Assembly (NCBI GenBank): GCA_018268195.1
Contig: JAFDWZ010000024.1
Span: 1 to 64,000, forward strand
From: Bacteroidota bacterium
Lineage (GTDB): Bacteria; Bacteroidota; Bacteroidia; AKYH767-A; OLB10
Reading direction: 5' to 3'
DNA length: 64,000 nucleotides
Position numbers and translations under genes: made by a program
Notes under the pieces: model-generated
Told to the model about the DNA's origin: nothing
The model's database searches: none
The model's input: only the letters and a program-made list of their open reading frames with translations
In this document: positions 1 through 64,000 of the stretch, one piece after another
Layout: every line of letters begins with the position of its first letter
Position numbering within the stretch: the stretch's first letter is position 1

Positions 1-449
1 AAAAATCCTTCATACTCACCTGCACGTATTATTGAAAGATTACTTCTTTTTTTATCTGGTTGTGATTCTTCATAAAGATAAACAGGAATTTTAGACTCAT
101 TGCCTACACGTTGCCCTAATTTTCTTGCCCACTCTGCAGTTTCCTGCATGGAAATATTTGCAACAGGAATAAAAGGACAAACATCGGTAGCTCCCATACG
201 AGGATGTTCACCATGATGTTTACTCATATCAATAACTTGTGCTGCTTTGGAAATTCCTCTGAAGGCTGCTTCGCAAACAGCTTCGGGAGTACCAACAAAA
301 GTTACTACCGTACGATTGGTAGCCTTACCGGGGTCAACATTCAGTAATTTAACTCCTTCAACACTTTCAATGGCATCTGTAATTTGTTTGATAATTCCCA
401 TATCATTGCCTTCGCTGAAATTAGGAACACATTCAATCAGTTGAATCAT
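1..449 (-). CDS. ftcD: Glutamate formimidoyltransferase, 3' end beyond window
   Basis: FtcD transfers the formimino group of N-formimino-L-glutamate to tetrahydrofolate, a late step of histidine degradation in the cytosol. About 149 N-terminal residues are visible. They begin MIQLIECVPNFSEG, typical of the family, and include KHHGEHPRMGATDV, in which His82 matches the catalytic histidine of the formyltransferase N-subdomain. The frame runs open to base 1, so the C-terminus, and whether a cyclodeaminase domain is fused, cannot be seen. It is the last visible gene of a same-strand hut group after hutI and hutG. The 150-nt gap before it holds its own TACCTTTG -7 box, so it may be transcribed separately as well. 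Confidence 0.93.
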   Translation of the reverse strand, partial: MIQLIECVPNFSEGNDMGIIKQITDAIESVEGVKLLNVDPGKATNRTVVTFVGTPEAVCEAAFRGISKAAQVIDMSKHHGEHPRMGATDVCPFIPVANISMQETAEWARKLGQRVGNESKIPVYLYEESQPDKKRSNLSIIRAGEYEGF

Positions 450-514
450 ATAGATTTTGGATTAAAATATTTACAATTGAAAAACACATCACTATTTCCT
501 TACAAAGAAAAAAA

Positions 515-522
515 CAAAGGTA
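515..522 (-). promoter_or_regulatory. Putative -7 box (TACCTTTG) for ftcD
   Basis: The minus strand reads TACCTTTG, an exact match to the Bacteroidota -7 consensus TAnnTTTG, about 65 nt upstream of the ftcD ATG. No TTTG -33 box lies at the usual 19-21 nt spacing, so the call rests on the -7 box alone. Confidence 0.4.
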
Positions 523-599
523 ATAATGAAACTATGTGTTCCTTATAAATTTCAACAACTTCAAGTTACTTACTTAAAATCATTCAGATGAAAAAGCAA

Positions 600-1673
600 T
601 TATTGCAATTTTGAAGATGCACTATTCCTTGCTTTGATATAGTCAGCTATCAGATAGCCTATAAGTTTCCCGCTTTTATTATCGGTTTTGATATGTGATA
701 GTACTGGAGCAGCTTCGGCAATATGAAAATAACAGGCTTTAAGGTTTTGAGCTGCCCAGGTAACATATTTTCGTGCTTCAATGGTGCTTAAACCGCTGGA
801 GGTGCGCGCACTTGCAGGAATATTCTGGATGGTATCCATGTCAATTTCAATTCCGCAATATTCGTTCTTCACATTATCAATTGCTCGCTGAACAGCTTCT
901 TTAAAAGTGATATTTTCTCTAATAAAAATATCTTCAAAAAAAGATAACGAAATACGTTTCTTTTGTGAAGTCATTGCGTCTAATACATTGCCTGCATTGT
1001 AGCTTTCATGCAGACCTACGATGCTATAGTTTTTCAAATATCCTTCTTCGAATGCATAACGAAAGCCATTGCCGCTGTGTCGTCCTTCCATTTCTCGAAA
1101 ATCAGAGTGTGCATCACTATTGATACAATTGATTGCAGCTTTTTTTACTTTACCTGCCTTGTGCAATCCTTCGGCAGCACCTCTGATATTGGGGTAAGAA
1201 TTATTGTGGCCACCACCAATAATGATTGCTTCTTTGCCTGATTGAATAATATCCCGAATAACAGGAATCACTCTTTCATCAACTTGTTGCACTAATTTTC
1301 GTGCTTTGTCTAATCCTTTTTTTGTCCTGAAATTAATACTGTCAGCAGCGAGCATTAAATCGTCAAAGGCAATATGTCCTAAAACGAGAATATTGCTGCC
1401 ATCACCAAAAGCATTGCTTTGTACATTTAACAGACTGAATAAAGCAGGTTTCCAGGCACTGTAGGCTCCACCTCGCCCACTATTGGCACGCACACCAATG
1501 TCTTCAGGAATGCCCAAGACTATATAGCGAGCAGTAGAGTGCTTCAACTTTTCAAGCAAGGTATTCCCCTTACTTGGAAGCACCTGCACGTTTTCTCCAA
1601 TTTTTGTTTCATTTTCTCTGATACGTGTTTCGTTAAGGATTTCTTCCTTTGTGTAAACAACAAGATGATTCAT
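600..1673 (-). CDS. hutG: Formimidoylglutamase (arginase/ureohydrolase family)
   Basis: A 357-residue ureohydrolase-fold protein that probably hydrolyses N-formimino-L-glutamate to glutamate and formamide. Metal-binding motifs of the arginase family are visible: GGGHNNSYPN near residue 155, NSDAHSDFR near 190 and EIDMDTIQN near 275. They place it with the Bacteroidota formimidoylglutamase group rather than with agmatinases. The gene starts 3 nt after the hutI stop, so the two are almost certainly co-transcribed. FtcD downstream also consumes formiminoglutamate, so the cluster may encode two alternative routes for the same intermediate. Substrate assignment follows the hut context, since arginase-family motifs alone do not fix it. 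Confidence 0.88.
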   Translation of the reverse strand: MNHLVVYTKEEILNETRIRENETKIGENVQVLPSKGNTLLEKLKHSTARYIVLGIPEDIGVRANSGRGGAYSAWKPALFSLLNVQSNAFGDGSNILVLGHIAFDDLMLAADSINFRTKKGLDKARKLVQQVDERVIPVIRDIIQSGKEAIIIGGGHNNSYPNIRGAAEGLHKAGKVKKAAINCINSDAHSDFREMEGRHSGNGFRYAFEEGYLKNYSIVGLHESYNAGNVLDAMTSQKKRISLSFFEDIFIRENITFKEAVQRAIDNVKNEYCGIEIDMDTIQNIPASARTSSGLSTIEARKYVTWAAQNLKACYFHIAEAAPVLSHIKTDNKSGKLIGYLIADYIKARNSASSKLQ

Positions 1674-1676
1674 ACA

Positions 1677-2918
1677 TCAATGAATTTTATTTCCGGATAC
1701 ATAAACTTCTTCAACCGTATTTTCATTAAACGAATACGGGATATACGAAGTAGAAGGGATTTGTTTGGTTATAAAAAAGTCAGCGCGCTTTCCAATACCT
1801 AAATTTCCTGTTTCGGAAGCCGCATCCATAGCGTAAGCCGCATTGATGGTAGCGGCATTGAAAGCTTCTTCGGGTGTAAGTTTATACTGAATACATAATA
1901 GGGAAATCATAAAGTTCATATCGCCTGATGGTGAACTTCCCGGATTAAAATCAGTAGCCACAGCAATAGGAAGACCTGCATCAATCATTTTTCGGGCAGG
2001 TGGTAATGGCAACCCCAGAAAAAATGCAGCACCGGGTAATACCACAGGCATTGTTTTACTGTTTTTTAAAATATTGATTTCTTCATCGCCTACATATTCC
2101 AGATGGTCAACGCTGATGGCGCCACATGCTACACCTGCTTGCACACCTCCTGAATAACTCATCTGATTGGCATGAACCTTTGGTGTCATTCCATATTTTT
2201 TCCCTGCGTTAAGAATATGAATGGTTTCTTCACGGGAAAAATAATTCTGCTCACAAAAAACATCACAGAAATCGGCAAGCTTTTCAGTTTGTATGGCAGG
2301 CATCAACTCATTCGTCAATACATCAATATACCCCTGTTTATTATTCTTAAATTGCTCAGGCACAGCATGTGCTCCAAGAAAAGTTGATTTAATCAACAAC
2401 GGAAAATGCTCTTTAATTCTTTTAATCACTCTCAGCATTTTCATCTCTCCCTCAAAGCTTAATCCGTATCCGCTTTTTATTTCAATACAAGTTGTGCCTT
2501 TGGCAATCATAGTGCGTATTCTTTCGCATGCTGATTGAAACAATTCTTCTTCAGTAGCAGCTGCAAGCTTCTTTGCTGAATTAAGAATGCCGCCACCTCT
2601 TTTGGCGATGGCTTCATAAGTCAACCCTTTTATCCTGTCCACAAATTCCTCTTCGCGCGATGCAGCATATACCAGATGCGTATGTGAGTCGCACCATCCG
2701 GGCATCATTATTCTGTTTTTTACATCTATTATCTCATAGTCCTTAAATTTATCGGCATTATATTCTCGCATCTGTCCGTGCTCTGCTACTCTGCCGTTTT
2801 TAACAACCATAAATGTATTTTCCAACATTTCGAATTCCGACATTTCTTTTCCCTTCTTAACAGAAACATCGCTTGCACTTACTCCTCCTATTTTTTTTAT
2901 ATTAACAAACACCTTCAT
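1677..2918 (-). CDS. hutI: Imidazolonepropionase
   Basis: A 413-residue amidohydrolase that opens the imidazolone ring of 4-imidazolone-5-propionate to give N-formimino-L-glutamate. Family motifs appear in order: the metal-binding GWCDSHTHLVYA near residue 78, GGGILNSAKK, IKSGYGL, FLGAHAVP, HANQMSYSGG, VDHLEYV and DFNPGSSPSGDM near 325. Length is normal for HutI. It sits 26 nt after the upstream peptidase gene and 3 nt before hutG, which suggests one transcript. HutH and HutU, the first two enzymes of the pathway, are not in the window. Confidence 0.95.
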   Translation of the reverse strand: MKVFVNIKKIGGVSASDVSVKKGKEMSEFEMLENTFMVVKNGRVAEHGQMREYNADKFKDYEIIDVKNRIMMPGWCDSHTHLVYAASREEEFVDRIKGLTYEAIAKRGGGILNSAKKLAAATEEELFQSACERIRTMIAKGTTCIEIKSGYGLSFEGEMKMLRVIKRIKEHFPLLIKSTFLGAHAVPEQFKNNKQGYIDVLTNELMPAIQTEKLADFCDVFCEQNYFSREETIHILNAGKKYGMTPKVHANQMSYSGGVQAGVACGAISVDHLEYVGDEEINILKNSKTMPVVLPGAAFFLGLPLPPARKMIDAGLPIAVATDFNPGSSPSGDMNFMISLLCIQYKLTPEEAFNAATINAAYAMDAASETGNLGIGKRADFFITKQIPSTSYIPYSFNENTVEEVYVSGNKIH

Positions 2919-2944
2919 ATTGTTGTGCTTTATTTCTGCATGAA

Positions 2945-5110
2945 TTATAAATTTTTAAGGAAATATTCTGTCATCATCTCAAATATATGACCTCTGTAAC
3001 TCCCAATTCCATGAGCCTGATTGGGGTAATAAAAAGAGTCGAATTGTTTCTTGTTTTTCAGAAGAGCCAACACCAATTCGGCACTGTTTTGAAAATGCAC
3101 ATTGTCATCAGTTAAACCATGAATGATAAACAACTTACCTTTAAGTTTATCAGCAAAGAATACCGGTGAGTTTTCATCGTAACCTTTGTCGTTCTCCTGA
3201 GGTAATGAAAGATATCGCTCAGTATAAATTGAATCGTAATAGCGCCAATTGGTAACCGGTGCCACTGCTACTCCTGTTTTATAATAGTCGGCTCCTTTTG
3301 TAAGTAATAAGGTGGTCATATAACCTCCGAAACTCCATCCATACACTCCAATACGATCTTTGTCCACGTAATTCAATGACCCCAGATATTTAGCCAGTTC
3401 AATCTGATCATCAACTTCTTTCTTTCCCATTTCTTTATAGATACAGTCTGCAAATTCTTTTCCTCGTGCAGGTGTACCTCTGTTATCAACTGAAACTACT
3501 ATGTAACCTTTCTGCGCCAGCATCTGAAACCACAAATAGTTTGTTCCCATCCATTTATTCAGCACCGTCTGTGTGTGAGGCCCCCCATACACATAAACCA
3601 AAACAGGATATTTTTTGGAAGCATCAAATGCCGGTGGTTTAATCATCCAGCCATTCAAATCAATAGATTCAGATGTTTTGAAACTAAAAAATGATGCAGG
3701 AGAGAGTGCAAATTCCTGAAGTGATTTTTTTACTTTTTCATTACCCTCAAGAACACGTATTTTTTTTGCCTTATCGTTTTGCACATAACATTCATAAGGT
3801 GTACCCATGCTGCTGTAGGTAATCACGCTATATTGAAACCCGGCACTGAAAGTTGCTGCAGCAGTACCATAGCGAGGTGACAATAATCTGCGTTGACCTT
3901 TCATGTCAATAACATACACTTGCCTGTCCATCGGAGTAGGTTCTGCACACTGATAATAGCATAACTTGCGCACCTCATCATACCCGTAATATTGCATCAC
4001 ATCTCCGCCTTTGGTGAGTTGCACTTCAGAGTTGTTGTTGATATTTGCAAGATAAAGTTGGTTGCTTCCGTTTTTTTCGCTGCTGTAAATGAAATGCACC
4101 TTGTCTTTTAAAAAGGTCAGGTCATCGTTTATCTCAATATAGGTTTTGCTTTTTTCAGTAATTATGATGCGGCTGTTTCCTGATTTTGCATCACAGAGTA
4201 AATAGTCAAGTATATTCTGATAGCGGTTCATACGGAGAACGCAGAGATTTCCTTCCAGATTAGTCCATTTAATACGCGGAATATATTGATCCTTTTCTTC
4301 TCCTGTTAATACCTTCACCGCTTTACCACTCTTTACATCATAAATGTAGATGTTAACTACAGAGTTTGTTTCTCCGGCCTTGGGGTATTTATATTTTTCT
4401 TCGCGAGGATATAAACTGTCAAAATAGGTAAGTGTAAATTCTTTAACCTTTGATTCATCAAAACGGTAGTAAGCAATATACTTTCCGTCAGGTGACCATT
4501 GATACGATTGACTGAATGAAAATTCTTCCTCGTAAACCCAGTCATTGGCACCATTAATAATTTCATTTTTTTTACCGTCATTGGTAATGGCTGTTTCAGT
4601 TCCGCTTGTCAGGTTTTTCAGAAACAAATTATTGTCGCGAACAAAGCAGACTTTTTCAGCATCGGGACTAAACTGCGCATACATCTGTTTTCCGTTTTCA
4701 GAAACTTTTTTAACAGTATTTGTCTTACGGTCATAAACATAATATTGTGCTTTTGTGGAATGCCGATAAATAGATTCCGACTCTGATGTAAGCAACAACT
4801 TGTTCTTATCATTACTGAACTGATAGTCGCTTATTCTCAAAGAAGCGTATTGTTTTTGGAGTTCAGCCATTTTCATTACTGTATCCAGTATTTGTCCTGA
4901 TTTAAAATCATATCTGATAATGTTTCCGTCAGTATCCATGTCAGAATAGCTCTTGCCATCTTTCATGCTTTTAAGTTCAGAAACAGTATTAGCCAAAAAC
5001 TGACGGCTACCCCAAATGTCTTTATAGGTAAGATTTTTTTGTGCAGGCAGGTTCCAAGTAATAAATATTGCCAATAAACATGGCCAGAATATTTTTTTAA
5101 CCATAATCAA
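2945..5110 (-). CDS. Secreted dipeptidyl peptidase IV-type serine peptidase (family S9B)
   Basis: A 721-residue exopeptidase expected to release Xaa-Pro or Xaa-Ala dipeptides from N-termini in the periplasm or at the surface. It has a signal peptide ending near LPAQ at residue 24, an N-terminal beta-propeller (about 60-480) and a C-terminal alpha/beta-hydrolase domain. The triad is visible as Ser593 in GWSFGGYMT, Asp668/669 in GLTDDN and His700 in NQAHG. The DWVYEEEF segment at 190-197 contains the double-glutamate motif that anchors the substrate N-terminus in DPP4 and separates it from other S9 peptidases. The first ATG is used; a second in-frame ATG two codons later is equally possible. 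It heads the hut genes on the same strand, a plausible peptide-to-amino-acid link. Confidence 0.93.
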   Translation of the reverse strand: MIMVKKIFWPCLLAIFITWNLPAQKNLTYKDIWGSRQFLANTVSELKSMKDGKSYSDMDTDGNIIRYDFKSGQILDTVMKMAELQKQYASLRISDYQFSNDKNKLLLTSESESIYRHSTKAQYYVYDRKTNTVKKVSENGKQMYAQFSPDAEKVCFVRDNNLFLKNLTSGTETAITNDGKKNEIINGANDWVYEEEFSFSQSYQWSPDGKYIAYYRFDESKVKEFTLTYFDSLYPREEKYKYPKAGETNSVVNIYIYDVKSGKAVKVLTGEEKDQYIPRIKWTNLEGNLCVLRMNRYQNILDYLLCDAKSGNSRIIITEKSKTYIEINDDLTFLKDKVHFIYSSEKNGSNQLYLANINNNSEVQLTKGGDVMQYYGYDEVRKLCYYQCAEPTPMDRQVYVIDMKGQRRLLSPRYGTAAATFSAGFQYSVITYSSMGTPYECYVQNDKAKKIRVLEGNEKVKKSLQEFALSPASFFSFKTSESIDLNGWMIKPPAFDASKKYPVLVYVYGGPHTQTVLNKWMGTNYLWFQMLAQKGYIVVSVDNRGTPARGKEFADCIYKEMGKKEVDDQIELAKYLGSLNYVDKDRIGVYGWSFGGYMTTLLLTKGADYYKTGVAVAPVTNWRYYDSIYTERYLSLPQENDKGYDENSPVFFADKLKGKLFIIHGLTDDNVHFQNSAELVLALLKNKKQFDSFYYPNQAHGIGSYRGHIFEMMTEYFLKNL

Positions 5111-5180
5111 CTGAATTATGGCTCAAACCTACAAAGATTATTTAAGCCTTCGGTAAGCATTACCTTTCTTGATTGGAGTA

Positions 5181-5217
5181 TAAAATAAAAAATCCGCACC
5201 CTTGTTCAGGATGCGGA
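5181..5217 (-). terminator. Rho-independent terminator after the 68-aa gene
   Basis: On the minus strand TCCGCATCC pairs with GGGTGCGGA across a 7-nt loop (9 bp, one G-U pair) and is followed directly by a T-rich run. It lies 23 nt after the stop of the small gene at 5240-5446. Confidence 0.85.
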
Positions 5218-5239
5218 CAAATTCAATATTATGGATGTA

Positions 5240-5446
5240 TTACATTAAACGCTCAATCGTTGACTTCGCAGAGTACATTTGTTTTCTTGCAGAAGACTTT
5301 GAAGCGGCTTTTTCTGCTTCAATTTCGTCATACATTTTAAACTCATTCATCTGATCTTCGCCAATTACTTTAGAAAGACCGGCAAGCATTGAACCTATTT
5401 TGTGAATGCTTTGCAATTCTGATTTTGAAAGAGATACTACTGCCAT
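5240..5446 (-). CDS. Small orphan protein, 68 aa
   Basis: I do not recognise this protein. It starts MAVVSLSKSELQSIHKIG, has no signal peptide or membrane segment, is rich in Lys, Glu, Ser and Ala, and looks largely helical, so it is probably cytosolic. It is nonetheless a convincing gene: a near-perfect promoter (TTTG, 19 nt, TACATTTG) lies 23 nt upstream, and a strong terminator lies 23 nt downstream. It is therefore transcribed alone as a short message of roughly 270 nt. The strong promoter suggests abundant expression. No function can be inferred from the sequence. Confidence 0.75.
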   Translation of the reverse strand: MAVVSLSKSELQSIHKIGSMLAGLSKVIGEDQMNEFKMYDEIEAEKAASKSSARKQMYSAKSTIERLM

Positions 5447-5468
5447 GGTTTTTAATTTTTTGTTGACC

Positions 5469-5499
5469 CAAATGTAGTCAGAATTTAATTAAATACAAA
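5469..5499 (-). promoter_or_regulatory. Consensus promoter of the 68-aa gene
   Basis: The minus strand carries TTTG (5499-5496), 19 nt, then TACATTTG (5476-5469). Both boxes match the Bacteroidota primary-sigma consensus exactly at normal spacing. The -7 box is 23 nt from the ATG. Confidence 0.8.
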
Positions 5500-5555
5500 T
5501 TTTAATTGTTGAAAGTTATTAACAGGTTGATAAACACCCCCATAAATTGGGCTAA

Positions 5556-5909
5556 CTACTTCTCTTCATCATCAAAACTAATGTCGGTAAAGGGGTTACT
5601 ACCCGATTTTGAATCAGTTATGTTATCCGCCTTTCCGTCATTCAGACCGTTAGCTTTAATATGCGTAATGGCATCATTTAACCCTTCAATGAACTTTTCG
5701 AAATCTTCTTTATACAAGAAAATTTTATGCTTTTCATAAAAAGGTTTGTCATCACCCATGTTGAACTTTTTCTTACTCTCTGTGATAGTGATAAAGAAAT
5801 CATTCGCTCTGGTGGACTTCACGTCAAAGAAATACGTACGCTTTCCGGCTTTCACCGCTTTAGTAAAGATAACTTCTCTTGAGTTACCGTTATTTTCTGA
5901 ATCTTGCAT
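5556..5909 (-). CDS. PUR-family DNA/RNA-binding protein (DUF3276)
   Basis: A 117-residue protein whose core (residues 10-85) matches the Bacteroidota DUF3276/PUR family: VIFTKAVKAGKRTYFFDVK, then DFFITITESKKKF, then FEKHKIFLYKEDFEKF-like residues. PUR domains bind single-stranded nucleic acid through a beta-sheet face. The last 30 residues are Asp/Ser-rich and probably disordered. It is cytosolic. It lies between the 68-aa gene and meaB on the same strand with over 100 nt on either side, so it may be a single-gene unit. The molecular role in bacteria is poorly defined. Confidence 0.85.
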   Translation of the reverse strand: MQDSENNGNSREVIFTKAVKAGKRTYFFDVKSTRANDFFITITESKKKFNMGDDKPFYEKHKIFLYKEDFEKFIEGLNDAITHIKANGLNDGKADNITDSKSGSNPFTDISFDDEEK

Positions 5910-6041
5910 ATCTGCGTTTAGGTATTACGTGCACAAAACAATGTAAAAATATTCAAATCACAAATTTTTAGTTAAAATTTTATCAGCCTTTGTTCTTCAT
6001 AATAGTTCTATGCTAATGTCATTCAGAATATCATTACTATT

Positions 6042-6950
6042 TTACAAAGACTTTAAGTATTGCTCTTTGAGGAAGCGATATAAGTTTGCATCGGTAGCTT
6101 GTAATTCCTGTAATTCTTGTCTTAGTTTCTTATAATCAAAACGTTTCATCCTGTCTGCTGCTATAAGTCGAACGGCTTTTTCGTTTAACAGGTTAATCCT
6201 TTTCTCGGCATTTATCTGGCCTTGATGATCATAAATTGCTTTGATAAGTTCGGCAATCCCTGAATGTTCTGTAGCTATGGTTTTTAAAATCGGAGGATTC
6301 CAACCACTTAAATTTCGTAAGTTCAGCATATTATAAAGATGCTTTGCAAGTACATCTGTATTATCCTGATCGGCTTTATTAATAACATAAATGTCTGCAA
6401 TTTCAAGAATTCCTGATTTGAGTGCCTGAATATCGTCACCGGCTCCGGGATTCAAAACAAGCACCGTGGTGTCCGCAAGCATTGCAATTTCCACCTCACT
6501 CTGCCCTACACCTACCGTTTCAATAAATATAATGTCAAACCCTGCAGAACGAAGGACGTCTGATATTTCTATTGACTTTGGCGAAAGCCCGCCAAGATTG
6601 CCTCGTGTAGCAAGTGAGCGAATAAAAACATTGGGATGCAAAAAGAAATCATTCATTCTGAAACGGTCGCCTAAAATACTGCCATGAGTAAAAGGCGAAG
6701 AGGGATCAACTGCCAGCACGGCAACTCTTTTGTTCTGGCTCAACTCCTTTAGTAATGCATTTAACAAAGAACTCTTACCGGCTCCGGGAGGCCCGGTAAT
6801 CCCTATTACCGGCACTTTATAATCAATTTGTAATGCTTCCAGAAATTCAAAATATCCTGTTGTTTCGTTTTCTACAGCCGAAATGGCTCTGGCTAACTCA
6901 CGATAGTTGCCTGACTGAATTTCTTCTTTAGTGAGTTTAATTTTACTCAT
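6042..6950 (-). CDS. meaB: Methylmalonyl-CoA mutase-associated GTPase MeaB
   Basis: A 302-residue G3E-family GTPase that gates cofactor loading and protects adenosylcobalamin-dependent methylmalonyl-CoA mutase. The P-loop GPPGAGKSS is at residues 53-61. It is followed by the family hallmark VDPSSPFTHGSILGDR, the switch segment ATRGNLGGLS, ETVGVGQSEVEIA, and the base-specificity motif NKAD near 195. Length fits the family. No mutase subunit is in the window, so the partner must be encoded elsewhere. The upstream TATATTTG -7 box ends only 6 nt before the ATG, implying a very short or absent leader. Confidence 0.94.
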   Translation of the reverse strand: MSKIKLTKEEIQSGNYRELARAISAVENETTGYFEFLEALQIDYKVPVIGITGPPGAGKSSLLNALLKELSQNKRVAVLAVDPSSPFTHGSILGDRFRMNDFFLHPNVFIRSLATRGNLGGLSPKSIEISDVLRSAGFDIIFIETVGVGQSEVEIAMLADTTVLVLNPGAGDDIQALKSGILEIADIYVINKADQDNTDVLAKHLYNMLNLRNLSGWNPPILKTIATEHSGIAELIKAIYDHQGQINAEKRINLLNEKAVRLIAADRMKRFDYKKLRQELQELQATDANLYRFLKEQYLKSL

Positions 6951-6955
6951 GACTG

Positions 6956-6963
6956 CAAATATA
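6956..6963 (-). promoter_or_regulatory. Putative -7 box (TATATTTG) for meaB
   Basis: An exact TAnnTTTG match on the minus strand, ending 6 nt before the meaB start. If used, transcription would begin at or next to the ATG. No -33 TTTG is seen at normal spacing. Confidence 0.35.
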
Positions 6964-7011
6964 TAATTGCTGACGGATTAAGCGATTTAAGTATTGCTGA
7001 TTAAGGAATGT

Positions 7012-7019
7012 TATTTTTG
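7012..7019 (+). promoter_or_regulatory. Putative -7 box (TATTTTTG) for the GT2 gene
   Basis: An exact TAnnTTTG match 20 nt upstream of the glycosyltransferase ATG, giving a leader of roughly 14 nt. No clear -33 box is visible. Confidence 0.45.
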
Positions 7020-7039
7020 CAAAATATCTGCAGCACTAC

Positions 7040-7810
7040 ATGACAGCCATCTCAGGAGTAATAATTACGTTTAATGAAGAGAAAAAAATAGAGCAATGTC
7101 TGAAAAGCATCCTGCCTGTTGTTGATGAAATTGTAGTACTTGATTCATTATCTACTGACCGCACTGAAGAAATCTGTGCTAAATACGGAGTGCGGTTTAT
7201 CAAACAAAAATTCCTCGGATATATTGAGCAGAAAAATCATGCACTTTCTTTAGCAACTCATAATCTGGTATTATCTCTCGATGCCGATGAGTGTTTATCG
7301 GACGAGCTGGCGCAATCTATTCTTGCCGTAAAACAAAACCATACCCATGATGGTTACACCATGAATCGCCTGACCCGATATATTGATAAATGGATTTATC
7401 ACAGCGGTTGGTATCCGGATACGAAACTCAGATTGTTTGATAAAACAAAAGGAATGTGGGGAGGCACCAATCCACATGATAAAATTGTAATGCAGCAGGG
7501 ATGCACCATCAAACCACTTAATGGTGATTTATTGCATTATAGTTATGACAGCCTACAACAACATAGAGAACAAGCAAGGAGATTTGCCATAATTGGTGCC
7601 AGTGCAAAATTCAAAAGAAACGAGTCTTCCACATTCCTGAAAACATTATTACATGCAGCCGGATGCTTTTTTAAGACTTATATTATTAAAGCAGGTTTTT
7701 TGGATGGATATTATGGCTGGATCATAGCAGTTTATTCTACCAGAAGTGTTTATATGAGATATTCACTTCTTGAAAAACGAAACTTATCTAAGCTACAACA
7801 GTATTTATGA
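7040..7810 (+). CDS. Family 2 glycosyltransferase (WaaE/KdtX-like)
   Basis: A 256-residue inverting GT2 enzyme, probably adding a sugar to a lipopolysaccharide or other envelope glycan at the inner face of the cytoplasmic membrane. The N-terminus SGVIITFNEEKKIEQCL, the nucleotide-binding VVLDSLSTDRTEEI and the metal-binding LSLDADECLS (around 78-87) define a GT-A fold. The WYPDTKLRLFDK segment near 130 resembles the LPS core glucosyltransferase subgroup. It is divergent from meaB. No other LPS genes adjoin it, so donor and acceptor cannot be stated. Its stop overlaps a possible 33-codon ORF as ATGA. Confidence 0.88.
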   Translation: MTAISGVIITFNEEKKIEQCLKSILPVVDEIVVLDSLSTDRTEEICAKYGVRFIKQKFLGYIEQKNHALSLATHNLVLSLDADECLSDELAQSILAVKQNHTHDGYTMNRLTRYIDKWIYHSGWYPDTKLRLFDKTKGMWGGTNPHDKIVMQQGCTIKPLNGDLLHYSYDSLQQHREQARRFAIIGASAKFKRNESSTFLKTLLHAAGCFFKTYIIKAGFLDGYYGWIIAVYSTRSVYMRYSLLEKRNLSKLQQYL

Positions 7811-7908
7811 AAAGGTTATTCTTATTAAAATCAGCTGAAAGGTTTGTTGGCAAATGGCCGACTCTACAGGTGTTTGTAATGGTTGAATACAAAAAACTAT
7901 TAAACTGA
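7807..7908 (+). CDS. Possible 33-aa ORF overlapping the GT2 stop
   Basis: An ATG overlaps the glycosyltransferase stop codon (ATGA) and opens a 33-codon frame starting MKRLFLLKSAERFVGKW. It is lysine-rich and mildly hydrophobic, with no recognised family. Translational coupling would allow expression. The frame is short, and the only support is the overlap, so it may be chance. The remaining sequence up to uvrC holds only the weak promoter-like boxes listed separately. Confidence 0.25.
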   Translation: MKRLFLLKSAERFVGKWPTLQVFVMVEYKKLLN

Positions 7909-7923
7909 ATAACAGAAAATATG

Positions 7924-7951
7924 TTTGTATATATAGATAACGTTACCTTTG
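7924..7951 (+). promoter_or_regulatory. Possible promoter of the uvrC operon
   Basis: TTTG at 7924-7927 and TACCTTTG at 7944-7951 match the -33 and -7 boxes. The 16-nt spacing is shorter than the usual 19-21. The -7 box lies 80 nt before the uvrC start. Confidence 0.4.
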
Positions 7952-8031
7952 ATATAAGTGATTTAATGCCTTTGCAGAGATTTAAATAGACAGTAAAAAC
8001 ATCACGCTAAATAAAAGTTGTCATTCTCATT

Positions 8032-9858
8032 TTGAAATACAGCGACCATATAAAATCAATTATTGAGAATATACCCGCAATGCCGGGTGTATATCAGTTT
8101 TTTGACAAAAGTGATAAACTTCTTTATGTCGGGAAGGCAAAAACCCTGAAGAAGCGAGTATCCAGCTATTTTCATAAGGAACATCAATTAAGCGGAAAAA
8201 CTGCAGTACTGGTAAAACAGATTGCTGATATTAAATTTATCATTACCGAAACTGAACTGGATGCTTTACTTCTTGAAAACAATCTGATAAAGAAACATCA
8301 GCCTCGATACAACATTTTGTTAAAGGATGATAAAACTTACCCTTGGATTTGTATTAAAAATGAACGATTCCCACGTGTGTTTTATACCCGCAACAAAATG
8401 AAAGATGGCTCACAGTATTTTGGACCATTTGCATCGGTAAAAATGATTAATGTACTACTGGACCTTATACATCAGCTATACAAACTCAGGAACTGCAACC
8501 TCATTTTATCAGAAGAAAATATTCAGAAAAAGAAATTCAGATTATGTCTTGAATATTTCGTGGGTAATTGTCAGGGGCCATGCACAGGCTTGCAAACAGA
8601 AGAAGACTACAATGCTAATATTGAAAATATCCGTCACATTTTAAAAGGCAATATCAATCAGGTTATTCGTTATCTGGAAGACACTATGCAGCAGTTTGCA
8701 GGAGCATTGGAATTTGAAAAAGCTCAGGCCATAAAAGATAAAATTGAAATACTTGAAAGATTTAAGAGCAAATCGGTAATTGTAAATCCCAACATTAATA
8801 ATGTTGATGTTTTCAGCATTGTTTCAGATGAAAATTACGGATTTGTGAATTACATGAAGGTTATAAACGGTGCCATTCTGCAATCGCAAACCATAGAGTT
8901 GCGAAAAAAATTAGACGAAAGTGATGCGCAGATGATATCTTTTGCCATCACTGAACTAAGACAACGTTTCGAAAGTGATTCAGAAGAACTTATAGTGAAC
9001 GTTTACCCTGATGCTGTTGCCGAAAATTTGGTTTGCACGGTGCCTAAAATTGGCGATAAGAAACACTTACTGAGCCTGTCAGAAAAAAATGCACGGTATT
9101 ATATGCTCGAAAAATTGGAGCAATATGATAAAGTAAATCCTGACCATAAGATTAACAGGCTGATGGAAAAAATGAAGTCAGACTTGCACATGCAGGCTCA
9201 GCCGAGAAGAATTGAATGTTTTGACAATTCAAATTTTCAGGGAACAAATGCTGTTGCAGCAATGAGTGTGTTTGTCAATGGTAAACCTGCAAAAAAGGAA
9301 TATCGCCACTTTACAATAAAAACTGTTGATGGTCCTGATGATTTCGCATCAATGGAAGAAGTTATCTATAGACGATACAAGCGGGTGCTCGAAGAACAAC
9401 TCTCATTGCCCGATTTGATAGTAATTGATGGTGGCAAAGGTCAACTGAATGCTGCGCTAATAAGCCTCGAAAAATTAGGAATCAGAAATAAAATTCAGAC
9501 CATAGGCATAGCAAAAAAGTTAGAAGAAATTTATTTCCCGTCCGACCCTGTACCCATGTATCTTGACAAAAAAAGTGAAACTCTTAAAATCATTCAGCAA
9601 CTCAGAGATGAAGTGCATCGCTTTGGCATCACCCATCACCGCAACAAGAGAAGTCGTAATTTTATTCAGTCAGAACTGATGGAAATACCCGGTGTAGGGC
9701 CATCTACTTTTGAAAAGCTGATGATAGCGTTTAAAAGTGTAAAAAAACTTAAAGAAGCAAAATTGGAAGAAATTGAACAGGTAGTTGGCAAACAAAAAGC
9801 ATACATTATTCGAGACTATTTCCAAAACTTAAATACTACTGCTAATGAAACCCATTAA
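8032..9858 (+). CDS. uvrC: Excinuclease ABC subunit C
   Basis: A 608-residue UvrC, which makes both incisions flanking a lesion during nucleotide excision repair after UvrA/UvrB loading. The domains are an N-terminal GIY-YIG nuclease (GVYQF and YVGKAKTLKKRV, residues 19-50), a UVR helical hairpin that contacts UvrB (around 205-245), an RNase H-like 3'-side nuclease domain (IECFDNSNFQG, then LPDLIVIDGGKGQ near 465) and tandem helix-hairpin-helix motifs (MEIPGVGPSTFEKL near 555). The frame has a TTG start: a stop codon lies 7 codons upstream and no ATG or GTG precedes the conserved MKYSDH-type N-terminus. The 3' end overlaps the next gene by 14 nt. Confidence 0.97.
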   Translation: MKYSDHIKSIIENIPAMPGVYQFFDKSDKLLYVGKAKTLKKRVSSYFHKEHQLSGKTAVLVKQIADIKFIITETELDALLLENNLIKKHQPRYNILLKDDKTYPWICIKNERFPRVFYTRNKMKDGSQYFGPFASVKMINVLLDLIHQLYKLRNCNLILSEENIQKKKFRLCLEYFVGNCQGPCTGLQTEEDYNANIENIRHILKGNINQVIRYLEDTMQQFAGALEFEKAQAIKDKIEILERFKSKSVIVNPNINNVDVFSIVSDENYGFVNYMKVINGAILQSQTIELRKKLDESDAQMISFAITELRQRFESDSEELIVNVYPDAVAENLVCTVPKIGDKKHLLSLSEKNARYYMLEKLEQYDKVNPDHKINRLMEKMKSDLHMQAQPRRIECFDNSNFQGTNAVAAMSVFVNGKPAKKEYRHFTIKTVDGPDDFASMEEVIYRRYKRVLEEQLSLPDLIVIDGGKGQLNAALISLEKLGIRNKIQTIGIAKKLEEIYFPSDPVPMYLDKKSETLKIIQQLRDEVHRFGITHHRNKRSRNFIQSELMEIPGVGPSTFEKLMIAFKSVKKLKEAKLEEIEQVVGKQKAYIIRDYFQNLNTTANETH

Positions 9859-10804
9859 AATATTTTACTTGCTTGTAGTGTATGTAGTGCTGCAGTTATC
9901 ATGGTGGTCATACCTGCTTGTTGACCTAAATAAAGACTACTATGAAACAAAAATTAATCAGGTACAATTACAGGAACAAAATGATGTTACTATTAGCGAA
10001 ATAACAAATCTGAAAAAAAAGCTGAAAGAAAAGTACCTGATGGTAGCAGGCGAAGGTATTGTATTTCTATCGTTACTGGGATTAGGAATTTATCAAGCTC
10101 GCAAAGCATATATGAAAGAGTTTCAGGTAGCGCAACAGCAGAAAAATTTCATGATGAGTATTACACATGAATTCAAATCGCCCATTGCCGGTATCCGATT
10201 AAGTGTTGAGACACTTCTGAAGCGGGAAATGGAAAGAGAAAAACAAATTACCGTTCTTACTCGTGCACTCAATGAAACAGACCGCATCAACTTTTTAGTA
10301 GAAAACATTTTAACCGCAACGCGCATCGAAGCTGCCAATCTGGAGTTGCATCTTACAGATATTGATTTATCGAAAACGGTTACCGATTGTATCCAGGTAC
10401 TGAAAACTTCAGAAGGAAAACATCCGATAAGCGGAACTATTGATCCTGATATTCATATAAGTGCTGATAAAAATGCAATCATCTCACTGCTGATGAATCT
10501 GGTAGAAAATGCTGAAAAATACACTCCGGAACAAACACCTATAGATATTAAACTCAGCAGAATAAACAATGATATTTTTCTTCAGGTATGCGATCAGGGG
10601 CCCGGAATACCCGATTCGGAAAAGCGTAAAATTTTTGAAAAATTTTATCGTATTGGAAACGAAGAAACGAGAAGTTCAAAAGGAACAGGATTAGGGTTGT
10701 ATATTTGTCGCTTCATAACATTAAAACACAAAGCAACCATAGCTGTTAAAGACAATTATCCGCAAGGAAGCATATTTGAAATTAAATTTCCATTAAACGT
10801 TTAA
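9845..10804 (+). CDS. Membrane sensor histidine kinase without adjacent regulator
   Basis: A 319-residue two-transmembrane sensor kinase. TM1 is at about residues 7-27 and TM2 at about 65-83, enclosing a short 40-residue periplasmic segment that looks coiled-coil rather than a folded sensor. The HisKA domain has His108 in SITHEFKSPIAG. The ATPase domain shows the N box NLVENAEKY and the G boxes DQGPGIP and GTGLGLYI. The gene overlaps uvrC by 14 nt and lies 1 nt before gpmI, so it belongs to that transcription unit. No response regulator is adjacent, so its partner is unknown. The link with DNA repair and glycolysis genes is positional only. Confidence 0.92.
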   Translation: MKPIKIFYLLVVYVVLQLSWWSYLLVDLNKDYYETKINQVQLQEQNDVTISEITNLKKKLKEKYLMVAGEGIVFLSLLGLGIYQARKAYMKEFQVAQQQKNFMMSITHEFKSPIAGIRLSVETLLKREMEREKQITVLTRALNETDRINFLVENILTATRIEAANLELHLTDIDLSKTVTDCIQVLKTSEGKHPISGTIDPDIHISADKNAIISLLMNLVENAEKYTPEQTPIDIKLSRINNDIFLQVCDQGPGIPDSEKRKIFEKFYRIGNEETRSSKGTGLGLYICRFITLKHKATIAVKDNYPQGSIFEIKFPLNV

Positions 10805-10805
10805 A

Positions 10806-12326
10806 ATGAGCAACAAGGTAGTTCTGATTATTATGGATGGCTGGGGTGAAGGCCGCAAAGACAAAACAGATGCAATTTATAATGCACAAACACCCTTTAT
10901 TGATTCCTGTTACAAAAGTTACCCGCATAGCGAACTACTCACCTCAGGTAAATATGTCGGGCTTCCTGACGGGCAGATGGGGAACAGTGAAGTTGGCCAT
11001 CTCAATATTGGTGCAGGGCGTGTGGTTTATCAGGAACTTGCTCTGATAAATAAGGCAGTTGAAGAACATACCATTGATACCAATCCTGTTTTGCTTGACA
11101 CCTTGAACTATGTGAAAACCAATAATCGTAAGTTACATTTCATTGGCCTTGTAAGTGATGGCGGTGTTCATTCTCATATAAATCATCTGAAAGGACTTTG
11201 CACCATTGCCCATGATAGCGGTATAAAAGATTTCTATGTTCATGCTTTCACAGATGGACGCGATTGTGACCCGATGAGTGGAAAAGGTTTTATAGAAGAT
11301 TTGGATAATCATCTTGGAAAAACAGGAGGTAAAATAGCATCTGTTGTAGGGAGATATTATGCAATGGACAGAGATAAAAGATGGGAACGTGTAAAACTTG
11401 CTTATGATTTGTTGGTGCATGGCAAAGGAGAAAACTTCGCCAATGCTGCAACGGGAATTGAAGCATCATATAAAGCAGGTGTAACTGATGAGTTTATTAA
11501 ACCCATTAGCATAATTGAAAACGGAAAACCTGTAGCCGTTATTGAAGATGGCGATGCGGTAGTATGTTTCAATTTCCGTACCGACCGCTGTCGTGAAATC
11601 ACAATGGCACTCACTCAGCAGGAATTCACTGAGCAGCAAATGCAGCCTTTGAAATTACATTATGTAACAATGACCGTTTATGATGATAAATTCAAAAACG
11701 TGAAGGTGGTTTTTACCAAAGACAATCTGAACAATACGCTTGGAGAAGTACTTCAGAATGCAGGTAAAAAACAAATCAGAATGGCTGAAACAGAAAAATA
11801 CCCTCATGTCACCTTCTTCTTTTCGGGCGGCAGAGAAAATGAATTTTCGGGAGAGAGAAGAATACTTATACCCTCGCCCAAGGTAGCTACTTATGACTTG
11901 CAACCGGAAATGAGTGCTTTTCAGGTTAAAGATGCACTTATTACGGAGCTGAAAAAGGGTGAGACAGATTTTGTATGTATCAATTTCGCAAATGCCGATA
12001 TGGTAGGACATACTGGAGTTTTCAGTGCCGCAGTTAAAGCTGTAGAAACAGTAGATACCTGTGTAAAGGAAATTGTTGAATGTGGATTGCAGAATGATTA
12101 TACTTTTCTGATAACTGCAGATCATGGCAATGCTGATTTTATGATTAATAATGATGGTTCACCCAATACCGCACATACTACTAATCCGGTACCATTGTTT
12201 CTGATAGAAAAAAATCAAACTTTCAAGTTGAAAAACGGCATTCTCGCTGACCTTGCTCCTACTGTTTTGCAGTTGATGCACATTGCCCCACCCACTGAAA
12301 TGACAGGTCAATCATTACTCATTTAA
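10806..12326 (+). CDS. gpmI: 2,3-bisphosphoglycerate-independent phosphoglycerate mutase
   Basis: A 506-residue cofactor-independent enzyme interconverting 3- and 2-phosphoglycerate in glycolysis and gluconeogenesis, using two Mn ions. It belongs to the alkaline phosphatase superfamily. The N-terminus VVLIIMDGWGEG gives metal ligand Asp11. Ser61 in GNSEVGHLNIGAGR is the phosphoserine nucleophile. VSDGGVHSH and the C-terminal metal motifs NFANADMVGHTG and TADHGNAD are intact. The start lies 1 nt after the histidine kinase stop. Length and motifs are fully normal. Confidence 0.97.
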   Translation: MSNKVVLIIMDGWGEGRKDKTDAIYNAQTPFIDSCYKSYPHSELLTSGKYVGLPDGQMGNSEVGHLNIGAGRVVYQELALINKAVEEHTIDTNPVLLDTLNYVKTNNRKLHFIGLVSDGGVHSHINHLKGLCTIAHDSGIKDFYVHAFTDGRDCDPMSGKGFIEDLDNHLGKTGGKIASVVGRYYAMDRDKRWERVKLAYDLLVHGKGENFANAATGIEASYKAGVTDEFIKPISIIENGKPVAVIEDGDAVVCFNFRTDRCREITMALTQQEFTEQQMQPLKLHYVTMTVYDDKFKNVKVVFTKDNLNNTLGEVLQNAGKKQIRMAETEKYPHVTFFFSGGRENEFSGERRILIPSPKVATYDLQPEMSAFQVKDALITELKKGETDFVCINFANADMVGHTGVFSAAVKAVETVDTCVKEIVECGLQNDYTFLITADHGNADFMINNDGSPNTAHTTNPVPLFLIEKNQTFKLKNGILADLAPTVLQLMHIAPPTEMTGQSLLI

Positions 12327-12408
12327 AACTTTGGGTGTTAACATATTCATGTTTATAACAAAAACAATTTAAGAGCTCATACTTTATAAATAAAAAGAAG
12401 CTCCCTCT

Positions 12409-12416
12409 TATTTTTG
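12409..12416 (+). promoter_or_regulatory. Putative -7 box (TATTTTTG) for the barrel protein
   Basis: An exact TAnnTTTG match 15 nt before the ATG at 12432. It places transcription start at about 12422, which argues against a TTG start at 12423 and for the ATG at 12432. Confidence 0.5.
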
Positions 12417-12431
12417 CAGTAATTGAAAAAC

Positions 12432-13343
12432 ATGAAAAGAATTCTTTTTGCACTTATTCTTTTATCTGTATGCTATACTTCAAATAGTCAGAGCAGGATG
12501 TTCTTTTCAATGTCGGGAGGCATACTTTATTACAATGGCGATTTGAATGATAAAAGTATAGTTCCATCCACACGAATTTTCAGAAATTACGGAAATGCAT
12601 CCATAGGCGCACATCTAACAAGACACCTTAATGTACAACTGAATTATTACCATGGTAGCGTTGAAGGTGTTGATTCACTTACCAAAGAAAACGATAATAA
12701 AAAGCGGAATCTTAGTTTTGAATCACGCATTGATGAAATATCTCTTTTGTTCTCGTTAAGTCTTTTTTCCAACCGAACAAAACGACTTGCCATTCCCTAT
12801 GTATTTGCCGGTGGCGGAATATTTTTCTTTAACCCCAAAGCACGTTATTGGGGAAGTAATCCTGAATATTATGGTCAGTTAATATCACTACAACCTTTAG
12901 GAACAGAGGGACAATACCTTACTGAAGGTGACCACCCAAAGCCATACAAACTCTATCAGGCTGTAATACCTATAGGCATTGGAACATATTTCAGGTTGAA
13001 TCAAAAATGGAGATTAAAGGTTGAATTTGCCGAGCACTTTACGTTCACAGATTATCTGGATGATGCCAGTGGAAAATATCCGGATATGAATGCTTTAGCT
13101 CAGACACCTAATGGTGACTTAGCCGTATATTTTTCAGACCGTAGAAAAACCAAATCTCCACTTAATCCAAAAGGCGGCAACCGCTCTAATGCTACCAGAA
13201 ACGACAATTACATTCATTTTGGGGTTGGTATAGTATATAACCCTCGTGAACAACACCCAACACACTATCGTGGCCCCGGATTTTTTAAAAGGTTATTCTC
13301 AGGACGAAAAGGTTGGTGGGGAAATGCAGGTAAAGGTTTATAA
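12432..13343 (+). CDS. Outer-membrane beta-barrel protein (DUF6089/PorG-like)
   Basis: A 303-residue secreted protein with a signal peptide (MKRILFALILLSVCYTSNSQ) followed by alternating hydrophobic strands typical of an eight-stranded outer-membrane barrel. The segment MSGGILYYNGDLND after the signal resembles the DUF6089 group, which includes the T9SS accessory protein PorG. Resemblance is at family level, and I cannot say that it is PorG. The C-terminal 25 residues are rich in Gly, Arg, Phe and Trp and look unstructured. The start at 12432 was chosen over an in-frame TTG three codons upstream because it gives a cleaner signal peptide and fits the -7 box. Confidence 0.75.
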   Translation: MKRILFALILLSVCYTSNSQSRMFFSMSGGILYYNGDLNDKSIVPSTRIFRNYGNASIGAHLTRHLNVQLNYYHGSVEGVDSLTKENDNKKRNLSFESRIDEISLLFSLSLFSNRTKRLAIPYVFAGGGIFFFNPKARYWGSNPEYYGQLISLQPLGTEGQYLTEGDHPKPYKLYQAVIPIGIGTYFRLNQKWRLKVEFAEHFTFTDYLDDASGKYPDMNALAQTPNGDLAVYFSDRRKTKSPLNPKGGNRSNATRNDNYIHFGVGIVYNPREQHPTHYRGPGFFKRLFSGRKGWWGNAGKGL

Positions 13344-13391
13344 TAAACTTTGTTTGTTGTAGATTGTTCTAATTATCAAATTCTACAAATC

Positions 13392-14207
13392 ATGAAAGTT
13401 CTCATCCCTCTCGATTTTACTCCTTTAACAGAAAATGCTTATCATTACGCTTTGCATTTACCTTTTGTTAAAGAGATTATTTTGTTTCATGTCACTACTG
13501 CTGAAAACGAAAATGCAGAGGCTGATAAAAAGCTGAAACAAATAAGTTCAAACATTGAAATTCCTTCTCACATCACAGTTAATTTGTTAGTAAAATCAGG
13601 AAATATATACGACCTGATTGGCGACACTGCTGCTGAACTAAATGCCGACCTTATAGTGATGGCTACCCACGGTGTAAAAGGCTGGCAGCGCTTGGTTGGC
13701 AGTCATGCCATGAAAGTAATCACTCACAGCAGAACACCATACATCGTTGTGCAAAATAAGCCTTATCGTCCACTTAAAAAGATACTCATTCCCATTGATT
13801 TTACTAAAGAAGTGAAGCAAGTAGCTCCTGTGGCAATACGTTATGCACAGTTATTTAATGCAGAAGTAATTTTGTTTGAACAACTAAATAAAGATTCCTT
13901 TGTTCAACATCGAATTACCAATAATCTGAACTATTTCACTTCGGTATTAAATGATAATAATATTACGTTTAAAATTATCAGTAAAGAATTTTCGCTGGAT
14001 GATAAATGCGAGACCGTGACCAGAGAAGCTGTAGAAACAGATGCCGATATTATTGTAACAACCATTGACCCAAATGTAGGTTTGACTAATTTCATTATGG
14101 GTGTTGAAGAGCAAAAACTGTTGGCTAATGTAATTCAACTTCCGGTTTTATGCGTAAACATCAAACACTTTACGTTTCCCTCAGATCAATTTAGTATTTC
14201 GGTTTGA
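13392..14207 (+). CDS. Tandem universal stress protein
   Basis: A 271-residue cytosolic protein with two UspA domains. Domain 1 starts MKVLIPLDFTPLTENA and contains the nucleotide-loop segment MATHGVKGWQRLVGSHA (about 92-108). Domain 2 starts KKILIPIDFTKEV near 132 and ends with a degenerate loop (TTIDPNVGLTNFIMG). Only domain 1 therefore looks competent for the usual GxxGxxxxGS ATP-binding pattern. The frame stays open upstream to 13350, but homologues begin at MKVLIP, and the extension has only a TTG codon. It stands alone between the barrel protein and a small orphan. Confidence 0.88.
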   Translation: MKVLIPLDFTPLTENAYHYALHLPFVKEIILFHVTTAENENAEADKKLKQISSNIEIPSHITVNLLVKSGNIYDLIGDTAAELNADLIVMATHGVKGWQRLVGSHAMKVITHSRTPYIVVQNKPYRPLKKILIPIDFTKEVKQVAPVAIRYAQLFNAEVILFEQLNKDSFVQHRITNNLNYFTSVLNDNNITFKIISKEFSLDDKCETVTREAVETDADIIVTTIDPNVGLTNFIMGVEEQKLLANVIQLPVLCVNIKHFTFPSDQFSISV

Positions 14208-14355
14208 ACCATTGAGATTGCATATTTAATTCTAAACATCTTTTTCAACTCTTTGCCACCATTAAATTGCATTTCACCAAAAGGTTTGCATTGGCGTATG
14301 TAAGATGGCGCATATTGACCGGACAACAACAATAGAAATTTAAACTAAAGAGTCT

Positions 14356-14628
14356 ATGTCAATGATTACCTGCAAAGAATTTAATAACCTGAGTCATGAT
14401 GAACAAACCTGGTATATCTGGAATGGTGCAATTCATCTGCACGTGCGTGAAGTTTATGGCTATCGCGTAAATCTGTTTTCGTTAAACGGATACTACATTG
14501 AACTTTGGTATAGTATTCAGGAAAACAGTATTAAGAAGATTAAATCATTTGAAAACTCGGCATTACTTGCGCCTTACCTTGAAGACATCAGAATAGACAG
14601 TTTGATGAATATGGGTATGGGAAGGTAA
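14356..14628 (+). CDS. Small orphan protein, 90 aa
   Basis: I do not recognise this protein. It starts MSMITCKEFNNLSHDEQ, is soluble, rich in aromatic residues (Trp, Tyr, Phe) and contains an amphipathic central part (VNLFSLNGYYIELWYS) suggesting a small alpha/beta fold. The frame ends exactly where the convergent DUF4159 gene ends: the two stop codons abut at 14628/14629. Codon use is ordinary, which supports a real gene. An upstream promoter is not clear. Confidence 0.65.
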   Translation: MSMITCKEFNNLSHDEQTWYIWNGAIHLHVREVYGYRVNLFSLNGYYIELWYSIQENSIKKIKSFENSALLAPYLEDIRIDSLMNMGMGR

Positions 14629-15312
14629 TTAATTCCCGGAAAAGACATATTGCAAAATATTTGCACCCATACGCAGAGCTTTAAGTCTTGATTCCTGAGG
14701 GTCATGATGTACCTCAGGGTCTTCCCAACCATCACCTATGTCACTTTCATATTCGTAAAAACATACCAGCCTGCCGTTGTATATCAACCCAAAACCCTGA
14801 GGTGGTTTTCCATTATGTTCATGAATTTTTGGCAGCCCATTGGGGAAGTCAAATTTCTGATGAAAGATGGGATGATTAAAAGGTAGCTCTACAAAATCAA
14901 GTTCGGGAAATACCTTCTTCATTTCCGGGCGCACATACTTGTCCATGTCATAGCTGTCATTAATATTCAGAAAGCCTCCACCTATGAGATATTTTCGCAA
15001 GTTCTCAGCTTCGGTATTGCTGAATACAAACCTTCCGTTGCCGGTCATGTGCACAAAAGGATAATTGAAAATTTCTGGACTTCCCGGTTCTACTACAGCC
15101 TCTTCCGGGTTAAGATTAGTGCCTAAATTCTGATTACAAAACTGAGCCAGATTACGTAGTGCAGTTGGGCTTACATACCAATTGCCTCCTCCTGAATATT
15201 TAAGTTTAGCAAGTTTAATGGTGTAGTCAGCAGGTTTAAATGAAACTACTACCAATAATATAATTGCCCATAATGAAGATTTCCATATTACTATGCGCTT
15301 CATGAATTTCAT
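14629..15312 (-). CDS. DUF4159 domain protein, exported
   Basis: A 227-residue protein with an N-terminal signal or anchor segment (IVIWKSSLWAIILLVVVSF) and a DUF4159 domain over the rest. Recognisable parts are KLKYSGGGNWY after the signal, the GGGFLNINDS motif near 115 and the FNHPIFHQKF and PPQGFGLI segments. The domain has a glutamine-amidotransferase-like flavodoxin fold, but its function is not established. It is expected to act in the periplasm. Start choice is uncertain: a second ATG lies three codons downstream. It is convergent with the 90-aa gene and divergent from the M36 protease gene with overlapping 5' regions. Confidence 0.85.
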   Translation of the reverse strand: MKFMKRIVIWKSSLWAIILLVVVSFKPADYTIKLAKLKYSGGGNWYVSPTALRNLAQFCNQNLGTNLNPEEAVVEPGSPEIFNYPFVHMTGNGRFVFSNTEAENLRKYLIGGGFLNINDSYDMDKYVRPEMKKVFPELDFVELPFNHPIFHQKFDFPNGLPKIHEHNGKPPQGFGLIYNGRLVCFYEYESDIGDGWEDPEVHHDPQESRLKALRMGANILQYVFSGN

Positions 15313-15351
15313 AATGGCCCAAAAATATGTTTAATGGCTGACTTAAATGTC

Positions 15352-15382
15352 CTTGCATCTAAACTTTTTATGAATAAATTTG
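15352..15382 (+). promoter_or_regulatory. Promoter of the M36 protease gene
   Basis: CTTG (15352-15355), 19 nt, TAAATTTG (15375-15382). The -7 box is exact and the -33 box has one mismatch. It lies 29 nt before the ATG at 15412 and inside the nominal upstream extension of the frame, which supports the downstream start. Confidence 0.65.
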
Positions 15383-15411
15383 GCATTCCAAAAAAATCAA
15401 ATCTGTCTGAC

Positions 15412-18315
15412 ATGAAATTTCGATTTCTACTAATGGCGTTAATTACGCCTATGATGCTTATGGCATCCCATGATTTCAATCGCTTCGATCGCAATTATGA
15501 CCCCTACTTAAAAGTCTTTGTTAAAGACTCCAAACGTGTACCTGATGCCCTGCGACAGCAACAACTATCAGAGAGCAAGGCATGGAAGCAATTCTCAGAA
15601 AGTAACGGTGGATGGACTGCTATTTTCAATGAGGAAACCGGACTTCCGCATAATGCTTATGGCAAACCTGTAATGATGGGGCAATCTATAGACGTGCAGT
15701 CAACGGCATGGTCATTCATCAGTAGCAAACTTTCAGGCTTTCAGGTTCCACTGAATGATTTGTACTACAGAAATACTGCACAGAATAAAAAGTATTACTA
15801 CGTAAATTACATTCAGAAATATAATAACCTTGAAGTGCTTTGGTCCAAAGTGCAGATAAAAATCACCAAGGATGGAAGAGTAAATCAGTTTATTTTTGAT
15901 GCATATAATGACATTCATGTCAATATCAATCCTTCGTTAAGTTCACAAGCCGCCATATCTTCAGCAACTAATGGTTTAAACCTTACCATTAATTCAACAT
16001 CGGCAAACAGCGATTTAAAAATTCTGCCAATAGCCGGTAACGGAAAAAATGTTTACCATCTGGTATACGAGGTTACTGTTAAAGCTACCGATAGTGAAGG
16101 TTTCCCCCGCGAATATTATACACTGATTGATGCACACAACGGAGAAGTTCTTTACAGACATAACAATGTAAACTATTTCGCCAATACAGATGTCAATGTA
16201 AGTGCTACTGTTTACCCAACAAATCCATATCAGCCAACAGCTGTAAAGCCATTACCTAATCTATATGTAACGTCTTCTAGTGTGCAATTTATTACTGATG
16301 CCAATGGATATTTGGGCTTAGCCAACACTGCATCTACTACAGCAACCTTTAAATTAGAAGGCTCATGGGCAGCGGTAAAAACAGGTAATACAACACCTCA
16401 GTTTACAGCTACATTAAATCCCGGTGTCAACAATATTACTTTTTCTAGTGCTAATATACGTGAGTTATCGGCATACAATTTTGTGAACGAAATTCATGAC
16501 TATTATGTGATGAAAGCCATGGGCTCAGGAGCTGAGGCCATCATGGACTTTCAGATGCAGACATTTATTGATGTTTCTGGAACTTGTAATGCATATTATG
16601 ATGGCAACCTTAACTTCTATGCTGCAGGTGGAAATTGTAATGCCACTGCCACTATTAATGATGTGGTATATCATGAGTTTGGCCATGGAGTAAACGAATA
16701 TCTGTATGATTATTATGGAGGAATTTTTGGAAATAGTGCTTTACATGAAGGATATGCCGATACCTGGGCAAACGGATTAACAGAAGATCCTGTTTTAGGA
16801 ATCGGCTTTTATTCAAATAACGCTAGTGGTTATGTAAGAAGGTATGACATTAACAAGAAAGTTTACCCACAGGACCTGATGGGTGAGCCTCATGCCGATG
16901 GCGAAATTATTGCCGGTGCATGGTGGGATGTGGCATTAAACTTCAACAATGTTCAGCAAAGGCAGGATTTATTCTTTCAGACTTTTGCCGCAACCTTAAC
17001 TTATCCTGACGGGCAGGAAGGAGCTTTATATACCGATATCCTTATTGAAGCATTGACAGATGATGATAATGATGGTGACCTTACTAACGGAACACCAAAC
17101 TACTGTGCTATAACATCAGCCTTTGCCATTCATGGCATTGTAATGTATGGTGCAGGCACCTTGCTTACTCACACCCCATTGCTCAGTTCTGCAGGTCAGC
17201 AGCAGGTAACTTTAAATGTTACGGCTCCTGCTTCCTTCGCCTCAGCAGCAGGTTCAGCTGTTAATGGTTATTACAGACTTAATGGTATAGGCGCTTGGAA
17301 TAATTTCACATTTTCTTATAACGGTACAATCTTTCAGGGAAACATTCCTGCACAACCAAATGGTACAATTATAGAATATTACATTGATGCCAATGATCAG
17401 TGCGGTACACACTTTAATATTATACCTAACAGAGCTAATGCCTCCGACCCTAATATTCCATACTATACTTTGGTAGGTTACAGCCTCGTTCACAGCGATT
17501 ATTTTGATACCGGAAACAGTCAGGGATGGACCACTTCATTGCCGGGTGATAACGCAACTACGGGTATCTGGACTATAAATTCTACCGTTGGCTCTCAAAT
17601 TAGTCCAGGAGTATATGTGCAGTTGCCTGTTGACCACACTCCCACCAACAACAATATTTGTGCAGTTACTGGAAATGCAGGAGCAAACGACCCTGCCGGC
17701 ACTAACGATGTTGATGATGGCAAAACTTCATTACTCTCGCCTGTTTACGACTTATCGGCCTATTCTAATCCGGCTATAAGCTATTGGCGAATGTATTCGA
17801 ATGATCAAGGTGCTGATCCGGGTTTAGATTTCTGGCAGGTATATTTAAGTAATGACGGAGGGACAACGTTTGTTCCCATAGAAAATACGGATGTTTCCGA
17901 TCATGACTGGCGCAGATTTGCATTTCGTGTAGCTGATTATCTTACTCCTACAGCCAATATGCGAATTAAATTTGTTGCTGAAGATGCCAACGCAGGAAGT
18001 TTAATTGAAGCAATGGTTGATGATATTGAAATATGGAGTGCAGAACCAACAGGTATAAATCAGCCCGAACTTCAATCATGGTATGCTTACCCTAATCCTG
18101 CAAAAGATTTTATCCGATTCGGATGGAACGGAAAGGATCAGAAAGTGAATGTAACATTGCTGAACCTTGCAGGACAGGTCGTTTATCAGAATAGTTTCTC
18201 CGGAACATCTGTTAACGAAACTATATCACTGAAGAATCTTGCTGACGGTATTTACACCTTACAATTGCGCGGAGAAAACTTTGTGAAATCAGAAAAAATT
18301 TCTGTCATAAGATAA
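15412..18315 (+). CDS. T9SS-exported M36 (fungalysin-type) metalloprotease
   Basis: A 967-residue extracellular zinc protease. The signal peptide is MKFRFLLMALITPMMLMA. A fungalysin/thermolysin propeptide (about 20-240) precedes the peptidase domain. The active site is HEFGH at 421-425 with a third zinc ligand Glu446 in HEGYADTW, and GEIIAGAWWD follows as in M36. C-terminal parts include a carbohydrate-binding-like beta domain (about 690-880) and a T9SS type A sorting domain (last 75 residues, starting YPNPAKDFIRFGW and ending EKISVIR). The frame is open 26 codons further upstream. The signal peptide and the promoter position both favour 15412. A perfect 13-bp terminator follows the gene, so it is monocistronic. 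Confidence 0.93.
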   Translation: MKFRFLLMALITPMMLMASHDFNRFDRNYDPYLKVFVKDSKRVPDALRQQQLSESKAWKQFSESNGGWTAIFNEETGLPHNAYGKPVMMGQSIDVQSTAWSFISSKLSGFQVPLNDLYYRNTAQNKKYYYVNYIQKYNNLEVLWSKVQIKITKDGRVNQFIFDAYNDIHVNINPSLSSQAAISSATNGLNLTINSTSANSDLKILPIAGNGKNVYHLVYEVTVKATDSEGFPREYYTLIDAHNGEVLYRHNNVNYFANTDVNVSATVYPTNPYQPTAVKPLPNLYVTSSSVQFITDANGYLGLANTASTTATFKLEGSWAAVKTGNTTPQFTATLNPGVNNITFSSANIRELSAYNFVNEIHDYYVMKAMGSGAEAIMDFQMQTFIDVSGTCNAYYDGNLNFYAAGGNCNATATINDVVYHEFGHGVNEYLYDYYGGIFGNSALHEGYADTWANGLTEDPVLGIGFYSNNASGYVRRYDINKKVYPQDLMGEPHADGEIIAGAWWDVALNFNNVQQRQDLFFQTFAATLTYPDGQEGALYTDILIEALTDDDNDGDLTNGTPNYCAITSAFAIHGIVMYGAGTLLTHTPLLSSAGQQQVTLNVTAPASFASAAGSAVNGYYRLNGIGAWNNFTFSYNGTIFQGNIPAQPNGTIIEYYIDANDQCGTHFNIIPNRANASDPNIPYYTLVGYSLVHSDYFDTGNSQGWTTSLPGDNATTGIWTINSTVGSQISPGVYVQLPVDHTPTNNNICAVTGNAGANDPAGTNDVDDGKTSLLSPVYDLSAYSNPAISYWRMYSNDQGADPGLDFWQVYLSNDGGTTFVPIENTDVSDHDWRRFAFRVADYLTPTANMRIKFVAEDANAGSLIEAMVDDIEIWSAEPTGINQPELQSWYAYPNPAKDFIRFGWNGKDQKVNVTLLNLAGQVVYQNSFSGTSVNETISLKNLADGIYTLQLRGENFVKSEKISVIR

Positions 18316-18340
18316 TCGCGCACTTTTAATAAATTAAAAA

Positions 18341-18379
18341 ACAAAAGCCATGATTCACTTCATGGCTTTTGTTTTTTTT
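18341..18379 (+). terminator. Rho-independent terminator after the M36 protease
   Basis: A perfect 13-bp stem (ACAAAAGCCATGA with its complement), 6-nt loop, followed by a run of seven T. It starts 25 nt after the stop codon. Confidence 0.92.
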
Positions 18380-18468
18380 GCAGATAGATTGATACAGGTA
18401 ATGAAATATCAACGTTTTTACAGACCATCTTCTTAAGACAGAAAAATTACTGCTTTGCATTCATCCTC

Positions 18469-18930
18469 TTATGGCTTAATCACAGGAGGCAGAATTGCAC
18501 CTTCAGGTACAAATCGCAATGAACTTGTGTTTACACAATGCCTGACATTTTTCGCGGTTAAATGTTCGCCTTGAAAAACATGACCTAAATGCCCACCGCA
18601 ATTTACGCATATTATTTCCGTACGCATACCATCAGCATCAGGTACTCGCTTCACAGCCCCTTTTATTTCATCATCAAAACTTGGCCAACCACATTCTGAA
18701 TCAAATTTATCTTTGCTCGTGTACAAAGGTGCATTGCATCGCCTGCATAAATAAGTTCCTGCATCTTTCTTTTTATAGTATTCTCCTGTAAAAGGCCTGT
18801 CGGTGGCTTTCTGCATTAAAACACGTTCTTCCTGAGGAGTAAGTTTGTTATATTCCATCTTTTTTGAATTTTGAGCATTACACGACACTGATGCTGCCAT
18901 TAAAACAGCAAGGACAACTCTTAAATACAT
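18469..18930 (-). CDS. msrB: Exported peptide-methionine (R)-S-oxide reductase
   Basis: A 153-residue MsrB, which reduces methionine-R-sulfoxide in oxidised proteins. The catalytic Cys132 lies in [11 protein letters not shown]. The structural zinc site is Cys62/Cys65 (CRRC) and Cys108/Cys111 (CVNC). The conserved ECGWPSF is at 79-85. The N-terminal 20 residues ([20 protein letters not shown]) form an export signal. Cys17 could be a lipobox cysteine, though Ser at -3 is unusual. It therefore probably acts outside the cytoplasm, repairing envelope proteins. It is divergent from lpdA. Confidence 0.93.
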
Positions 18931-19099
18931 AACTGATACATTACAAATTTCACTATTTTTTGAATTATCAAACCATTGTGGGCAAGGATTTTAACAATGG
19001 CATTTCCATAAAAGTTTTTGGCCTTGAATTTTGTCTGATAATTATTGCATGAAATTAGGTAATAAGTCGTTAAATTCGCACTCAAATTATTTAGAAAAG

Positions 19100-20488
19100 A
19101 TGAATTACGATTTAATCATAATAGGCAGTGGCCCGGGAGGTTATGTTGCTGCTATAAGAGCTTCACAGTTAGGAATTAAAACAGCAATTGTTGAACGTGA
19201 AAACCTGGGTGGAATATGTCTGAATTGGGGTTGTATCCCTACCAAGGCGCTGCTTAAAAGTGCCAACGTGTTTGAATATATCCACCATGCTTCTGATTAC
19301 GGAATTACCGTTTCGGGTTCATCTACCGACTTCAATGCTGTAATAAAACGCAGTCGAGGAGTAGCTGATGGAATGAGCAAAGGAGTGCAGTTCCTGATGA
19401 AGAAAAATAAAATTGAAGTTATCTCAGGCACGGGCAAGATACTTCCGGGTAAGGTAGTAGAAGTTACCGGTGCCGATGGCAAAAAAACAAATTATAACGC
19501 ACCTCATATTATATTGGCTACAGGAGCCAGATCGCGGGAATTGCCAAACCTAAAGCAAGATGGCAAGAAAATTATCGGCTATCGCGAAGCCATGAACCTT
19601 CCCTCCCAACCTAAGTCTATGGTAGTTGTAGGCTCAGGAGCTATAGGTGTTGAGTTTGCATATTTTTATAATGCAATGGGCACCAAGGTTACCATTGTGG
19701 AGTATATGCCAAATATAGTACCTGTAGAAGACGAAGAAGTAAGCAAGCAGCTGGAGCGCAGTTTCAAAAAATCAGGTATAGAAATTATGACAGGCAGTTC
19801 GGTTGAAGCTGTTGATACCGGAGGGCAATTATGCAAAGTGAAGGTAAAATCAGCCAAAGGAGAAAGCACCATTGAATGTGAAGTTGTGTTATCTGCGGTA
19901 GGTATTTCTCCCAATATTGAAAACATTGGCCTTGAAGATTGTGGAATCATTACAGATAAAGGCAAGGTTGTGGTTAACGATTATTATCAGACCAACATAC
20001 CCGGCATTTACGCAATAGGCGATATTGTAAAAGGACAGGCATTGGCGCATGTAGCTTCTGCCGAAGGAATTATTTGTGTAGAAAAAATTGCAGGACATCA
20101 TCCGCAGCCACTGGATTATAATAACATTCCGGGATGTACTTATTGTTCACCTGAAATTGCCTCGGTGGGAATGACAGAAAAAGCAGCCAAGGATGCCGGA
20201 ATAGAAATTAAGGTAGGGAAATTCCCGTTCAGTGCATCAGGTAAAGCAAAAGCTGCCGGCAGCAGTGACGGATTTGTAAAACTCATCTTCGATGCGAAAT
20301 ACGGAGAACTTTTAGGGGCACATCTTATAGGTGCCAATGTTACAGAAATGATTGCTGAACTTGTGCTGGCACGAAAATTAGAAACTACCGGTCACGAAAT
20401 TATCAAAGCTGTACATCCGCATCCTACCATGAGTGAAGCCATCATGGAAGCTGCTGCTGCTGCTTATGGTGAAGTTATTCACCTATAA
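19100..20488 (+). CDS. lpdA: Dihydrolipoyl dehydrogenase (E3)
   Basis: A 462-residue FAD enzyme that reoxidises dihydrolipoamide in pyruvate and 2-oxoglutarate dehydrogenase or the glycine cleavage system. The N-terminal FAD fold is YDLIIIGSGPGG. The redox disulfide is Cys40/Cys45 in GGICLNWGCIPTK. An NAD fold follows at VVVGSGAIGVEFA, then the FAD motif IYAIGDI and the C-terminal dimer active-site motif HPHPTMSEA. The frame extends upstream to a TTG at 19031, but the family N-terminus is MNYDLIIIGSG, so 19100 is used. No other complex subunit adjoins it. Confidence 0.95.
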   Translation: MNYDLIIIGSGPGGYVAAIRASQLGIKTAIVERENLGGICLNWGCIPTKALLKSANVFEYIHHASDYGITVSGSSTDFNAVIKRSRGVADGMSKGVQFLMKKNKIEVISGTGKILPGKVVEVTGADGKKTNYNAPHIILATGARSRELPNLKQDGKKIIGYREAMNLPSQPKSMVVVGSGAIGVEFAYFYNAMGTKVTIVEYMPNIVPVEDEEVSKQLERSFKKSGIEIMTGSSVEAVDTGGQLCKVKVKSAKGESTIECEVVLSAVGISPNIENIGLEDCGIITDKGKVVVNDYYQTNIPGIYAIGDIVKGQALAHVASAEGIICVEKIAGHHPQPLDYNNIPGCTYCSPEIASVGMTEKAAKDAGIEIKVGKFPFSASGKAKAAGSSDGFVKLIFDAKYGELLGAHLIGANVTEMIAELVLARKLETTGHEIIKAVHPHPTMSEAIMEAAAAAYGEVIHL

Positions 20489-20497
20489 TTTTCTTAC

Positions 20498-21529
20498 TTA
20501 AGCTGAAAGTATAAACTCCAGCGTATCTACACCATCAGCATAATCAGAAACTGATGGAAATTGTGTCTGCCCGAAATGCACCTCTTCACCAAGAATGGGT
20601 TTGTTGCTGACGATACATTGAATTTTTTCGAGATTAAAAGTCAGAAACTGCTGCAAATCATTATCAGAAGTATAATGCTGATAGTGCAAGGTTGAAACCG
20701 GTGATGCAATTTTCGAATCCTCTACAAGGTGCAGGAAATTATTGGTCAGAAATGGTAATTGCTCCATCAAAAATACAGCTCGGTAATAATCATAGTTATT
20801 CATGTATTTGGAATGTTGCATCAGGCTTTCGCCATAATGCTGAATAGACTCAAAAAACATATTAAAATCGTAACCTTCAGGCACCATAAGTTTGGATACA
20901 TTGCGGCAACCCATTCCAAAATAAGAAAAAATATCCCGACCTAAATCTGATAATTCCTCTTTTGTTTCATTTCCTGTGATAATGGCAACACTATTTCGGT
21001 TTTTACGGATGATATGAGGAATGTTTTTAAAATAATGTTCAAAATAAAGAGCTGAATTATCCGAACCTGTAGCAATTACTACATCAGGTTTACGGAGTTT
21101 ATCAACAAACTCAATTAGTGATATAAACCTTGGCTCAAATTCAATGAGTTTTTCTGCCAAAAATTGCATCAGCACACTGTCAGTTGATGATGGTTTTATA
21201 ACTGCTTTTCGGCCTGAAACTAAAACGGTAAGAAAATCATGAAAACCCACTGCAGGAATATTGCCTGCCATGATTAACCCTACAACACAATCTTTATCAT
21301 TTATCATATAGCCATCAATCCATTGTTGTAGACTATCAGGCTTAAGCATTTGTGTTAAAGCTTTAATTGCCATAAGCTGATTATCAGCAGTAAACCAAGA
21401 GTTTGCCATTACGGCTTTTTGTATTACAGCACCTAAGGATTTCTGATTATTATAAGGGGCTTGAGTTTCGTTACGGAGGAAATCTCCTAAAGCAATGAAG
21501 GCATTTATCCTTTCTTTTAATGTAAGCAT
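20498..21529 (-). CDS. Acyl-CoA reductase (LuxC family)
   Basis: A 343-residue aldehyde-dehydrogenase-fold protein of the LuxC acyl-CoA reductase family, expected to reduce an acyl-CoA or acyl-protein thioester to an aldehyde with NAD(P)H. The family segments GLIMAGNIPAVGFHD (near 85), VIATGSDNSALYFE and the nucleophile motif FGMGCRNVSKLMVP (near 205) are intact. It is divergent from the ferredoxin and convergent with lpdA (9 nt apart). A 7/8 -7 match (TAAATTTC) with a TTTG 22 nt upstream ends 5 nt before the ATG. The in vivo substrate in non-luminous Bacteroidota is unclear. Confidence 0.87.
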   Translation of the reverse strand: MLTLKERINAFIALGDFLRNETQAPYNNQKSLGAVIQKAVMANSWFTADNQLMAIKALTQMLKPDSLQQWIDGYMINDKDCVVGLIMAGNIPAVGFHDFLTVLVSGRKAVIKPSSTDSVLMQFLAEKLIEFEPRFISLIEFVDKLRKPDVVIATGSDNSALYFEHYFKNIPHIIRKNRNSVAIITGNETKEELSDLGRDIFSYFGMGCRNVSKLMVPEGYDFNMFFESIQHYGESLMQHSKYMNNYDYYRAVFLMEQLPFLTNNFLHLVEDSKIASPVSTLHYQHYTSDNDLQQFLTFNLEKIQCIVSNKPILGEEVHFGQTQFPSVSDYADGVDTLEFILSA

Positions 21530-21599
21530 ATCTGAAATTTAGTTAACCATTCTGTGTTAAAAACAAATCAATAAATGTTTTTTCTTGTTATGTATCTAT

Positions 21600-21607
21600 T
21601 ATATTTG
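21600..21607 (+). promoter_or_regulatory. Putative -7 box (TATATTTG) for ferredoxin
   Basis: An exact TAnnTTTG match 29 nt upstream of the ferredoxin ATG. The -33 region is T-rich without a clear TTTG. Confidence 0.5.
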
Positions 21608-21636
21608 CCCCAACACTTTTTTAAAACAACAAAATT

Positions 21637-21984
21637 ATGGCAATTATCATAACCGATGAATGTATAAACTGCGGAGCCTGCGAACCCGAGTGCCCCAATA
21701 ACGCAATTTACGAAGGTGGTGCTGAATGGCGTTTTTCTGATGGAACATCCCTCAGAGGCCCTTACAACAAAATGGATGGGACTGAAATAGACAGCGATAC
21801 TGCTCAGACTCCTGTCAATATGGATCATTATTATATTGTTCCTGATAAGTGTACGGAGTGTGTAGGTTTTCATGATGAACCTCAATGTGCTTCTGTTTGT
21901 CCGGTGGACTGCTGCGTGGATGACGAAAATGTACGCGAAACTAAGGAAGAACTTCTGGCTAAGAAGAACAGAATGCATCTTTAA
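21637..21984 (+). CDS. Dicluster 4Fe-4S ferredoxin
   Basis: A 115-residue electron carrier with two iron-sulfur motifs: [12 protein letters not shown] at residues 9-20 and [20 protein letters not shown] near 69-88. The second has the extended loop of bacterial 2[4Fe-4S] ferredoxins, and a roughly 45-residue insertion separates the two. It is cytosolic. It is divergent from the acyl-CoA reductase and upstream of serC; this neighbourhood (acyl-CoA reductase, ferredoxin, SerC) recurs in Bacteroidota from memory. A strong terminator follows within 51 nt, so the transcript is a short single-gene message. Confidence 0.92.
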
Positions 21985-22003
21985 TATTTTAGCTGATAAA
22001 ATT

Positions 22004-22036
22004 AAAATCCGCCTATATTACTTTGGCGGATTTTTT
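22004..22036 (+). terminator. Rho-independent terminator after ferredoxin
   Basis: A perfect 10-bp stem (AAAATCCGCC with its complement), 11-nt loop, ending in a T run. It starts 20 nt after the ferredoxin stop. Confidence 0.88.
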
Positions 22037-22049
22037 CGTTTCACACTGA

Positions 22050-22925
22050 ATGATGAAAAAGATTACTGCATTTATTTTGTGTTTTATACTGTCCGTGCAG
22101 TTGAATGCACAAATTCGGCAATTGGCCGACAGTGTTCTGAGGGGAAGTACCGATTCGGTAAGGCTTGCAGCCAATGAATTACTGATAACTCAAATGTCGG
22201 AATATCTGAAAACAAGCAACTCTTTTGATGCATCATTCGACACTGTACGTTCCATTTCCGCAATCAAATCTCCTGACGGATTAATACGTTTTTATCAGTG
22301 GGCAATGCCATTGATGTCAAGCAATACTTTTCAGATATTTGGTTTTATTCAGTTAAAAGATAAAAAAACAAAGACTATAAAAACATGGCAATTGACGGAT
22401 GGGAAAGAAGATAAATACAGTGTTTCGGATAAAACACTGACCCCTGACAATTATTTTGCAGCAGTATATTACAGCATCATCCCTCTCAAAACAGGAAATA
22501 CAAAGACCTATACCCTGTTAGGATGGCGAGGGAATAACCAGCGTACCAGCTTAAAAGTGATAGATGTGCTGACTTTCAAAAACACTCAACCTGTTTTCGG
22601 TAAAAAAATATTTACCGCACCTGCAAAGATGCTTCCGGTGATGGCAGCAAATAAATGCACACGTATAATTTTTGAATATAATGCCAATGCGGTGATGAGC
22701 CTGAAATATTACAACAACGGGAAACGTATTGTTTTCGACCATATCAGCCCTTCCAAGGAATCGTTAAAAGGACTTGAAGAATTTTATGGCCCCGATATGA
22801 GTTATGATTCTTTTGTTTGGAAAAAAGGAAAATGGAATGGCAAGGCCGATGTTGATATCAGAAATAAAAACAGTACGGACGGGAAAAAAATAGCACCTGT
22901 AAAAGATTCAGACCTGCATAAATAA
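22050..22925 (+). CDS. Secreted protein of unknown function, 291 aa
   Basis: I do not recognise a named family. The signal peptide MMKKITAFILCFILSVQLNAQ is clear, so the product is periplasmic or outer-membrane associated. The mature part begins with a helical segment (RQLADSVLRGSTDSVRLAANEL), followed by beta-rich sequence with repeated aromatic residues (RFYQWAMPLMSSNTFQIFGF, TYTLLGWRGNNQ). The C-terminus is basic and Lys/Asp-rich. There is no T9SS sorting domain. It begins 14 nt after the ferredoxin terminator and ends 68 nt before serC. The start could be the first or second ATG. Confidence 0.75.
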   Translation: MMKKITAFILCFILSVQLNAQIRQLADSVLRGSTDSVRLAANELLITQMSEYLKTSNSFDASFDTVRSISAIKSPDGLIRFYQWAMPLMSSNTFQIFGFIQLKDKKTKTIKTWQLTDGKEDKYSVSDKTLTPDNYFAAVYYSIIPLKTGNTKTYTLLGWRGNNQRTSLKVIDVLTFKNTQPVFGKKIFTAPAKMLPVMAANKCTRIIFEYNANAVMSLKYYNNGKRIVFDHISPSKESLKGLEEFYGPDMSYDSFVWKKGKWNGKADVDIRNKNSTDGKKIAPVKDSDLHK

Positions 22926-22993
22926 ACATTGCCACTAAACATGTACTTTAGCACTATATTAAACAAAAAAAGAAATATTTAAAAAATAATACT

Positions 22994-24058
22994 ATGCGTA
23001 AACATAATTTTGGAGCCGGCCCCGGAATATTACCGGAAATTGCATTAAAGAAAACTCAAGAAGCACTGTTTGATTTTAACGGAACAGGAATGGGTGTAAT
23101 GGAAATATCGCATCGCAGCAAAGATTTCGAAGCGGTATTGGAAAAAACTAAATCGCTAATAAAAGAACTACTTAAAGTTCCTGATACGCATGATATATTA
23201 TTTCTTCAAGGCGGTGCCAGCACACAGTTTGCCATGGAACCAATGAATTACCTGAACAAAAAGGCAGCTTACATAGATCAGGGTGCATGGAGTGGTAAAG
23301 CAATAAAAGAAGCTAAACTGTTTGGCGAAGTAAATGTGATTGCTTCCAGTAAAGATAAAAATTATAGCTATCAGCCAAAAGGTTATACCATACCTACAGA
23401 CTGTGATTATCTGCATATCTGTTCCAATGAAACGATTCATGGTACTCAGGTAAAAAATTTCCCTTCCTCTCCTATTCCAATGATTTGTGATATGAGCAGC
23501 GATATTTTTTCTCGTCCTGTGGATGTGTCCAAGTTTGATTTGATATATGCCGGTGCACAAAAAAATATGGGTCCTTCAGGTGTTACTTTAGTTATCATTA
23601 AAAAAGATTCAGTTGACAGAACAGACCGAGTGAAACCTACTATGATGAACTATAAAACACATCTGGAAAACAATTCGCTTTACAACACGCCTCCTGTAAT
23701 TTCCATTCTTGTTTGTATGCATGTAATGGATTGGTTAAAATCTATTGGAGGAGTGGATGCAATGCAAAAAATTAATCAACAGAAATACGACCTGTTTTAC
23801 AATGAAGTGGACAGCAATCCGATGTTTACGGGAACAGCGGCACCGGAAGACCGTTCGCCAATGAATGCTTGCTTCCTGCTTAAGGACAATTCACTTGATG
23901 AGGAGTTTTTAGCAATGACAAAGGCTGCCAACATTGTTGGGATTAAAGGTCATCGCAGTGTAGGTGGATTCAGGGCAAGTATGTACAATGCATTACCATT
24001 AGAGAGTGTAAAAGTGTTGGTTGAAGTAATGAAAGAATTCGCAAGAAAGAAAGGATAA
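22994..24058 (+). CDS. serC: Phosphoserine aminotransferase
   Basis: A 354-residue PLP-dependent class V aminotransferase converting 3-phosphohydroxypyruvate to phosphoserine in serine synthesis, and usually also active in pyridoxal phosphate synthesis. The N-terminus KHNFGAGPGILPEIAL, the PLP-contacting GGASTQFAMEP near 74, the Schiff-base Lys190 in AGAQKNMGPSG and the C-terminal GHRSVGGFRASMYNA are all intact. Length is normal. No serA follows in the window; a strong terminator lies 28 nt downstream. Confidence 0.96.
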   Translation: MRKHNFGAGPGILPEIALKKTQEALFDFNGTGMGVMEISHRSKDFEAVLEKTKSLIKELLKVPDTHDILFLQGGASTQFAMEPMNYLNKKAAYIDQGAWSGKAIKEAKLFGEVNVIASSKDKNYSYQPKGYTIPTDCDYLHICSNETIHGTQVKNFPSSPIPMICDMSSDIFSRPVDVSKFDLIYAGAQKNMGPSGVTLVIIKKDSVDRTDRVKPTMMNYKTHLENNSLYNTPPVISILVCMHVMDWLKSIGGVDAMQKINQQKYDLFYNEVDSNPMFTGTAAPEDRSPMNACFLLKDNSLDEEFLAMTKAANIVGIKGHRSVGGFRASMYNALPLESVKVLVEVMKEFARKKG

Positions 24059-24085
24059 AACACTGTTGAATAAATATTTCAAAAG

Positions 24086-24121
24086 CAAGAGGCTGCCAAA
24101 TTAATGGCAGCCTCTTGTTTT
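24086..24121 (+). terminator. Rho-independent terminator after serC
   Basis: A perfect 13-bp stem (CAAGAGGCTGCCA with its complement), 6-nt loop, then TTTTAT. Confidence 0.9.
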
Positions 24122-24156
24122 ATGTCCATAATCAGTTAGCGGAGGTGTTTTTTAGT

Positions 24157-25614
24157 TTATTTTTTCAGTATCACATTGGCCACTTTTTCGTAATCATTAT
24201 TGTAATGATGAGAACCCGGCAGTAAAATTATTTCAGCTCCCGTATTTGAAAAATTCGTTCGGGAATTTTCATCTTCCGAATCTCCAAAAATACATACAGG
24301 CTTTTTTCCTGACATACTTCTTACTTCCTTGATAACATCATACGTATCATTTGAATTTCCGAAGTTTAGCATATCGGATATATGTATTTCGAAATCTGCT
24401 GTTTCTGAGGGTGACAACATAAATGTCCGATGTATTTTCCCTGCAATTCCCGCTGGCATTTTCCTAATAATAAAAGGTAAAACATCAGCACCAAATGAAT
24501 AACCTGCAATGATAAACTTGTCATTCTTCCATAACTGCATGTAGTATTCTAATGCCTGCGAAATATCTGCTGCAGCTTCAGAAGGAGATTTTTCATTCCA
24601 AAAATATTTTTGAGAATCAAGCCCAACAACGGATATGCCTTTTGCTGCCAGCGACTGACAAAGCGATTGATCAAATCCCGTCCATCCTCCATCACCGGAA
24701 ATAAAAAATAAAAAAGGTAAAGTATCTCTCTTAGTTGCCGGAATTATGGTTAAAGGCAAATTTCCTGATAAGGTAAGTGTTGGGGAGGCCAACGTACTGT
24801 TGCCATTGTTTGTATTCATTCTTTCAGCATAAGATGGCGTTTCTTTTATTTTTTTAAGTGCAGCCGAAAATTGCGGCATCCAATTTTTGGGAACTGAAAA
24901 CCCATGACCTACTTTTGGCAATGAAACTAACTCTGCAAACTGTCCGCAGTTTTTTAAAAAATCTTCAGTAGTGCTATGACTGCAAACACTATCCTGCACA
25001 CCTTGTAAAACGATAAATGGGGCTTCCAACTTTTTACTTTCTTCCAGATAATAGGAACGATTCTCTTTTAAAGTATGTGTATGAAGACCTGAGCCATCAC
25101 ATAATGTTTTATTTAATTCAATATCGGGGCAAAATCCTAATGATATAGCGCCTTTAAATGTATTTGCAGGGGCCTGAGCCAAAGCACCATAAACCAAGGT
25201 TGCTCCGGAGGAATATCCTACCAATACGGGCTTCATATATTGTTTAAACTTATACTTCTTTTGAATGATAATACTCAACTCTTCCAAATCACCTGCCGGA
25301 TAATAACACTTTACATTTTGCTTTTCTAATGATTTAAAATAATTTCTAATGTTAAACCCTGCTACCATAGCACCTTCCTTTACAAATTGTTTTGCCATAT
25401 CAACAACACCTTTATTCCATCCACCATCACCCGAAGCAAAAATCACTATTGCATCAGGTACAGTTTCCGGATGATAAACTACTATCTTGCCAAATGCGCC
25501 ATACGATAAAGTATCAGTTGTTGATGCGAATGTGTCCGTATAAAAAAAGCAACCATACGAAAAAATTAAAGTGAACACATAAACAGATAATCTTTTAAAT
25601 TTAAAATCATTCAT
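24157..25614 (-). CDS. AcvB/VirJ-family alpha/beta hydrolase, probable lysyl-phosphatidylglycerol hydrolase
   Basis: A 485-residue exported protein with two VirJ-type alpha/beta-hydrolase units, as in AcvB. Unit 1 (about 40-265) has ASGDGGWNKG and the nucleophile elbow GYSSGATLVYG. Unit 2 (about 285-485) has ISGDGGWTGFD and GYSFGADVLPF, with a C-terminal GSHHYNN histidine. A signal sequence occupies residues 1-30. AcvB of Agrobacterium is reported to remove lysine from lysyl-phosphatidylglycerol in the periplasm. Here the gene directly follows an MprF-like synthase (33 nt), which makes the same role likely. This gives a synthesis/hydrolysis pair that could set membrane surface charge. Confidence 0.82.
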   Translation of the reverse strand: MNDFKFKRLSVYVFTLIFSYGCFFYTDTFASTTDTLSYGAFGKIVVYHPETVPDAIVIFASGDGGWNKGVVDMAKQFVKEGAMVAGFNIRNYFKSLEKQNVKCYYPAGDLEELSIIIQKKYKFKQYMKPVLVGYSSGATLVYGALAQAPANTFKGAISLGFCPDIELNKTLCDGSGLHTHTLKENRSYYLEESKKLEAPFIVLQGVQDSVCSHSTTEDFLKNCGQFAELVSLPKVGHGFSVPKNWMPQFSAALKKIKETPSYAERMNTNNGNSTLASPTLTLSGNLPLTIIPATKRDTLPFLFFISGDGGWTGFDQSLCQSLAAKGISVVGLDSQKYFWNEKSPSEAAADISQALEYYMQLWKNDKFIIAGYSFGADVLPFIIRKMPAGIAGKIHRTFMLSPSETADFEIHISDMLNFGNSNDTYDVIKEVRSMSGKKPVCIFGDSEDENSRTNFSNTGAEIILLPGSHHYNNDYEKVANVILKK

Positions 25615-25647
25615 AGTCTTAAAAGCTAATGTTGTATAATATTATAT

Positions 25648-28311
25648 TTAATAAGGCTTAATAACTTTTGACAAAATCACAGGCAATTGAAGTAAATCAT
25701 AATCATAAGAATACACCATATATTTATTAAACCATTCCGGGTCAAATTTATCCTTATATTCTCTTAATCCTTTGTAGTGCGAAAATGTTTTTATTTTTTC
25801 GTAAGCAAATTTCATTGATTTTTCTGAAAAATTTCCGGGCTTTTCAATACCGCTCAGAGCTACAAAACCCAAATTAACTTTATGTCCGTTTTGTGATTTC
25901 AGATACTCAAACATTTTAACCATAATGAAATCCATGGTTCCATTTGGCGCATTTTTTATATTGCGCATCAGGTCATAAGTTGCTTCTCCCTCTGCATAAT
26001 CAGGTATAATGTTCAGAAAAGCAATAATTTTTTCCTCACTATTCTCAATAGCTATTACCGTTTGTTGCTTGATTTCTTCCCATACAAACATGCCCTGCGA
26101 AAAAACAATCTCGCTTCTACCTTTTGAATCGAGCCATTCATCACTCACAGATTTAAGTTTTTGCAACACACCATCTTTAATGGGAGGTTGATATATTTTA
26201 GATGTATAGCCTCCTTCTTCAAGCTTTTTAATGGCGTTACGTATCGATTTTTTACTTCCTCCGGAAACTGAAAAGGTATCCAGATTAACCACGGCTTCCT
26301 GTCCTAATAAAATGGTTTTTTTCTTCAGCGATTTATATATTTCCAATGATTGTTCAGGCACTCTGTAAAATATATTTCTCAAACCGGCTGCAGAGCAGAA
26401 TTTATCAAATTCAGAAATGCAATTTTTTAATTCAACTTCATTAATAGCCACTGGATTTTCAAGTACAACAGCGTAGTTGCTAACGATACGATAGGATAAA
26501 AAAGCATTTTTATTTTCAGTCAGAAACAATTTTTTATCAGAGTACACTTTAAAATAATCTAATGCTGATGAACCATGATTTTTTATAAGCATTCTGGAAT
26601 GTTGCTCTATTTCACTCAAATTTTCCTGTTCATGATAAAACGGTTTTATTAAAGTAACTATAAGAAAAGTGATGGACAGAAATCCACATATTTTAATGGA
26701 TAATATAAAATTCTCTGCAAATACATGAGTAGTAACCAGGTCTGAGCTACCGATAAGTAAATAATTTAGTATAGTGTAGCGCAATGATTGCAAAAAACTA
26801 AAATCAATGTTGAAGTATTTTTTATCGAGGAAGTAAAATCCAATTACGCCATAAATAATTACTGCCATCATGCTTACAATAGATGTCTGCAATCCGAAAT
26901 TCCTCAATCGTGGATCAGATTTTACAACGTATTCTTTTCCGGTTATTAATAATCCTATGATAATGAATACTGCCAGTGATGCTTCTTCGTAATCCAGAGC
27001 CTTAACAATGTTGCCAATTACTGACAAAAAACAAAGTATTAATGCAAACCACCATGCTATTCTTAATCCTTTTAAAAGGAAAGCAGAAGTAATCAACATA
27101 AGCATGCCGGAAATTAAAATAAAATAGTTAGAAACGTGCATTAACTCCAATGGTATAAAATTCTTTACCCATGTGAGGCGTTGTGGAATTGCTGGTGTTA
27201 TGGCCGAAATGATATTGACAACACCCATGCAAAGAAGAAGTAATGCAGGAACAATGCGCATCAGCAATCTGTTAATTTTAATCAGAAACGAAATTGCTCC
27301 TGCAATTAATGGAAGCCAAAATTCGAAAAAGCGATAGAGAAACGTGATTGCTACTGCCGATACTGTTGTGAAACCGGAATGCACCAGCAAATACGACATT
27401 GAAAACTCAATAGCTCCAAGCCCTCTTAAAAAGGGTGAAGCGATTAAAAACAACACTGAAACAATATAGCAATTAAATGCATTCAGCAAATCAATTTGAA
27501 GATGGAGTGCATTCGCTGCAATAATCACATGCGCTACTCCGGTCATCTCAATAAGAAGGGAAATAATAATTGTAAACATTAAATGTTTCCTGTTCACAAC
27601 ATTATTCTTTATTTCATCGAATAAAAATATAACTGACGGAAAGTACTTCACTGCTAATCTGTGAACGAGCCCCTCAGAAACTATCGAACGATAAATAAAA
27701 ATCAAAACTGCCATTAATAACACTACAGCCAAAAGCATCAACCATGTGGTGGCAGCCACACTCCCACTAAAAATAAAAATCAAGAACACCGGTACTGCAA
27801 CTAAAATCACTGTAAGTATGCCGACAAAACCATATACTGAAGAAGCAATATGAATCTGTGATTCTTTCACGCCTTTATTTTTTATCATACCTGAAAAAAA
27901 TGCTAAGGACGACACCCCTCCTGCGGGTAAAAAAACACTGATAAAATTTCTTTTCAGGAATAATATTAAGGCATCATTAAATGAAATTGCTGCACTGACA
28001 GATCGAAAAGATTGCATATACATTAACGCCTGTAACACAATATAGAACAGAAACATTAATATCCCTGTCAATACCCATACACTGTCGGATAATATAATCG
28101 TATTTTTAATTTGACCTAATTCTGCTTTTTCGTGTTTTAGAAACCAAATGCCAATACCAATAAAAAGAAGTGTAAAAACAGATTGAATAATCATTCGTCC
28201 GTTTTCTCTAAGGTAAGGAAATAGTTTGCTCCATACCTGTTTTATTGGATTATGTTTTAATATACCATCCGTCATACTTCTAGTAAAACATCTAAATCGC
28301 TTTACAAACAT
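25648..28311 (-). CDS. MprF-like lysyl-phosphatidylglycerol synthase/flippase
   Basis: An 887-residue integral membrane protein. Residues about 40-340 form a flippase-like domain of eight or so helices. About 345-565 hold further helices. The C-terminal 300 residues are a DUF2156/GNAT-like aminoacyl-transferase domain (LDYFKVYSDKKLFL, SGGSKKSIRNAIKKLE, AFLNIIPDYAEGEATYDLMR, MVKMFEYLK). This order is that of MprF, which transfers an amino acid, commonly lysine, from charged tRNA to phosphatidylglycerol and flips the product outward. It decreases net negative charge and raises tolerance of cationic peptides. It sits between a small membrane gene and the AcvB-like hydrolase. The amino acid used cannot be read from sequence. 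Confidence 0.87.
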   Translation of the reverse strand: MFVKRFRCFTRSMTDGILKHNPIKQVWSKLFPYLRENGRMIIQSVFTLLFIGIGIWFLKHEKAELGQIKNTIILSDSVWVLTGILMFLFYIVLQALMYMQSFRSVSAAISFNDALILFLKRNFISVFLPAGGVSSLAFFSGMIKNKGVKESQIHIASSVYGFVGILTVILVAVPVFLIFIFSGSVAATTWLMLLAVVLLMAVLIFIYRSIVSEGLVHRLAVKYFPSVIFLFDEIKNNVVNRKHLMFTIIISLLIEMTGVAHVIIAANALHLQIDLLNAFNCYIVSVLFLIASPFLRGLGAIEFSMSYLLVHSGFTTVSAVAITFLYRFFEFWLPLIAGAISFLIKINRLLMRIVPALLLLCMGVVNIISAITPAIPQRLTWVKNFIPLELMHVSNYFILISGMLMLITSAFLLKGLRIAWWFALILCFLSVIGNIVKALDYEEASLAVFIIIGLLITGKEYVVKSDPRLRNFGLQTSIVSMMAVIIYGVIGFYFLDKKYFNIDFSFLQSLRYTILNYLLIGSSDLVTTHVFAENFILSIKICGFLSITFLIVTLIKPFYHEQENLSEIEQHSRMLIKNHGSSALDYFKVYSDKKLFLTENKNAFLSYRIVSNYAVVLENPVAINEVELKNCISEFDKFCSAAGLRNIFYRVPEQSLEIYKSLKKKTILLGQEAVVNLDTFSVSGGSKKSIRNAIKKLEEGGYTSKIYQPPIKDGVLQKLKSVSDEWLDSKGRSEIVFSQGMFVWEEIKQQTVIAIENSEEKIIAFLNIIPDYAEGEATYDLMRNIKNAPNGTMDFIMVKMFEYLKSQNGHKVNLGFVALSGIEKPGNFSEKSMKFAYEKIKTFSHYKGLREYKDKFDPEWFNKYMVYSYDYDLLQLPVILSKVIKPY

Positions 28312-28321
28312 AAGAACAAAG

Positions 28322-28636
28322 TCAGGCTATAACTTTAAAGGTTATAAGAAATGTTGCTATAAACAGTAAAAAAAGTCCCGACATGAAAATATAGTCAGCT
28401 AACAATTCCAGTTTTTCGCTATAAGCACCTGTGTTTCGCATACTCAAAAAACTAAGTATGGTACTAACCATAAAAATAAGAAAAGCAACAGTGGTTATCT
28501 CATCAACCAATGTTGAATCTCCAATTTTCAAAACACGGATAGAAGTCAGGACGATAAAACATAAACCTAACAGGTTGGAGCTGGCATTTAAAATATAGGG
28601 TGAATTATTGTTTCTTGAGGATCGCCTTTCAGTCAT
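28322..28636 (-). CDS. Small three-helix membrane protein in the mprF operon
   Basis: A 104-residue protein with three predicted membrane helices (about 21-40, 47-66 and 77-101) after a polar, Ser/Asn/Arg-rich N-terminus. No family is recognised. It ends 10 nt before the mprF-like gene on the same strand, so it is probably the first gene of that operon and could assist lipid modification or transport. That role is inferred from position only. No good TAnnTTTG box is seen upstream; TATCATTG is a 7/8 match. Confidence 0.65.
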   Translation of the reverse strand: MTERRSSRNNNSPYILNASSNLLGLCFIVLTSIRVLKIGDSTLVDEITTVAFLIFMVSTILSFLSMRNTGAYSEKLELLADYIFMSGLFLLFIATFLITFKVIA

Positions 28637-28681
28637 ATAAAATGATTGTACATAATTCTAAAGGTCAATGATAGGAATTAA

Positions 28682-28715
28682 ATCGGATACTTTGAAAAAT
28701 TTCAAAGTATCCGAT
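28682..28715 (-). terminator. Perfect 16-bp inverted repeat, possible terminator
   Basis: Arms of 16 bp (starting ATCGGATACTTTGAAA) around a 2-nt centre, 12 nt after the stop of the aromatic-rich lipoprotein gene. The T run that follows on the minus strand is weak (TTAATT), so it may act as a processing or stabilising hairpin instead. Confidence 0.55.
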
Positions 28716-28727
28716 AATTCAACTGTT

Positions 28728-29594
28728 CTATTTTCTAGGTTCTCTGCTCATGCCTCTGTTAGGCGCTGGTTCTCTCATTACAGGTCTTATTTCTTCCCTT
28801 CTAAATATTCGCTGTGGCATTGGTTGATGTTCACGCTCCGGAGTACGCGAAATCACAGGTCTGTAAACTTTTATCTTTTGATTCACTATTTCATGTTTGC
28901 CCGGCTTTTCCATTTGTTGAATTTTATAAACCGGAACTTCTTTTATTTTATCGTTCCTCAGTTCATGCCGTTCAGGCCCTGCTGCGTATCTGACATTATG
29001 TACTGTGGTAATCTGGTTTATAACTGTTGTTTGTCTGATGACGTTTATGTTTTTGGTGTTATTAATTATCACAGTATTAACTCGGGGATGCATTAAATCA
29101 TTGTCTCTGCAAAAAATCCATCTGTTTACCGGAATTCTGTCTATGAAAGAAAAATTTACATCTAAAGTCCATCCCGGTGCAAGAGGGTACCAACCAAAAT
29201 ATCCTCCCCCATGACGCCAGCAAACCCATGCAGGTGCCCATTCTGTATCAGGCAACCATACCCATCCATAATAGTCGTCATAAAACCATCGTCCATAATG
29301 GAATGGAGCCCATCCCCAATCATAATAACTAACCCATGCAGTACCTTCATCGGTATAAACCCAGTGCCCGTTGGTGTTATATGGAACAAAACCGGCAGGT
29401 ACATCAGGAATCCAGCAGTACCCGTGTTCAGGTATTTGGATCCATTTGCCAAAGGGCGAAAGATAGTCATAAAAATACTGAACGGTTATGTCTCCTGAAG
29501 GGGCTGATGTAAACTGATTGCCGGCACTTGCTACACATCCTGAAAATATCAAACCGATAATCAAAGTATAGGTCAATTTAATTTGATTTTTCAT
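28728..29594 (-). CDS. Aromatic-rich outer lipoprotein (DUF6600/YXWGXW-like)
   Basis: A 288-residue lipoprotein with lipobox IFSGC (Cys20). Residues 35-150 contain repeated Tyr/Trp/Pro/Gly motifs: SPFGKWIQIPEHGYCWIPDV, WGWAPFHYGRW, YGWVWLPDTEW and YFGWYPLAPG. These match the DUF6600/YXWGXW pattern of Bacteroidota envelope proteins. The C-terminal 90 residues are highly basic and Pro/Arg-rich (MPQRIFRREEIRPVMR) and probably disordered, which could bind polyanionic LPS or peptidoglycan. Function is not established. A 7/8 -7 match (TATCTTTT) lies upstream. It is followed by a perfect hairpin. Confidence 0.78.
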   Translation of the reverse strand: MKNQIKLTYTLIIGLIFSGCVASAGNQFTSAPSGDITVQYFYDYLSPFGKWIQIPEHGYCWIPDVPAGFVPYNTNGHWVYTDEGTAWVSYYDWGWAPFHYGRWFYDDYYGWVWLPDTEWAPAWVCWRHGGGYFGWYPLAPGWTLDVNFSFIDRIPVNRWIFCRDNDLMHPRVNTVIINNTKNINVIRQTTVINQITTVHNVRYAAGPERHELRNDKIKEVPVYKIQQMEKPGKHEIVNQKIKVYRPVISRTPEREHQPMPQRIFRREEIRPVMREPAPNRGMSREPRK

Positions 29595-29625
29595 CTTAAC
29601 TTATTTTTTAAAAGATATTTCTGAT

Positions 29626-30996
29626 TTAGTTTTTACGCAGAGGTTCAAAGTAGTTTGTTTTGGCAATAAAAATGTCGGAGTTTCCATTGCTGACAATTTC
29701 CTGTTTGCCGAAAAAACAATTTCTTTCGTAAACACCGGTGATATAGCAGTTATTATTATTATCAATGCTCATGGCTATTGGTCTGTCGTAGCCGTCACCT
29801 CCTGCACTATTGGCAGAAACTGCAATGCCTTTACTATTATACTTTACGATAAAGATATCCCAATCGCTATAGCTGCTGGAGTTAGAGTTGGCTGCGAATG
29901 TAGAATTGTAATCTCCACATACATATATATTGCCTGCTTTATCAAGTGAAATGGCTCTGCCTATTTCACCACCTCTTCCACCTGAACTTTTTACCCATGC
30001 GAGTTCACCTTTGTCATTGTATTTTGCAAGAAAATAATCGTCAGCGCCAACACTTTTAATTATCTGATCTGCAAATTTTGCTGAACCAATAAAGGAGCCG
30101 GTTACATAAATATTATTTAATGGATCTGTCACAACACCATAAGCCCTATCAGCCCCTTCACTACCTCCTGCCTGAACGCACCACATTACATTTCCTGATG
30201 GATTGACTTTAGCAACGAAAATATCATCATCACCTGAACTCAATAAACTTACTTTACCAAACTCTGCATTTCCACTGAACCATCCTGTAATTATTGCATT
30301 TCCATTGGCATCAGCGGCAATTGAAGTGGCTTCATCCTTACCGTTACCACCCATAGTTTTTAGCCAATTAAGTGACCCATCAGTAGAATAACTTGCTACA
30401 AAAATATCGGTAGCCCCTTTAGATTTAATTTGATTTGATTTAATTTTTATTTCTTTTTCAAAGATTCCTGTTACTAAAATATTTCCTTTATGATCCAAAG
30501 CCAGTGCTTTACCGTATTCAGAATTTATTCCTTCACTGGTTTGTATCCATTTTATATTACCATTATTATCATACTTTGCCAGAAAAAAATCTTTATCACC
30601 GCCACTCTGAATATTTATTCCTCCAAAATTTGAATTTGATGAAAAATATCCGGTAATATAAATGCTTCCATCTTTATCTAAGGCTATTCCATTTGCTTCA
30701 TCCAAATCACTTCCACCGGCTTGTTGTATCCAAAGTAATTTGCCGGAGGTGTCATATTTAGCAAGAAATATATCATAATATCCTTTGCTGGTAAGCTGTT
30801 TATCACCAAAAGTTGCAGTGCCTTTAAAATTACCAACCATGTAAACGTTACCTGCATCATCATTGGCAATGCCGGTTGCATAATCAACATCACTGCCACC
30901 CATTGTTTTTGCCCAATTCCATGTTTGAGCATTGGTGCTTCCTGCAATGCATACCATTGCTATAGCACTTGTCAGAATTCTTTTTATCTTTTTCAT
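29626..30996 (-). CDS. Secreted SBBP-repeat beta-propeller protein
   Basis: A 456-residue protein with a signal peptide (ending GSTNAQ, residue 24) and about eight tandem repeats of roughly 50 residues. Each repeat carries a pattern like A.D..GN.Y.TG.F.G...FG, then D.F.AKY...G.L.W. These are SBBP/beta-propeller repeats and would close a seven- or eight-bladed propeller. There is no enzymatic motif and, unlike many neighbours, no T9SS sorting domain: it stops shortly after the last blade (IAKTNYFEPLRKN). It is therefore probably periplasmic or otherwise surface-associated. The signal-peptide codons contain a nested inverted repeat (30935-30968). Confidence 0.8.
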   Translation of the reverse strand: MKKIKRILTSAIAMVCIAGSTNAQTWNWAKTMGGSDVDYATGIANDDAGNVYMVGNFKGTATFGDKQLTSKGYYDIFLAKYDTSGKLLWIQQAGGSDLDEANGIALDKDGSIYITGYFSSNSNFGGINIQSGGDKDFFLAKYDNNGNIKWIQTSEGINSEYGKALALDHKGNILVTGIFEKEIKIKSNQIKSKGATDIFVASYSTDGSLNWLKTMGGNGKDEATSIAADANGNAIITGWFSGNAEFGKVSLLSSGDDDIFVAKVNPSGNVMWCVQAGGSEGADRAYGVVTDPLNNIYVTGSFIGSAKFADQIIKSVGADDYFLAKYNDKGELAWVKSSGGRGGEIGRAISLDKAGNIYVCGDYNSTFAANSNSSSYSDWDIFIVKYNSKGIAVSANSAGGDGYDRPIAMSIDNNNNCYITGVYERNCFFGKQEIVSNGNSDIFIAKTNYFEPLRKN

Positions 30997-31033
30997 TTTC
31001 TTCAGAATTGAATGTTATTTAATAATTTCTATC

Positions 31034-31041
31034 CAAAAATA
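31034..31041 (-). promoter_or_regulatory. Putative -7 box (TATTTTTG) for the SBBP gene
   Basis: An exact TAnnTTTG match on the minus strand, 37 nt upstream of the ATG. No -33 TTTG at normal spacing. Confidence 0.45.
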
Positions 31042-31190
31042 ACTACACTTCATGATTATGAATTTATTTTTCGATGGAAAGGATAAAACACCCGATGAAA
31101 TGGCAAATTCTTCATTTTGGCAAATATTGCACTTACTGATTTTGTCAATTTAACATTTTTAAGTATCATACATTCGTTTTTTGCTTTAAC

Positions 31191-31225
31191 TAAAAATGCC
31201 TGTTGAATTGAATTCAACAGGCATT
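31191..31225 (-). terminator. Rho-independent terminator after the 206-aa lipoprotein
   Basis: Perfect 15-bp arms (starting AATGCCTGTTGAATT) separated by one base; the practical loop is larger because the centre is self-complementary. On the minus strand the stem runs into TTTTTAG. It starts 26 nt after the stop codon. Confidence 0.8.
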
Positions 31226-31251
31226 CTTAGTTAATTATTATTTGATTGGTA

Positions 31252-31872
31252 TTATTGGATTTGTCCACCCAGGTTGTTGCTATTGCTGATTATATTATTC
31301 AAGTTACCTACGTAAGACTGATCTCTCAGCATTGTTTCTACCTGTTTTCTAAGTTCAATTAACGGCAAAGGATAGTTCTGTCCATTATCAATTAATGATA
31401 CGGGAGCTATATCTTCTGCCAACTGATAAGTTGTTATCACATCAGGAGAATCAGGTATAGCTGTTAGTAAATCTTTTATGTTATAAAATACAGGGCTAAT
31501 CAAGTTCTGAATATTATTTACAACATCCAGCGAAACATTATACCTATATGTTCCAATTTTGGCAACATCACTCACTCCCTGAAACACTACTTCACCATTA
31601 TTATAAAGTGATATTGTGTAATCAGGTTCAGGATTAACGGTATAACCCGGTTGATGACTTATTGATACTAAAACATATCTGTTATCATTCCTTAAAGGTG
31701 GAGCAATGTCGCTGTTTGATTTAGTACCGGGAGCTTTTGTAAAGGCGCTTTCAGGTTGGTTTAATCCCGGAATGGGAACTTCAGTTTTATCACAACCGGC
31801 TAATAATAAAGTTGAGGTTAGAGTCAGTGCCAATGCACTTCTGGAAACGATTTTGAATGCTGAGCTTTTCAT
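31252..31872 (-). CDS. Lipoprotein, 206 aa, resembling DUF6438
   Basis: Lipobox LLAGC places the lipidated Cys at residue 27. A linker rich in Pro, Ser and Asn follows. The domain at about 65-135 (VLVSISHQPGYTVNPEPDYT, ISLYNNGEVVFQG, KIGTYRYNVS) resembles DUF6438, a small beta domain of unknown function found in Bacteroidota lipoproteins. The last 60 residues are helical with Asn-rich ends. A near-match -7 box (TAACTTTA) is found about 50 nt upstream, and a strong terminator follows, so it is probably a single-gene unit. Exact role unknown. Confidence 0.68.
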   Translation of the reverse strand: MKSSAFKIVSRSALALTLTSTLLLAGCDKTEVPIPGLNQPESAFTKAPGTKSNSDIAPPLRNDNRYVLVSISHQPGYTVNPEPDYTISLYNNGEVVFQGVSDVAKIGTYRYNVSLDVVNNIQNLISPVFYNIKDLLTAIPDSPDVITTYQLAEDIAPVSLIDNGQNYPLPLIELRKQVETMLRDQSYVGNLNNIISNSNNLGGQIQ

Positions 31873-32103
31873 TTTGTTTAATTTTTAACTGTTCAACTTA
31901 TTTCTTTTAAATGTTGAAGTAAAGTTACCTCTGCAAGCAGGCTAATCGGGAATTTATTCGATGAAACAGCTCTCTTCTAAGCCGAAAAGAACAAATACTT
32001 ATTTGTATAAAATCAGAGCAATTAAATTGTACGTTATTTTAAGAATGGGGGCTTTGTTCCGTTCAAAGTATAGGCTTATTATTTTCTTATCACAAATAGG
32101 CAT

Positions 32104-32138
32104 AAAAAAAACACCTCACATAATAACTATGTGAGGTG
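32104..32138 (-). terminator. Rho-independent terminator
   Basis: A perfect 11-bp stem (CACCTCACATA with its complement), 5-nt loop, followed on the minus strand by a run of eight T. It is 236 nt past the hybrid kinase stop, consistent with either a separate short RNA or a long 3' end. Confidence 0.88.
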
Positions 32139-32260
32139 ACAACAACTCTAAACTGATGAAAAAACAATTGATGCATTTATTTAACTCAGAACATTACTTT
32201 TCTTCTCTGGTGGATTTTTATTCCCGACATTCATATTAACTCAGTCTTCCTTTGCTGTTT
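32104..32260 (-). ncRNA. Candidate small RNA or micro-ORF transcript
   Basis: This is the only long gene-free stretch (31873-32374). On the minus strand an exact -7 box (TATCTTTG, 32274-32267) is followed about 150 nt later by a strong intrinsic terminator (32104-32138). The unit would yield an RNA of about 155 nt. It contains overlapping tiny frames: 11 codons ending in TGA, directly followed by an ATG opening 17 codons (32234-32181, MNVGNKNPPEKKSNVLS). It may be a regulatory RNA, a peptide-coding message or simply the tail of the histidine kinase transcript. The rest of the gap, 31926-32100 and 32275-32374, shows nothing I can name. Confidence 0.35.
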
Positions 32261-32266
32261 CTTCAT

Positions 32267-32274
32267 CAAAGATA
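32267..32274 (-). promoter_or_regulatory. -7 box (TATCTTTG) of the candidate small RNA
   Basis: An exact TAnnTTTG match on the minus strand, 129 nt before the terminator stem begins. The -33 TTTG is absent at standard spacing; a TTTG lies only 6 nt upstream. Confidence 0.4.
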
Positions 32275-32374
32275 CAAGTACAAAATCGGCATTCTTATGT
32301 TTTTTAGACGAACCGGGAAAAAGTGTAGTTGAAAACGGTTATAGAATCGTTTAAACTTGATTCAATTTTAAAAA

Positions 32375-34573
32375 TTATGCTGATTTGTAATTTTTTAATT
32401 CAACTATAGCCATTGCACATACAGACTTCAGATGATTAAGTCTGTTTCTAATTTCTTCCAAATCAAGATTGCCTTTGGCTGATTTTTCAATAGCTGCCAG
32501 ATCTGAATTATCAATTCCTACGAAAGACGTAGTGGACTTAAATTTATGAGCAATGGAATATATCTCTGTAAAATCTTCAAGATTTACTGCTTGTTCAAGT
32601 TTTGCCAGTTCTTGAGGTGCTTCAGTTAAGAAAAGTTGAATCATTTGTTTTACAAAATCAGGGTTCCCATTTGCCAAATCATTAAGGTACTGTAAATTAA
32701 TATTTTTTTCAGGATGAACAACCTCTCTTTTATTTTCTGATTTTTCTGGAACATGAATATTCTGCGTTGCGATATATTTATTTATCAACTGCAATAATTC
32801 ATTCTCACGAATTGGTTTTGATATATAATCATTCATGCCGAAACTCAAACACTTTTCGCGCTCGCCCGGTAATGCATGGGCCGTCATTGCAATTATAGGT
32901 GTTTGTATCCTGAGGTTTAATCGTATTGCTGAAGTAGTATCATATCCATTTAATTCAGGCATTTGAATATCCATAAGTATCAGATTAAATTTCTTTACCT
33001 TTAATTTTTCCAAAGCAATTCTTCCATTGTTGGCTATTTCACAACTAAAACCCCAATAATCCAATAACGATTGTGCAAGCTTTTGATTCATTGGATTATC
33101 TTCAACCACCAAGACTGTGGAATTTATGTTATCCGATGCCGTTGGAATGATATTAGGAGAAGTTATGAACGATTGCACATCAGGATTCTTCTTATAGGGA
33201 ATACGAAAAGTAAAAACAGATCCTAATCCCAAATTACTGTCCACGTTAATTTGACCTTTTTGCAATTCAACAAGTTTCTTTACAATAGACAATCCCAGTC
33301 CGCTACCGCCAAATTTCCTTGTAGTATCGGTATCGGCCTGATTAAATCTATCAAAAATTGTTTTTAAATTTTCGGGAGATATTCCTATTCCGCTATCTTT
33401 AATCTGAAATTCAAGAGTTATTTCGTCCTTGCTTTCAGAGTCAACTTTTGCAGTTACGGAGACTCCACCTTGCTCCGTAAATTTAATTGCATTATTAATG
33501 ATGTTTACCAATATTTGTGTTAGCCTGGTTGGGTCACCTGACACCGTAGGGGGAATACCTGAATCTATATTAAAATTAAGAGAAAGGTTTTTATCATTTG
33601 CTTTTTGACTAAACATCATTTGCAGTGAATGTAACATATCAGCAGGGCTGAAAGAGATGTTTTCGATTCGCAACATCCCTGCTTCAATTTTCGAAAAATC
33701 AAGAATGTCATTAATAATTGTCAAAAGGTTTTCACCGGAGGTGCGTATTGCATTAATGTATTCCTGTTGTTTGGAGTCCAGTTTCGTATGATTCAGAAAA
33801 TTTGCAAAACCAAGTATAGCATTCATTGGCGTTCTGATTTCATGACTCATATTAGCCATAAACTGCTCCTTCATTTCAGCCACCTTATATGCCTGCTTTT
33901 CGGCAAATCGCAATTCTTTTTCCAATACGTTCCGTCTTCTTATATCTCTTAACAATACGAGAACAGAAATAAAAATTACAATCAAAGCAAATGCAGTTGC
34001 CAGTTCATTTGTCAACTCCATCTTTTGAGTATGGGCATCATTGCTTTTTTTAATCAGGCTTATATTTTCTGTTTCAAGGGTCTGAAATAAAGTAGCAACA
34101 ATTGCAATATTGTCAAGTACACTTTCACCCATTCCGGGATCAACATTGGGTACTTCCCTATTATTTCTTTGACTATAGTAATCTGCCAGAGTTTTTTGTG
34201 CAATTTGTATTTCTTCCTTAACCAGTGAATCAAGTTTATTAATCAGGGATTTTTGTTCAGAGTTTAATTCTTGACTCTGTAAGTAAGTCATATTACTGAT
34301 TATCTTTTTCAGATTTGTATCATTATTTTTAATAAACAAATCATTTCCTGTGCAAACAAAGTCAGAAATTTTTCCATCATAAGAATTTATTGCCGATTCA
34401 ACCATGCTTACTTTTGAAATAAGCATATTACTTTTCATCATTTCCTGCTGCGAATCTTTAAGCTTATCAATGCTATCATCTGAAAGATATTGAACAATGA
34501 TTATGGTTAAAAACGCAAGAAAAAAGCCTATGCTTATTTTTATGCTTAAATTGGATAGTAGAAATTTTTTCAT
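32375..34573 (-). CDS. Membrane hybrid histidine kinase (HisKA-HATPase-REC-HPt)
   Basis: About 732 residues. TM1 (about 9-27 from this start) and TM2 (about 190-208) enclose a roughly 160-residue helical periplasmic sensor resembling CHASE3/four-helix domains. Then come HisKA (MANMSHEIRTPMNAILG), HATPase (NIINNAIKFTE, DSGIGISPENL, GGSGLGLSIVKKL), a receiver (VVEDNPMNQ, LILMDIQMPELNG) and a C-terminal HPt domain (IAHKFKSTTSFVG). This is a complete internal phosphorelay. An exact -7 box at 34602-34609 puts transcription start near 34595. I prefer the second ATG (34573, MKKFLLSNL) to the first (34591), which would be nearly leaderless. The LytTR regulator upstream on the same strand is a possible but unproven partner. 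Confidence 0.92.
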   Translation of the reverse strand: MKKFLLSNLSIKISIGFFLAFLTIIIVQYLSDDSIDKLKDSQQEMMKSNMLISKVSMVESAINSYDGKISDFVCTGNDLFIKNNDTNLKKIISNMTYLQSQELNSEQKSLINKLDSLVKEEIQIAQKTLADYYSQRNNREVPNVDPGMGESVLDNIAIVATLFQTLETENISLIKKSNDAHTQKMELTNELATAFALIVIFISVLVLLRDIRRRNVLEKELRFAEKQAYKVAEMKEQFMANMSHEIRTPMNAILGFANFLNHTKLDSKQQEYINAIRTSGENLLTIINDILDFSKIEAGMLRIENISFSPADMLHSLQMMFSQKANDKNLSLNFNIDSGIPPTVSGDPTRLTQILVNIINNAIKFTEQGGVSVTAKVDSESKDEITLEFQIKDSGIGISPENLKTIFDRFNQADTDTTRKFGGSGLGLSIVKKLVELQKGQINVDSNLGLGSVFTFRIPYKKNPDVQSFITSPNIIPTASDNINSTVLVVEDNPMNQKLAQSLLDYWGFSCEIANNGRIALEKLKVKKFNLILMDIQMPELNGYDTTSAIRLNLRIQTPIIAMTAHALPGEREKCLSFGMNDYISKPIRENELLQLINKYIATQNIHVPEKSENKREVVHPEKNINLQYLNDLANGNPDFVKQMIQLFLTEAPQELAKLEQAVNLEDFTEIYSIAHKFKSTTSFVGIDNSDLAAIEKSAKGNLDLEEIRNRLNHLKSVCAMAIVELKNYKSA

Positions 34574-34601
34574 TCCAAACAAATTGCTCAATAATATTTT
34601 T

Positions 34602-34609
34602 CAAAAGTA
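34602..34609 (-). promoter_or_regulatory. Putative -7 box (TACTTTTG) for the hybrid kinase
   Basis: An exact TAnnTTTG match, 29 nt before the ATG at 34573 and 11 nt before the ATG at 34591. No -33 TTTG at normal spacing. Confidence 0.45.
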
Positions 34610-34686
34610 ATTCTGAAAAGTGGAATCCCGATATTATAATTCGACTAAATGGGAAAATAGCAAGTTAAGAAGGGTAAATTTTAGGT

Positions 34687-35385
34687 TCAGATAAAATTAA
34701 TTTTTCTGAGTAAAGCCTGTCTGTACTGTTCGCCTATAGGAACCGGGTGATGATTTATATATAGTGTTTCTCCTTCAATATGGTCAATATGTGATAAGGC
34801 AACTATATAGGATCTGTGGACTCTGAAGAATTTTCCGGGTGAAAGTTTTTTTTCAATTCCGCTCAGAGTAACATGTATCGTAAATTTCTTTTCTGAAGTG
34901 TAGATATTAACATAATCGCCCAGAGCCTGGAGGTAATGTATATCACTTACATCAATTTTATTTAGGATGCCTTTATTGCGAACAAAAATAAATCCATCAT
35001 CTTTGTCAGATGCCTCAATTTTGCCTTCACGACTGTCATATAGTTCTTTGGCTCTGGAAACTGCAGCCATAAATCTCGGTAGTGTAACGGGTTTTACCAG
35101 ATAGTCAGCTACATTAAGCTCAAATGCTTCAACAGCATAATCAGATTTTGCTGTGATGAGTACTATAATTGGTTTTTTTTCCAGGTTCCGTATCAGCTCA
35201 ATGCCGGTCATTTCAGGCATCTCTATATCAAGAAAAACCAAATCTACTTCTTCTGATTTAAGTATATTAAATGCTTCAGTAGAATTTTCACATTCATGAA
35301 GTAAACTCAAAAAGTTAACCTGACTAATGAGATGTTTCAAAGCAGTTCTTGCAAGTTTATTGTCATCAACAACAATACATTTCAT
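34687..35385 (-). CDS. LytTR-family response regulator
   Basis: A 232-residue regulator with a receiver domain (acidic pocket VVDDN, phospho-acceptor Asp53 in FLDIEMPE, conserved Lys in YLVKPVTL) and a C-terminal LytTR DNA-binding domain (about 130-232, with GDYVNIYT, FFRVHRSYIV and PIGEQYRQAL). LytTR regulators usually pair with membrane kinases of the His_kinase family, but no such kinase adjoins. The hybrid kinase 95 nt downstream has its own receiver and HPt, so pairing with it is possible only through the HPt. Targets are unknown. Confidence 0.93.
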   Translation of the reverse strand: MKCIVVDDNKLARTALKHLISQVNFLSLLHECENSTEAFNILKSEEVDLVFLDIEMPEMTGIELIRNLEKKPIIVLITAKSDYAVEAFELNVADYLVKPVTLPRFMAAVSRAKELYDSREGKIEASDKDDGFIFVRNKGILNKIDVSDIHYLQALGDYVNIYTSEKKFTIHVTLSGIEKKLSPGKFFRVHRSYIVALSHIDHIEGETLYINHHPVPIGEQYRQALLRKINFI

Positions 35386-35474
35386 TTCATTTAATTTTAT
35401 TAAAACTTCTTGATATAAATGAGAGATGCACTTTTAATTTTATATATAAATTTTTCAGTCAAAGATTATAACAC

Positions 35475-37622
35475 TTAGTCTTTCTTAAAAATATTGCCAA
35501 TTCCTTTTCCGATTTTCTGAATGGTTTCGATGCTTTTACTCAGAGGTTCGGCCGTAATATCTTCAAATCGTTCAATTTTATTATTCTGATTGAATTGTTG
35601 AGGATAGATAACTATTCTGCTGTTGTCATTAAAATATTTTTCAATTTTCACAGGTAATCCGTCCAAAACATTCATATAAGATGCAGCACCTTTGCGTGCA
35701 GAAATTAAAATCAAAAGGTCATCGTTACGTAGTTCTCTTGACAGAACCAGAAAATCATCCCATGCATCAAACATGGATATGTTAATTGATATGGTGAGTT
35801 TTAGTCGTTTAACTGCTTTAAGAATCATTTTCTCGGTATGAGTGTTGCAATAGAACTGAACAGGGGCGCTTAGTTCCTGCGCCAGTTTTGAAACCTTTAT
35901 TAACCATTGTTCAAAACCGTATTCATGCTCTGCCGATGGTGGTGCAATTACTACAATTCGCTTGTGCAGAATTAAAGGTCTTTCAACATGGCAAATAAAT
36001 GTGCATTTATCAGTTGAATTCAGAATGTTATCCACTTTTTCGCCAATTAACCGGTCAATTAAACCTGCTTTTCGGGGCCATCCCAACATTATTATATCAG
36101 CCATTATTTCTCTTGAAATACGTGCGATGCCACTTGCCGGATTGTGATCAATAGTGGTAATGATATTCACGTTAGTTTCTGCAGCAGAAGCTTGCTTCAC
36201 AAATTTTTCAAGTTTATTTCTGGTTTTTACAATATTTATTTCTGCTTCATTATTATTGGATACTACCGATAGAATTGAAATCGGATTAACGGATTTTTTA
36301 TCTTTAATAAAAATAGATAATTCAAGAAGTTTTTCAATACGCTCAATGTTTGCAATCGGAATTAAAATATGTTCATTATTATAAGCACTTTCTTTCATCA
36401 GGTCGGAGACATCATCTTCCGTTTGTGTGATTATCTTTTTGGCTGCTTTTTCTGTTGCAAAGGAGGCTACTATGCACGTAATAAGAATAAGGATAATGGT
36501 TCCGTTCAGAATATTTTCGTCAAGAATTTCTGCTTTAAATCCCACAAGTATTACAGCCAGAGTAGCAGCTGCATGTGCACCACTAAGTCCGAAGATTAAT
36601 TGTCGTTGAGCACCTGAAAATTTAAAAACCAACTGTGTAAACAATGCTGCAAGCCATTTACCTGTCAATGCCACTAATGTAAGTGATGTTGCAACAATCA
36701 AAGCCATGGGGCCGCTGAGAAGTACTTTAACGTTTACAAGCATTCCTACGCTAATCAGAAAGAACGGAATAAAAAGTGCATTCCCTATGAATTCAATTCT
36801 ATTCATCAGTGCTGAAGAGTGAGGAATGAGTTTATTCAAAGCCAGCCCTGCAACGAAAGCTCCTATAATAGCTTCCACTCCTGCTACTTCGGCTAAGAAT
36901 GCTCCAAAGAATACAACAGCGAGTACAAAAATGTAGTGCGAATGTTTTTCGCTTTCCAGTTTTCTGAAAAACCATTGTGCTATTCGAGGAATTATCAAAA
37001 ACATAATGGCTGAAAATATGGTTAATGAAACTCCTAGTCTTAACCAGAATTCCTGTCCCAGATTTCCTTGTTTGTTTCCCAATATTACTGCAAGAATTAT
37101 CAGTACAGCCGTATCGGTTAAAATTGTGCCTCCAACTGTAACAGCCACAGCCTGATTTTTTGATACTCCAAGTTTACTTACTATCGGATAGGCTACCAGT
37201 GTATGTGTTGCAAACATACTTGCTGTCAGAAAACTTGCATTGAAATCGTAATGTAATAAGTAGTAACAAACCGGATATCCTATCGCCAACGGAATAGTAA
37301 AAGTAAAGAATCCAAACAGCAGGCTTTTGTTGCGATTGGCTTTAAACTCATTCAAATCGAGTTCAAGCCCTGCAATAAACATAATATACAACAGACCAAT
37401 AGTTGAAAAAAGAGTAATGGCTGAGTTATTTTCAATAATATTTAATCCATGAGGCCCTATAATTACTCCTGAAATTATGAGACCAATAATTCCGGGAATA
37501 TTCAACCTGCGCAGCAACACAGGTGACAGCAGAATAATCAGCAGTATTAAAGAGAAAATTAGTACCGGGTTTTTTAGCGGTAAAGCAAACTCTTTAACGA
37601 AATGCTGAAAGAATTCAATCAT
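35475..37622 (-). CDS. CPA2-family cation/proton antiporter with C-terminal stress-protein-like domains
   Basis: A 715-residue inner-membrane transporter. Residues 15-385 carry about 12 helices of the Na+/H+ exchanger (Kef/NapA) fold, with conserved motifs GHHGL-like IIGPHGLNIIENN, FIAGLELDLNEF and AFVAGLALNKLIP. Residues 405-690 contain two universal-stress-protein-like alpha/beta domains (ILIPIANIERIEKLL, then IVVIAPPSAEHEYG), probable nucleotide-binding regulatory modules instead of the TrkA-N domain of Kef systems. It would exchange Na+ or K+ for protons. It lies between fabI and the LytTR gene with about 75-90 nt gaps. Confidence 0.9.
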   Translation of the reverse strand: MIEFFQHFVKEFALPLKNPVLIFSLILLIILLSPVLLRRLNIPGIIGLIISGVIIGPHGLNIIENNSAITLFSTIGLLYIMFIAGLELDLNEFKANRNKSLLFGFFTFTIPLAIGYPVCYYLLHYDFNASFLTASMFATHTLVAYPIVSKLGVSKNQAVAVTVGGTILTDTAVLIILAVILGNKQGNLGQEFWLRLGVSLTIFSAIMFLIIPRIAQWFFRKLESEKHSHYIFVLAVVFFGAFLAEVAGVEAIIGAFVAGLALNKLIPHSSALMNRIEFIGNALFIPFFLISVGMLVNVKVLLSGPMALIVATSLTLVALTGKWLAALFTQLVFKFSGAQRQLIFGLSGAHAAATLAVILVGFKAEILDENILNGTIILILITCIVASFATEKAAKKIITQTEDDVSDLMKESAYNNEHILIPIANIERIEKLLELSIFIKDKKSVNPISILSVVSNNNEAEINIVKTRNKLEKFVKQASAAETNVNIITTIDHNPASGIARISREIMADIIMLGWPRKAGLIDRLIGEKVDNILNSTDKCTFICHVERPLILHKRIVVIAPPSAEHEYGFEQWLIKVSKLAQELSAPVQFYCNTHTEKMILKAVKRLKLTISINISMFDAWDDFLVLSRELRNDDLLILISARKGAASYMNVLDGLPVKIEKYFNDNSRIVIYPQQFNQNNKIERFEDITAEPLSKSIETIQKIGKGIGNIFKKD

Positions 37623-37676
37623 TCGAATTATATAATTACAGATTAAGACCTGAGCGGTCCGAAAAATTAATTTAAA

Positions 37677-37694
37677 GTACTAACAAATTAGTAC
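37677..37694 (-). terminator. Possible weak terminator after fabI
   Basis: A perfect 7-bp stem (GTACTAA with its complement), 4-nt loop, 3 nt after the fabI stop, followed on the minus strand by an A/T-rich TTTAAATTAATTTTT stretch. Confidence 0.4.
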
Positions 37695-37697
37695 AGG

Positions 37698-38510
37698 TTA
37701 ATCATCCATGAACTTTTCCATCACTTCCAAGCTGACTCCTGTAAATGAGAATCCCCCATCGTGAAATAAATTCTGCATGGTTACCTTACGGGTAAAATCA
37801 CTGAACATTACTACCACATAATTTGCGCATTCTTCTGAAGTGGCATTTCCTAATGGCGACATCTCATCGGCATAATTATAGAAGGCATTAAATCCTTTTA
37901 TGCCGCTACCAGCAGTGGTAACAGTTGGTGATTGTGATATTGTATTTATTCTCACCTTTTTTGCTTTACCATAATGATAACCGAAACTTCGTGTTATGCT
38001 TTCAAGCAATGATTTGGCATCGCCCATATCATTATAATGTGGGAAAACACGCTGTGCGGCAATATATGTCAGAGCTACTACACTGCTCCACTCGTTTAAT
38101 GCATCCAGTTTTACAGCGGTCTGCAATGTTTTATGTAAACTCATTGCAGATACATCCAGCGTTTTTACAAAATAATCGTAGTCAAGTGCAGTATAAGGTT
38201 TCCCTTTTCGCACGTTGGGCGACATGCCGATACTGTGCAGCACAAAATCCAGTTTACCACCCAGGATTTCCATTGATTTGGTAAATAAATTTTCCAAATC
38301 TTCGAGTGAGGTTGCATCGGCAGGAATTACCTGAGCATTACATTCGGCAGCGAGCTTGTTGATTTCGCCCATGCGCATAGCTACAGGTGCATTGGTTAAT
38401 GTAAATACAGCTCCTTCTTCGTGAGCACGTTTAGCTGTTTTCCATGCAATGGAGTTTTCATCCAGTGCTCCGAAAATAATTCCTCTTTTTCCTTTCAGCA
38501 GATTATACAT
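37698..38510 (-). CDS. fabI: Enoyl-[acyl-carrier-protein] reductase (NADH)
   Basis: A 270-residue short-chain dehydrogenase that completes each fatty acid elongation cycle by reducing enoyl-ACP. The nucleotide-binding start is GKRGIIFGALDENSIAWK. The FabI active site Y-x6-K is seen as YNDMGDAK, preceded by VALTYIAAQRVFPHY. The frame is open 13 codons further upstream, but the family N-terminus is MYNLLKGKRG, so 38510 is chosen. It lies 48 nt after the peroxidase gene on the same strand. Confidence 0.93.
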   Translation of the reverse strand: MYNLLKGKRGIIFGALDENSIAWKTAKRAHEEGAVFTLTNAPVAMRMGEINKLAAECNAQVIPADATSLEDLENLFTKSMEILGGKLDFVLHSIGMSPNVRKGKPYTALDYDYFVKTLDVSAMSLHKTLQTAVKLDALNEWSSVVALTYIAAQRVFPHYNDMGDAKSLLESITRSFGYHYGKAKKVRINTISQSPTVTTAGSGIKGFNAFYNYADEMSPLGNATSEECANYVVVMFSDFTRKVTMQNLFHDGGFSFTGVSLEVMEKFMDD

Positions 38511-38558
38511 AGCAATTTGATTTCGGGCTAAAATAAACAAAATGAACAAATGAATTTA

Positions 38559-40472
38559 TCAGTTGCCCCTTGATTTTCTATTATTAAGTGGTGAATTGGG
38601 GTCCGTCATAACCGGAAGCGGTTGATTAAAATATACCACTGCAGAGGTATCGGTTAATGATTTGATAAACTTCACCAGTTGCTTTTTCTCCAACTCCGTC
38701 AGGTTCAACTTGTCTGATGGCAGGGTCTGCCCCGGGATTTTAATTCCTAAACCTATTCCCCCTCCAACATCATAAAAATCTATTACTTCTTCAAGGGTTT
38801 TATAAACACCATTATGCATATAAGGCGCTGTTACTTCTGTATTTCTTACTGTAGGTGTTTTAAAAGCGTAAAACAATTCTGCATTTCTAAAAACGGAATA
38901 CCGTCCCGGGTCGTCATCCAAAATATATGGTTTTTGATTTTTTGCCGGTACACCTATTACATCAAACTCACTCTCGGTATAAAGAGGTGGCGAAGTACCA
39001 TTAAACAATCCCGTAAAATGGCAATGTCCGCATTTTGCCTTCCCCATAAACAAATTATATCCACTAATTTCATCTTGAGAGAGGTCATTTTTTTCTCCTC
39101 TTATGGCTAAATCAAATCGTGAATCGAGAGAAAGCAGCGTCCTCTGAAATTCAGCTAGTGCTGTGAGGATTCCAATCTCGGTGATGGCCGTATCTTTGGT
39201 ACCTGAAAATGCCCGTAAAAAAAGCTTTTTATACTCATCAGACTGTTGCAGTTTTTTTACCACATCGGCAAAATCTCCATGCATTTCACGTTCATTCTGA
39301 ACTACGGCTTTTGCCTGATCTTCGAGAACCAAAGCTCGTGCATCATGAAAAAGATTGCGCTGTAATGCTGCGTTCAGCAACGTAGGTGTGTTTCGTGGTA
39401 GCGTATCATGTGTAAGTATTCCCATTGCTTTTGCTTTGCCATCGGTATAAGCTAATTCTGGCTTATGGCACGATGAACATGATATTGTATTATCTCTGGA
39501 AAGTATGGGATCAAAAAATAATATTTTACCCAGTATGGGAAGGTATGTACCCACCTTATTGGTCTGCATCTTGGTAAAGAAATAAGTATTATAGGCATCC
39601 TTCTCAAACAGTGAATGTGCATTCAGGTTTAATGCTCTGATGCTTTGCGGATCCGATTTTAGTATGGATTTTCTGAAATTGGTTAACTGCTCATTCAGTG
39701 GAATAAAATAATCCTTGTAAAGCGTAAAATAATCAAACTCCTTCCCTCCTGCTGTATGTTTTTCCTGTGTACTGATGAAGGCAATAGTGCGGTCGATAGC
39801 ATCAAAAAGTTTTTTAAAGTCTGCATGCTGATAAGTAGCCGTTAGTATTTCCTTCATGCTGTTCAATGATTCAATCGTTTCAGTGTGGCCTGTTTTAAGA
39901 CTCTGACAGTCGAAATGATTGACACCATTGGTGTAAACTTTAACCGTACGCAGTTGCAGTATCTCCCAAAGCTGATATTCATAAGGGCGAAGTGTGGTAA
40001 AAGTTTGTGCTAATTTTCCGGTCAGGTCTATCGTAAAATCAATTTCATCCTGCAATTCTTTCACAGGAATGGGCGACTGAAACAACATTTCCTCTATTAC
40101 CTGCAAACCATGTGGCGGACGCACAAATTTACTTTCAGGTTCTTCTTCCACTACAGGCATGGCGGGACCATTTAAGTCGCGTTCGCTGTACGAAAAATAG
40201 TATCCTGTGAAACCTTCCAGTTTTTTATACTGAAGGCGACATGCTTTTAATTGCCTGATGAGTGCTTTGCTATTCGGCTTTGACGCAGATGATAATTGAC
40301 GAAGTTTAATAAGTTCGGTTTTAAATTGCTCTGCACCGGAAGAAAGATAATTTTCAAGTCCATTTCTGTTATATTCACTTTGCTGAACAGCAACAAATGA
40401 AAACTGCATTGCTGCTATGATAACAACGAGCAAACAAATAAAAATCAAACGCATCTTTTTCCCTGAGAGCAT
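38559..40472 (-). CDS. Di-haem cytochrome c peroxidase (MauG/CcpA family)
   Basis: A 637-residue periplasmic protein with an N-terminal export or anchor segment (MRLIFICLLVVIIAAMQFSF). The first 290 residues are helical, with no clear family. The C-terminal half is a bacterial di-haem peroxidase with haem motifs CSSCH (332-336) and CGHCH (481-485) and family segments ILFFDPILSRDNTISC, RNTPTLLNAAL, FHDARAL and FKTPTVRNTEVTAPYMHNG. It would reduce H2O2 with electrons from a c-type donor, or act as a MauG-like oxidase. The long N-terminal extension makes it about 280 residues longer than a simple CcpA. A second start (MRLIF) is six codons downstream. Confidence 0.9.
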   Translation of the reverse strand: MLSGKKMRLIFICLLVVIIAAMQFSFVAVQQSEYNRNGLENYLSSGAEQFKTELIKLRQLSSASKPNSKALIRQLKACRLQYKKLEGFTGYYFSYSERDLNGPAMPVVEEEPESKFVRPPHGLQVIEEMLFQSPIPVKELQDEIDFTIDLTGKLAQTFTTLRPYEYQLWEILQLRTVKVYTNGVNHFDCQSLKTGHTETIESLNSMKEILTATYQHADFKKLFDAIDRTIAFISTQEKHTAGGKEFDYFTLYKDYFIPLNEQLTNFRKSILKSDPQSIRALNLNAHSLFEKDAYNTYFFTKMQTNKVGTYLPILGKILFFDPILSRDNTISCSSCHKPELAYTDGKAKAMGILTHDTLPRNTPTLLNAALQRNLFHDARALVLEDQAKAVVQNEREMHGDFADVVKKLQQSDEYKKLFLRAFSGTKDTAITEIGILTALAEFQRTLLSLDSRFDLAIRGEKNDLSQDEISGYNLFMGKAKCGHCHFTGLFNGTSPPLYTESEFDVIGVPAKNQKPYILDDDPGRYSVFRNAELFYAFKTPTVRNTEVTAPYMHNGVYKTLEEVIDFYDVGGGIGLGIKIPGQTLPSDKLNLTELEKKQLVKFIKSLTDTSAVVYFNQPLPVMTDPNSPLNNRKSRGN

Positions 40473-40556
40473 AATTCAAATAAACAAGAAATGATTTTGC
40501 AGTTCGTCTATTACTCTTACGTTTTATCAACGTAATTATAAACGAAATTACATCTA

Positions 40557-41333
40557 TCAGGCGTAGCCCATAATCTTATAGGTAATCACTCCCACCCATT
40601 CATGAATCAGTAAATCCCAATCGAGCATAACTTCTGTAGCCGGAATAAACACTTTTTCGGGGGTAAACATCAGTTTGCCGGAATGCTGATCAACAGGAAA
40701 TGGGATAACATCAATATTCTGCTTCCTGAAACACATGATTGATCTTCGCATGTGTAAGGCTGATGTAACTATAACAAATGGTGGTTTAAAGTTTTTTTCA
40801 CGAAGCAACTTTGCAGTGTACAAAGCGTTTTCATAGGTATTTCTTGATTCACTTTCAGCAAACACAAGGCTATCAGGAATTCCTGTTCTGATGAGCTGTG
40901 CTGTTAGTAAATCGGCCTCCTTCAACTTTGTCATATAAATACTGCCTGAGCCACTGCTTATAATGATATGACGTATCTTATGTGCATAATATAATTCGGC
41001 TGTTTGCATATAACGGTCAGCACCCGAACCAAAAACCGGCCGATCCATATCACCGTTTATATATCTTATTGCTCCGCCCATCATAATCCCGGCATCATAA
41101 GTTTTTTGCAAGTCATTGGCACGAATAGCTGGAGTTTCCCAACTGTGCATTGCAAAATGCAGTAAGAGTGGATTTGTAAATACTATCAGCAGTACAACAG
41201 CCCAGCGAAAGCATTTTCTTTTTCTGAGTTTGTCCTTGGCAAATAAAGCCCAGATTAATAGTATAAAAATCCAGCTTAGCGGAGAAAGTAAAAAATCAAA
41301 AATTTTGGAAGCAAAAAAAAATACGTGCTGCAT
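40557..41333 (-). CDS. YdcF/ElyC/SanA-family membrane protein (DUF218)
   Basis: A 258-residue protein with two N-terminal membrane helices (about 12-28 and 39-56) and a DUF218 domain facing the periplasm. Family segments are DAGIMMGGAIRYI (near 85), HIIISSGSGS, ESESRNTYENALYTAKLL (near 165) and VIVTSALHMRRSI. Members such as ElyC and SanA are involved in cell-envelope integrity, but the biochemical activity is unclear. It is on the same strand as the peroxidase gene, 84 nt upstream of it, with a 7-bp hairpin (40517-40535) in the gap. Confidence 0.87.
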   Translation of the reverse strand: MQHVFFFASKIFDFLLSPLSWIFILLIWALFAKDKLRKRKCFRWAVVLLIVFTNPLLLHFAMHSWETPAIRANDLQKTYDAGIMMGGAIRYINGDMDRPVFGSGADRYMQTAELYYAHKIRHIIISSGSGSIYMTKLKEADLLTAQLIRTGIPDSLVFAESESRNTYENALYTAKLLREKNFKPPFVIVTSALHMRRSIMCFRKQNIDVIPFPVDQHSGKLMFTPEKVFIPATEVMLDWDLLIHEWVGVITYKIMGYA

Positions 41334-41388
41334 ATTCTATTTGTTTAATAAAATATCTGCATCACCAATTTAATTTTCTAAAGAAATT

Positions 41389-42183
41389 TTATTTCCCGGA
41401 AATTTTAACATCACCCCAATTAACTCCACGTTTTATTCTTAGTAGTTGTGTTTCTGAAACATTAAAAGTTCTGGCTATATTTGAAAGCGAATCTCCTTTG
41501 TTTATCCGCTTTTTAATTTCAACCACTTTTTTCTCGTTCAGTTTGTAACCGGAAGCATTTTCAGGACGTTTTCCTACTCTGTTCTTTTTTTCTTTTATGA
41601 CCTTGGGGCTGCACTTCTGATGTTCGATATTATCATCAAGAGTCATCCATTTTAGGTTGGCGAAATGGTTGTTTTTTTTGTTATAATCGAGATGTGCAAC
41701 TATTGCATGTTTTTTTGATGGCTGTCTTACGAAATTTTCTGCTACCAGTCTGTGTATTAAAGGTGCGTAATTTATAGTACGTCTCAGTTCATCACTGCGA
41801 AATTCGTTTTTATACTTTCCTTTCAACTCAGCCAACTGAGCCTTTTGTTCATCTATTTGTTTTTTTATTCTGATTTTTTCAGGGGAGTTGCGCTTTGATG
41901 CTTTTAATGCTTCAGAAGATGATTTGATTTTCTCGGAAAGCTTATTCAGCTTTTCTCTATATAACTCCAATGCATCTTCAGCCTGTTTACTTCGTTTTTC
42001 AAATAATTTAAACCGCACAATAGGATAACCGTTAATGAGTGTTCCATTCAGGATACGCTTTTCAGCAATTTTTGTGGTTGTACGGATACGCCCATGATTG
42101 GAAACTTCAATTTTCAGATTGTTGGTAAATTTGAAAGGCGGTTTAACAACAGCCCATCTCTCATTTTTGAAATCATTTTTCAT
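41389..42183 (-). CDS. NUMOD4/HNH-like nuclease-type DNA-binding protein
   Basis: A 264-residue protein with three parts. The N-terminal 60 residues are NUMOD4-like (ERWAVVKPPFKFTNNLKIEVSNHGRIRTT). A charged helical segment follows (about 65-125, Lys/Glu-rich, probably coiled coil). Next is an HNH_3-like segment (LIHRLVAENFV, then AHLDYNKKNNHFANLKWMT, about 145-185), and last a helix-turn-helix (KKRINKGDSLSNIARTFNVS, about 228-255). Related proteins occur as homing-type or phage endonucleases. The usual HH pair is reduced to a single His here (AHLD), so cleavage activity is doubtful and it may be a domesticated DNA-binding protein. It lies 51 nt downstream of the DUF3127 gene. Confidence 0.72.
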   Translation of the reverse strand: MKNDFKNERWAVVKPPFKFTNNLKIEVSNHGRIRTTTKIAEKRILNGTLINGYPIVRFKLFEKRSKQAEDALELYREKLNKLSEKIKSSSEALKASKRNSPEKIRIKKQIDEQKAQLAELKGKYKNEFRSDELRRTINYAPLIHRLVAENFVRQPSKKHAIVAHLDYNKKNNHFANLKWMTLDDNIEHQKCSPKVIKEKKNRVGKRPENASGYKLNEKKVVEIKKRINKGDSLSNIARTFNVSETQLLRIKRGVNWGDVKISGK

Positions 42184-42234
42184 TTACAGAAAATTTAAAG
42201 TGCAGTAATTCCTGTTCAAAATTGTGAAACTGAA

Positions 42235-42609
42235 TTAAAATGGCAAATCATCTTTATACTCTTCCTGAGGCAATTCAGGAGCTGAAGAAAATGGAATATC
42301 ATTGTCAGATGAAACGGGTGCATCGGAAGTTGCTCTCTCCAAACGCCATGCATCAATTGAGTTAAAGAATTTTATTTCACCCTGAGGGCTTTTCCATTCT
42401 CGACCTTTCAGATTAAAATTTACTGTTATCTGCTCACCTTCCTTAATATTATCAAGAAGTGCACACTTATCCTGGGTAAGCTGCATTAAAATAGTTTGAG
42501 GGTATGCTGATTTTTCATCAATGCTGATAACAAATTCGCGCTTGCGAAATTTTTCACTGACATTCTTGGTGTCATACTTTACTTTCAGTGTTCCGGTTAC
42601 TTGTAACAT
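42235..42609 (-). CDS. DUF3127 OB-fold-like protein with SSB-type tail
   Basis: A 124-residue protein. Residues 1-92 are DUF3127, a beta-barrel domain resembling single-stranded-DNA-binding OB folds (VTGTLKVKYDTKNVSEKFRK, QITVNFNLKGREWK). The C-terminal 30 residues are acidic and disordered and end EEYKDDLPF. That matches the DDxPF tip by which SSB recruits repair proteins. I infer a role with single-stranded DNA, but this is untested. An exact -7 box lies 17 nt upstream. Confidence 0.82.
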   Translation of the reverse strand: MLQVTGTLKVKYDTKNVSEKFRKREFVISIDEKSAYPQTILMQLTQDKCALLDNIKEGEQITVNFNLKGREWKSPQGEIKFFNSIDAWRLERATSDAPVSSDNDIPFSSAPELPQEEYKDDLPF

Positions 42610-42625
42610 GTTAAATATTTTTTTT

Positions 42626-42633
42626 CAAAAGTA
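42626..42633 (-). promoter_or_regulatory. Putative -7 box (TACTTTTG) for the DUF3127 gene
   Basis: An exact TAnnTTTG match on the minus strand, 17 nt before the ATG. No -33 TTTG at normal spacing. Confidence 0.45.
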
Positions 42634-42717
42634 TAAATAAATTTCAATTGATGTTTAACAAGTTGAAATTTTCTAATCAGCTGATTCATATTTTCTGTTA
42701 TCAGCATAATTTCTATT

Positions 42718-43839
42718 TTAAAATATCAGTCCTGATAGTTTAATGGCATTGGTTTTATTACAGAAGTTTTCCATTATGATTTCTTCTCTGTGTGAAATAT
42801 CCATCTGAGTAAAATCTGAACGGAACATTCTGTTCATTGCGTCTCGAATAGCTACTTCCGTATCGGCAACGGTACATAGCTGCTCAAGTCCCGTATTTTC
42901 AATCATTGGTGTATTCACCAGCGCAAATCGTCCATTAAACAATGCCGACAGTAATTTAAGTTTTATTCCGGTAGGCTGAAAGGTGGGCAGTGTATTAATA
43001 TGAGCATCCATGATAAGCTCATTGATTTGTCGCGTATTTAAATCACTAAGCAAGGTAATATTGTTTCTTTTCTGCACGGCATTACGAAGGTTTATACTGG
43101 GTTTGCTGCCTGCGATTATTAATGTCAGCGGGCTTGGCTTAAATACATCAACCAGATAATGTGCCGCCATATCGTTTTCGCCAATAGCCAGGTTGCCGTG
43201 ATAAAAAGCATAAGTACCTTTTCCTGTCTTGCTGTTTACCTTTGAATAAGCATGAAATGCCGGTATGTAATGTGCTTTATGGTAACGGCTATTGAAATAT
43301 TCTGTGTCGTTGGGTGATATTGCTGCTATGACATTTGCTTTTGCCAAAATGTTTTCGTAGGCTTCCAGCTTGGCCGATTCATTATAAAAATAATAACGCT
43401 TGAAGATGTTGCTTTCTGCTTTAGCAAGATTCTTATAATATTCATGTTCTATATTGTGAGTTCTCACAATCAGTTTTCTACGCTGTAGCCTTTCCTCCGA
43501 GAGAAAAAATGTACTGTGTACCCCTTCAAAAAGTATTGGGTGTTCATCATTAAGTAAATTGTGATACAATTCCATTGTGGAACGCGACACAACTATATAT
43601 GGAATGCGCAGAAAAAGTTGAGATTTAGAAGCATCACGAGGATAATAATATACCTTATGGCATAGTTCTTCCAGCAATTTGCTCGGTTGCCTTCCGTATT
43701 GAAAACAATGCAAATGTATTTTTACTCCAATGGAAGCAAGTGCACGTAATTTATAAAACACATCTATTACGCCACCATAATTGGCAGGATATGGTATATC
43801 AAAACTAACAATATGCAAATGCTTTCCGCTGTGTTTCAC
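42718..43839 (-). CDS. GT-B glycosyltransferase
   Basis: A 373-residue protein of the GT4-like GT-B type. The N-terminal acceptor-side fold has the glycine-rich start IVSFDIPYPANYGGVIDVFY and VRTHNIEHEYY near 130. The C-terminal donor domain includes YAFYHGNLAIGEN, TLIIAGSKPS and the PTFQPTGIKLKLLSALFNG segment near 300, where GT4 enzymes bind the sugar nucleotide. The usual E-x7-E pattern is not clear. It lies 9 nt downstream of a second glycosyltransferase and is probably co-transcribed. Product glycan unknown; likely an exopolysaccharide or cell-surface glycan. Confidence 0.82.
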   Translation of the reverse strand: MKHSGKHLHIVSFDIPYPANYGGVIDVFYKLRALASIGVKIHLHCFQYGRQPSKLLEELCHKVYYYPRDASKSQLFLRIPYIVVSRSTMELYHNLLNDEHPILFEGVHSTFFLSEERLQRRKLIVRTHNIEHEYYKNLAKAESNIFKRYYFYNESAKLEAYENILAKANVIAAISPNDTEYFNSRYHKAHYIPAFHAYSKVNSKTGKGTYAFYHGNLAIGENDMAAHYLVDVFKPSPLTLIIAGSKPSINLRNAVQKRNNITLLSDLNTRQINELIMDAHINTLPTFQPTGIKLKLLSALFNGRFALVNTPMIENTGLEQLCTVADTEVAIRDAMNRMFRSDFTQMDISHREEIIMENFCNKTNAIKLSGLIF

Positions 43840-43848
43840 TTTGCTCTC

Positions 43849-44985
43849 CTATTCAGTTTTTTCTGCTGACGAAATTACACTAATTAGTTTTTCTTTTTCC
43901 TTTTCCCAGCAAAGTTCTTCAGCAGCCCCCACACAATTCAATCTTAATTTTTTATATAAAGGTTCATCTTCTAACAGACCGACCATGGCTGATGCAATGG
44001 CTTTAGTATTATTACTACTCAACACAATACCTACATCATAATCCTCAACTATGGCTTCTACCTCAGCAAGTCGCGAAACAATAACCGGTATGCCTGCATG
44101 TATGTAATCAAAAAGTTTATTGGGCAAACTTAAACGATAGTTGATGTTGTTATCCTTATCGAGTGAAAGTCCTGCAAAACATACCGATGTAATCTTCTTC
44201 AATTCGTCCTGGCTCACTTTAGGATGTATAATAACTTTGTGCTTTACGTGAAAACGTTCTGTAAGTCCCGGAAGTTCTGAAAACACATCTCCACCTCCTA
44301 TTATCAACAAACCTGCATCAACCGTTTGCATAGCTTCAACCGCTTCTTCTGCACCTCGGTGTATATTGATACCCGAACCCTGAAGTATAAATATATTTTC
44401 AAAGTGCTCCAAGCCATATTTACTTTTCACTTCCTCTACATTCACATTTTTATGCTTGTTGGTCAATGGCACATTGCGTACCACTTCGGGCTTACGGTTA
44501 TAAAGTCTGAAATATATTTCAGCAATGGAATTATTAACGGTAATCACATGCTTCAGTCTGGGAAACACAAATCGTTCAATGCGCAGCCATACTGATTTGG
44601 CAAAACGATTATGCTCTAATTCGGGCACTCCGGTGAAATATTCATGACTGTCATAAATAAGTGGAATTCGTTTCATTTTCGAAAGCAGGAAATTGGGTAA
44701 CAATGTATCCAGATCGTTGGCGTATAGCAAATCCGCTTTATTGAACAACAGATAAATCAAAAGGCGAATATTATAGAATGCATAAAACAATGCTCCTTTT
44801 TGTGCCCACAACTTAAACCTCACTGCGGCAATGCCGGGAAAGTTATAGACGGGAAGGCTCCCGGGTAATTGTCTGCCCACAAGAGTTACTTCATAACCCA
44901 ACTCAACGAAGGTCATGGCCGTTCGCTTAACTCTTTGGTCGGTAGCCAGATTGTTAATGACAGAAATAATTACACGTTTGGACAA
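43849..44985 (-). CDS. GT4-type glycosyltransferase
   Basis: A 378-residue GT-B enzyme. The N-terminus SKRVIISVINNLATDQRVKR is typical of Bacteroidota GT4 proteins. DLLYANDLDTLLPNFLLS and LIYDSHEYFTGVPEL (about 85-125) are family segments. The donor domain has ILQGSGINIHRGAEEAVEAM, LLIIGGGD and SLPNKLFDYIHAGIPVIVS. The start is TTG: a stop codon lies three codons upstream and no ATG fits the conserved N-terminus. A good promoter lies 20 nt upstream. It is followed by the second glycosyltransferase after 9 nt, so the two probably act on one glycan. Confidence 0.85.
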   Translation of the reverse strand: MSKRVIISVINNLATDQRVKRTAMTFVELGYEVTLVGRQLPGSLPVYNFPGIAAVRFKLWAQKGALFYAFYNIRLLIYLLFNKADLLYANDLDTLLPNFLLSKMKRIPLIYDSHEYFTGVPELEHNRFAKSVWLRIERFVFPRLKHVITVNNSIAEIYFRLYNRKPEVVRNVPLTNKHKNVNVEEVKSKYGLEHFENIFILQGSGINIHRGAEEAVEAMQTVDAGLLIIGGGDVFSELPGLTERFHVKHKVIIHPKVSQDELKKITSVCFAGLSLDKDNNINYRLSLPNKLFDYIHAGIPVIVSRLAEVEAIVEDYDVGIVLSSNNTKAIASAMVGLLEDEPLYKKLRLNCVGAAEELCWEKEKEKLISVISSAEKTE

Positions 44986-45005
44986 CAGTGATTAATTTAT
45001 GCCTG

Positions 45006-45038
45006 CAAAAATACGATTATTGGAATGAGAAGTTCAAC
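45006..45038 (-). promoter_or_regulatory. Promoter of the glycosyltransferase pair
   Basis: The minus strand has GTTG (45038-45035), 21 nt, TATTTTTG (45013-45006). The -7 box is exact and the -33 box has one mismatch. It supports the TTG start at 44985. Confidence 0.6.
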
Positions 45039-45043
45039 CGCTT

Positions 45044-45907
45044 TCAGGAAAGGTAATCTTTCAGCAATCGCTTTCGGGAGTTGTTACGCAGTCTTCTGAT
45101 TGCTTTTTCTTTTATCTGCCTTACACGTTCTCTGGTTAATCCAAGCAGCACACCAATTTCGTCCATAGACAGGTTGTGATTGATGCCTATACCGTAAAAC
45201 ATCTTAACTACTTCACGTTCGCGCTCACTGAGGGTGCGTAGCGATCGCTCAATTTCTTTGTTCAACGACTCATTCATCAATCCGGAGTCAGCCTCAGGCG
45301 AGTCGGTATTTTCTATGACATCAAGTAAAGTAGATTCTTCATTTCCTACGAAAGGCGCATCCATGCTGATATGCTTTCCGGGAGCTTTAAGCGTTTCTGC
45401 AATTTTTTCAATGGGCACTTCCATTATTTCTGCAATCTCTTCTGTAGAAGGCTCCCGTTCATACTCCTGTTCTAATTTTGCAAAAACTTTATTGATTCGT
45501 CTTAATGAACCAACCTGATTGAGTGGTAAGCGCACTATACGTGCCTGCTCAGCAATAGCCTGCAAAATAGACTGACGAATCCACCATACTGCATAACTGA
45601 TAAATTTAAAACCTCGTGTTTCATCAAATCGAGAAGCTGCTTTTATAAGACCAACATTCCCCTCGTTGATGAGGTCGGGCAAACTCAAACCCTGATTCTG
45701 ATATTGCTTGGCAACAGAAACCACAAAACGTAAATTGGCACGTGTAAGTTTATTTAATGCCTCCTGATCGCCCTCGCGAATTCTTCGTGCGAGTATCGCT
45801 TCTTCCTCTGCAGTAACCATTCCTTCACGGCTAATCTCCTGCAGATATTTGTCCAACGACTGACTTTCTCTGTTGGTTATCGATTTCTGAATTCGCAGTT
45901 GTCTCAT
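45044..45907 (-). CDS. rpoD: Primary RNA polymerase sigma factor
   Basis: A 287-residue group 1 sigma factor of the short Bacteroidota type, lacking region 1.1. Region 1.2 is at about 15-45 ([20 protein letters not shown]). Region 2 is at about 56-125, with core-binding [15 protein letters not shown] and -7 element recognition [15 protein letters not shown]. Region 3 follows the conserved [11 protein letters not shown]. Region 4 has the helix-turn-helix [22 protein letters not shown] (about 248-269). It is the factor that reads the TTTG/TAnnTTTG promoters seen across the window, including its own, which has both boxes intact. It is transcribed away from the acyltransferase gene. Confidence 0.96.
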
Positions 45908-45926
45908 ACGTGTTTGGTTTGTCTTA

Positions 45927-45959
45927 CAAAGTTAACATCAAATTTTCCAATACAGCAAA
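45927..45959 (-). promoter_or_regulatory. Consensus promoter of the primary sigma gene
   Basis: The minus strand has TTTG (45959-45956), 21 nt, TAACTTTG (45934-45927), both exact, 19 nt before the ATG. The primary sigma factor probably transcribes its own gene. Confidence 0.75.
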
Positions 45960-46085
45960 TGTTTTTATACTTATTTAATAACGACCAATAACTACATAAT
46001 AAAACGATATCCACTTTGTTTTTATTATTTGAATTGAGCATCCACATTAATTATCTATGTTATTCTATTTCACATTGCATTTTGT

Positions 46086-46093
46086 TACTTTTG
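46086..46093 (+). promoter_or_regulatory. Putative -7 box (TACTTTTG) for the acyltransferase operon
   Basis: An exact TAnnTTTG match 75 nt upstream of the MBOAT start. No TTTG -33 at normal spacing. The remaining part of the 261-nt divergent region contains nothing else I can name. Confidence 0.4.
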
Positions 46094-46168
46094 CTTTCTA
46101 TCAATAAAATATGGTTCGGAAAATCCATCATCTTGTTTCGGTTTCTGTAAATTTATAAGAGTCATTTC

Positions 46169-47617
46169 ATGCTTTTCAACACCATTGACTTTGCATTTTT
46201 CTTACCTATAGTATATATCTTTTATTGGTTTGTTACCAACCGAAAACTGAACCTGCAGAATTTTATGCTACTTGCAGCAAGTTACTTTTTTTACTCTTGC
46301 TGGGACTGGCGCTTTTTGTTTCTGCTCATGTTCTCTACCCTTCTCGATTATTACACAGGCATTAAAATGTCTGATGCTCCTGATTCAAAGAATAGAAAAA
46401 TATGGCTTTGGATAAGTGTGGTTATAAATTTAGGATTCCTGGGTGTATTTAAATATTACAACTTTTTTGCCGATAGTTTTGCTGAAGCATTAGCGCATTT
46501 TGGGTTTAAAATAAACCCTTATACGATTCAGGTTATTTTGCCTGTTGGTATTTCTTTTTACACTTTTCATGGACTGTCGTACGTACTCGATATTTATCAT
46601 CAGCGTATAAAAGCTGAAAAAAACTTTGTGGAATATGCCCTCTTCGTTAGTTTTTTTCCGCTATTGGTTGCAGGACCTATTGAACGGGCCACACACCTGC
46701 TGCCTCAAATAAAAAAAGTTCGACAGTTTGACTACGCTAAATCAGTTGACGGATTAAAACAAATTCTCTGGGGGCTATTCAAAAAGATTGTCATTGCCGA
46801 CAATTGTGCCGAATATGCTAACCAGATATTCAATCATTCAGGTGACTATAATGGCAGCACATTGCTACTTGGTGCACTGTTTTTCACCTTTCAGATTTAT
46901 GGCGATTTTTCAGGCTATTCAGATATTGCCTTAGGCACAGCCCGACTTCTTGGAATAGAACTATTGCGGAATTTTGCTTTCCCTTATTTTTCAAGAGACA
47001 TTGCAGAGTTTTGGCGTAGGTGGCATATATCTCTCTCTTCCTGGTTCAGAGATTATCTTTATGTGCCGTTAGGCGGAAGTCGCGGCAGCACATGGAGTAG
47101 AGTAAGAAATACGTTTATCATTTTTGTGGTCAGCGGTTTTTGGCATGGCGCTAACTGGACATTTATATTCTGGGGCGCTCTTAATGCACTTTATTTTCTT
47201 CCGTTGCTATTAACGCACCGCAACAGAAACAATCTTGAAATTGCTGCTCAGGGAAGATTGTTTCCGAACTTCAAAGAAGTTGTCATGATGACTACCACAT
47301 TTTTTCTTACAGTTATTGCATGGGTGTTTTTCAGAGCTAACAGTCTTGAACATGCCTTTCAATATCTTGCAGAAATGTTTTCGGCAACGCTCTTCCGTGC
47401 ACCTGAATTTATAGGTATGAGCAAGGCAATGGTATTATCAGCACTCATTTTTCTGTTTATGATTGTAGAATGGGCAGGCCGGGAAAATCAATATGCTATT
47501 GCACATACAGGTATGAAATGGAAATGGCCGTTGCGTTACGCTTTTTATTATGCCATCATTCTTGCTATATTCTGGTTTGGTGGAAATGAACAACAGTTTA
47601 TCTATTTTCAATTCTGA
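46169..47617 (+). CDS. MBOAT-family membrane O-acyltransferase (AlgI-like)
   Basis: A 482-residue polytopic enzyme with about 11 helices that passes acyl groups, usually acetyl, across the membrane to surface polymers. AlgI-type motifs are present: SYFFYSCWDWRFLFLL near 35, PVGISFYTFHGLSYVLD near 130, FPLLVAGPIERA near 170, FWRRWHISLSSWFRDYLY with His286, and the catalytic His326 in SGFWHGANW. The next gene starts 3 nt later and encodes an SGNH-like protein, the usual partner that finishes the transfer outside. The polymer acylated is unknown; the divergent glycosyltransferases nearby might make it. Confidence 0.92.
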   Translation: MLFNTIDFAFFLPIVYIFYWFVTNRKLNLQNFMLLAASYFFYSCWDWRFLFLLMFSTLLDYYTGIKMSDAPDSKNRKIWLWISVVINLGFLGVFKYYNFFADSFAEALAHFGFKINPYTIQVILPVGISFYTFHGLSYVLDIYHQRIKAEKNFVEYALFVSFFPLLVAGPIERATHLLPQIKKVRQFDYAKSVDGLKQILWGLFKKIVIADNCAEYANQIFNHSGDYNGSTLLLGALFFTFQIYGDFSGYSDIALGTARLLGIELLRNFAFPYFSRDIAEFWRRWHISLSSWFRDYLYVPLGGSRGSTWSRVRNTFIIFVVSGFWHGANWTFIFWGALNALYFLPLLLTHRNRNNLEIAAQGRLFPNFKEVVMMTTTFFLTVIAWVFFRANSLEHAFQYLAEMFSATLFRAPEFIGMSKAMVLSALIFLFMIVEWAGRENQYAIAHTGMKWKWPLRYAFYYAIILAIFWFGGNEQQFIYFQF

Positions 47618-47620
47618 TTC

Positions 47621-48586
47621 ATGAAAAAATTTCTCAGACAATTATTGTTGTTTCTCTCCCCTATTTTCCTTTTAGCAATTCCATTGGATTATGGACTCTC
47701 AAAATTATTGCGACAATCGCATCAATATCCCGGTGAACTGGAAGTGTGGAATGATATTTATAACTCCGATGCCAACTGCGATTTTGCCATCTATGGTTCA
47801 TCACGTGCTTGGGTGCAAATAGATCCTGAAATTATTGGCGACTCACTCAAAGGCATTGCACATAATTTTGGTGTTGACGGGCATAACTTTCAACTGGAAT
47901 ACCTGCGCCATCTTGAGCTTCTTCGGAAGAATAAGAAACCTAAAGCCATCATCTTTTCAGTTGATATTTTCACTCTGCAAAAACGTAAAGATTTGTATCA
48001 GTTAGAACAGTTTCTGCCATTTATGCTATGGAATAAAAATATCAAAAAATATACATCATCTTACAAAGGTTTTACCTCCACCGATTATTACGTCCCGCTT
48101 TTGCGCTATGCAGGTAAATATGAAGCACTGAACACTTGTATTAAATTATTAATTAAAGGCAGAACTGCTGAGAAATACAGAAATCATGGTTATCGCCCGG
48201 AGAACAGTAAATGGAATGACGACCTTGCTGAAGCAAAACGCCAACAGGAACATTACATCGTAAATTTTGATACTGCAAGCATCCACCTTTTTGAACAGTT
48301 TATTCAGGAATGTAAAGCAGATAACATCTCATTAATTCTTGTTTATGCTCCTGAATACATAGAGGGGCAAACATATATAAGCAACAGAAGTGACGTAATT
48401 AATCTTTACAGGAGTTTTTCTGAAAAATTCAACCTCCCTTTTTATGATTATTCCAACGACAGTATTTGCCTCGACAAAAATCTGTTTTACAACTCCATGC
48501 ACCTTAACAAAACAGGTGCCGAGCGATTCAGCAGCAAACTTGCTCATGATATTAACAATTACCCTAATGCAACACTTCTGAAATAG
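47621..48586 (+). CDS. SGNH-like extracytoplasmic acyltransferase partner
   Basis: A 321-residue protein with an N-terminal signal anchor (LLLFLSPIFLLAIPL) and an SGNH/GDSL-like domain outside the membrane. The block I nucleophile is in IYGSSRAW (Ser60 or Ser61). Block III appears as FGVDGHN (near 89), and the C-terminal histidine is His294 in NSMHLNKTGA. The usual DxxH aspartate is Asn291 here, so the dyad or triad may be atypical. Close coupling (3 nt) to the MBOAT gene supports joint function in polymer O-acylation, like AlgJ/AlgX or PatB with their MBOAT partners. Assignment is by motif and context. Confidence 0.78.
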   Translation: MKKFLRQLLLFLSPIFLLAIPLDYGLSKLLRQSHQYPGELEVWNDIYNSDANCDFAIYGSSRAWVQIDPEIIGDSLKGIAHNFGVDGHNFQLEYLRHLELLRKNKKPKAIIFSVDIFTLQKRKDLYQLEQFLPFMLWNKNIKKYTSSYKGFTSTDYYVPLLRYAGKYEALNTCIKLLIKGRTAEKYRNHGYRPENSKWNDDLAEAKRQQEHYIVNFDTASIHLFEQFIQECKADNISLILVYAPEYIEGQTYISNRSDVINLYRSFSEKFNLPFYDYSNDSICLDKNLFYNSMHLNKTGAERFSSKLAHDINNYPNATLLK

Positions 48587-48608
48587 CCAGAAACAGTAAA
48601 TGTATCAC

Positions 48609-48650
48609 ACTCCATAGCTTTAAGCGTTACATTGCTTGGCAGTATGGAGT
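48609..48650. other. Intergenic hairpin between convergent genes
   Basis: A perfect 8-bp outer stem (ACTCCATA / TATGGAGT) encloses an inner 4-bp stem (AAGC / GCTT). It lies 22 nt after the SGNH gene and 24 nt after the convergent array end. There is no T run on either side, so a terminator role is uncertain. Confidence 0.4.
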
Positions 48651-48918
48651 TGGTTTGAACAAAATACATAAAACTCATTCATTATAAATAACAAGTTTTT
48701 TATTTACCCTCTGATTATTGCTTGTGATAGAACAAACATAAACTCCATTACTCAACTTCGGCAATGAAATAAATTGAAGTGTACTCCATTGAGGCAGGTT
48801 TTGAGAGTAAACGGCTCTGCCGTTTATATCAAATATTTCTAATTTACCTGATTTGTTTTGCGGCAACAGATACATGATTTTAAAATTTCCATTGTTAGGA
48901 TTTGGGCTTATAGTTATT

Positions 48919-48952
48919 CCCCTCTCCTTTGGAGAGGGGTTAGGGGTGAGGC
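48919..48952. repeat. Palindromic dispersed-type repeat inside copy 5 of gene A
   Basis: A perfect 9-bp palindrome (CCCCTCTCC, TTT, GGAGAGGGG) followed by TTAGGGGTGAGG. Translated in the gene frame it reads SLTPNPSPKERG, replacing the VKDLAEHDFKFKIF-type linker of the other copies. I recall this peptide recurring in unrelated bacterial ORFs, which would mark a dispersed repeat, but cannot verify it here. Confidence 0.6.
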
Positions 48953-50123
48953 TGCTCGTTATAGTATCACATGCACTCCCCACCAAACGACCTAAATAAT
49001 AATTAGGATGATTAGGAATACCCCTAAAAAAACAACTTGTATGAATGTTGTGTAAATTAACAGTGCAGGCTATGCCTGCACTATCTGGATAATCCATTTC
49101 ATGTAAATCTAAAACACTGCTGCCTGATGAAATATAAATCTTGCCGTTGGCGGCAAGATAAAGTGAATTAAAATCAGTATAAAACACAGGCGGTGCTGAA
49201 AGGAAAGACATCATTGGTCGCAACTGTTTGAAGAGTGGCCCCAATATTCGGAGCATCTGTATCAACCTGATAAATATGTTCAGAAGTAGAAAAATACAAG
49301 TAACGTGAATCAGAGGAAAACATTGTTCCAAAACCAATTGTACTATCTGAATAATTAATAACTGTATCTAAAATAAAATCTCCTGTACACCTGTCAAAGT
49401 TCATTATATTTATGTATAAATTCCAATACATTCCCTGAATATATCCATTCCTGAAAGCAAATTTTTCACCGTCAGGTGAAAAAACAGGTTGTCCAGCCCA
49501 ACCTGCATACGCCTGTAATTGCAAATTTTTAATGCCAATATAATTAACCCCATTGGGGGTGAGTAAAAATTCATGTATCAAACTCCCATCCCATGAGATA
49601 GCAATTATCCACCAATCCCTACCGTTAGCATGCCTGCAAGCCGTAATTCCAGCACCAAACGAGCCTGATAAAGCAATATTATTTTTACTGATTATCTCTC
49701 CCAATCCACCATTTAACGAAACATCTGTTATTGTATAAAAAATATTAGGGCTATCTCCTGTTGTATAATCAAGGGTTTGGTGAAATAAAATATATTTATT
49801 TGAATCATCAGGCATGGGTAAAATAATATTTGCATAAGGCATTGGTAATCCGGCAGGAAAATCATCTGCAAATTGACCGGGATTAAGTCCCTCTCCATTT
49901 AGCATGGTATCGCCCGTAGCATCAGCTATAAAAATACCGTTGCTGCTCATTAATATATTCCCGTTTTCATCGGAAATATTTGCTTGTGTGTCCATGAAAG
50001 GAATAGTACGAGTTTCAGGAATAATGGAATAAGAGGTATCTGTAAAAGACATTCTCGCTTTGGCATTATATCCTAAGAAAAATGTGCTGTTATACCCTTG
50101 CGGTAAACACTCTTTTGATAACA

Positions 50124-50162
50124 ATAAAATCGTAAGACATAAAAAATGTCTTACGATTTTAT
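50124..50162. repeat. Signal-peptide inverted repeat, A copy 5
   Basis: Perfect 17-bp arms (ATAAAATCGTAAGACAT and its complement) around five A, spanning 22-60 nt after the start codon at 50184. Confidence 0.92.
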
Positions 50163-50180
50163 ATTTTTTAATCAGTTCTG

Positions 50181-51464
50181 TCATTTAACAATTACCAATT
50201 TTTTAATTGTTTCAAAATTATTTGTATGAACTTTTACAGAATATACGCCTTGCGAAAACTTACCCAAATCAATTATCTTGTGCTTATCCTTGCAATTCAT
50301 TTCATCCATTAAAACTATCTCTCCCATCACATTTTTTAGTTCAATATAGCAAACACCTTCCAAGTTCCCACTCAAAAATATTTCAACTTTGTCATTTGCG
50401 GGATTTGGTTGAATAATGATTTTATTTTGTTCAACATTTTTTATTGAGTCTTTTGCAAAACGATAAATTCCACTTTGCAAACAAATATTCGCATCGTCAT
50501 AAAAAATTGAATCATTAATTAATGCAATAAATGTACGTGCTCGCTCTACTGCTGCACCTCCAACATAAGGGCATTGATTGGCTATTGCAAATATTCCTGA
50601 AAAGTTGTCAATGAGATAGTGAATATCATTGCCTCTTTCAATGTAATTGATTTCAATTTCATTCATTAATTTACTATTTGTTTCCGGTTGCTCTCCGTTT
50701 ATAACATAATCATTTTCCAATTTTGCATTATCAAGGTCATCCTTTATTATTGCCCCTCTTGTTATATTCAAATTGTTTATAGTTTGGTTTAAGAAACCAA
50801 TTTTGTACAACCATGCTGTTTTTAATGAATCTGCCTCAATTGTGCCTACTCCTGTTCCACTGCTGTACATAGTTACACTATCAGTAAATAAACGGATTTG
50901 TAAATTACAACTGTCAATTAATGCCATTAATGTAGAATCATACATATACGCAGCCTTTAAGTATTCGTCTGCATTATACAAATACGCAACAGGCTCGCCC
51001 TGATTCTCTAACATAAACTGAATGTAAGTGGAATCACTTACCCATAATGCGGAATCATTGGCAAGTTCGGCATAAATGTATTCTCTTGCTATTGCCTTTG
51101 ACTCATCCGAAACTTCTTCTGAATCAAAAATTCCCTGTTCAATTAGATTATGAATGGTAGTGTCAGCCATTGCAGGCGGTGGCGAACTGCATATAGTAGA
51201 AGAATAACAGTGATAGGTGTTTCCTGTTGTATCGGGTTGAAACCATGAACTTGGCGTAACAACAGGATTATAAACTGAACCTAAATTTGAATTTACTGTA
51301 AAAAGGGAAAATGAAACATAAAAACTTGGCGATAAATTAATTCCACCAAAGCCGCTCACGGTTGGCAAGTTCCATTTATTGCCATTATGCGGCTGCGTTC
51401 CCATGTAAGTAGGATTGGTTGGCGAGCCTGTGTTCAGATACAAGCCAACGTAATGCGTATTCAT
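50181..51464 (-). CDS. Module gene B, copy 5: 5'-truncated T9SS protein
   Basis: A 427-residue frame homologous to the C-terminal part of the full-length B protein at 59290-62040. The homologous frame continues upstream of the nominal ATG to about 51561 (CNFTDSTKTGVYFGG, matching CNSVDSTYRGIYFGG), only 3 nt from the stop of the preceding A gene. It therefore lacks the signal peptide and nearly all of the beta-helix. It retains the helical region, the QCPYVGGAAVERAR motif (near 305) and the sorting domain (IQPNPANDKVEIFLSG to KLVIVK). Without a signal it cannot be exported. Its stop overlaps the next A start as ATGA. Confidence 0.8.
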   Translation of the reverse strand: MNTHYVGLYLNTGSPTNPTYMGTQPHNGNKWNLPTVSGFGGINLSPSFYVSFSLFTVNSNLGSVYNPVVTPSSWFQPDTTGNTYHCYSSTICSSPPPAMADTTIHNLIEQGIFDSEEVSDESKAIAREYIYAELANDSALWVSDSTYIQFMLENQGEPVAYLYNADEYLKAAYMYDSTLMALIDSCNLQIRLFTDSVTMYSSGTGVGTIEADSLKTAWLYKIGFLNQTINNLNITRGAIIKDDLDNAKLENDYVINGEQPETNSKLMNEIEINYIERGNDIHYLIDNFSGIFAIANQCPYVGGAAVERARTFIALINDSIFYDDANICLQSGIYRFAKDSIKNVEQNKIIIQPNPANDKVEIFLSGNLEGVCYIELKNVMGEIVLMDEMNCKDKHKIIDLGKFSQGVYSVKVHTNNFETIKKLVIVK

Positions 51465-51564
51465 TTCATTACCTCTGAATTTAGTTCCTAAATTATTGCC
51501 TCCAAAATAAACGCCTGTTTTTGTGCTGTCGGTAAAATTACAGATAAAATAACATGGTGTTATT

Positions 51565-53037
51565 TTAGTTATTTATAACTGCAATTTTTTTACTCACTCT
51601 TTTGTCATCAGAAGTAAGCAAACAATTATAAATTCCGTTTGCAAGTTTAGGCAGTTTGAAACTTTGCACATTGCTCCATTGTGGCAAAATATATTTGAAA
51701 ACAACTTTTCCTGTTACATCATATATTTCAAACAAACCTTGTTTGTTTTGAGGTAAAAGGTAACTGATATTTAAAATATTATTGGTAACAGGATTGGGAA
51801 ATATTTTAAACTTAAAATCATGTTCTATTTCATTTATGCCCGTTGTTAAACACTGACAACTACTTGTAGTATCACACCCTAAATAATAATTGGGGTGGTT
51901 TGGAACAGCCCTAAAACTCCACACACCTAAATTAATGGCGTGTTGCTGTAAATCACAAGCTATGCCTGCGCTGTCAGGGTAATTCATTTCATGTATATGC
52001 TGAACACCGCTTCCTGATGTAATGTAGATTTTCCCATTAGCAGCTAAATAGGCAAACAAAAAAGTTGTACACCATGGTGGATTGGGATAACAAAATCCAT
52101 CATAAGTGGCAACGGTATCTACAATCAATGAGTTTAAATTAAATTGAAAAATGCGATTAGTATTTACTGCATAAGCAAGTTCAGAATTATTTGAAAATGC
52201 AAATCCCCAAAGAAGAGAAGTGTTTACAAAACCAACCCTTGCATTACTGAATTGCCCTGAACATCGGTCAAAGTCAAATACACATATAAAGCCACTATCG
52301 GGCTGGTAAGGAACATAAGTAGTATATCCGAACTTTTTACCGTCAGGTGAAAAAGTTGGTTGGGTAACATTACCCCAAGCAAGAGGAACATTTAATTTTT
52401 GAGTTGTAATACTTACTAATCCCTGATTAGTAAGCAACATTTTAAAAGCAATATCACTTGAATCTTTTATTGCCACCACCCACCAATCTCTGCCGTTAGC
52501 ATGGCGACAGGCAGCAAGCCCCCAATTTAAAGTATCCTGAAATGCAATTACGTTTTTTTTTATTGAATCCACACCACCCAAACCGCCATTCTGTGCCATA
52601 TCAATTACACTATAAAATACTTCATAAGTTGGATTATATGTTCCGTTCCATGTTGCAGAATGATGAAACAAAACATATTTTGTTGAATCACCGGGATAAG
52701 GAAGAAATATATTAGCATGAGGCAACAGAAGACCTTTTGGATAAGAACTAGTAAAAGTGTTGGGATTTAAACTATCACCATTCAACATTACGTTGCCTGT
52801 TGCATCAGCAATCCATACACCGTTACTGCTCATCAGAAAATTCCCACTCTTATCACTTATAGTCGCCTCTGTGCCTTCAAACCCCATGAGGCGGTTTTCT
52901 TGTGTTAAAACATAGTTTGTGGAATCAAATACCACTCGTGCACGAACAGCCCAATTACCAAACCCAATTAACCAAGTGTTGTTCATTTGCCCTTGCGCGA
53001 GCAAGGGCATGAACAATACAAAAAGCAGTTTTTTCAT
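51565..53037 (-). CDS. Module gene A, copy 4: propeller-like T9SS-exported protein
   Basis: A 490-residue intact copy. The signal peptide is short (MKKLLFVLFMPLLAQG). The mature part starts with NNTWLIGFGNWAVRAR, then ISDKSGNFLMSSNGVWIADATG, ACRHANGRDWWVVAIK, FSPDGKKFGYT, FSNNSELAYAVN and LAANGKIYITSGS. These are repeated WD40/PD40-like blades, as in other Bacteroidota surface propellers. The sorting domain runs from FPNPVTNNILNISYLL to IAVINN. Over 235 bp of this domain it differs from copy 3 at only seven positions. It overlaps the B fragment upstream as ATGA. Role unknown; probable surface or secreted binding protein. Confidence 0.86.
   Translation of the reverse strand: MKKLLFVLFMPLLAQGQMNNTWLIGFGNWAVRARVVFDSTNYVLTQENRLMGFEGTEATISDKSGNFLMSSNGVWIADATGNVMLNGDSLNPNTFTSSYPKGLLLPHANIFLPYPGDSTKYVLFHHSATWNGTYNPTYEVFYSVIDMAQNGGLGGVDSIKKNVIAFQDTLNWGLAACRHANGRDWWVVAIKDSSDIAFKMLLTNQGLVSITTQKLNVPLAWGNVTQPTFSPDGKKFGYTTYVPYQPDSGFICVFDFDRCSGQFSNARVGFVNTSLLWGFAFSNNSELAYAVNTNRIFQFNLNSLIVDTVATYDGFCYPNPPWCTTFLFAYLAANGKIYITSGSGVQHIHEMNYPDSAGIACDLQQHAINLGVWSFRAVPNHPNYYLGCDTTSSCQCLTTGINEIEHDFKFKIFPNPVTNNILNISYLLPQNKQGLFEIYDVTGKVVFKYILPQWSNVQSFKLPKLANGIYNCLLTSDDKRVSKKIAVINN
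51588..51822. repeat. Near-identical 235-bp direct repeat, copy in A4
   Basis: Matches 53481-53715 without gaps, with seven differences by my count (about 97 percent identical). It covers the sorting-domain codons. The rest of the two genes is more diverged, which suggests recent duplication or gene conversion. Confidence 0.9.
52979..53016. repeat. Signal-peptide inverted repeat, A copy 4
   Basis: TTGTTCAT-TT-GCCCTTGC pairs with GCAAGGGC-ATGAACAA: 16 bp with a 2-nt bulge and a 4-nt loop (GCGA). It spans 21-58 nt after the start codon at 53037. Confidence 0.85.
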
Positions 53038-53465
53038 TTCACAATTATGAGTTTGGTTACATTAATAGCATTATCATTTACACTAATTTGAACATTATAC
53101 ATTCCGTTAAAAAAGCTTGTTGTATTTATTCTAAACTGCTTTTTATTGCAATCAAACGATTGCTCAAACACTATCTTGGAATAAACATCAGTTATTTTAA
53201 CTCTGCAAATCCCCTCATAATTTTTATTTAAAATAACATCTGCATAGCTGTTCGCTGGATTTGGAATTAAATCTATGTCATTAAGAACTTTATTATTCTT
53301 TAACTCATTTTGTATTCTGTAATAACCCTGTTGTAAGCAAATATCATCATCAAAAGCAATGCTATCATTCAGCATTTCTGCAAATCCTCTTGCAATATAC
53401 ACAGCTTTACCGCCACTAAAAGGGCACTGTTCTGCTATTGATAATATTTGCTGATAATTATTCAT
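53034..53465 (-). CDS. Module gene B, copy 4: C-terminal fragment
   Basis: A 143-residue frame that corresponds only to the last part of the full-length B protein. It begins NNYQQILSIAEQCPFSGGKAVYIARGF (NYSEIYSIAQQCPYAGGPAVEKARSF in copy 2) and ends with the sorting domain (IPNPANSYADVILNK to KLIIVK). The ATG overlaps the stop of the preceding A gene by 8 nt, and the homology begins at that junction. So the fragment looks like a deletion product fused next to the A gene. It has no signal peptide, and export is not expected. Its own stop overlaps A copy 4 as ATGA, so it may survive as a translational coupling leader. Confidence 0.78.
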   Translation of the reverse strand: MNNYQQILSIAEQCPFSGGKAVYIARGFAEMLNDSIAFDDDICLQQGYYRIQNELKNNKVLNDIDLIPNPANSYADVILNKNYEGICRVKITDVYSKIVFEQSFDCNKKQFRINTTSFFNGMYNVQISVNDNAINVTKLIIVK

Positions 53466-54990
53466 TTAGTACTGCTACCTTTTTACTCACTCTTTTGTTA
53501 TCAGAAGTAAGCAAACAATTATAAATTCCGTTTGCAAGTTTAGGCAGTTTGAAACTTTGCACATTGCTCCATTGCGGCAAAATATATTTAAAAACAACTT
53601 TTCCTGTTACATCATATACTTCAAACAAACCTTGTTTGTTTTGAGGTAAAAGGTAACTGATATTTAAAATATTATTTGTAACAGGATTGGGGAATATTTT
53701 AAATTTAAAATCATGCACATTGATTTCATTTATTCCTGTTGTTGGAACAAGACACGGACAACCACTTGTGGTATCACATCCTAAATAATAATTTGGATGA
53801 TTTGGAACAGAGCCTCTGTGGATAGCACCCATAGGGGTAGGAATTACGTGTTGTTGAAAATCACAAGCCGTTCCTACGTTGTCAGGAAAATTCATTTCAT
53901 GGATATGCTGCACTCCGTTTCCTGATGTAAGATATATTTTGCCATTAGCGGCAAGATAAAAATTGAAAAATGTAGTAGGGCAGCACCATGAAAAAGGGGA
54001 ATTATAACCGTCATAAGTGGCAATGGTATCTAAATTATACGTGTTCAAATCCAACTGATACAATTTATCGCCCGCACAAGTATAAACCAACTCCGAGTTA
54101 GGCGAAAAAGCCAAACCCCATAAATAACCCCTGTTTACATATACAGGCGTATGAGTTGTAAACATCCCCGAACACCTGTCAAAATCAAAAATTAAAATAT
54201 AAAAACTATCAGGCTGATACGGAACATAATTTGTATAAGCAAATTTTCTTCCATCAGGTGAAAAAGTTGGCTGCGTAACATTACCCCACATAAGAGGAAC
54301 ATTAAGTTTTTGAGCGGTAACACTTGTCAAACCAACATCTGTAAACAACATTTTAAAAGCAATATCACTTGAATCTTTTATTGCCACGACCCACCAATCT
54401 CTGCCGTTGGCATGGCGGCAAGCTGCCATACTCCAATTTAATGTGTCCTGAAACGCAACATTAAATTTTTGCAATGAATCCACTGCGCCTAAACCGCTAT
54501 CCATAGTCATGTCTATAATGCTGTAATTTATTGAATAAGCAGGATAATAAAGTCCATTAAATGCTAACGAATCACGGAATAAAATAAATTTTGTTGAATC
54601 ACCGGGATAAGGAAGAAAAAGACAGCCGTAGGGTATTGCAAGTCCATCAGGGTAGGCATTTATAAATGCGTCATATCCTAAAAAACTTCCGTTTTTCATG
54701 GTGTCGCCCGTGCTATTCGCTATCCAAGCCCCGTTACTACTCATTAATAAATTTCCGTTTACATCAGAAATGTTAGCCTGTGTAAAAGCCTGAAAAGGGA
54801 TTTTTCTTTGTTCTGCAAATATATTATAAGAAGTGCTATCAAAAGTCATTCTGGCTTTTATGTAATTAGGTGAATAATCATATCCCAACAACCAATTATG
54901 GTTATAACCTTGCGATAAACTGTGATTTGAAATCAAAATCATAAGCAGTATTATAGTACTGCTTATTATTTTGGATTTTAATTTCTTCAT
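53458..54990 (-). CDS. Module gene A, copy 3: propeller-like T9SS-exported protein
   Basis: A 510-residue intact copy. The signal peptide is MKKLKSKIISSTIILLMILISNHSLSQG in outline. The mature protein shows GYNHNWLLGYDYSP, ISDVNGNLLMSSNGAWIA, ACRHANGRDWWVVAIK, FSPDGRKFAYT, LAANGKIYLTSGN and HPNYYLGCD, then a sorting domain (FPNPVTNNILNISYLL to VAVLNE). Conserved Cys pairs (CDTTSGCPC) precede the sorting domain, as in copy 4. It overlaps the B gene upstream as ATGA and overlaps the next B fragment by 8 nt. Function unknown, probably surface-exposed. Confidence 0.87.
   Translation of the reverse strand: MKKLKSKIISSTIILLMILISNHSLSQGYNHNWLLGYDYSPNYIKARMTFDSTSYNIFAEQRKIPFQAFTQANISDVNGNLLMSSNGAWIANSTGDTMKNGSFLGYDAFINAYPDGLAIPYGCLFLPYPGDSTKFILFRDSLAFNGLYYPAYSINYSIIDMTMDSGLGAVDSLQKFNVAFQDTLNWSMAACRHANGRDWWVVAIKDSSDIAFKMLFTDVGLTSVTAQKLNVPLMWGNVTQPTFSPDGRKFAYTNYVPYQPDSFYILIFDFDRCSGMFTTHTPVYVNRGYLWGLAFSPNSELVYTCAGDKLYQLDLNTYNLDTIATYDGYNSPFSWCCPTTFFNFYLAANGKIYLTSGNGVQHIHEMNFPDNVGTACDFQQHVIPTPMGAIHRGSVPNHPNYYLGCDTTSGCPCLVPTTGINEINVHDFKFKIFPNPVTNNILNISYLLPQNKQGLFEVYDVTGKVVFKYILPQWSNVQSFKLPKLANGIYNCLLTSDNKRVSKKVAVLNE
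53481..53715. repeat. Near-identical 235-bp direct repeat, copy in A3
   Basis: Partner of 51588-51822, offset 1893 nt with no gaps and seven differences by my count. Confidence 0.9.
54930..54975. repeat. Signal-peptide inverted repeat, A copy 3
   Basis: A perfect 10-bp inner stem (ATAAGCAGTA, 54941-54950, with TACTGCTTAT, 54957-54966) extends outward by two further 5-bp blocks after one mismatch and one bulged base. The loop is 6 nt. It lies about 15-60 nt after the start codon at 54990. It is the least perfect of the five. Confidence 0.82.
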
Positions 54991-57464
54991 CGTACTATTA
55001 TTAACTTAAATTGTTCAGATACATGAACCGACTGATTAACCTTAACCGTATAAATACCTTCACTTAAATTTTTAACATTTAAAGTGTGGATTTTTTGATT
55101 ACAGTCTAATTCTTTTGATAAAGTAAGTTTTCCTACAACATCATAAAACAATATTTCACAAATTCCGCTCATATCATCGCTTAATGTAATTGTTATTTTT
55201 TCGCTTGCTGGATTAGGAACTATCTTAATATTTCCTTTCGTTTCCTCTTTTGTTTTCCCTGTTTCAGCAGCCTTTCTATAACCAGCTTGTGCGCAGACAG
55301 TGGCATCATCATATTCAACACTGTCATTTATGAGAGCAATATAATTTCTTGCTTTATACACTGCTTTACCTCCCACGTGCGGACACTGAACAGCTATATC
55401 AAAAACCTGACTGTATCTGTTTTGCAAAGCAGTCATGCCGCCTGTTTCATAGTCTATTTCTACATCATTCATTATTTGTTCGTATTCATCAGGCGCATTG
55501 TTTGTAATGATTGAACTGTTTGCAGTTTGTACATTTGATAATGCTTGTTCCTTATCATTGTTAATTTGATTAAACAAAGATACCTTATCTTGCAACACAA
55601 GATTTAATTGCTGTATTAATATTTCTCTTTGGTCTATCAGATTTAATGTTGAATCCGCAGCAACCATGCTGTCTAAACTGTTAATACTTTGAATTATGCT
55701 GTCCGCTAAATTATTCAATGCCGCGAGGTTTTGCATTTCCGTTTCAGAAATGCTGTTGGCTTCTTTTATTTCTTTATTTACATCATATAGCTGCCCTGTA
55801 ACATTATTTTCATTTGCAGCTAAAAACGCGACAAGTGAAAAATTGGAATTAACCAACGAATCATTTTCCTTTAAGTCCTTATACAAATAATTCTTCGCCA
55901 TTATTTTTGATTCGTCTGTAAATTCTGCCGTTTCCAAACTATCCTTTGCAATGGTAAGTTGCAATGCCGTTGCAGCATTTCTTTCATGCGTTTCATCTGT
56001 ACATAATACATAACCTGTACATTCAAATTCATTCCCTGTTTGTGGTTGCATCCATCCTGTATTATTTGCAGGTATTGTAGGTATGTATGCTCCGCCATTA
56101 CTGAAATCTATTAAAAATGCAGATAAAGCTAAATTTGAAGGCGGATTACTATTCAAATTATTTGCACCGTAATTATTAAATGAGCCCACCCAAAGATTGC
56201 CTGCATGAGCCTGTGTGTCTATAACTGCATTGGTGTATAATCTCAATCCTTCAAAGTGTCTTTTCATTTCAGTGCCTCTAAATCTCGTGCCTGTGCAAAC
56301 GCCTTCAAAATAAACTCCTATATAAGTTGAATCCACATGATTGCAACTCATCAGATTGTTAGTGCTGTGCGAAATACTGATTCCCCTATTTTGATAACTC
56401 ACAAACTGATACCTTCCCTTAATGCTGTTGCAGCTTACCTGCGAGCTGTCGCAGCCTGTGAGTGAAATTCCGTTAGTAGTGTTACCCGTTAACCTTATGT
56501 TATTGTTTATCACTTTTACTTTGCAGGCAGCATTGGCTACTATGCCACTGCCGCTTTGTGCTTCTACTTCATTGTTTTCTATTTTATAATTTCCCGTACT
56601 CAGACTCTTGGATAGGACATTTATACCTACTGAGTTTCCGTTGGCCGTTACTTTAATATGATTGCCCGATGCAATCATTACACCGTTTTCACTGTTCTGC
56701 CATTCTATGCCCTTTTTTGCCGCCTCAATATCGCAATTGGTGATGGTTGTAGTCATGCCTGCTTCATTACATCGGATAGTAAACACTCCTGTAAGGTTTA
56801 CATTTCGCATACTTATGTTGTTTACCGTTGCATTGGTCCACTCTGTATAAACACCCCATTCGCATGTGTCTATAGTTATGTCGTGATTGCTTAATGGTAA
56901 TAAAGTCAATTTGCCTGCTGTTGACCCGGTGCTGCTTTCTGATACTATGGCAGATCCCTTGTGGGTAGCATTGCCGTACAGGGGCCCTCCCTTCCTTATA
57001 TTGTTAAACTTACAGTTGCTCACCAACATTACCGAGCGTTTGGCATATATTCCCCAGTTGCTATTGTAAAACTCGTTGCGGTGCTGCTTGCCTACTATGT
57101 TCATCACCACATCATTCACTTCTATGCAGGCTCGCGGCAGGCTTTCGTGTGCAGGCTGCCCTGTGTAGTCAGGCTTAAATGCAGTTGCGTACAATCCGAA
57201 TTTACAACCGTCAATGCTTGCCTGTATGTTGTTGCCGCCTGTGAGCGGTGGCGTGTAAATGCTGCGCACACAATCTACCACACGGCTGTCGCGCATATCG
57301 TACACCGATCCGTTCAGAGCAGTTATGCCATTCTCTGCATCGCGTATGATACTGCTTTCGCTCATTACCAATTTTGAATTCTTTTCAAGTGTAACACCTC
57401 TCCACATATCAATACACGCCTCTATAGTTGTGCCGTAAAGTGATAATACGCCTCCTCCAACCAC
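54987..57464 (-). CDS. Module gene B, copy 3: N-terminally disrupted beta-helix T9SS protein
   Basis: An 825-residue frame from a GTG, homologous to B copy 2. The homologous frame continues upstream to about 57525 (VQSLTLINCQVY), then meets a TAA at 57539-57537. The signal peptide and about 70 residues of the helix are missing. The remainder contains right-handed beta-helix turns (residues 1-440, repeated N.I....GI....), a helical region (about 520-700), the QCPHVGGKAVYKAR motif and a sorting domain (VPNPASEKITITLSD to KLIIVR). Export looks impossible without the signal, so it may be nonfunctional. The stop overlaps A copy 3 as ATGA. Confidence 0.8.
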   Translation of the reverse strand: MVGGGVLSLYGTTIEACIDMWRGVTLEKNSKLVMSESSIIRDAENGITALNGSVYDMRDSRVVDCVRSIYTPPLTGGNNIQASIDGCKFGLYATAFKPDYTGQPAHESLPRACIEVNDVVMNIVGKQHRNEFYNSNWGIYAKRSVMLVSNCKFNNIRKGGPLYGNATHKGSAIVSESSTGSTAGKLTLLPLSNHDITIDTCEWGVYTEWTNATVNNISMRNVNLTGVFTIRCNEAGMTTTITNCDIEAAKKGIEWQNSENGVMIASGNHIKVTANGNSVGINVLSKSLSTGNYKIENNEVEAQSGSGIVANAACKVKVINNNIRLTGNTTNGISLTGCDSSQVSCNSIKGRYQFVSYQNRGISISHSTNNLMSCNHVDSTYIGVYFEGVCTGTRFRGTEMKRHFEGLRLYTNAVIDTQAHAGNLWVGSFNNYGANNLNSNPPSNLALSAFLIDFSNGGAYIPTIPANNTGWMQPQTGNEFECTGYVLCTDETHERNAATALQLTIAKDSLETAEFTDESKIMAKNYLYKDLKENDSLVNSNFSLVAFLAANENNVTGQLYDVNKEIKEANSISETEMQNLAALNNLADSIIQSINSLDSMVAADSTLNLIDQREILIQQLNLVLQDKVSLFNQINNDKEQALSNVQTANSSIITNNAPDEYEQIMNDVEIDYETGGMTALQNRYSQVFDIAVQCPHVGGKAVYKARNYIALINDSVEYDDATVCAQAGYRKAAETGKTKEETKGNIKIVPNPASEKITITLSDDMSGICEILFYDVVGKLTLSKELDCNQKIHTLNVKNLSEGIYTVKVNQSVHVSEQFKLIIVR

Positions 57465-57535
57465 TATAATCTGCGCAGCTGGGTAGGTGTAAACTTGGCA
57501 ATTGATTAGTGTAAGGCTTTGGACCTCGCAAAAAA

Positions 57536-57695
57536 ATTATTCATCTTGTTTTTTATTTTGCAGCGCAAGCAATAAATCTTTTGGCTTGGTTCTGTCCTGC
57601 TCTCGCCCCGGTGCATGGCACCGCTCTACCGCAAAATCCTTGCTGGTCTCCATCAGGGCTAATTTTTATATGTTCTGTTTTCATTTTATTCAGCC
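57536..57695. other. Foreign-looking segment at the 5' break of B copy 3
   Basis: About 160 bp between the terminator of A copy 2 and the point where B homology resumes. Its core (57590-57635) is much more GC-rich than the surroundings and contains a perfect 6-bp hairpin (CGGTGC, ATG, GCACCG at 57609-57623). It matches no part of the other modules. Two minus-strand frames are open across it, one in phase with the B fragment. It could be an inserted repeat or a remnant of a mobile element; I cannot name it. Confidence 0.45.
57537..57653 (-). CDS. Possible 38-aa ORF in phase with B copy 3
   Basis: ATG at 57653 opens 38 codons (METSKDFAVERCHAPGRE at the start, NKKQDE at the end) and stops at the TAA that lies directly before the frame of the B fragment. 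Composition is Lys/Arg-rich, unlike the array proteins. Alternative frame 57553-57774 is also open but runs through a terminator. Coding status is doubtful; noted because only one stop codon separates it from the B reading frame. Confidence 0.25.
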   Translation of the reverse strand: METSKDFAVERCHAPGREQDRTKPKDLLLALQNKKQDE

Positions 57696-57696
57696 A

Positions 57697-57728
57697 ATAA
57701 AAAAACCTTCCGTTTTTTTCGGAAGGTT
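57697..57728 (-). terminator. Rho-independent terminator after A copy 2
   Basis: A perfect 9-bp stem (AACCTTCCG with its complement), 7-nt A loop and a run of T on the minus strand, 38 nt after the A copy 2 stop. It divides the array into an upstream and a downstream transcription unit. Confidence 0.9.
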
Positions 57729-57766
57729 CTTTCAAGTCCCCCTTTTGCGGATGATTCAGTAGGAGA

Positions 57767-59293
57767 TTACTCATTATAAATTACAAGTTTTTTATTTACT
57801 CTCTGACTGTTGCTTGTAATGGAACAAACATAAACTCCGTTACTCAATTTAGGCAATGAAATAAATTGCAGTGTACTCCACGGAGGCAAATTTTGAGAAT
57901 AAACTATTCTGTCGTTTATATCAAAAATTTCCAATTTGCCTGATTTGTTTTGCGGCAACAAATACATGATTCTGAAATTGCCGTTGTTGGGATTTGGAAA
58001 TATTTTAAATTTAAAATCATGTTCTGCTAAATCCTTAACGCTCGTAAGCGTATCGCATGGACTACCCACCAAACGACCTAAATAATAATTTGGATGTACT
58101 GGAACACTACCTGCAACAAACTTTGGTAAGTGTAAACTGTTTTTATGTACATTGCATAACATACTAGAGCTATCAGGATAATTTATGTAATGTAGATCAA
58201 CAACACTGCTTGTTGATGTAATATAAATTTTACCGTTTGCAGCCAAATACATGGCGTGAAAATTTGTATAAAAGGGCGGGATGGGTGAAGGGAATGGTGG
58301 TGCAGTATCAGTAACAGCCACAATTTGCAAACTATTTTGTGCCGTAAGTGAATCAGTATCTAATTGAAATAAATGCAGATATGAATCAAAATAAAGAAAT
58401 CTTGAATTGGAAGAAAAAGACATTCCGAATCCAACATAAGTATCACTATAATCCATTATGGTATCTAATGTAAACGAACCATCACATCTGTCAAAATGAA
58501 ACAATCGTAAATCCTGATTCCATGTATTAACAACAGATAAAGCATTTCTATATGCAAATTTGGTCCCATCAGGTGAAAAAACAGGTTGTCCTGCCCAGCC
58601 ACCATAAACAGGAACATTCAGTTTTTGAAATCCTGCATACTGAACAGAATCTGGGGTTAATAGAAATTTATAAATAGTATCCGCCTTGTCGCTGAAAGCA
58701 ACTACCCACCAATCTCTGCCATTGCCATGCTTGCATGCTGCCATGCCATGCCCGAATGTGCCTGAATGCGCAACATTGTTTTTACTTATTACATCTCCTT
58801 TTCCGTTATCAAGCGTTTTATTTATTGTGGTAAAAAAAATTTCAGGGGAACTAAGAGATATGCTGCCTGCTGTTTGATGAAATAAAATAAACCTATTCGT
58901 GTCATCAGGCATGGGCAAAATTATATTTGAATTTAATATTGGTAAACCAATATTTTTGTAATTATCAACCGCCCAACCCGGATTTAATCCTGTTCCGTTA
59001 GGCATGGTGTCACCTACATTGTTTGCAATCCATATACCATTACTGCTCATCAGGAAATTTCCGTTTTCATCACTTATATTTCCTTGTGCTCCAAAAAACG
59101 GCATTTTTCTTACTTCGGTTATAAGTGTTGCATTTGATGAATCAATGTTTAATCTCATTAATGTGTCAGATGTATCATAACCTAGCATCCATGTATGATT
59201 GTAACCTTGTGCAAATGAAACAGAATTTATAAACAAAGTAATCAGCCAAAGACTGATTACTTTGTTTATAAATTTAATGAAATTTATTTTCAT
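57767..59293 (-). CDS. Module gene A, copy 2: propeller-like T9SS-exported protein
   Basis: A 508-residue intact copy. A signal peptide (about 1-29, ending VSFAQG) precedes GYNHTWMLGYDTSD, ISDENGNFLMSSNGIWIA, ACKHGNGRDWWVVAFS, WAGQPVFSPDGTKFAYR, FSSNSRFLYF and LAANGKIYITSTS. The sorting domain is FPNPNNGNFRIMYLLPQNKS to KLVIYNE, the same type as copies 1 and 5. It begins inside the stop of the full-length B gene (ATGA) and is followed by a strong terminator. This and B copy 2 are the only module with both genes complete within the window. Likely surface-attached or secreted; ligand unknown. Confidence 0.88.
   Translation of the reverse strand: MKINFIKFINKVISLWLITLFINSVSFAQGYNHTWMLGYDTSDTLMRLNIDSSNATLITEVRKMPFFGAQGNISDENGNFLMSSNGIWIANNVGDTMPNGTGLNPGWAVDNYKNIGLPILNSNIILPMPDDTNRFILFHQTAGSISLSSPEIFFTTINKTLDNGKGDVISKNNVAHSGTFGHGMAACKHGNGRDWWVVAFSDKADTIYKFLLTPDSVQYAGFQKLNVPVYGGWAGQPVFSPDGTKFAYRNALSVVNTWNQDLRLFHFDRCDGSFTLDTIMDYSDTYVGFGMSFSSNSRFLYFDSYLHLFQLDTDSLTAQNSLQIVAVTDTAPPFPSPIPPFYTNFHAMYLAANGKIYITSTSSVVDLHYINYPDSSSMLCNVHKNSLHLPKFVAGSVPVHPNYYLGRLVGSPCDTLTSVKDLAEHDFKFKIFPNPNNGNFRIMYLLPQNKSGKLEIFDINDRIVYSQNLPPWSTLQFISLPKLSNGVYVCSITSNSQRVNKKLVIYNE
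59224..59274. repeat. Signal-peptide inverted repeat, A copy 2
   Basis: Perfect 22-bp arms (59224-59245 and 59253-59274) around a 7-nt loop, 19-69 nt after the start codon at 59293. Both arms are coding, within the signal-peptide region. Confidence 0.94.
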
Positions 59294-62040
59294 CTTATAA
59301 TTACCAATTTACTACTTAAAAAAGTAATATTATTAACGTTAATTTTTACACTATAAACTCCTTGTGCAAAGTTGGAAACATCTATAACTTTTTGTTTTTC
59401 CACACAATTCATTTGACTGAATAAAATTTCTTCACCCATTGCATTTTTGATTTGAATATAGCATAACCCTTCAAAATTACCTTTCAGAATTATGCTTACT
59501 TCGTTGTTTGCTGGGTTGGGTTGCACTATTATTTGATTGGGTACTACACTTCTTATTGTATCATCTGCAAGTCGGAATATTCCATTTTGCAAACATCGGG
59601 CATCATCATTGTAAGCCATTGTATCGTTCAGTAATGCAATGAAAGATCGGGCTTTTTCCACTGCCGGACCTCCGGCATAAGGACATTGCTGTGCAATACT
59701 GTAAATCTCTGAATAGTTGGCTGAAAGGTATTGAACGCTATTTCCACTTTCTAAATAATTTGTTTCAATTTCATTTATAATCTTTGCATTTTCCTGTGGC
59801 AGATTATCCGGTAATACTATATCATTTATTAATCGTGCATTTATTAAATTATTAGTCATGCTTGCCTCTCTCAGAATCTCAATATTCCGAATGGTTTGAT
59901 ATAGAAAAGAAATTTCAGTTGTCAGTAGTTCAACATCACCTGAGCAACTATTTTCACGGATACAATTAATACTGTCAGCTAATAACTCTATCTGTTGCTT
60001 TGCACTATCAATAAGATTGATGTAAACAGAATCATAATTATAAGCTACTCTTAGATATTCTTCTGCATCATATAAATATTCTGTTGCGTCCCCTGTTTTT
60101 TCAGCCATAAATGCAGCATAAACGGAATCTTGTTCAATCAAAACGGAATCTTCTTTTAGTTGACGGAATAAGTATTCCTCTGCTATTGCCTTGCTTTCAT
60201 TCACATATCCATTTGTTTCTAACGTGCCATTGGCTATCATTGCGTTTAGTAAAGAATCTGTTAATGTAACAGGTGTTGTTGAACATACCAATGAGTTGGA
60301 ACAACGGAAAGTGTTGCCAGAAAGATGAGAGAACCATCCCTGAATATTATTAACAGGCATATACACGCTTCCTATTATGGTATCAACAAAAAAAGTAGAT
60401 AATTGGAATCCCTGTGTATTTGCATTATATGCCTGAAAGCTGATACTGGTATTATTCCACCTGTTACCATAAAGAGTTTGCGAACTGATAACAGCTGTAT
60501 TATTCAAATACAAGCCGTTATAATGATGATGAAATTCCGTAGCTTTTAAATATGTGTTTGGATTAAGCCCCCCAAAATAGATACCTCTGTATGTACTGTC
60601 CACACTGTTGCAATATATGGATGTATTATAACTCAAATTTCCAATGTTTATTCCATTTGAGTTGCTTAATCCTACAGTGTAATTTCCGGTAATGGTGTTG
60701 CAACTAACACTTGTTGAAAGATTGGTTTGTGCATTTATACCGATACCATTTCCTGCAATGCGAATGTTATTAAACTTCACATTTGCTCTGTTCAACACAC
60801 CCGAATATATGCCGTAGGTTGCATTATTAAGTTGTATTGTGTTGTTATTTACATTGTACCGTACAGGAGCAAATAAATTTGTTTCTCTCAACTGGATTCC
60901 ATACCTCGCAGGTTGTATAGGAACATTAGGTAGATTTACTCCGCTAATAGTAATGTTATTATATGATAAGTAAATTAACTTAGCAAATGGATTTGAAATA
61001 AATGATAGTCCATTGCTGCTTGCAGTAATTACGGAATTTGACACTTGTGCCTTCTGCAAAAAGCCAATATTTGTTCCGTAAACACCATGCGTTACATTTA
61101 AAATATGAATGTTATCAGCATACAATGCAGATTTATTGACATATATACCCCTGTAACAATTCTCAACTGTGTAATAGCTCAATGCTTCGGGCAGCACCGT
61201 AAGGCTTCCCGTGTGTATGTCGCCAACAGGCATTCCCACGCTTACTATTGCTGTTCCTCTGTAGGGTTCTGAATAAAAAGTATCGTAACCAATGTTGTTG
61301 AACTTACTCCTTTTCACTGTAACAATACTGCTTATAGCTACAATACCTGTATTCAGTTTTTCAAACTCATTCAGGTTTGCATCACCAATAGTAGTTATCA
61401 TATTGGTCATATCTATTCCTGCTTTTGGTATTGTGCCATGTGGTGTTTGCCCTGCATAGTCTGGTTTAAAATTTGGGCTTTGCAATTTAAATTTACTTCC
61501 GTCCACTTTCAACGCAATAGAATTATAGCCACCACCCGGGCGTGCTGGTATCTTCAGTCCTGTTACACAATCGTAAATTTCACTTTGCAGAATTTCAACT
61601 TGCGATTGATCTAAAGCATAAATTCCGGTGTTTGCATCTCTTAATGTGCTTCCGTTTAGTTTTATTTTCCCTTTTGCAAGTACATTTATCCCTCTCCACA
61701 TCGTGTCGCAACTTTGGATGGTGGTGTTGTTCAGGTTCAGCACTCCATTGCTCTGAACAATTATTTGCCCGCCTGCACCAACATACACCATGCAGTTGTT
61801 CAACGTAAGTGTGCCGTTCACATAATACGTTCCTGCTACAAATACACTTAAATTACTTAGTGTAGCGTTTCCCGAATAAGTGTTGTCTAAAAACGTGGTG
61901 TCGGAGGTGGTGCAGGGATTTATAATTGTAACACAAACAGCATTTCCTTCAAAAAATAAATGTTTTGCTGTAAGCTCATAAGACATGAACATCAAAGTAC
62001 ATACTACAACTGTTTTACATATCCATGCCGAAGGTTTCAT
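59290..62040 (-). CDS. Module gene B, copy 2: full-length beta-helix T9SS-exported protein
   Basis: A 916-residue protein and the only complete B copy. The signal peptide covers about 1-25. Residues about 40-560 are repeated short-strand turns with Asn ladders and N.I....GI patterns, typical of a right-handed parallel beta-helix of the pectate-lyase/NosD type. No catalytic site is evident. A helical region (about 600-800, with QQIELLADSINCIREN and ETNYLESGNSVQYL) contains the array-wide motif QQCPYAGGPAVEKARSF near 795. The sorting domain runs from QPNPANNEVSIILKG to SKLVIIR. It starts 9 nt after A copy 1. It may be a surface adhesin or glycan-binding protein; function unproven. Confidence 0.87.
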   Translation of the reverse strand: MKPSAWICKTVVVCTLMFMSYELTAKHLFFEGNAVCVTIINPCTTSDTTFLDNTYSGNATLSNLSVFVAGTYYVNGTLTLNNCMVYVGAGGQIIVQSNGVLNLNNTTIQSCDTMWRGINVLAKGKIKLNGSTLRDANTGIYALDQSQVEILQSEIYDCVTGLKIPARPGGGYNSIALKVDGSKFKLQSPNFKPDYAGQTPHGTIPKAGIDMTNMITTIGDANLNEFEKLNTGIVAISSIVTVKRSKFNNIGYDTFYSEPYRGTAIVSVGMPVGDIHTGSLTVLPEALSYYTVENCYRGIYVNKSALYADNIHILNVTHGVYGTNIGFLQKAQVSNSVITASSNGLSFISNPFAKLIYLSYNNITISGVNLPNVPIQPARYGIQLRETNLFAPVRYNVNNNTIQLNNATYGIYSGVLNRANVKFNNIRIAGNGIGINAQTNLSTSVSCNTITGNYTVGLSNSNGINIGNLSYNTSIYCNSVDSTYRGIYFGGLNPNTYLKATEFHHHYNGLYLNNTAVISSQTLYGNRWNNTSISFQAYNANTQGFQLSTFFVDTIIGSVYMPVNNIQGWFSHLSGNTFRCSNSLVCSTTPVTLTDSLLNAMIANGTLETNGYVNESKAIAEEYLFRQLKEDSVLIEQDSVYAAFMAEKTGDATEYLYDAEEYLRVAYNYDSVYINLIDSAKQQIELLADSINCIRENSCSGDVELLTTEISFLYQTIRNIEILREASMTNNLINARLINDIVLPDNLPQENAKIINEIETNYLESGNSVQYLSANYSEIYSIAQQCPYAGGPAVEKARSFIALLNDTMAYNDDARCLQNGIFRLADDTIRSVVPNQIIVQPNPANNEVSIILKGNFEGLCYIQIKNAMGEEILFSQMNCVEKQKVIDVSNFAQGVYSVKINVNNITFLSSKLVIIR

Positions 62041-62049
62041 TGGGTAAAG

Positions 62050-63579
62050 TTAACGAATCACCACCAATTTTTTATTTACCCTCTGATTATTACTTGTAAT
62101 ACTGCAATTATAAACTCCATTTGCAACACGTGGCAATGAAACACTTTGCAACGTACTCCACGGAGGCAAGTTTTGCGAATAAACTACCCTGCCGTTTATA
62201 TCAAATATTTCTAATTTACCCGATTTGTTCTGTGGCAACAAATACATGATTCTGAAATTGCCGTTGTTGGGGTTTGGAAATATTTTAAATTTAAAATCAT
62301 GTTCTATTTCAGCAACAGAAGTTAAGCTATCACAAGGGCTACCTATTTTTCTGCCGAGATAATAATTAGGATGATTGGGAACAGCTTGCCCATGGTAACA
62401 AGGCAATAAAACAGAATGTTGCTGAACGTTACAAGCCATACCAATGTTGTCAGGGTTTTCAATGGCATGAATATAATGAGTAGTATTTCCTGTGGTTAAA
62501 TAAATTTTTCCGTTAGCTCCTAAATACGCTAAATCAAAAGTAGCATACACAGGCGGAAAAGGGTCTGCAAAGGAGTCATTTACCGCCACATTAATTAAAT
62601 GAGGATTAATATAAGCAGAATCGGTATTAAACTGATAAATGTTCCAAACAGAGGCAACATAAAGTAATTTTGAATTAGGTGAAAAAGCGTTTGCAAAAGC
62701 AACTGTGCTATCTGGTATATTAACAACAACAGGGTTTGAAAAAGTTCCACTGCACCTGTCAAATTCAAAATAACGCATATTGGTAATGTATTGTGTAGGT
62801 GGATTGGGATAAGGCGTTCCATGTATATATGCAAATTTTTCTCCATCTGGGGAAAAATTCAACTGATTTGCAAATCCCAAATACGCAGGTACAGATAGAT
62901 ATTGTTTGCCGATATACTGAATTGTATCATGGGTTAATAAAATTTTATTTATGGTATCACCATATTCGTTCATTGCTACAACCCACCAATCTCTGCCATT
63001 GCCATGTTTGCAAGCTGAAAGCCCCCATCCAAATAAACCTGTTGTAATGACATTATTTTTGCTAATAACTTTACCTAAACCACCATTCTTTGTTATATCA
63101 ATCACACTAAAATAAATTTCTGTGGATGATAATACAGGGACAGAATAATTTCCAGTTTGATGAAACAAAACATATTTATTTGAATCATCGGGCATAGGTA
63201 GTATAATATTTCCATTGGGTAATGATAATCCATCTGGGTCAGATGAAGTAAATGAATTTGGGTTTAAGCCACTTCCATTCTGCATAGTGTCGTTTGTTGC
63301 ATCTGCAATCCAAACTCCATTGCTACTCATCAAAAAACTTCCGTTTTGGTCTGAAATTGTGGCTTGTGTACTCTTTGCAAATGGCATTTTCCGTTGCTCA
63401 CTTAATACAGTTATTGAGGTCGAATCAATCAATATTCGACCTTTAGTTGAACCGGGTGAAAAATTATACCCAATAAGCCAATTATGATTTAAGCCTTGTG
63501 AATAAACATTTATTGATAAAAGCATTAGAAACAGCATGGTGCTGTTTCTAATGCTTTTATATGAGAAGTTATAAATCAT
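62050..63579 (-). CDS. Module gene A, copy 1: propeller-like T9SS-exported protein
   Basis: A 509-residue intact copy. A signal peptide (about 1-28, ending INVYSQG) precedes LNHNWLIGYNFSPGS, ISDQNGSFLMSSNGVWIADATN, ACKHGNGRDWWVVAMN, NFSPDGEKFAYI, FSPNSKLLYVAS and LGANGKIYLTTGN. The sorting domain is FPNPNNGNFRIMYLLPQNKS to KLVVIR. It overlaps the B gene upstream as ATGA and is 9 nt from B copy 2 downstream. Together with copy 2, it suggests one transcript running B1-A1-B2-A2 to the terminator at 57697. Confidence 0.88.
   Translation of the reverse strand: MIYNFSYKSIRNSTMLFLMLLSINVYSQGLNHNWLIGYNFSPGSTKGRILIDSTSITVLSEQRKMPFAKSTQATISDQNGSFLMSSNGVWIADATNDTMQNGSGLNPNSFTSSDPDGLSLPNGNIILPMPDDSNKYVLFHQTGNYSVPVLSSTEIYFSVIDITKNGGLGKVISKNNVITTGLFGWGLSACKHGNGRDWWVVAMNEYGDTINKILLTHDTIQYIGKQYLSVPAYLGFANQLNFSPDGEKFAYIHGTPYPNPPTQYITNMRYFEFDRCSGTFSNPVVVNIPDSTVAFANAFSPNSKLLYVASVWNIYQFNTDSAYINPHLINVAVNDSFADPFPPVYATFDLAYLGANGKIYLTTGNTTHYIHAIENPDNIGMACNVQQHSVLLPCYHGQAVPNHPNYYLGRKIGSPCDSLTSVAEIEHDFKFKIFPNPNNGNFRIMYLLPQNKSGKLEIFDINGRVVYSQNLPPWSTLQSVSLPRVANGVYNCSITSNNQRVNKKLVVIR
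63516..63560. repeat. Signal-peptide inverted repeat, A copy 1
   Basis: Perfect 21-bp arms (63516-63536 and 63540-63560) around TGG, 19-63 nt after the start codon at 63579. Its sequence is unrelated to the repeats in copies 2-5. Confidence 0.95.
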
Positions 63580-64000
63580 CTTTTAATTACAAGTTTAACA
63601 GTTGAATATTTATTGTTGTTTAATTCTATTTTAACATAATAAACACCAACAGACAATTTTGAAATATCCAATGTGTGTTGCTGTTTTTTACAATCAAGCA
63701 TTGCGGATAAAACAGGTTGTGATAAAATATTTTCAATATTTATTTTGCAAACTCCTTCTTTAATACCCAAAATCAATACAGTTACTTTGTTGTTAGCAGG
63801 ATTGGGTATTAATTGTACATTTGAAATTATATTTGAATTATTTTGTGCTGAATCTGTTCTACCTATTCTGTAGATATCACTTTGCAAGCATACGTTATCA
63901 TCATCATAAAGTATGGAATCATTGATTAAAGCAATCAACACTCTCGCTTTAAAAACAGCCTGACCTCCGGCATAAGGGCATTGCTGTGCAATGTTCATAA
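63576..64000 (-). CDS. Module gene B, copy 1: C-terminal part, 5' end beyond window
   Basis: The visible 140 residues correspond to the end of the B protein: NIAQQCPYAGGQAVFKARV, ALINDSILYDDDNVCLQ and a sorting domain (IPNPANNKVTVLILG to KLVIKR). The frame is still open at base 64000, so the nominal ATG at 63998 is probably internal and the gene may be full length upstream. The stop overlaps A copy 1 as ATGA, the same junction as in the other four modules. Confidence 0.82.
   Translation of the reverse strand, partial: MNIAQQCPYAGGQAVFKARVLIALINDSILYDDDNVCLQSDIYRIGRTDSAQNNSNIISNVQLIPNPANNKVTVLILGIKEGVCKINIENILSQPVLSAMLDCKKQQHTLDISKLSVGVYYVKIELNNNKYSTVKLVIKR

Follow-up and report, generated by a model that had tools for sequence, protein, structure and literature searches.

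Inverted repeats at the starts of an arrayed family of bacterial secreted-protein genes change in concert, probably through fold-back template switching

Here, we report that strong inverted repeats occupy codons 4-24 in all five A genes of a Bacteroidota gene array; in three of these genes the repeat is perfect, with arms of 17, 21 and 22 bp. Across related genomes, the arms of these repeats remain paired as their sequence changes, they change in concert even where three arms are present, and they are strongly enriched at A genes. We infer template switching as the cause, and we suggest a model in which the arms are made and kept perfect by fold-back template switching and the resulting mRNA stem at A starts is also favored. 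On balance, we regard this combined model as probable.

The window, i.e. the whole stretch of 64,000 nucleotides that was analysed, is contig C16 in a draft genome of 3.0 Mb from a Bacteroidota bacterium. On its minus strand, B and A genes alternate, and in all five B/A pairs the two reading frames overlap by 4 nt. The A proteins have a length of ~500 aa and the B proteins of ~430-920 aa, and most carry a T9SS sorting domain at the C-terminus; one B protein is beta-helix-like, while the A proteins give weak PD40/beta-propeller matches. The genes of the array, based on simple ORF calls, are the following:

63576-63998, minus strand: 3' part of a B gene upstream of A copy 1, 4-nt overlap with A
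62050-63579, minus strand: A gene copy 1, 509 aa, T9SS C-terminal sorting domain
59290-62040, minus strand: B gene before A copy 2, 916 aa, T9SS sorting domain, 4-nt overlap
57767-59293, minus strand: A gene copy 2, 508 aa
54987-57464, minus strand: B gene coupled to A copy 3, beta-helix/NosD-like with T9SS sorting domain
53458-54990, minus strand: A gene copy 3, 510 aa
53034-53465, minus strand: short B-like reading frame coupled to A copy 4
51565-53037, minus strand: A gene copy 4, 490 aa
50181-51464, minus strand: B gene coupled to A copy 5, 427-aa frame
49174-50184, minus strand: A gene copy 5, 5' part, 336 aa; C-terminal part in another frame at 48675-49337

Copy 5, the last A gene of the array, is split over 48675-50184 with its N-terminal two thirds and its sorting domain in different frames; the split probably reflects either breakage of the gene or an error of assembly. 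The draft assemblies break within A genes and, as a consequence, the arrays are incomplete.

An inverted repeat early in each of the five A genes had been reported in a first-pass annotation of the window. We re-derived the coordinates and the pairing and confirm all five:

63516-63560, minus strand: hairpin of A copy 1, arms 63540-63560 and 63516-63536, 21 bp perfect, loop of 3 nt
59224-59274, minus strand: hairpin of A copy 2, arms 59253-59274 and 59224-59245, 22 bp perfect, loop of 7 nt
54927-54981, minus strand: hairpin of A copy 3, arms 54957-54981 and 54927-54950, 22 Watson-Crick pairs with A.C, A.G and a 1-nt bulge
52976-53019, minus strand: hairpin of A copy 4, arms 53001-53019 and 52976-52996, 18 pairs with a 2-nt bulge and one A.C
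50124-50162, minus strand: hairpin of A copy 5, arms 50146-50162 and 50124-50140, 17 bp perfect, loop of 5 nt

Counted from the A of the ATG, the arms start at +20, +20, +10, +19 and +23 in copies 1 to 5, respectively, and the right arm of copy 4 codes for the conserved mature start AQGQMNNT. The arms had also been described as unrelated in sequence between copies; this holds inside the window, but not for orthologues in related genomes, the arms of which align and co-vary.

Codon shuffles and a genome control rule out a chance origin of the hairpins and thereby bear out the earlier statement that chance cannot give perfect arms of 21-22 bp. When codons were redrawn from A genes with the amino acids fixed, the observed score was almost never reached (0/300 for copies 1-4 and 1/300 for copy 5); the MFE z-scores of the A starts range from -2.0 to -5.0. 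The genome control covered 929,536 bases (0.93 Mb, ~31% of the window's own genome) with 728 predicted genes. In this sequence, nine in-gene hairpins with a score of at least 45 lie near a predicted ATG, and seven of these are in A genes. The remaining two are in an O-antigen ligase gene, to which we return below, and at L217, which was rejected as a further start hairpin because it is probably intergenic with a start codon that is probably mis-called. More generally, the strong hairpins in this genome are mostly intergenic, many with a GGCTG-like core, while those near starts are nearly all in A genes. A hairpin is not a general property of signal peptides either: a score of 33 was reached at 10 of 13 intact A genes vs 1 of 211 other signal-peptide/TM-like starts (Fisher p = 4e-14), and a general occurrence of equally long repeats in the signal-peptide codons of non-array genes, raised in the annotation as a finding that would speak against its reading, was not seen among these starts. 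Finally, in 1.56 Mb of the own and related genomes, hairpins with a score of at least 39 were found at 22 A starts, in three A bodies, near two B starts and near four starts of 960 other genes; both B-start hairpins represent one shared weak match outside the usual position.

Aligned orthologues bear out the covariation-like signature that had been proposed from the window. All 16 double-changed core pairs are still Watson-Crick pairs vs 231 of 568 (41%) control column pairs taken from the same sequences (Fisher p = 8e-7, an optimistic value in that the pairs counted are related by descent and some sequences were compared more than once). For instance, copy 2 and L068 differ by two A-T to G-C compensated changes, copy 5 and L080 by three compensated changes, A-T to C-G among them, and L245 and L253 by compensated changes that include A-T to T-A. 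A wider count gave 28 double changes with pairing retained; of these, 10 are transversions, which cannot be bridged by a G.U intermediate. If selection acted on the RNA fold alone, G.U would be expected to exceed A.C. The standing mismatches comprise seven G.T and seven A.C, and single changes away from a Watson-Crick pair gave 11 G.T and six A.C, small counts with which RNA selection is still compatible.

Four loci (L062:7560, L079:2503, L070:2789 and L081:5376) have three alternating arms (+,-,+). An identical short insertion/deletion in all three arms separates L062/L079 from L070/L081, and a G-to-A change that sets L081 apart from L070 likewise recurs in all three arms, the third arm of L081 being less certain due to an NN assembly gap between arms 2 and 3. 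Because only two arms can pair at once, two-arm pairing alone does not require that three arms change in concert. Moreover, the hairpins of copy 4 and L072 pair the variable signal peptide with the conserved mature start, one in each arm; copying of the conserved arm into the variable one would produce this pattern. Altogether, the three-arm change, the double transversions, the conserved/variable arm pairs and the lack of a clear G.U excess point to template switching, and palindrome-forming copying is the best-supported generator among the roles listed in the annotation. Inverted loops, a signature of template switching, were not seen in the orthologue alignments. The divergence of the aligned pairs is too great for a single switch event to be captured, and the three-arm change is not assigned to one branch. 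As a separate observation, the three arms of these four loci allow two mutually exclusive hairpins in an attenuator-like arrangement.

In the model that we favor, short-range fold-back template switching during DNA replication would allow the nascent strand to copy one arm into the other, and the arms would thereby evolve in concert while their sequence drifts. Signal-peptide codons would be the place where fold-back copies survive, being a sequence-free region in which the phase 3 antisense is usable as an h-region, and an mRNA stem just beyond the ribosome that ends B or starts A would be favored as a mild control of translation or message stability. The arms are in phase 3, i.e. with third position facing third position, in 17 of 21 cases, a bias that is also shared by descent. 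Among signal-peptide/TM-like starts of the own genome, the phase 3 antisense contains stops in 22% of cases vs 62-63% in the other phases, and it is most often hydrophobic (14% vs 5% and 1%). Thus, when n-region codons are copied by fold-back, the product can often act as an h-region. This property is a filter and not the cause, because other signal-peptide genes lack hairpins; likewise, template switching alone leaves the restriction to A genes and the near-absence from other signal-peptide genes unexplained. A stronger version, in which the stem is a sequence-free regulatory element at the translation start of secreted-protein genes, selected for nothing but pairing and position, with arms constantly rewritten by template switching and the n-region antisense supplying the hydrophobic core, is one that we put forward tentatively, as possible rather than probable.

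The restriction to A starts, the repeated gain at a similar distance from the ATG and the absence from promoter-proximal copies suggest that an RNA stem at the B/A junction may be selected for. Structure around the start tunes translation in F. johnsoniae, where the stretch between -20 and +20 shows little pairing (PMC6847099). The majority of A stems start at ~+19 to +26, immediately beyond this low-pairing zone, and we propose that a stem so placed could hold up A translation in its first steps or shield the B message at its end. By contrast, a role in pausing for export, as listed in the annotation, is unlikely because, given the usual ribosome footprint, a ribosome that meets the stem at ~+20 would have made only few residues.

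Within the genus, hairpins are present in 22 A genes with intact starts, and all 22 overlap the upstream frame by 1 or 4 nt; the hairpin-less A genes comprise 11 coupled and about nine uncoupled ones. This association between coupling and hairpin has a p-value of 4e-4 before correction for descent and is not significant in a tree-corrected test (median p 0.25), because the promoter-proximal copies share one leader module and thus represent a single event. Of the coupled genus copies, 22 of 33 have a hairpin; the stem is therefore not universal, which weakens the RNA part of the favored model. Outside the genus, most A homologues lack a hairpin, with one case each in G007, G022, G012 and G016. 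Hence, homologues without pairing, which the annotation had named as evidence against its reading, do exist, among them a third of the coupled genus copies, even though the pairing is kept in the other two thirds. On an A tree built without the signal peptide, the hairpin state changes at least 12 times. In copy 4, L072, L064, L245 and L253, the hairpin lies elsewhere relative to the mature protein and at a similar distance from the ATG, and this shift argues for separate origins.

A start hairpin is also present in the gene for an O-antigen ligase (Wzy_C), a protein unrelated to A, in G000 (L264, G000:C2:5744), G001 (L265) and G002 (L268), while the G003 homologue has none. In the ligase hairpin, a C-G pair is replaced by G-C through compensating, synonymous changes at the third positions of two codons, and the G002 copy is frameshifted at the hairpin. 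No upstream gene overlaps the ligase gene with the hairpin; thus, overlap is not required. Together with the outcome of the tree correction, this led us to reject a strict dependence of the hairpin on B-A overlap.

These data bear on the explanation that the hairpin is purely a selected RNA element, with a stem that either regulates translation of A or shields the B message at its 3' end, and with pairing kept by ordinary compensatory mutation and no special mutation mechanism. Its position immediately past the stretch covered by a ribosome at the overlapping stop/start, the overlap of every hairpin gene in the genus with an upstream frame and the near-absence from B starts and other genes are all in line with this explanation. 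It accounts poorly, however, for double changes by transversion without a clear G.U excess, for three arms changing in concert, for the loss of significance of coupling upon tree correction and for the uncoupled ligase hairpin, and we consider it unlikely. The converse explanation is that the hairpins are neutral coding palindromes, generated by template switching in a mutational hotspot of the array, tolerated by signal peptides and functionless. Although frequent gain and loss, the perfection of the arms and precedents in Nematomorpha mitochondria and yeast coding DNA (PMC6649704, PMC8604942) fit this explanation, we consider it less likely still, as neutral palindromes would not be expected to be nearly missing from the B genes and A bodies of the same arrays. 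Finally, a DNA site (a cruciform or folded single strand) that is read by structure by an array-rearranging recombinase, as in integron attC, would match the paralogue arrays, the constant structure with varying sequence and the fusion of a leader module to different A bodies, but is highly improbable in view of alignments that, judged by eye, show no box common to the arms of different copies, leader copies that have no hairpin at the apparent recombination join, and B-400, signal and mature regions whose rates of divergence between orthologues are alike, without a break at the hairpin.

The leader module is an observation in its own right. The promoter-proximal A genes L073 (G002:C44), L086 (G001:C2), L088 (G001:C3) and L126 (WAS_Bin_9), which lack a hairpin, share a ~150-bp module that is 91-99% identical from -64 to +85, comprises the upstream region, the ATG and the signal peptide, and diverges abruptly at the cleavage site into A bodies of different clades. 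It looks like an expression leader that recombined with different A bodies, and was not found in the G000 or G003 assemblies. No viral or mobile A relatives were found in viral contigs.

In the literature searched, we found no description of a hairpin in the signal-peptide codons of T9SS or coupled genes, and, to our knowledge, a downstream stem is not part of the known termination-reinitiation mechanism. The B/A overlap of 4 or 1 nt itself resembles the ATGA/TAATG overlaps at which termination-reinitiation coupling occurs (PMC6728339). The favored model has several parallels. In Nematomorpha mitochondria (PMC6649704), perfect inverted repeats in coding sequence have midpoints common to species while their sequence changes, arm identity is maintained, overlapping repeats form competing hairpins, and template switching has been proposed; however, those repeats have a mean of 43 bp and are scattered through conserved respiratory genes, whereas the A hairpins are 14-27 bp and confined to the first ~25 codons of one bacterial secreted family. 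Similarly, template-switched RNA hairpins have stems that are perfect at once and multi-base compensatory changes for which no G.U intermediates are needed (PMC8794818), but in rRNA and microRNA genes, while the A hairpins are at protein-coding starts and no single event is resolved. In yeast coding DNA, template switching homogenises arms within coding sequence with amino-acid change (PMC8604942), there as strain-level events over many genes and here position-fixed in one family. Small inverted triplications (PMC13334657) have the same DUP/INV/DUP order as the four three-armed loci, with units of ~150 bp in yeast and tumours vs ~20 bp in A starts.

The A hairpins provide a compact test bed in bacteria for asking how stems of this length can remain perfect although their sequence does not stay the same. 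If arm-to-arm copying is true, then covariation, which usually counts as proof that an RNA structure is under selection, would need a mutational null model in bacteria too, and inverted copying of n-region codons would be one way in which new signal peptides arise.

Intrinsic terminators or attenuators are a weak fit only for the A hairpins: a loose sense-strand terminator pattern (a G+C-rich stem followed by a T run) is matched by copies 2 and 3 only, and the GGCTG-like core and A/T ends usual in strong intergenic hairpins of the own genome are missing. Such strong intergenic hairpins, with near-perfect arms, A/T-rich ends and often a GGCTG-type core, lie in the window at 18336-18377, 24081-24121 and 31186-31234 as well as at L204, L206 and L215; these are probably terminators. 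At 28675-28720 of the window, a 20-bp near-perfect palindrome without a GGCTG-type core lies between two minus-strand genes.
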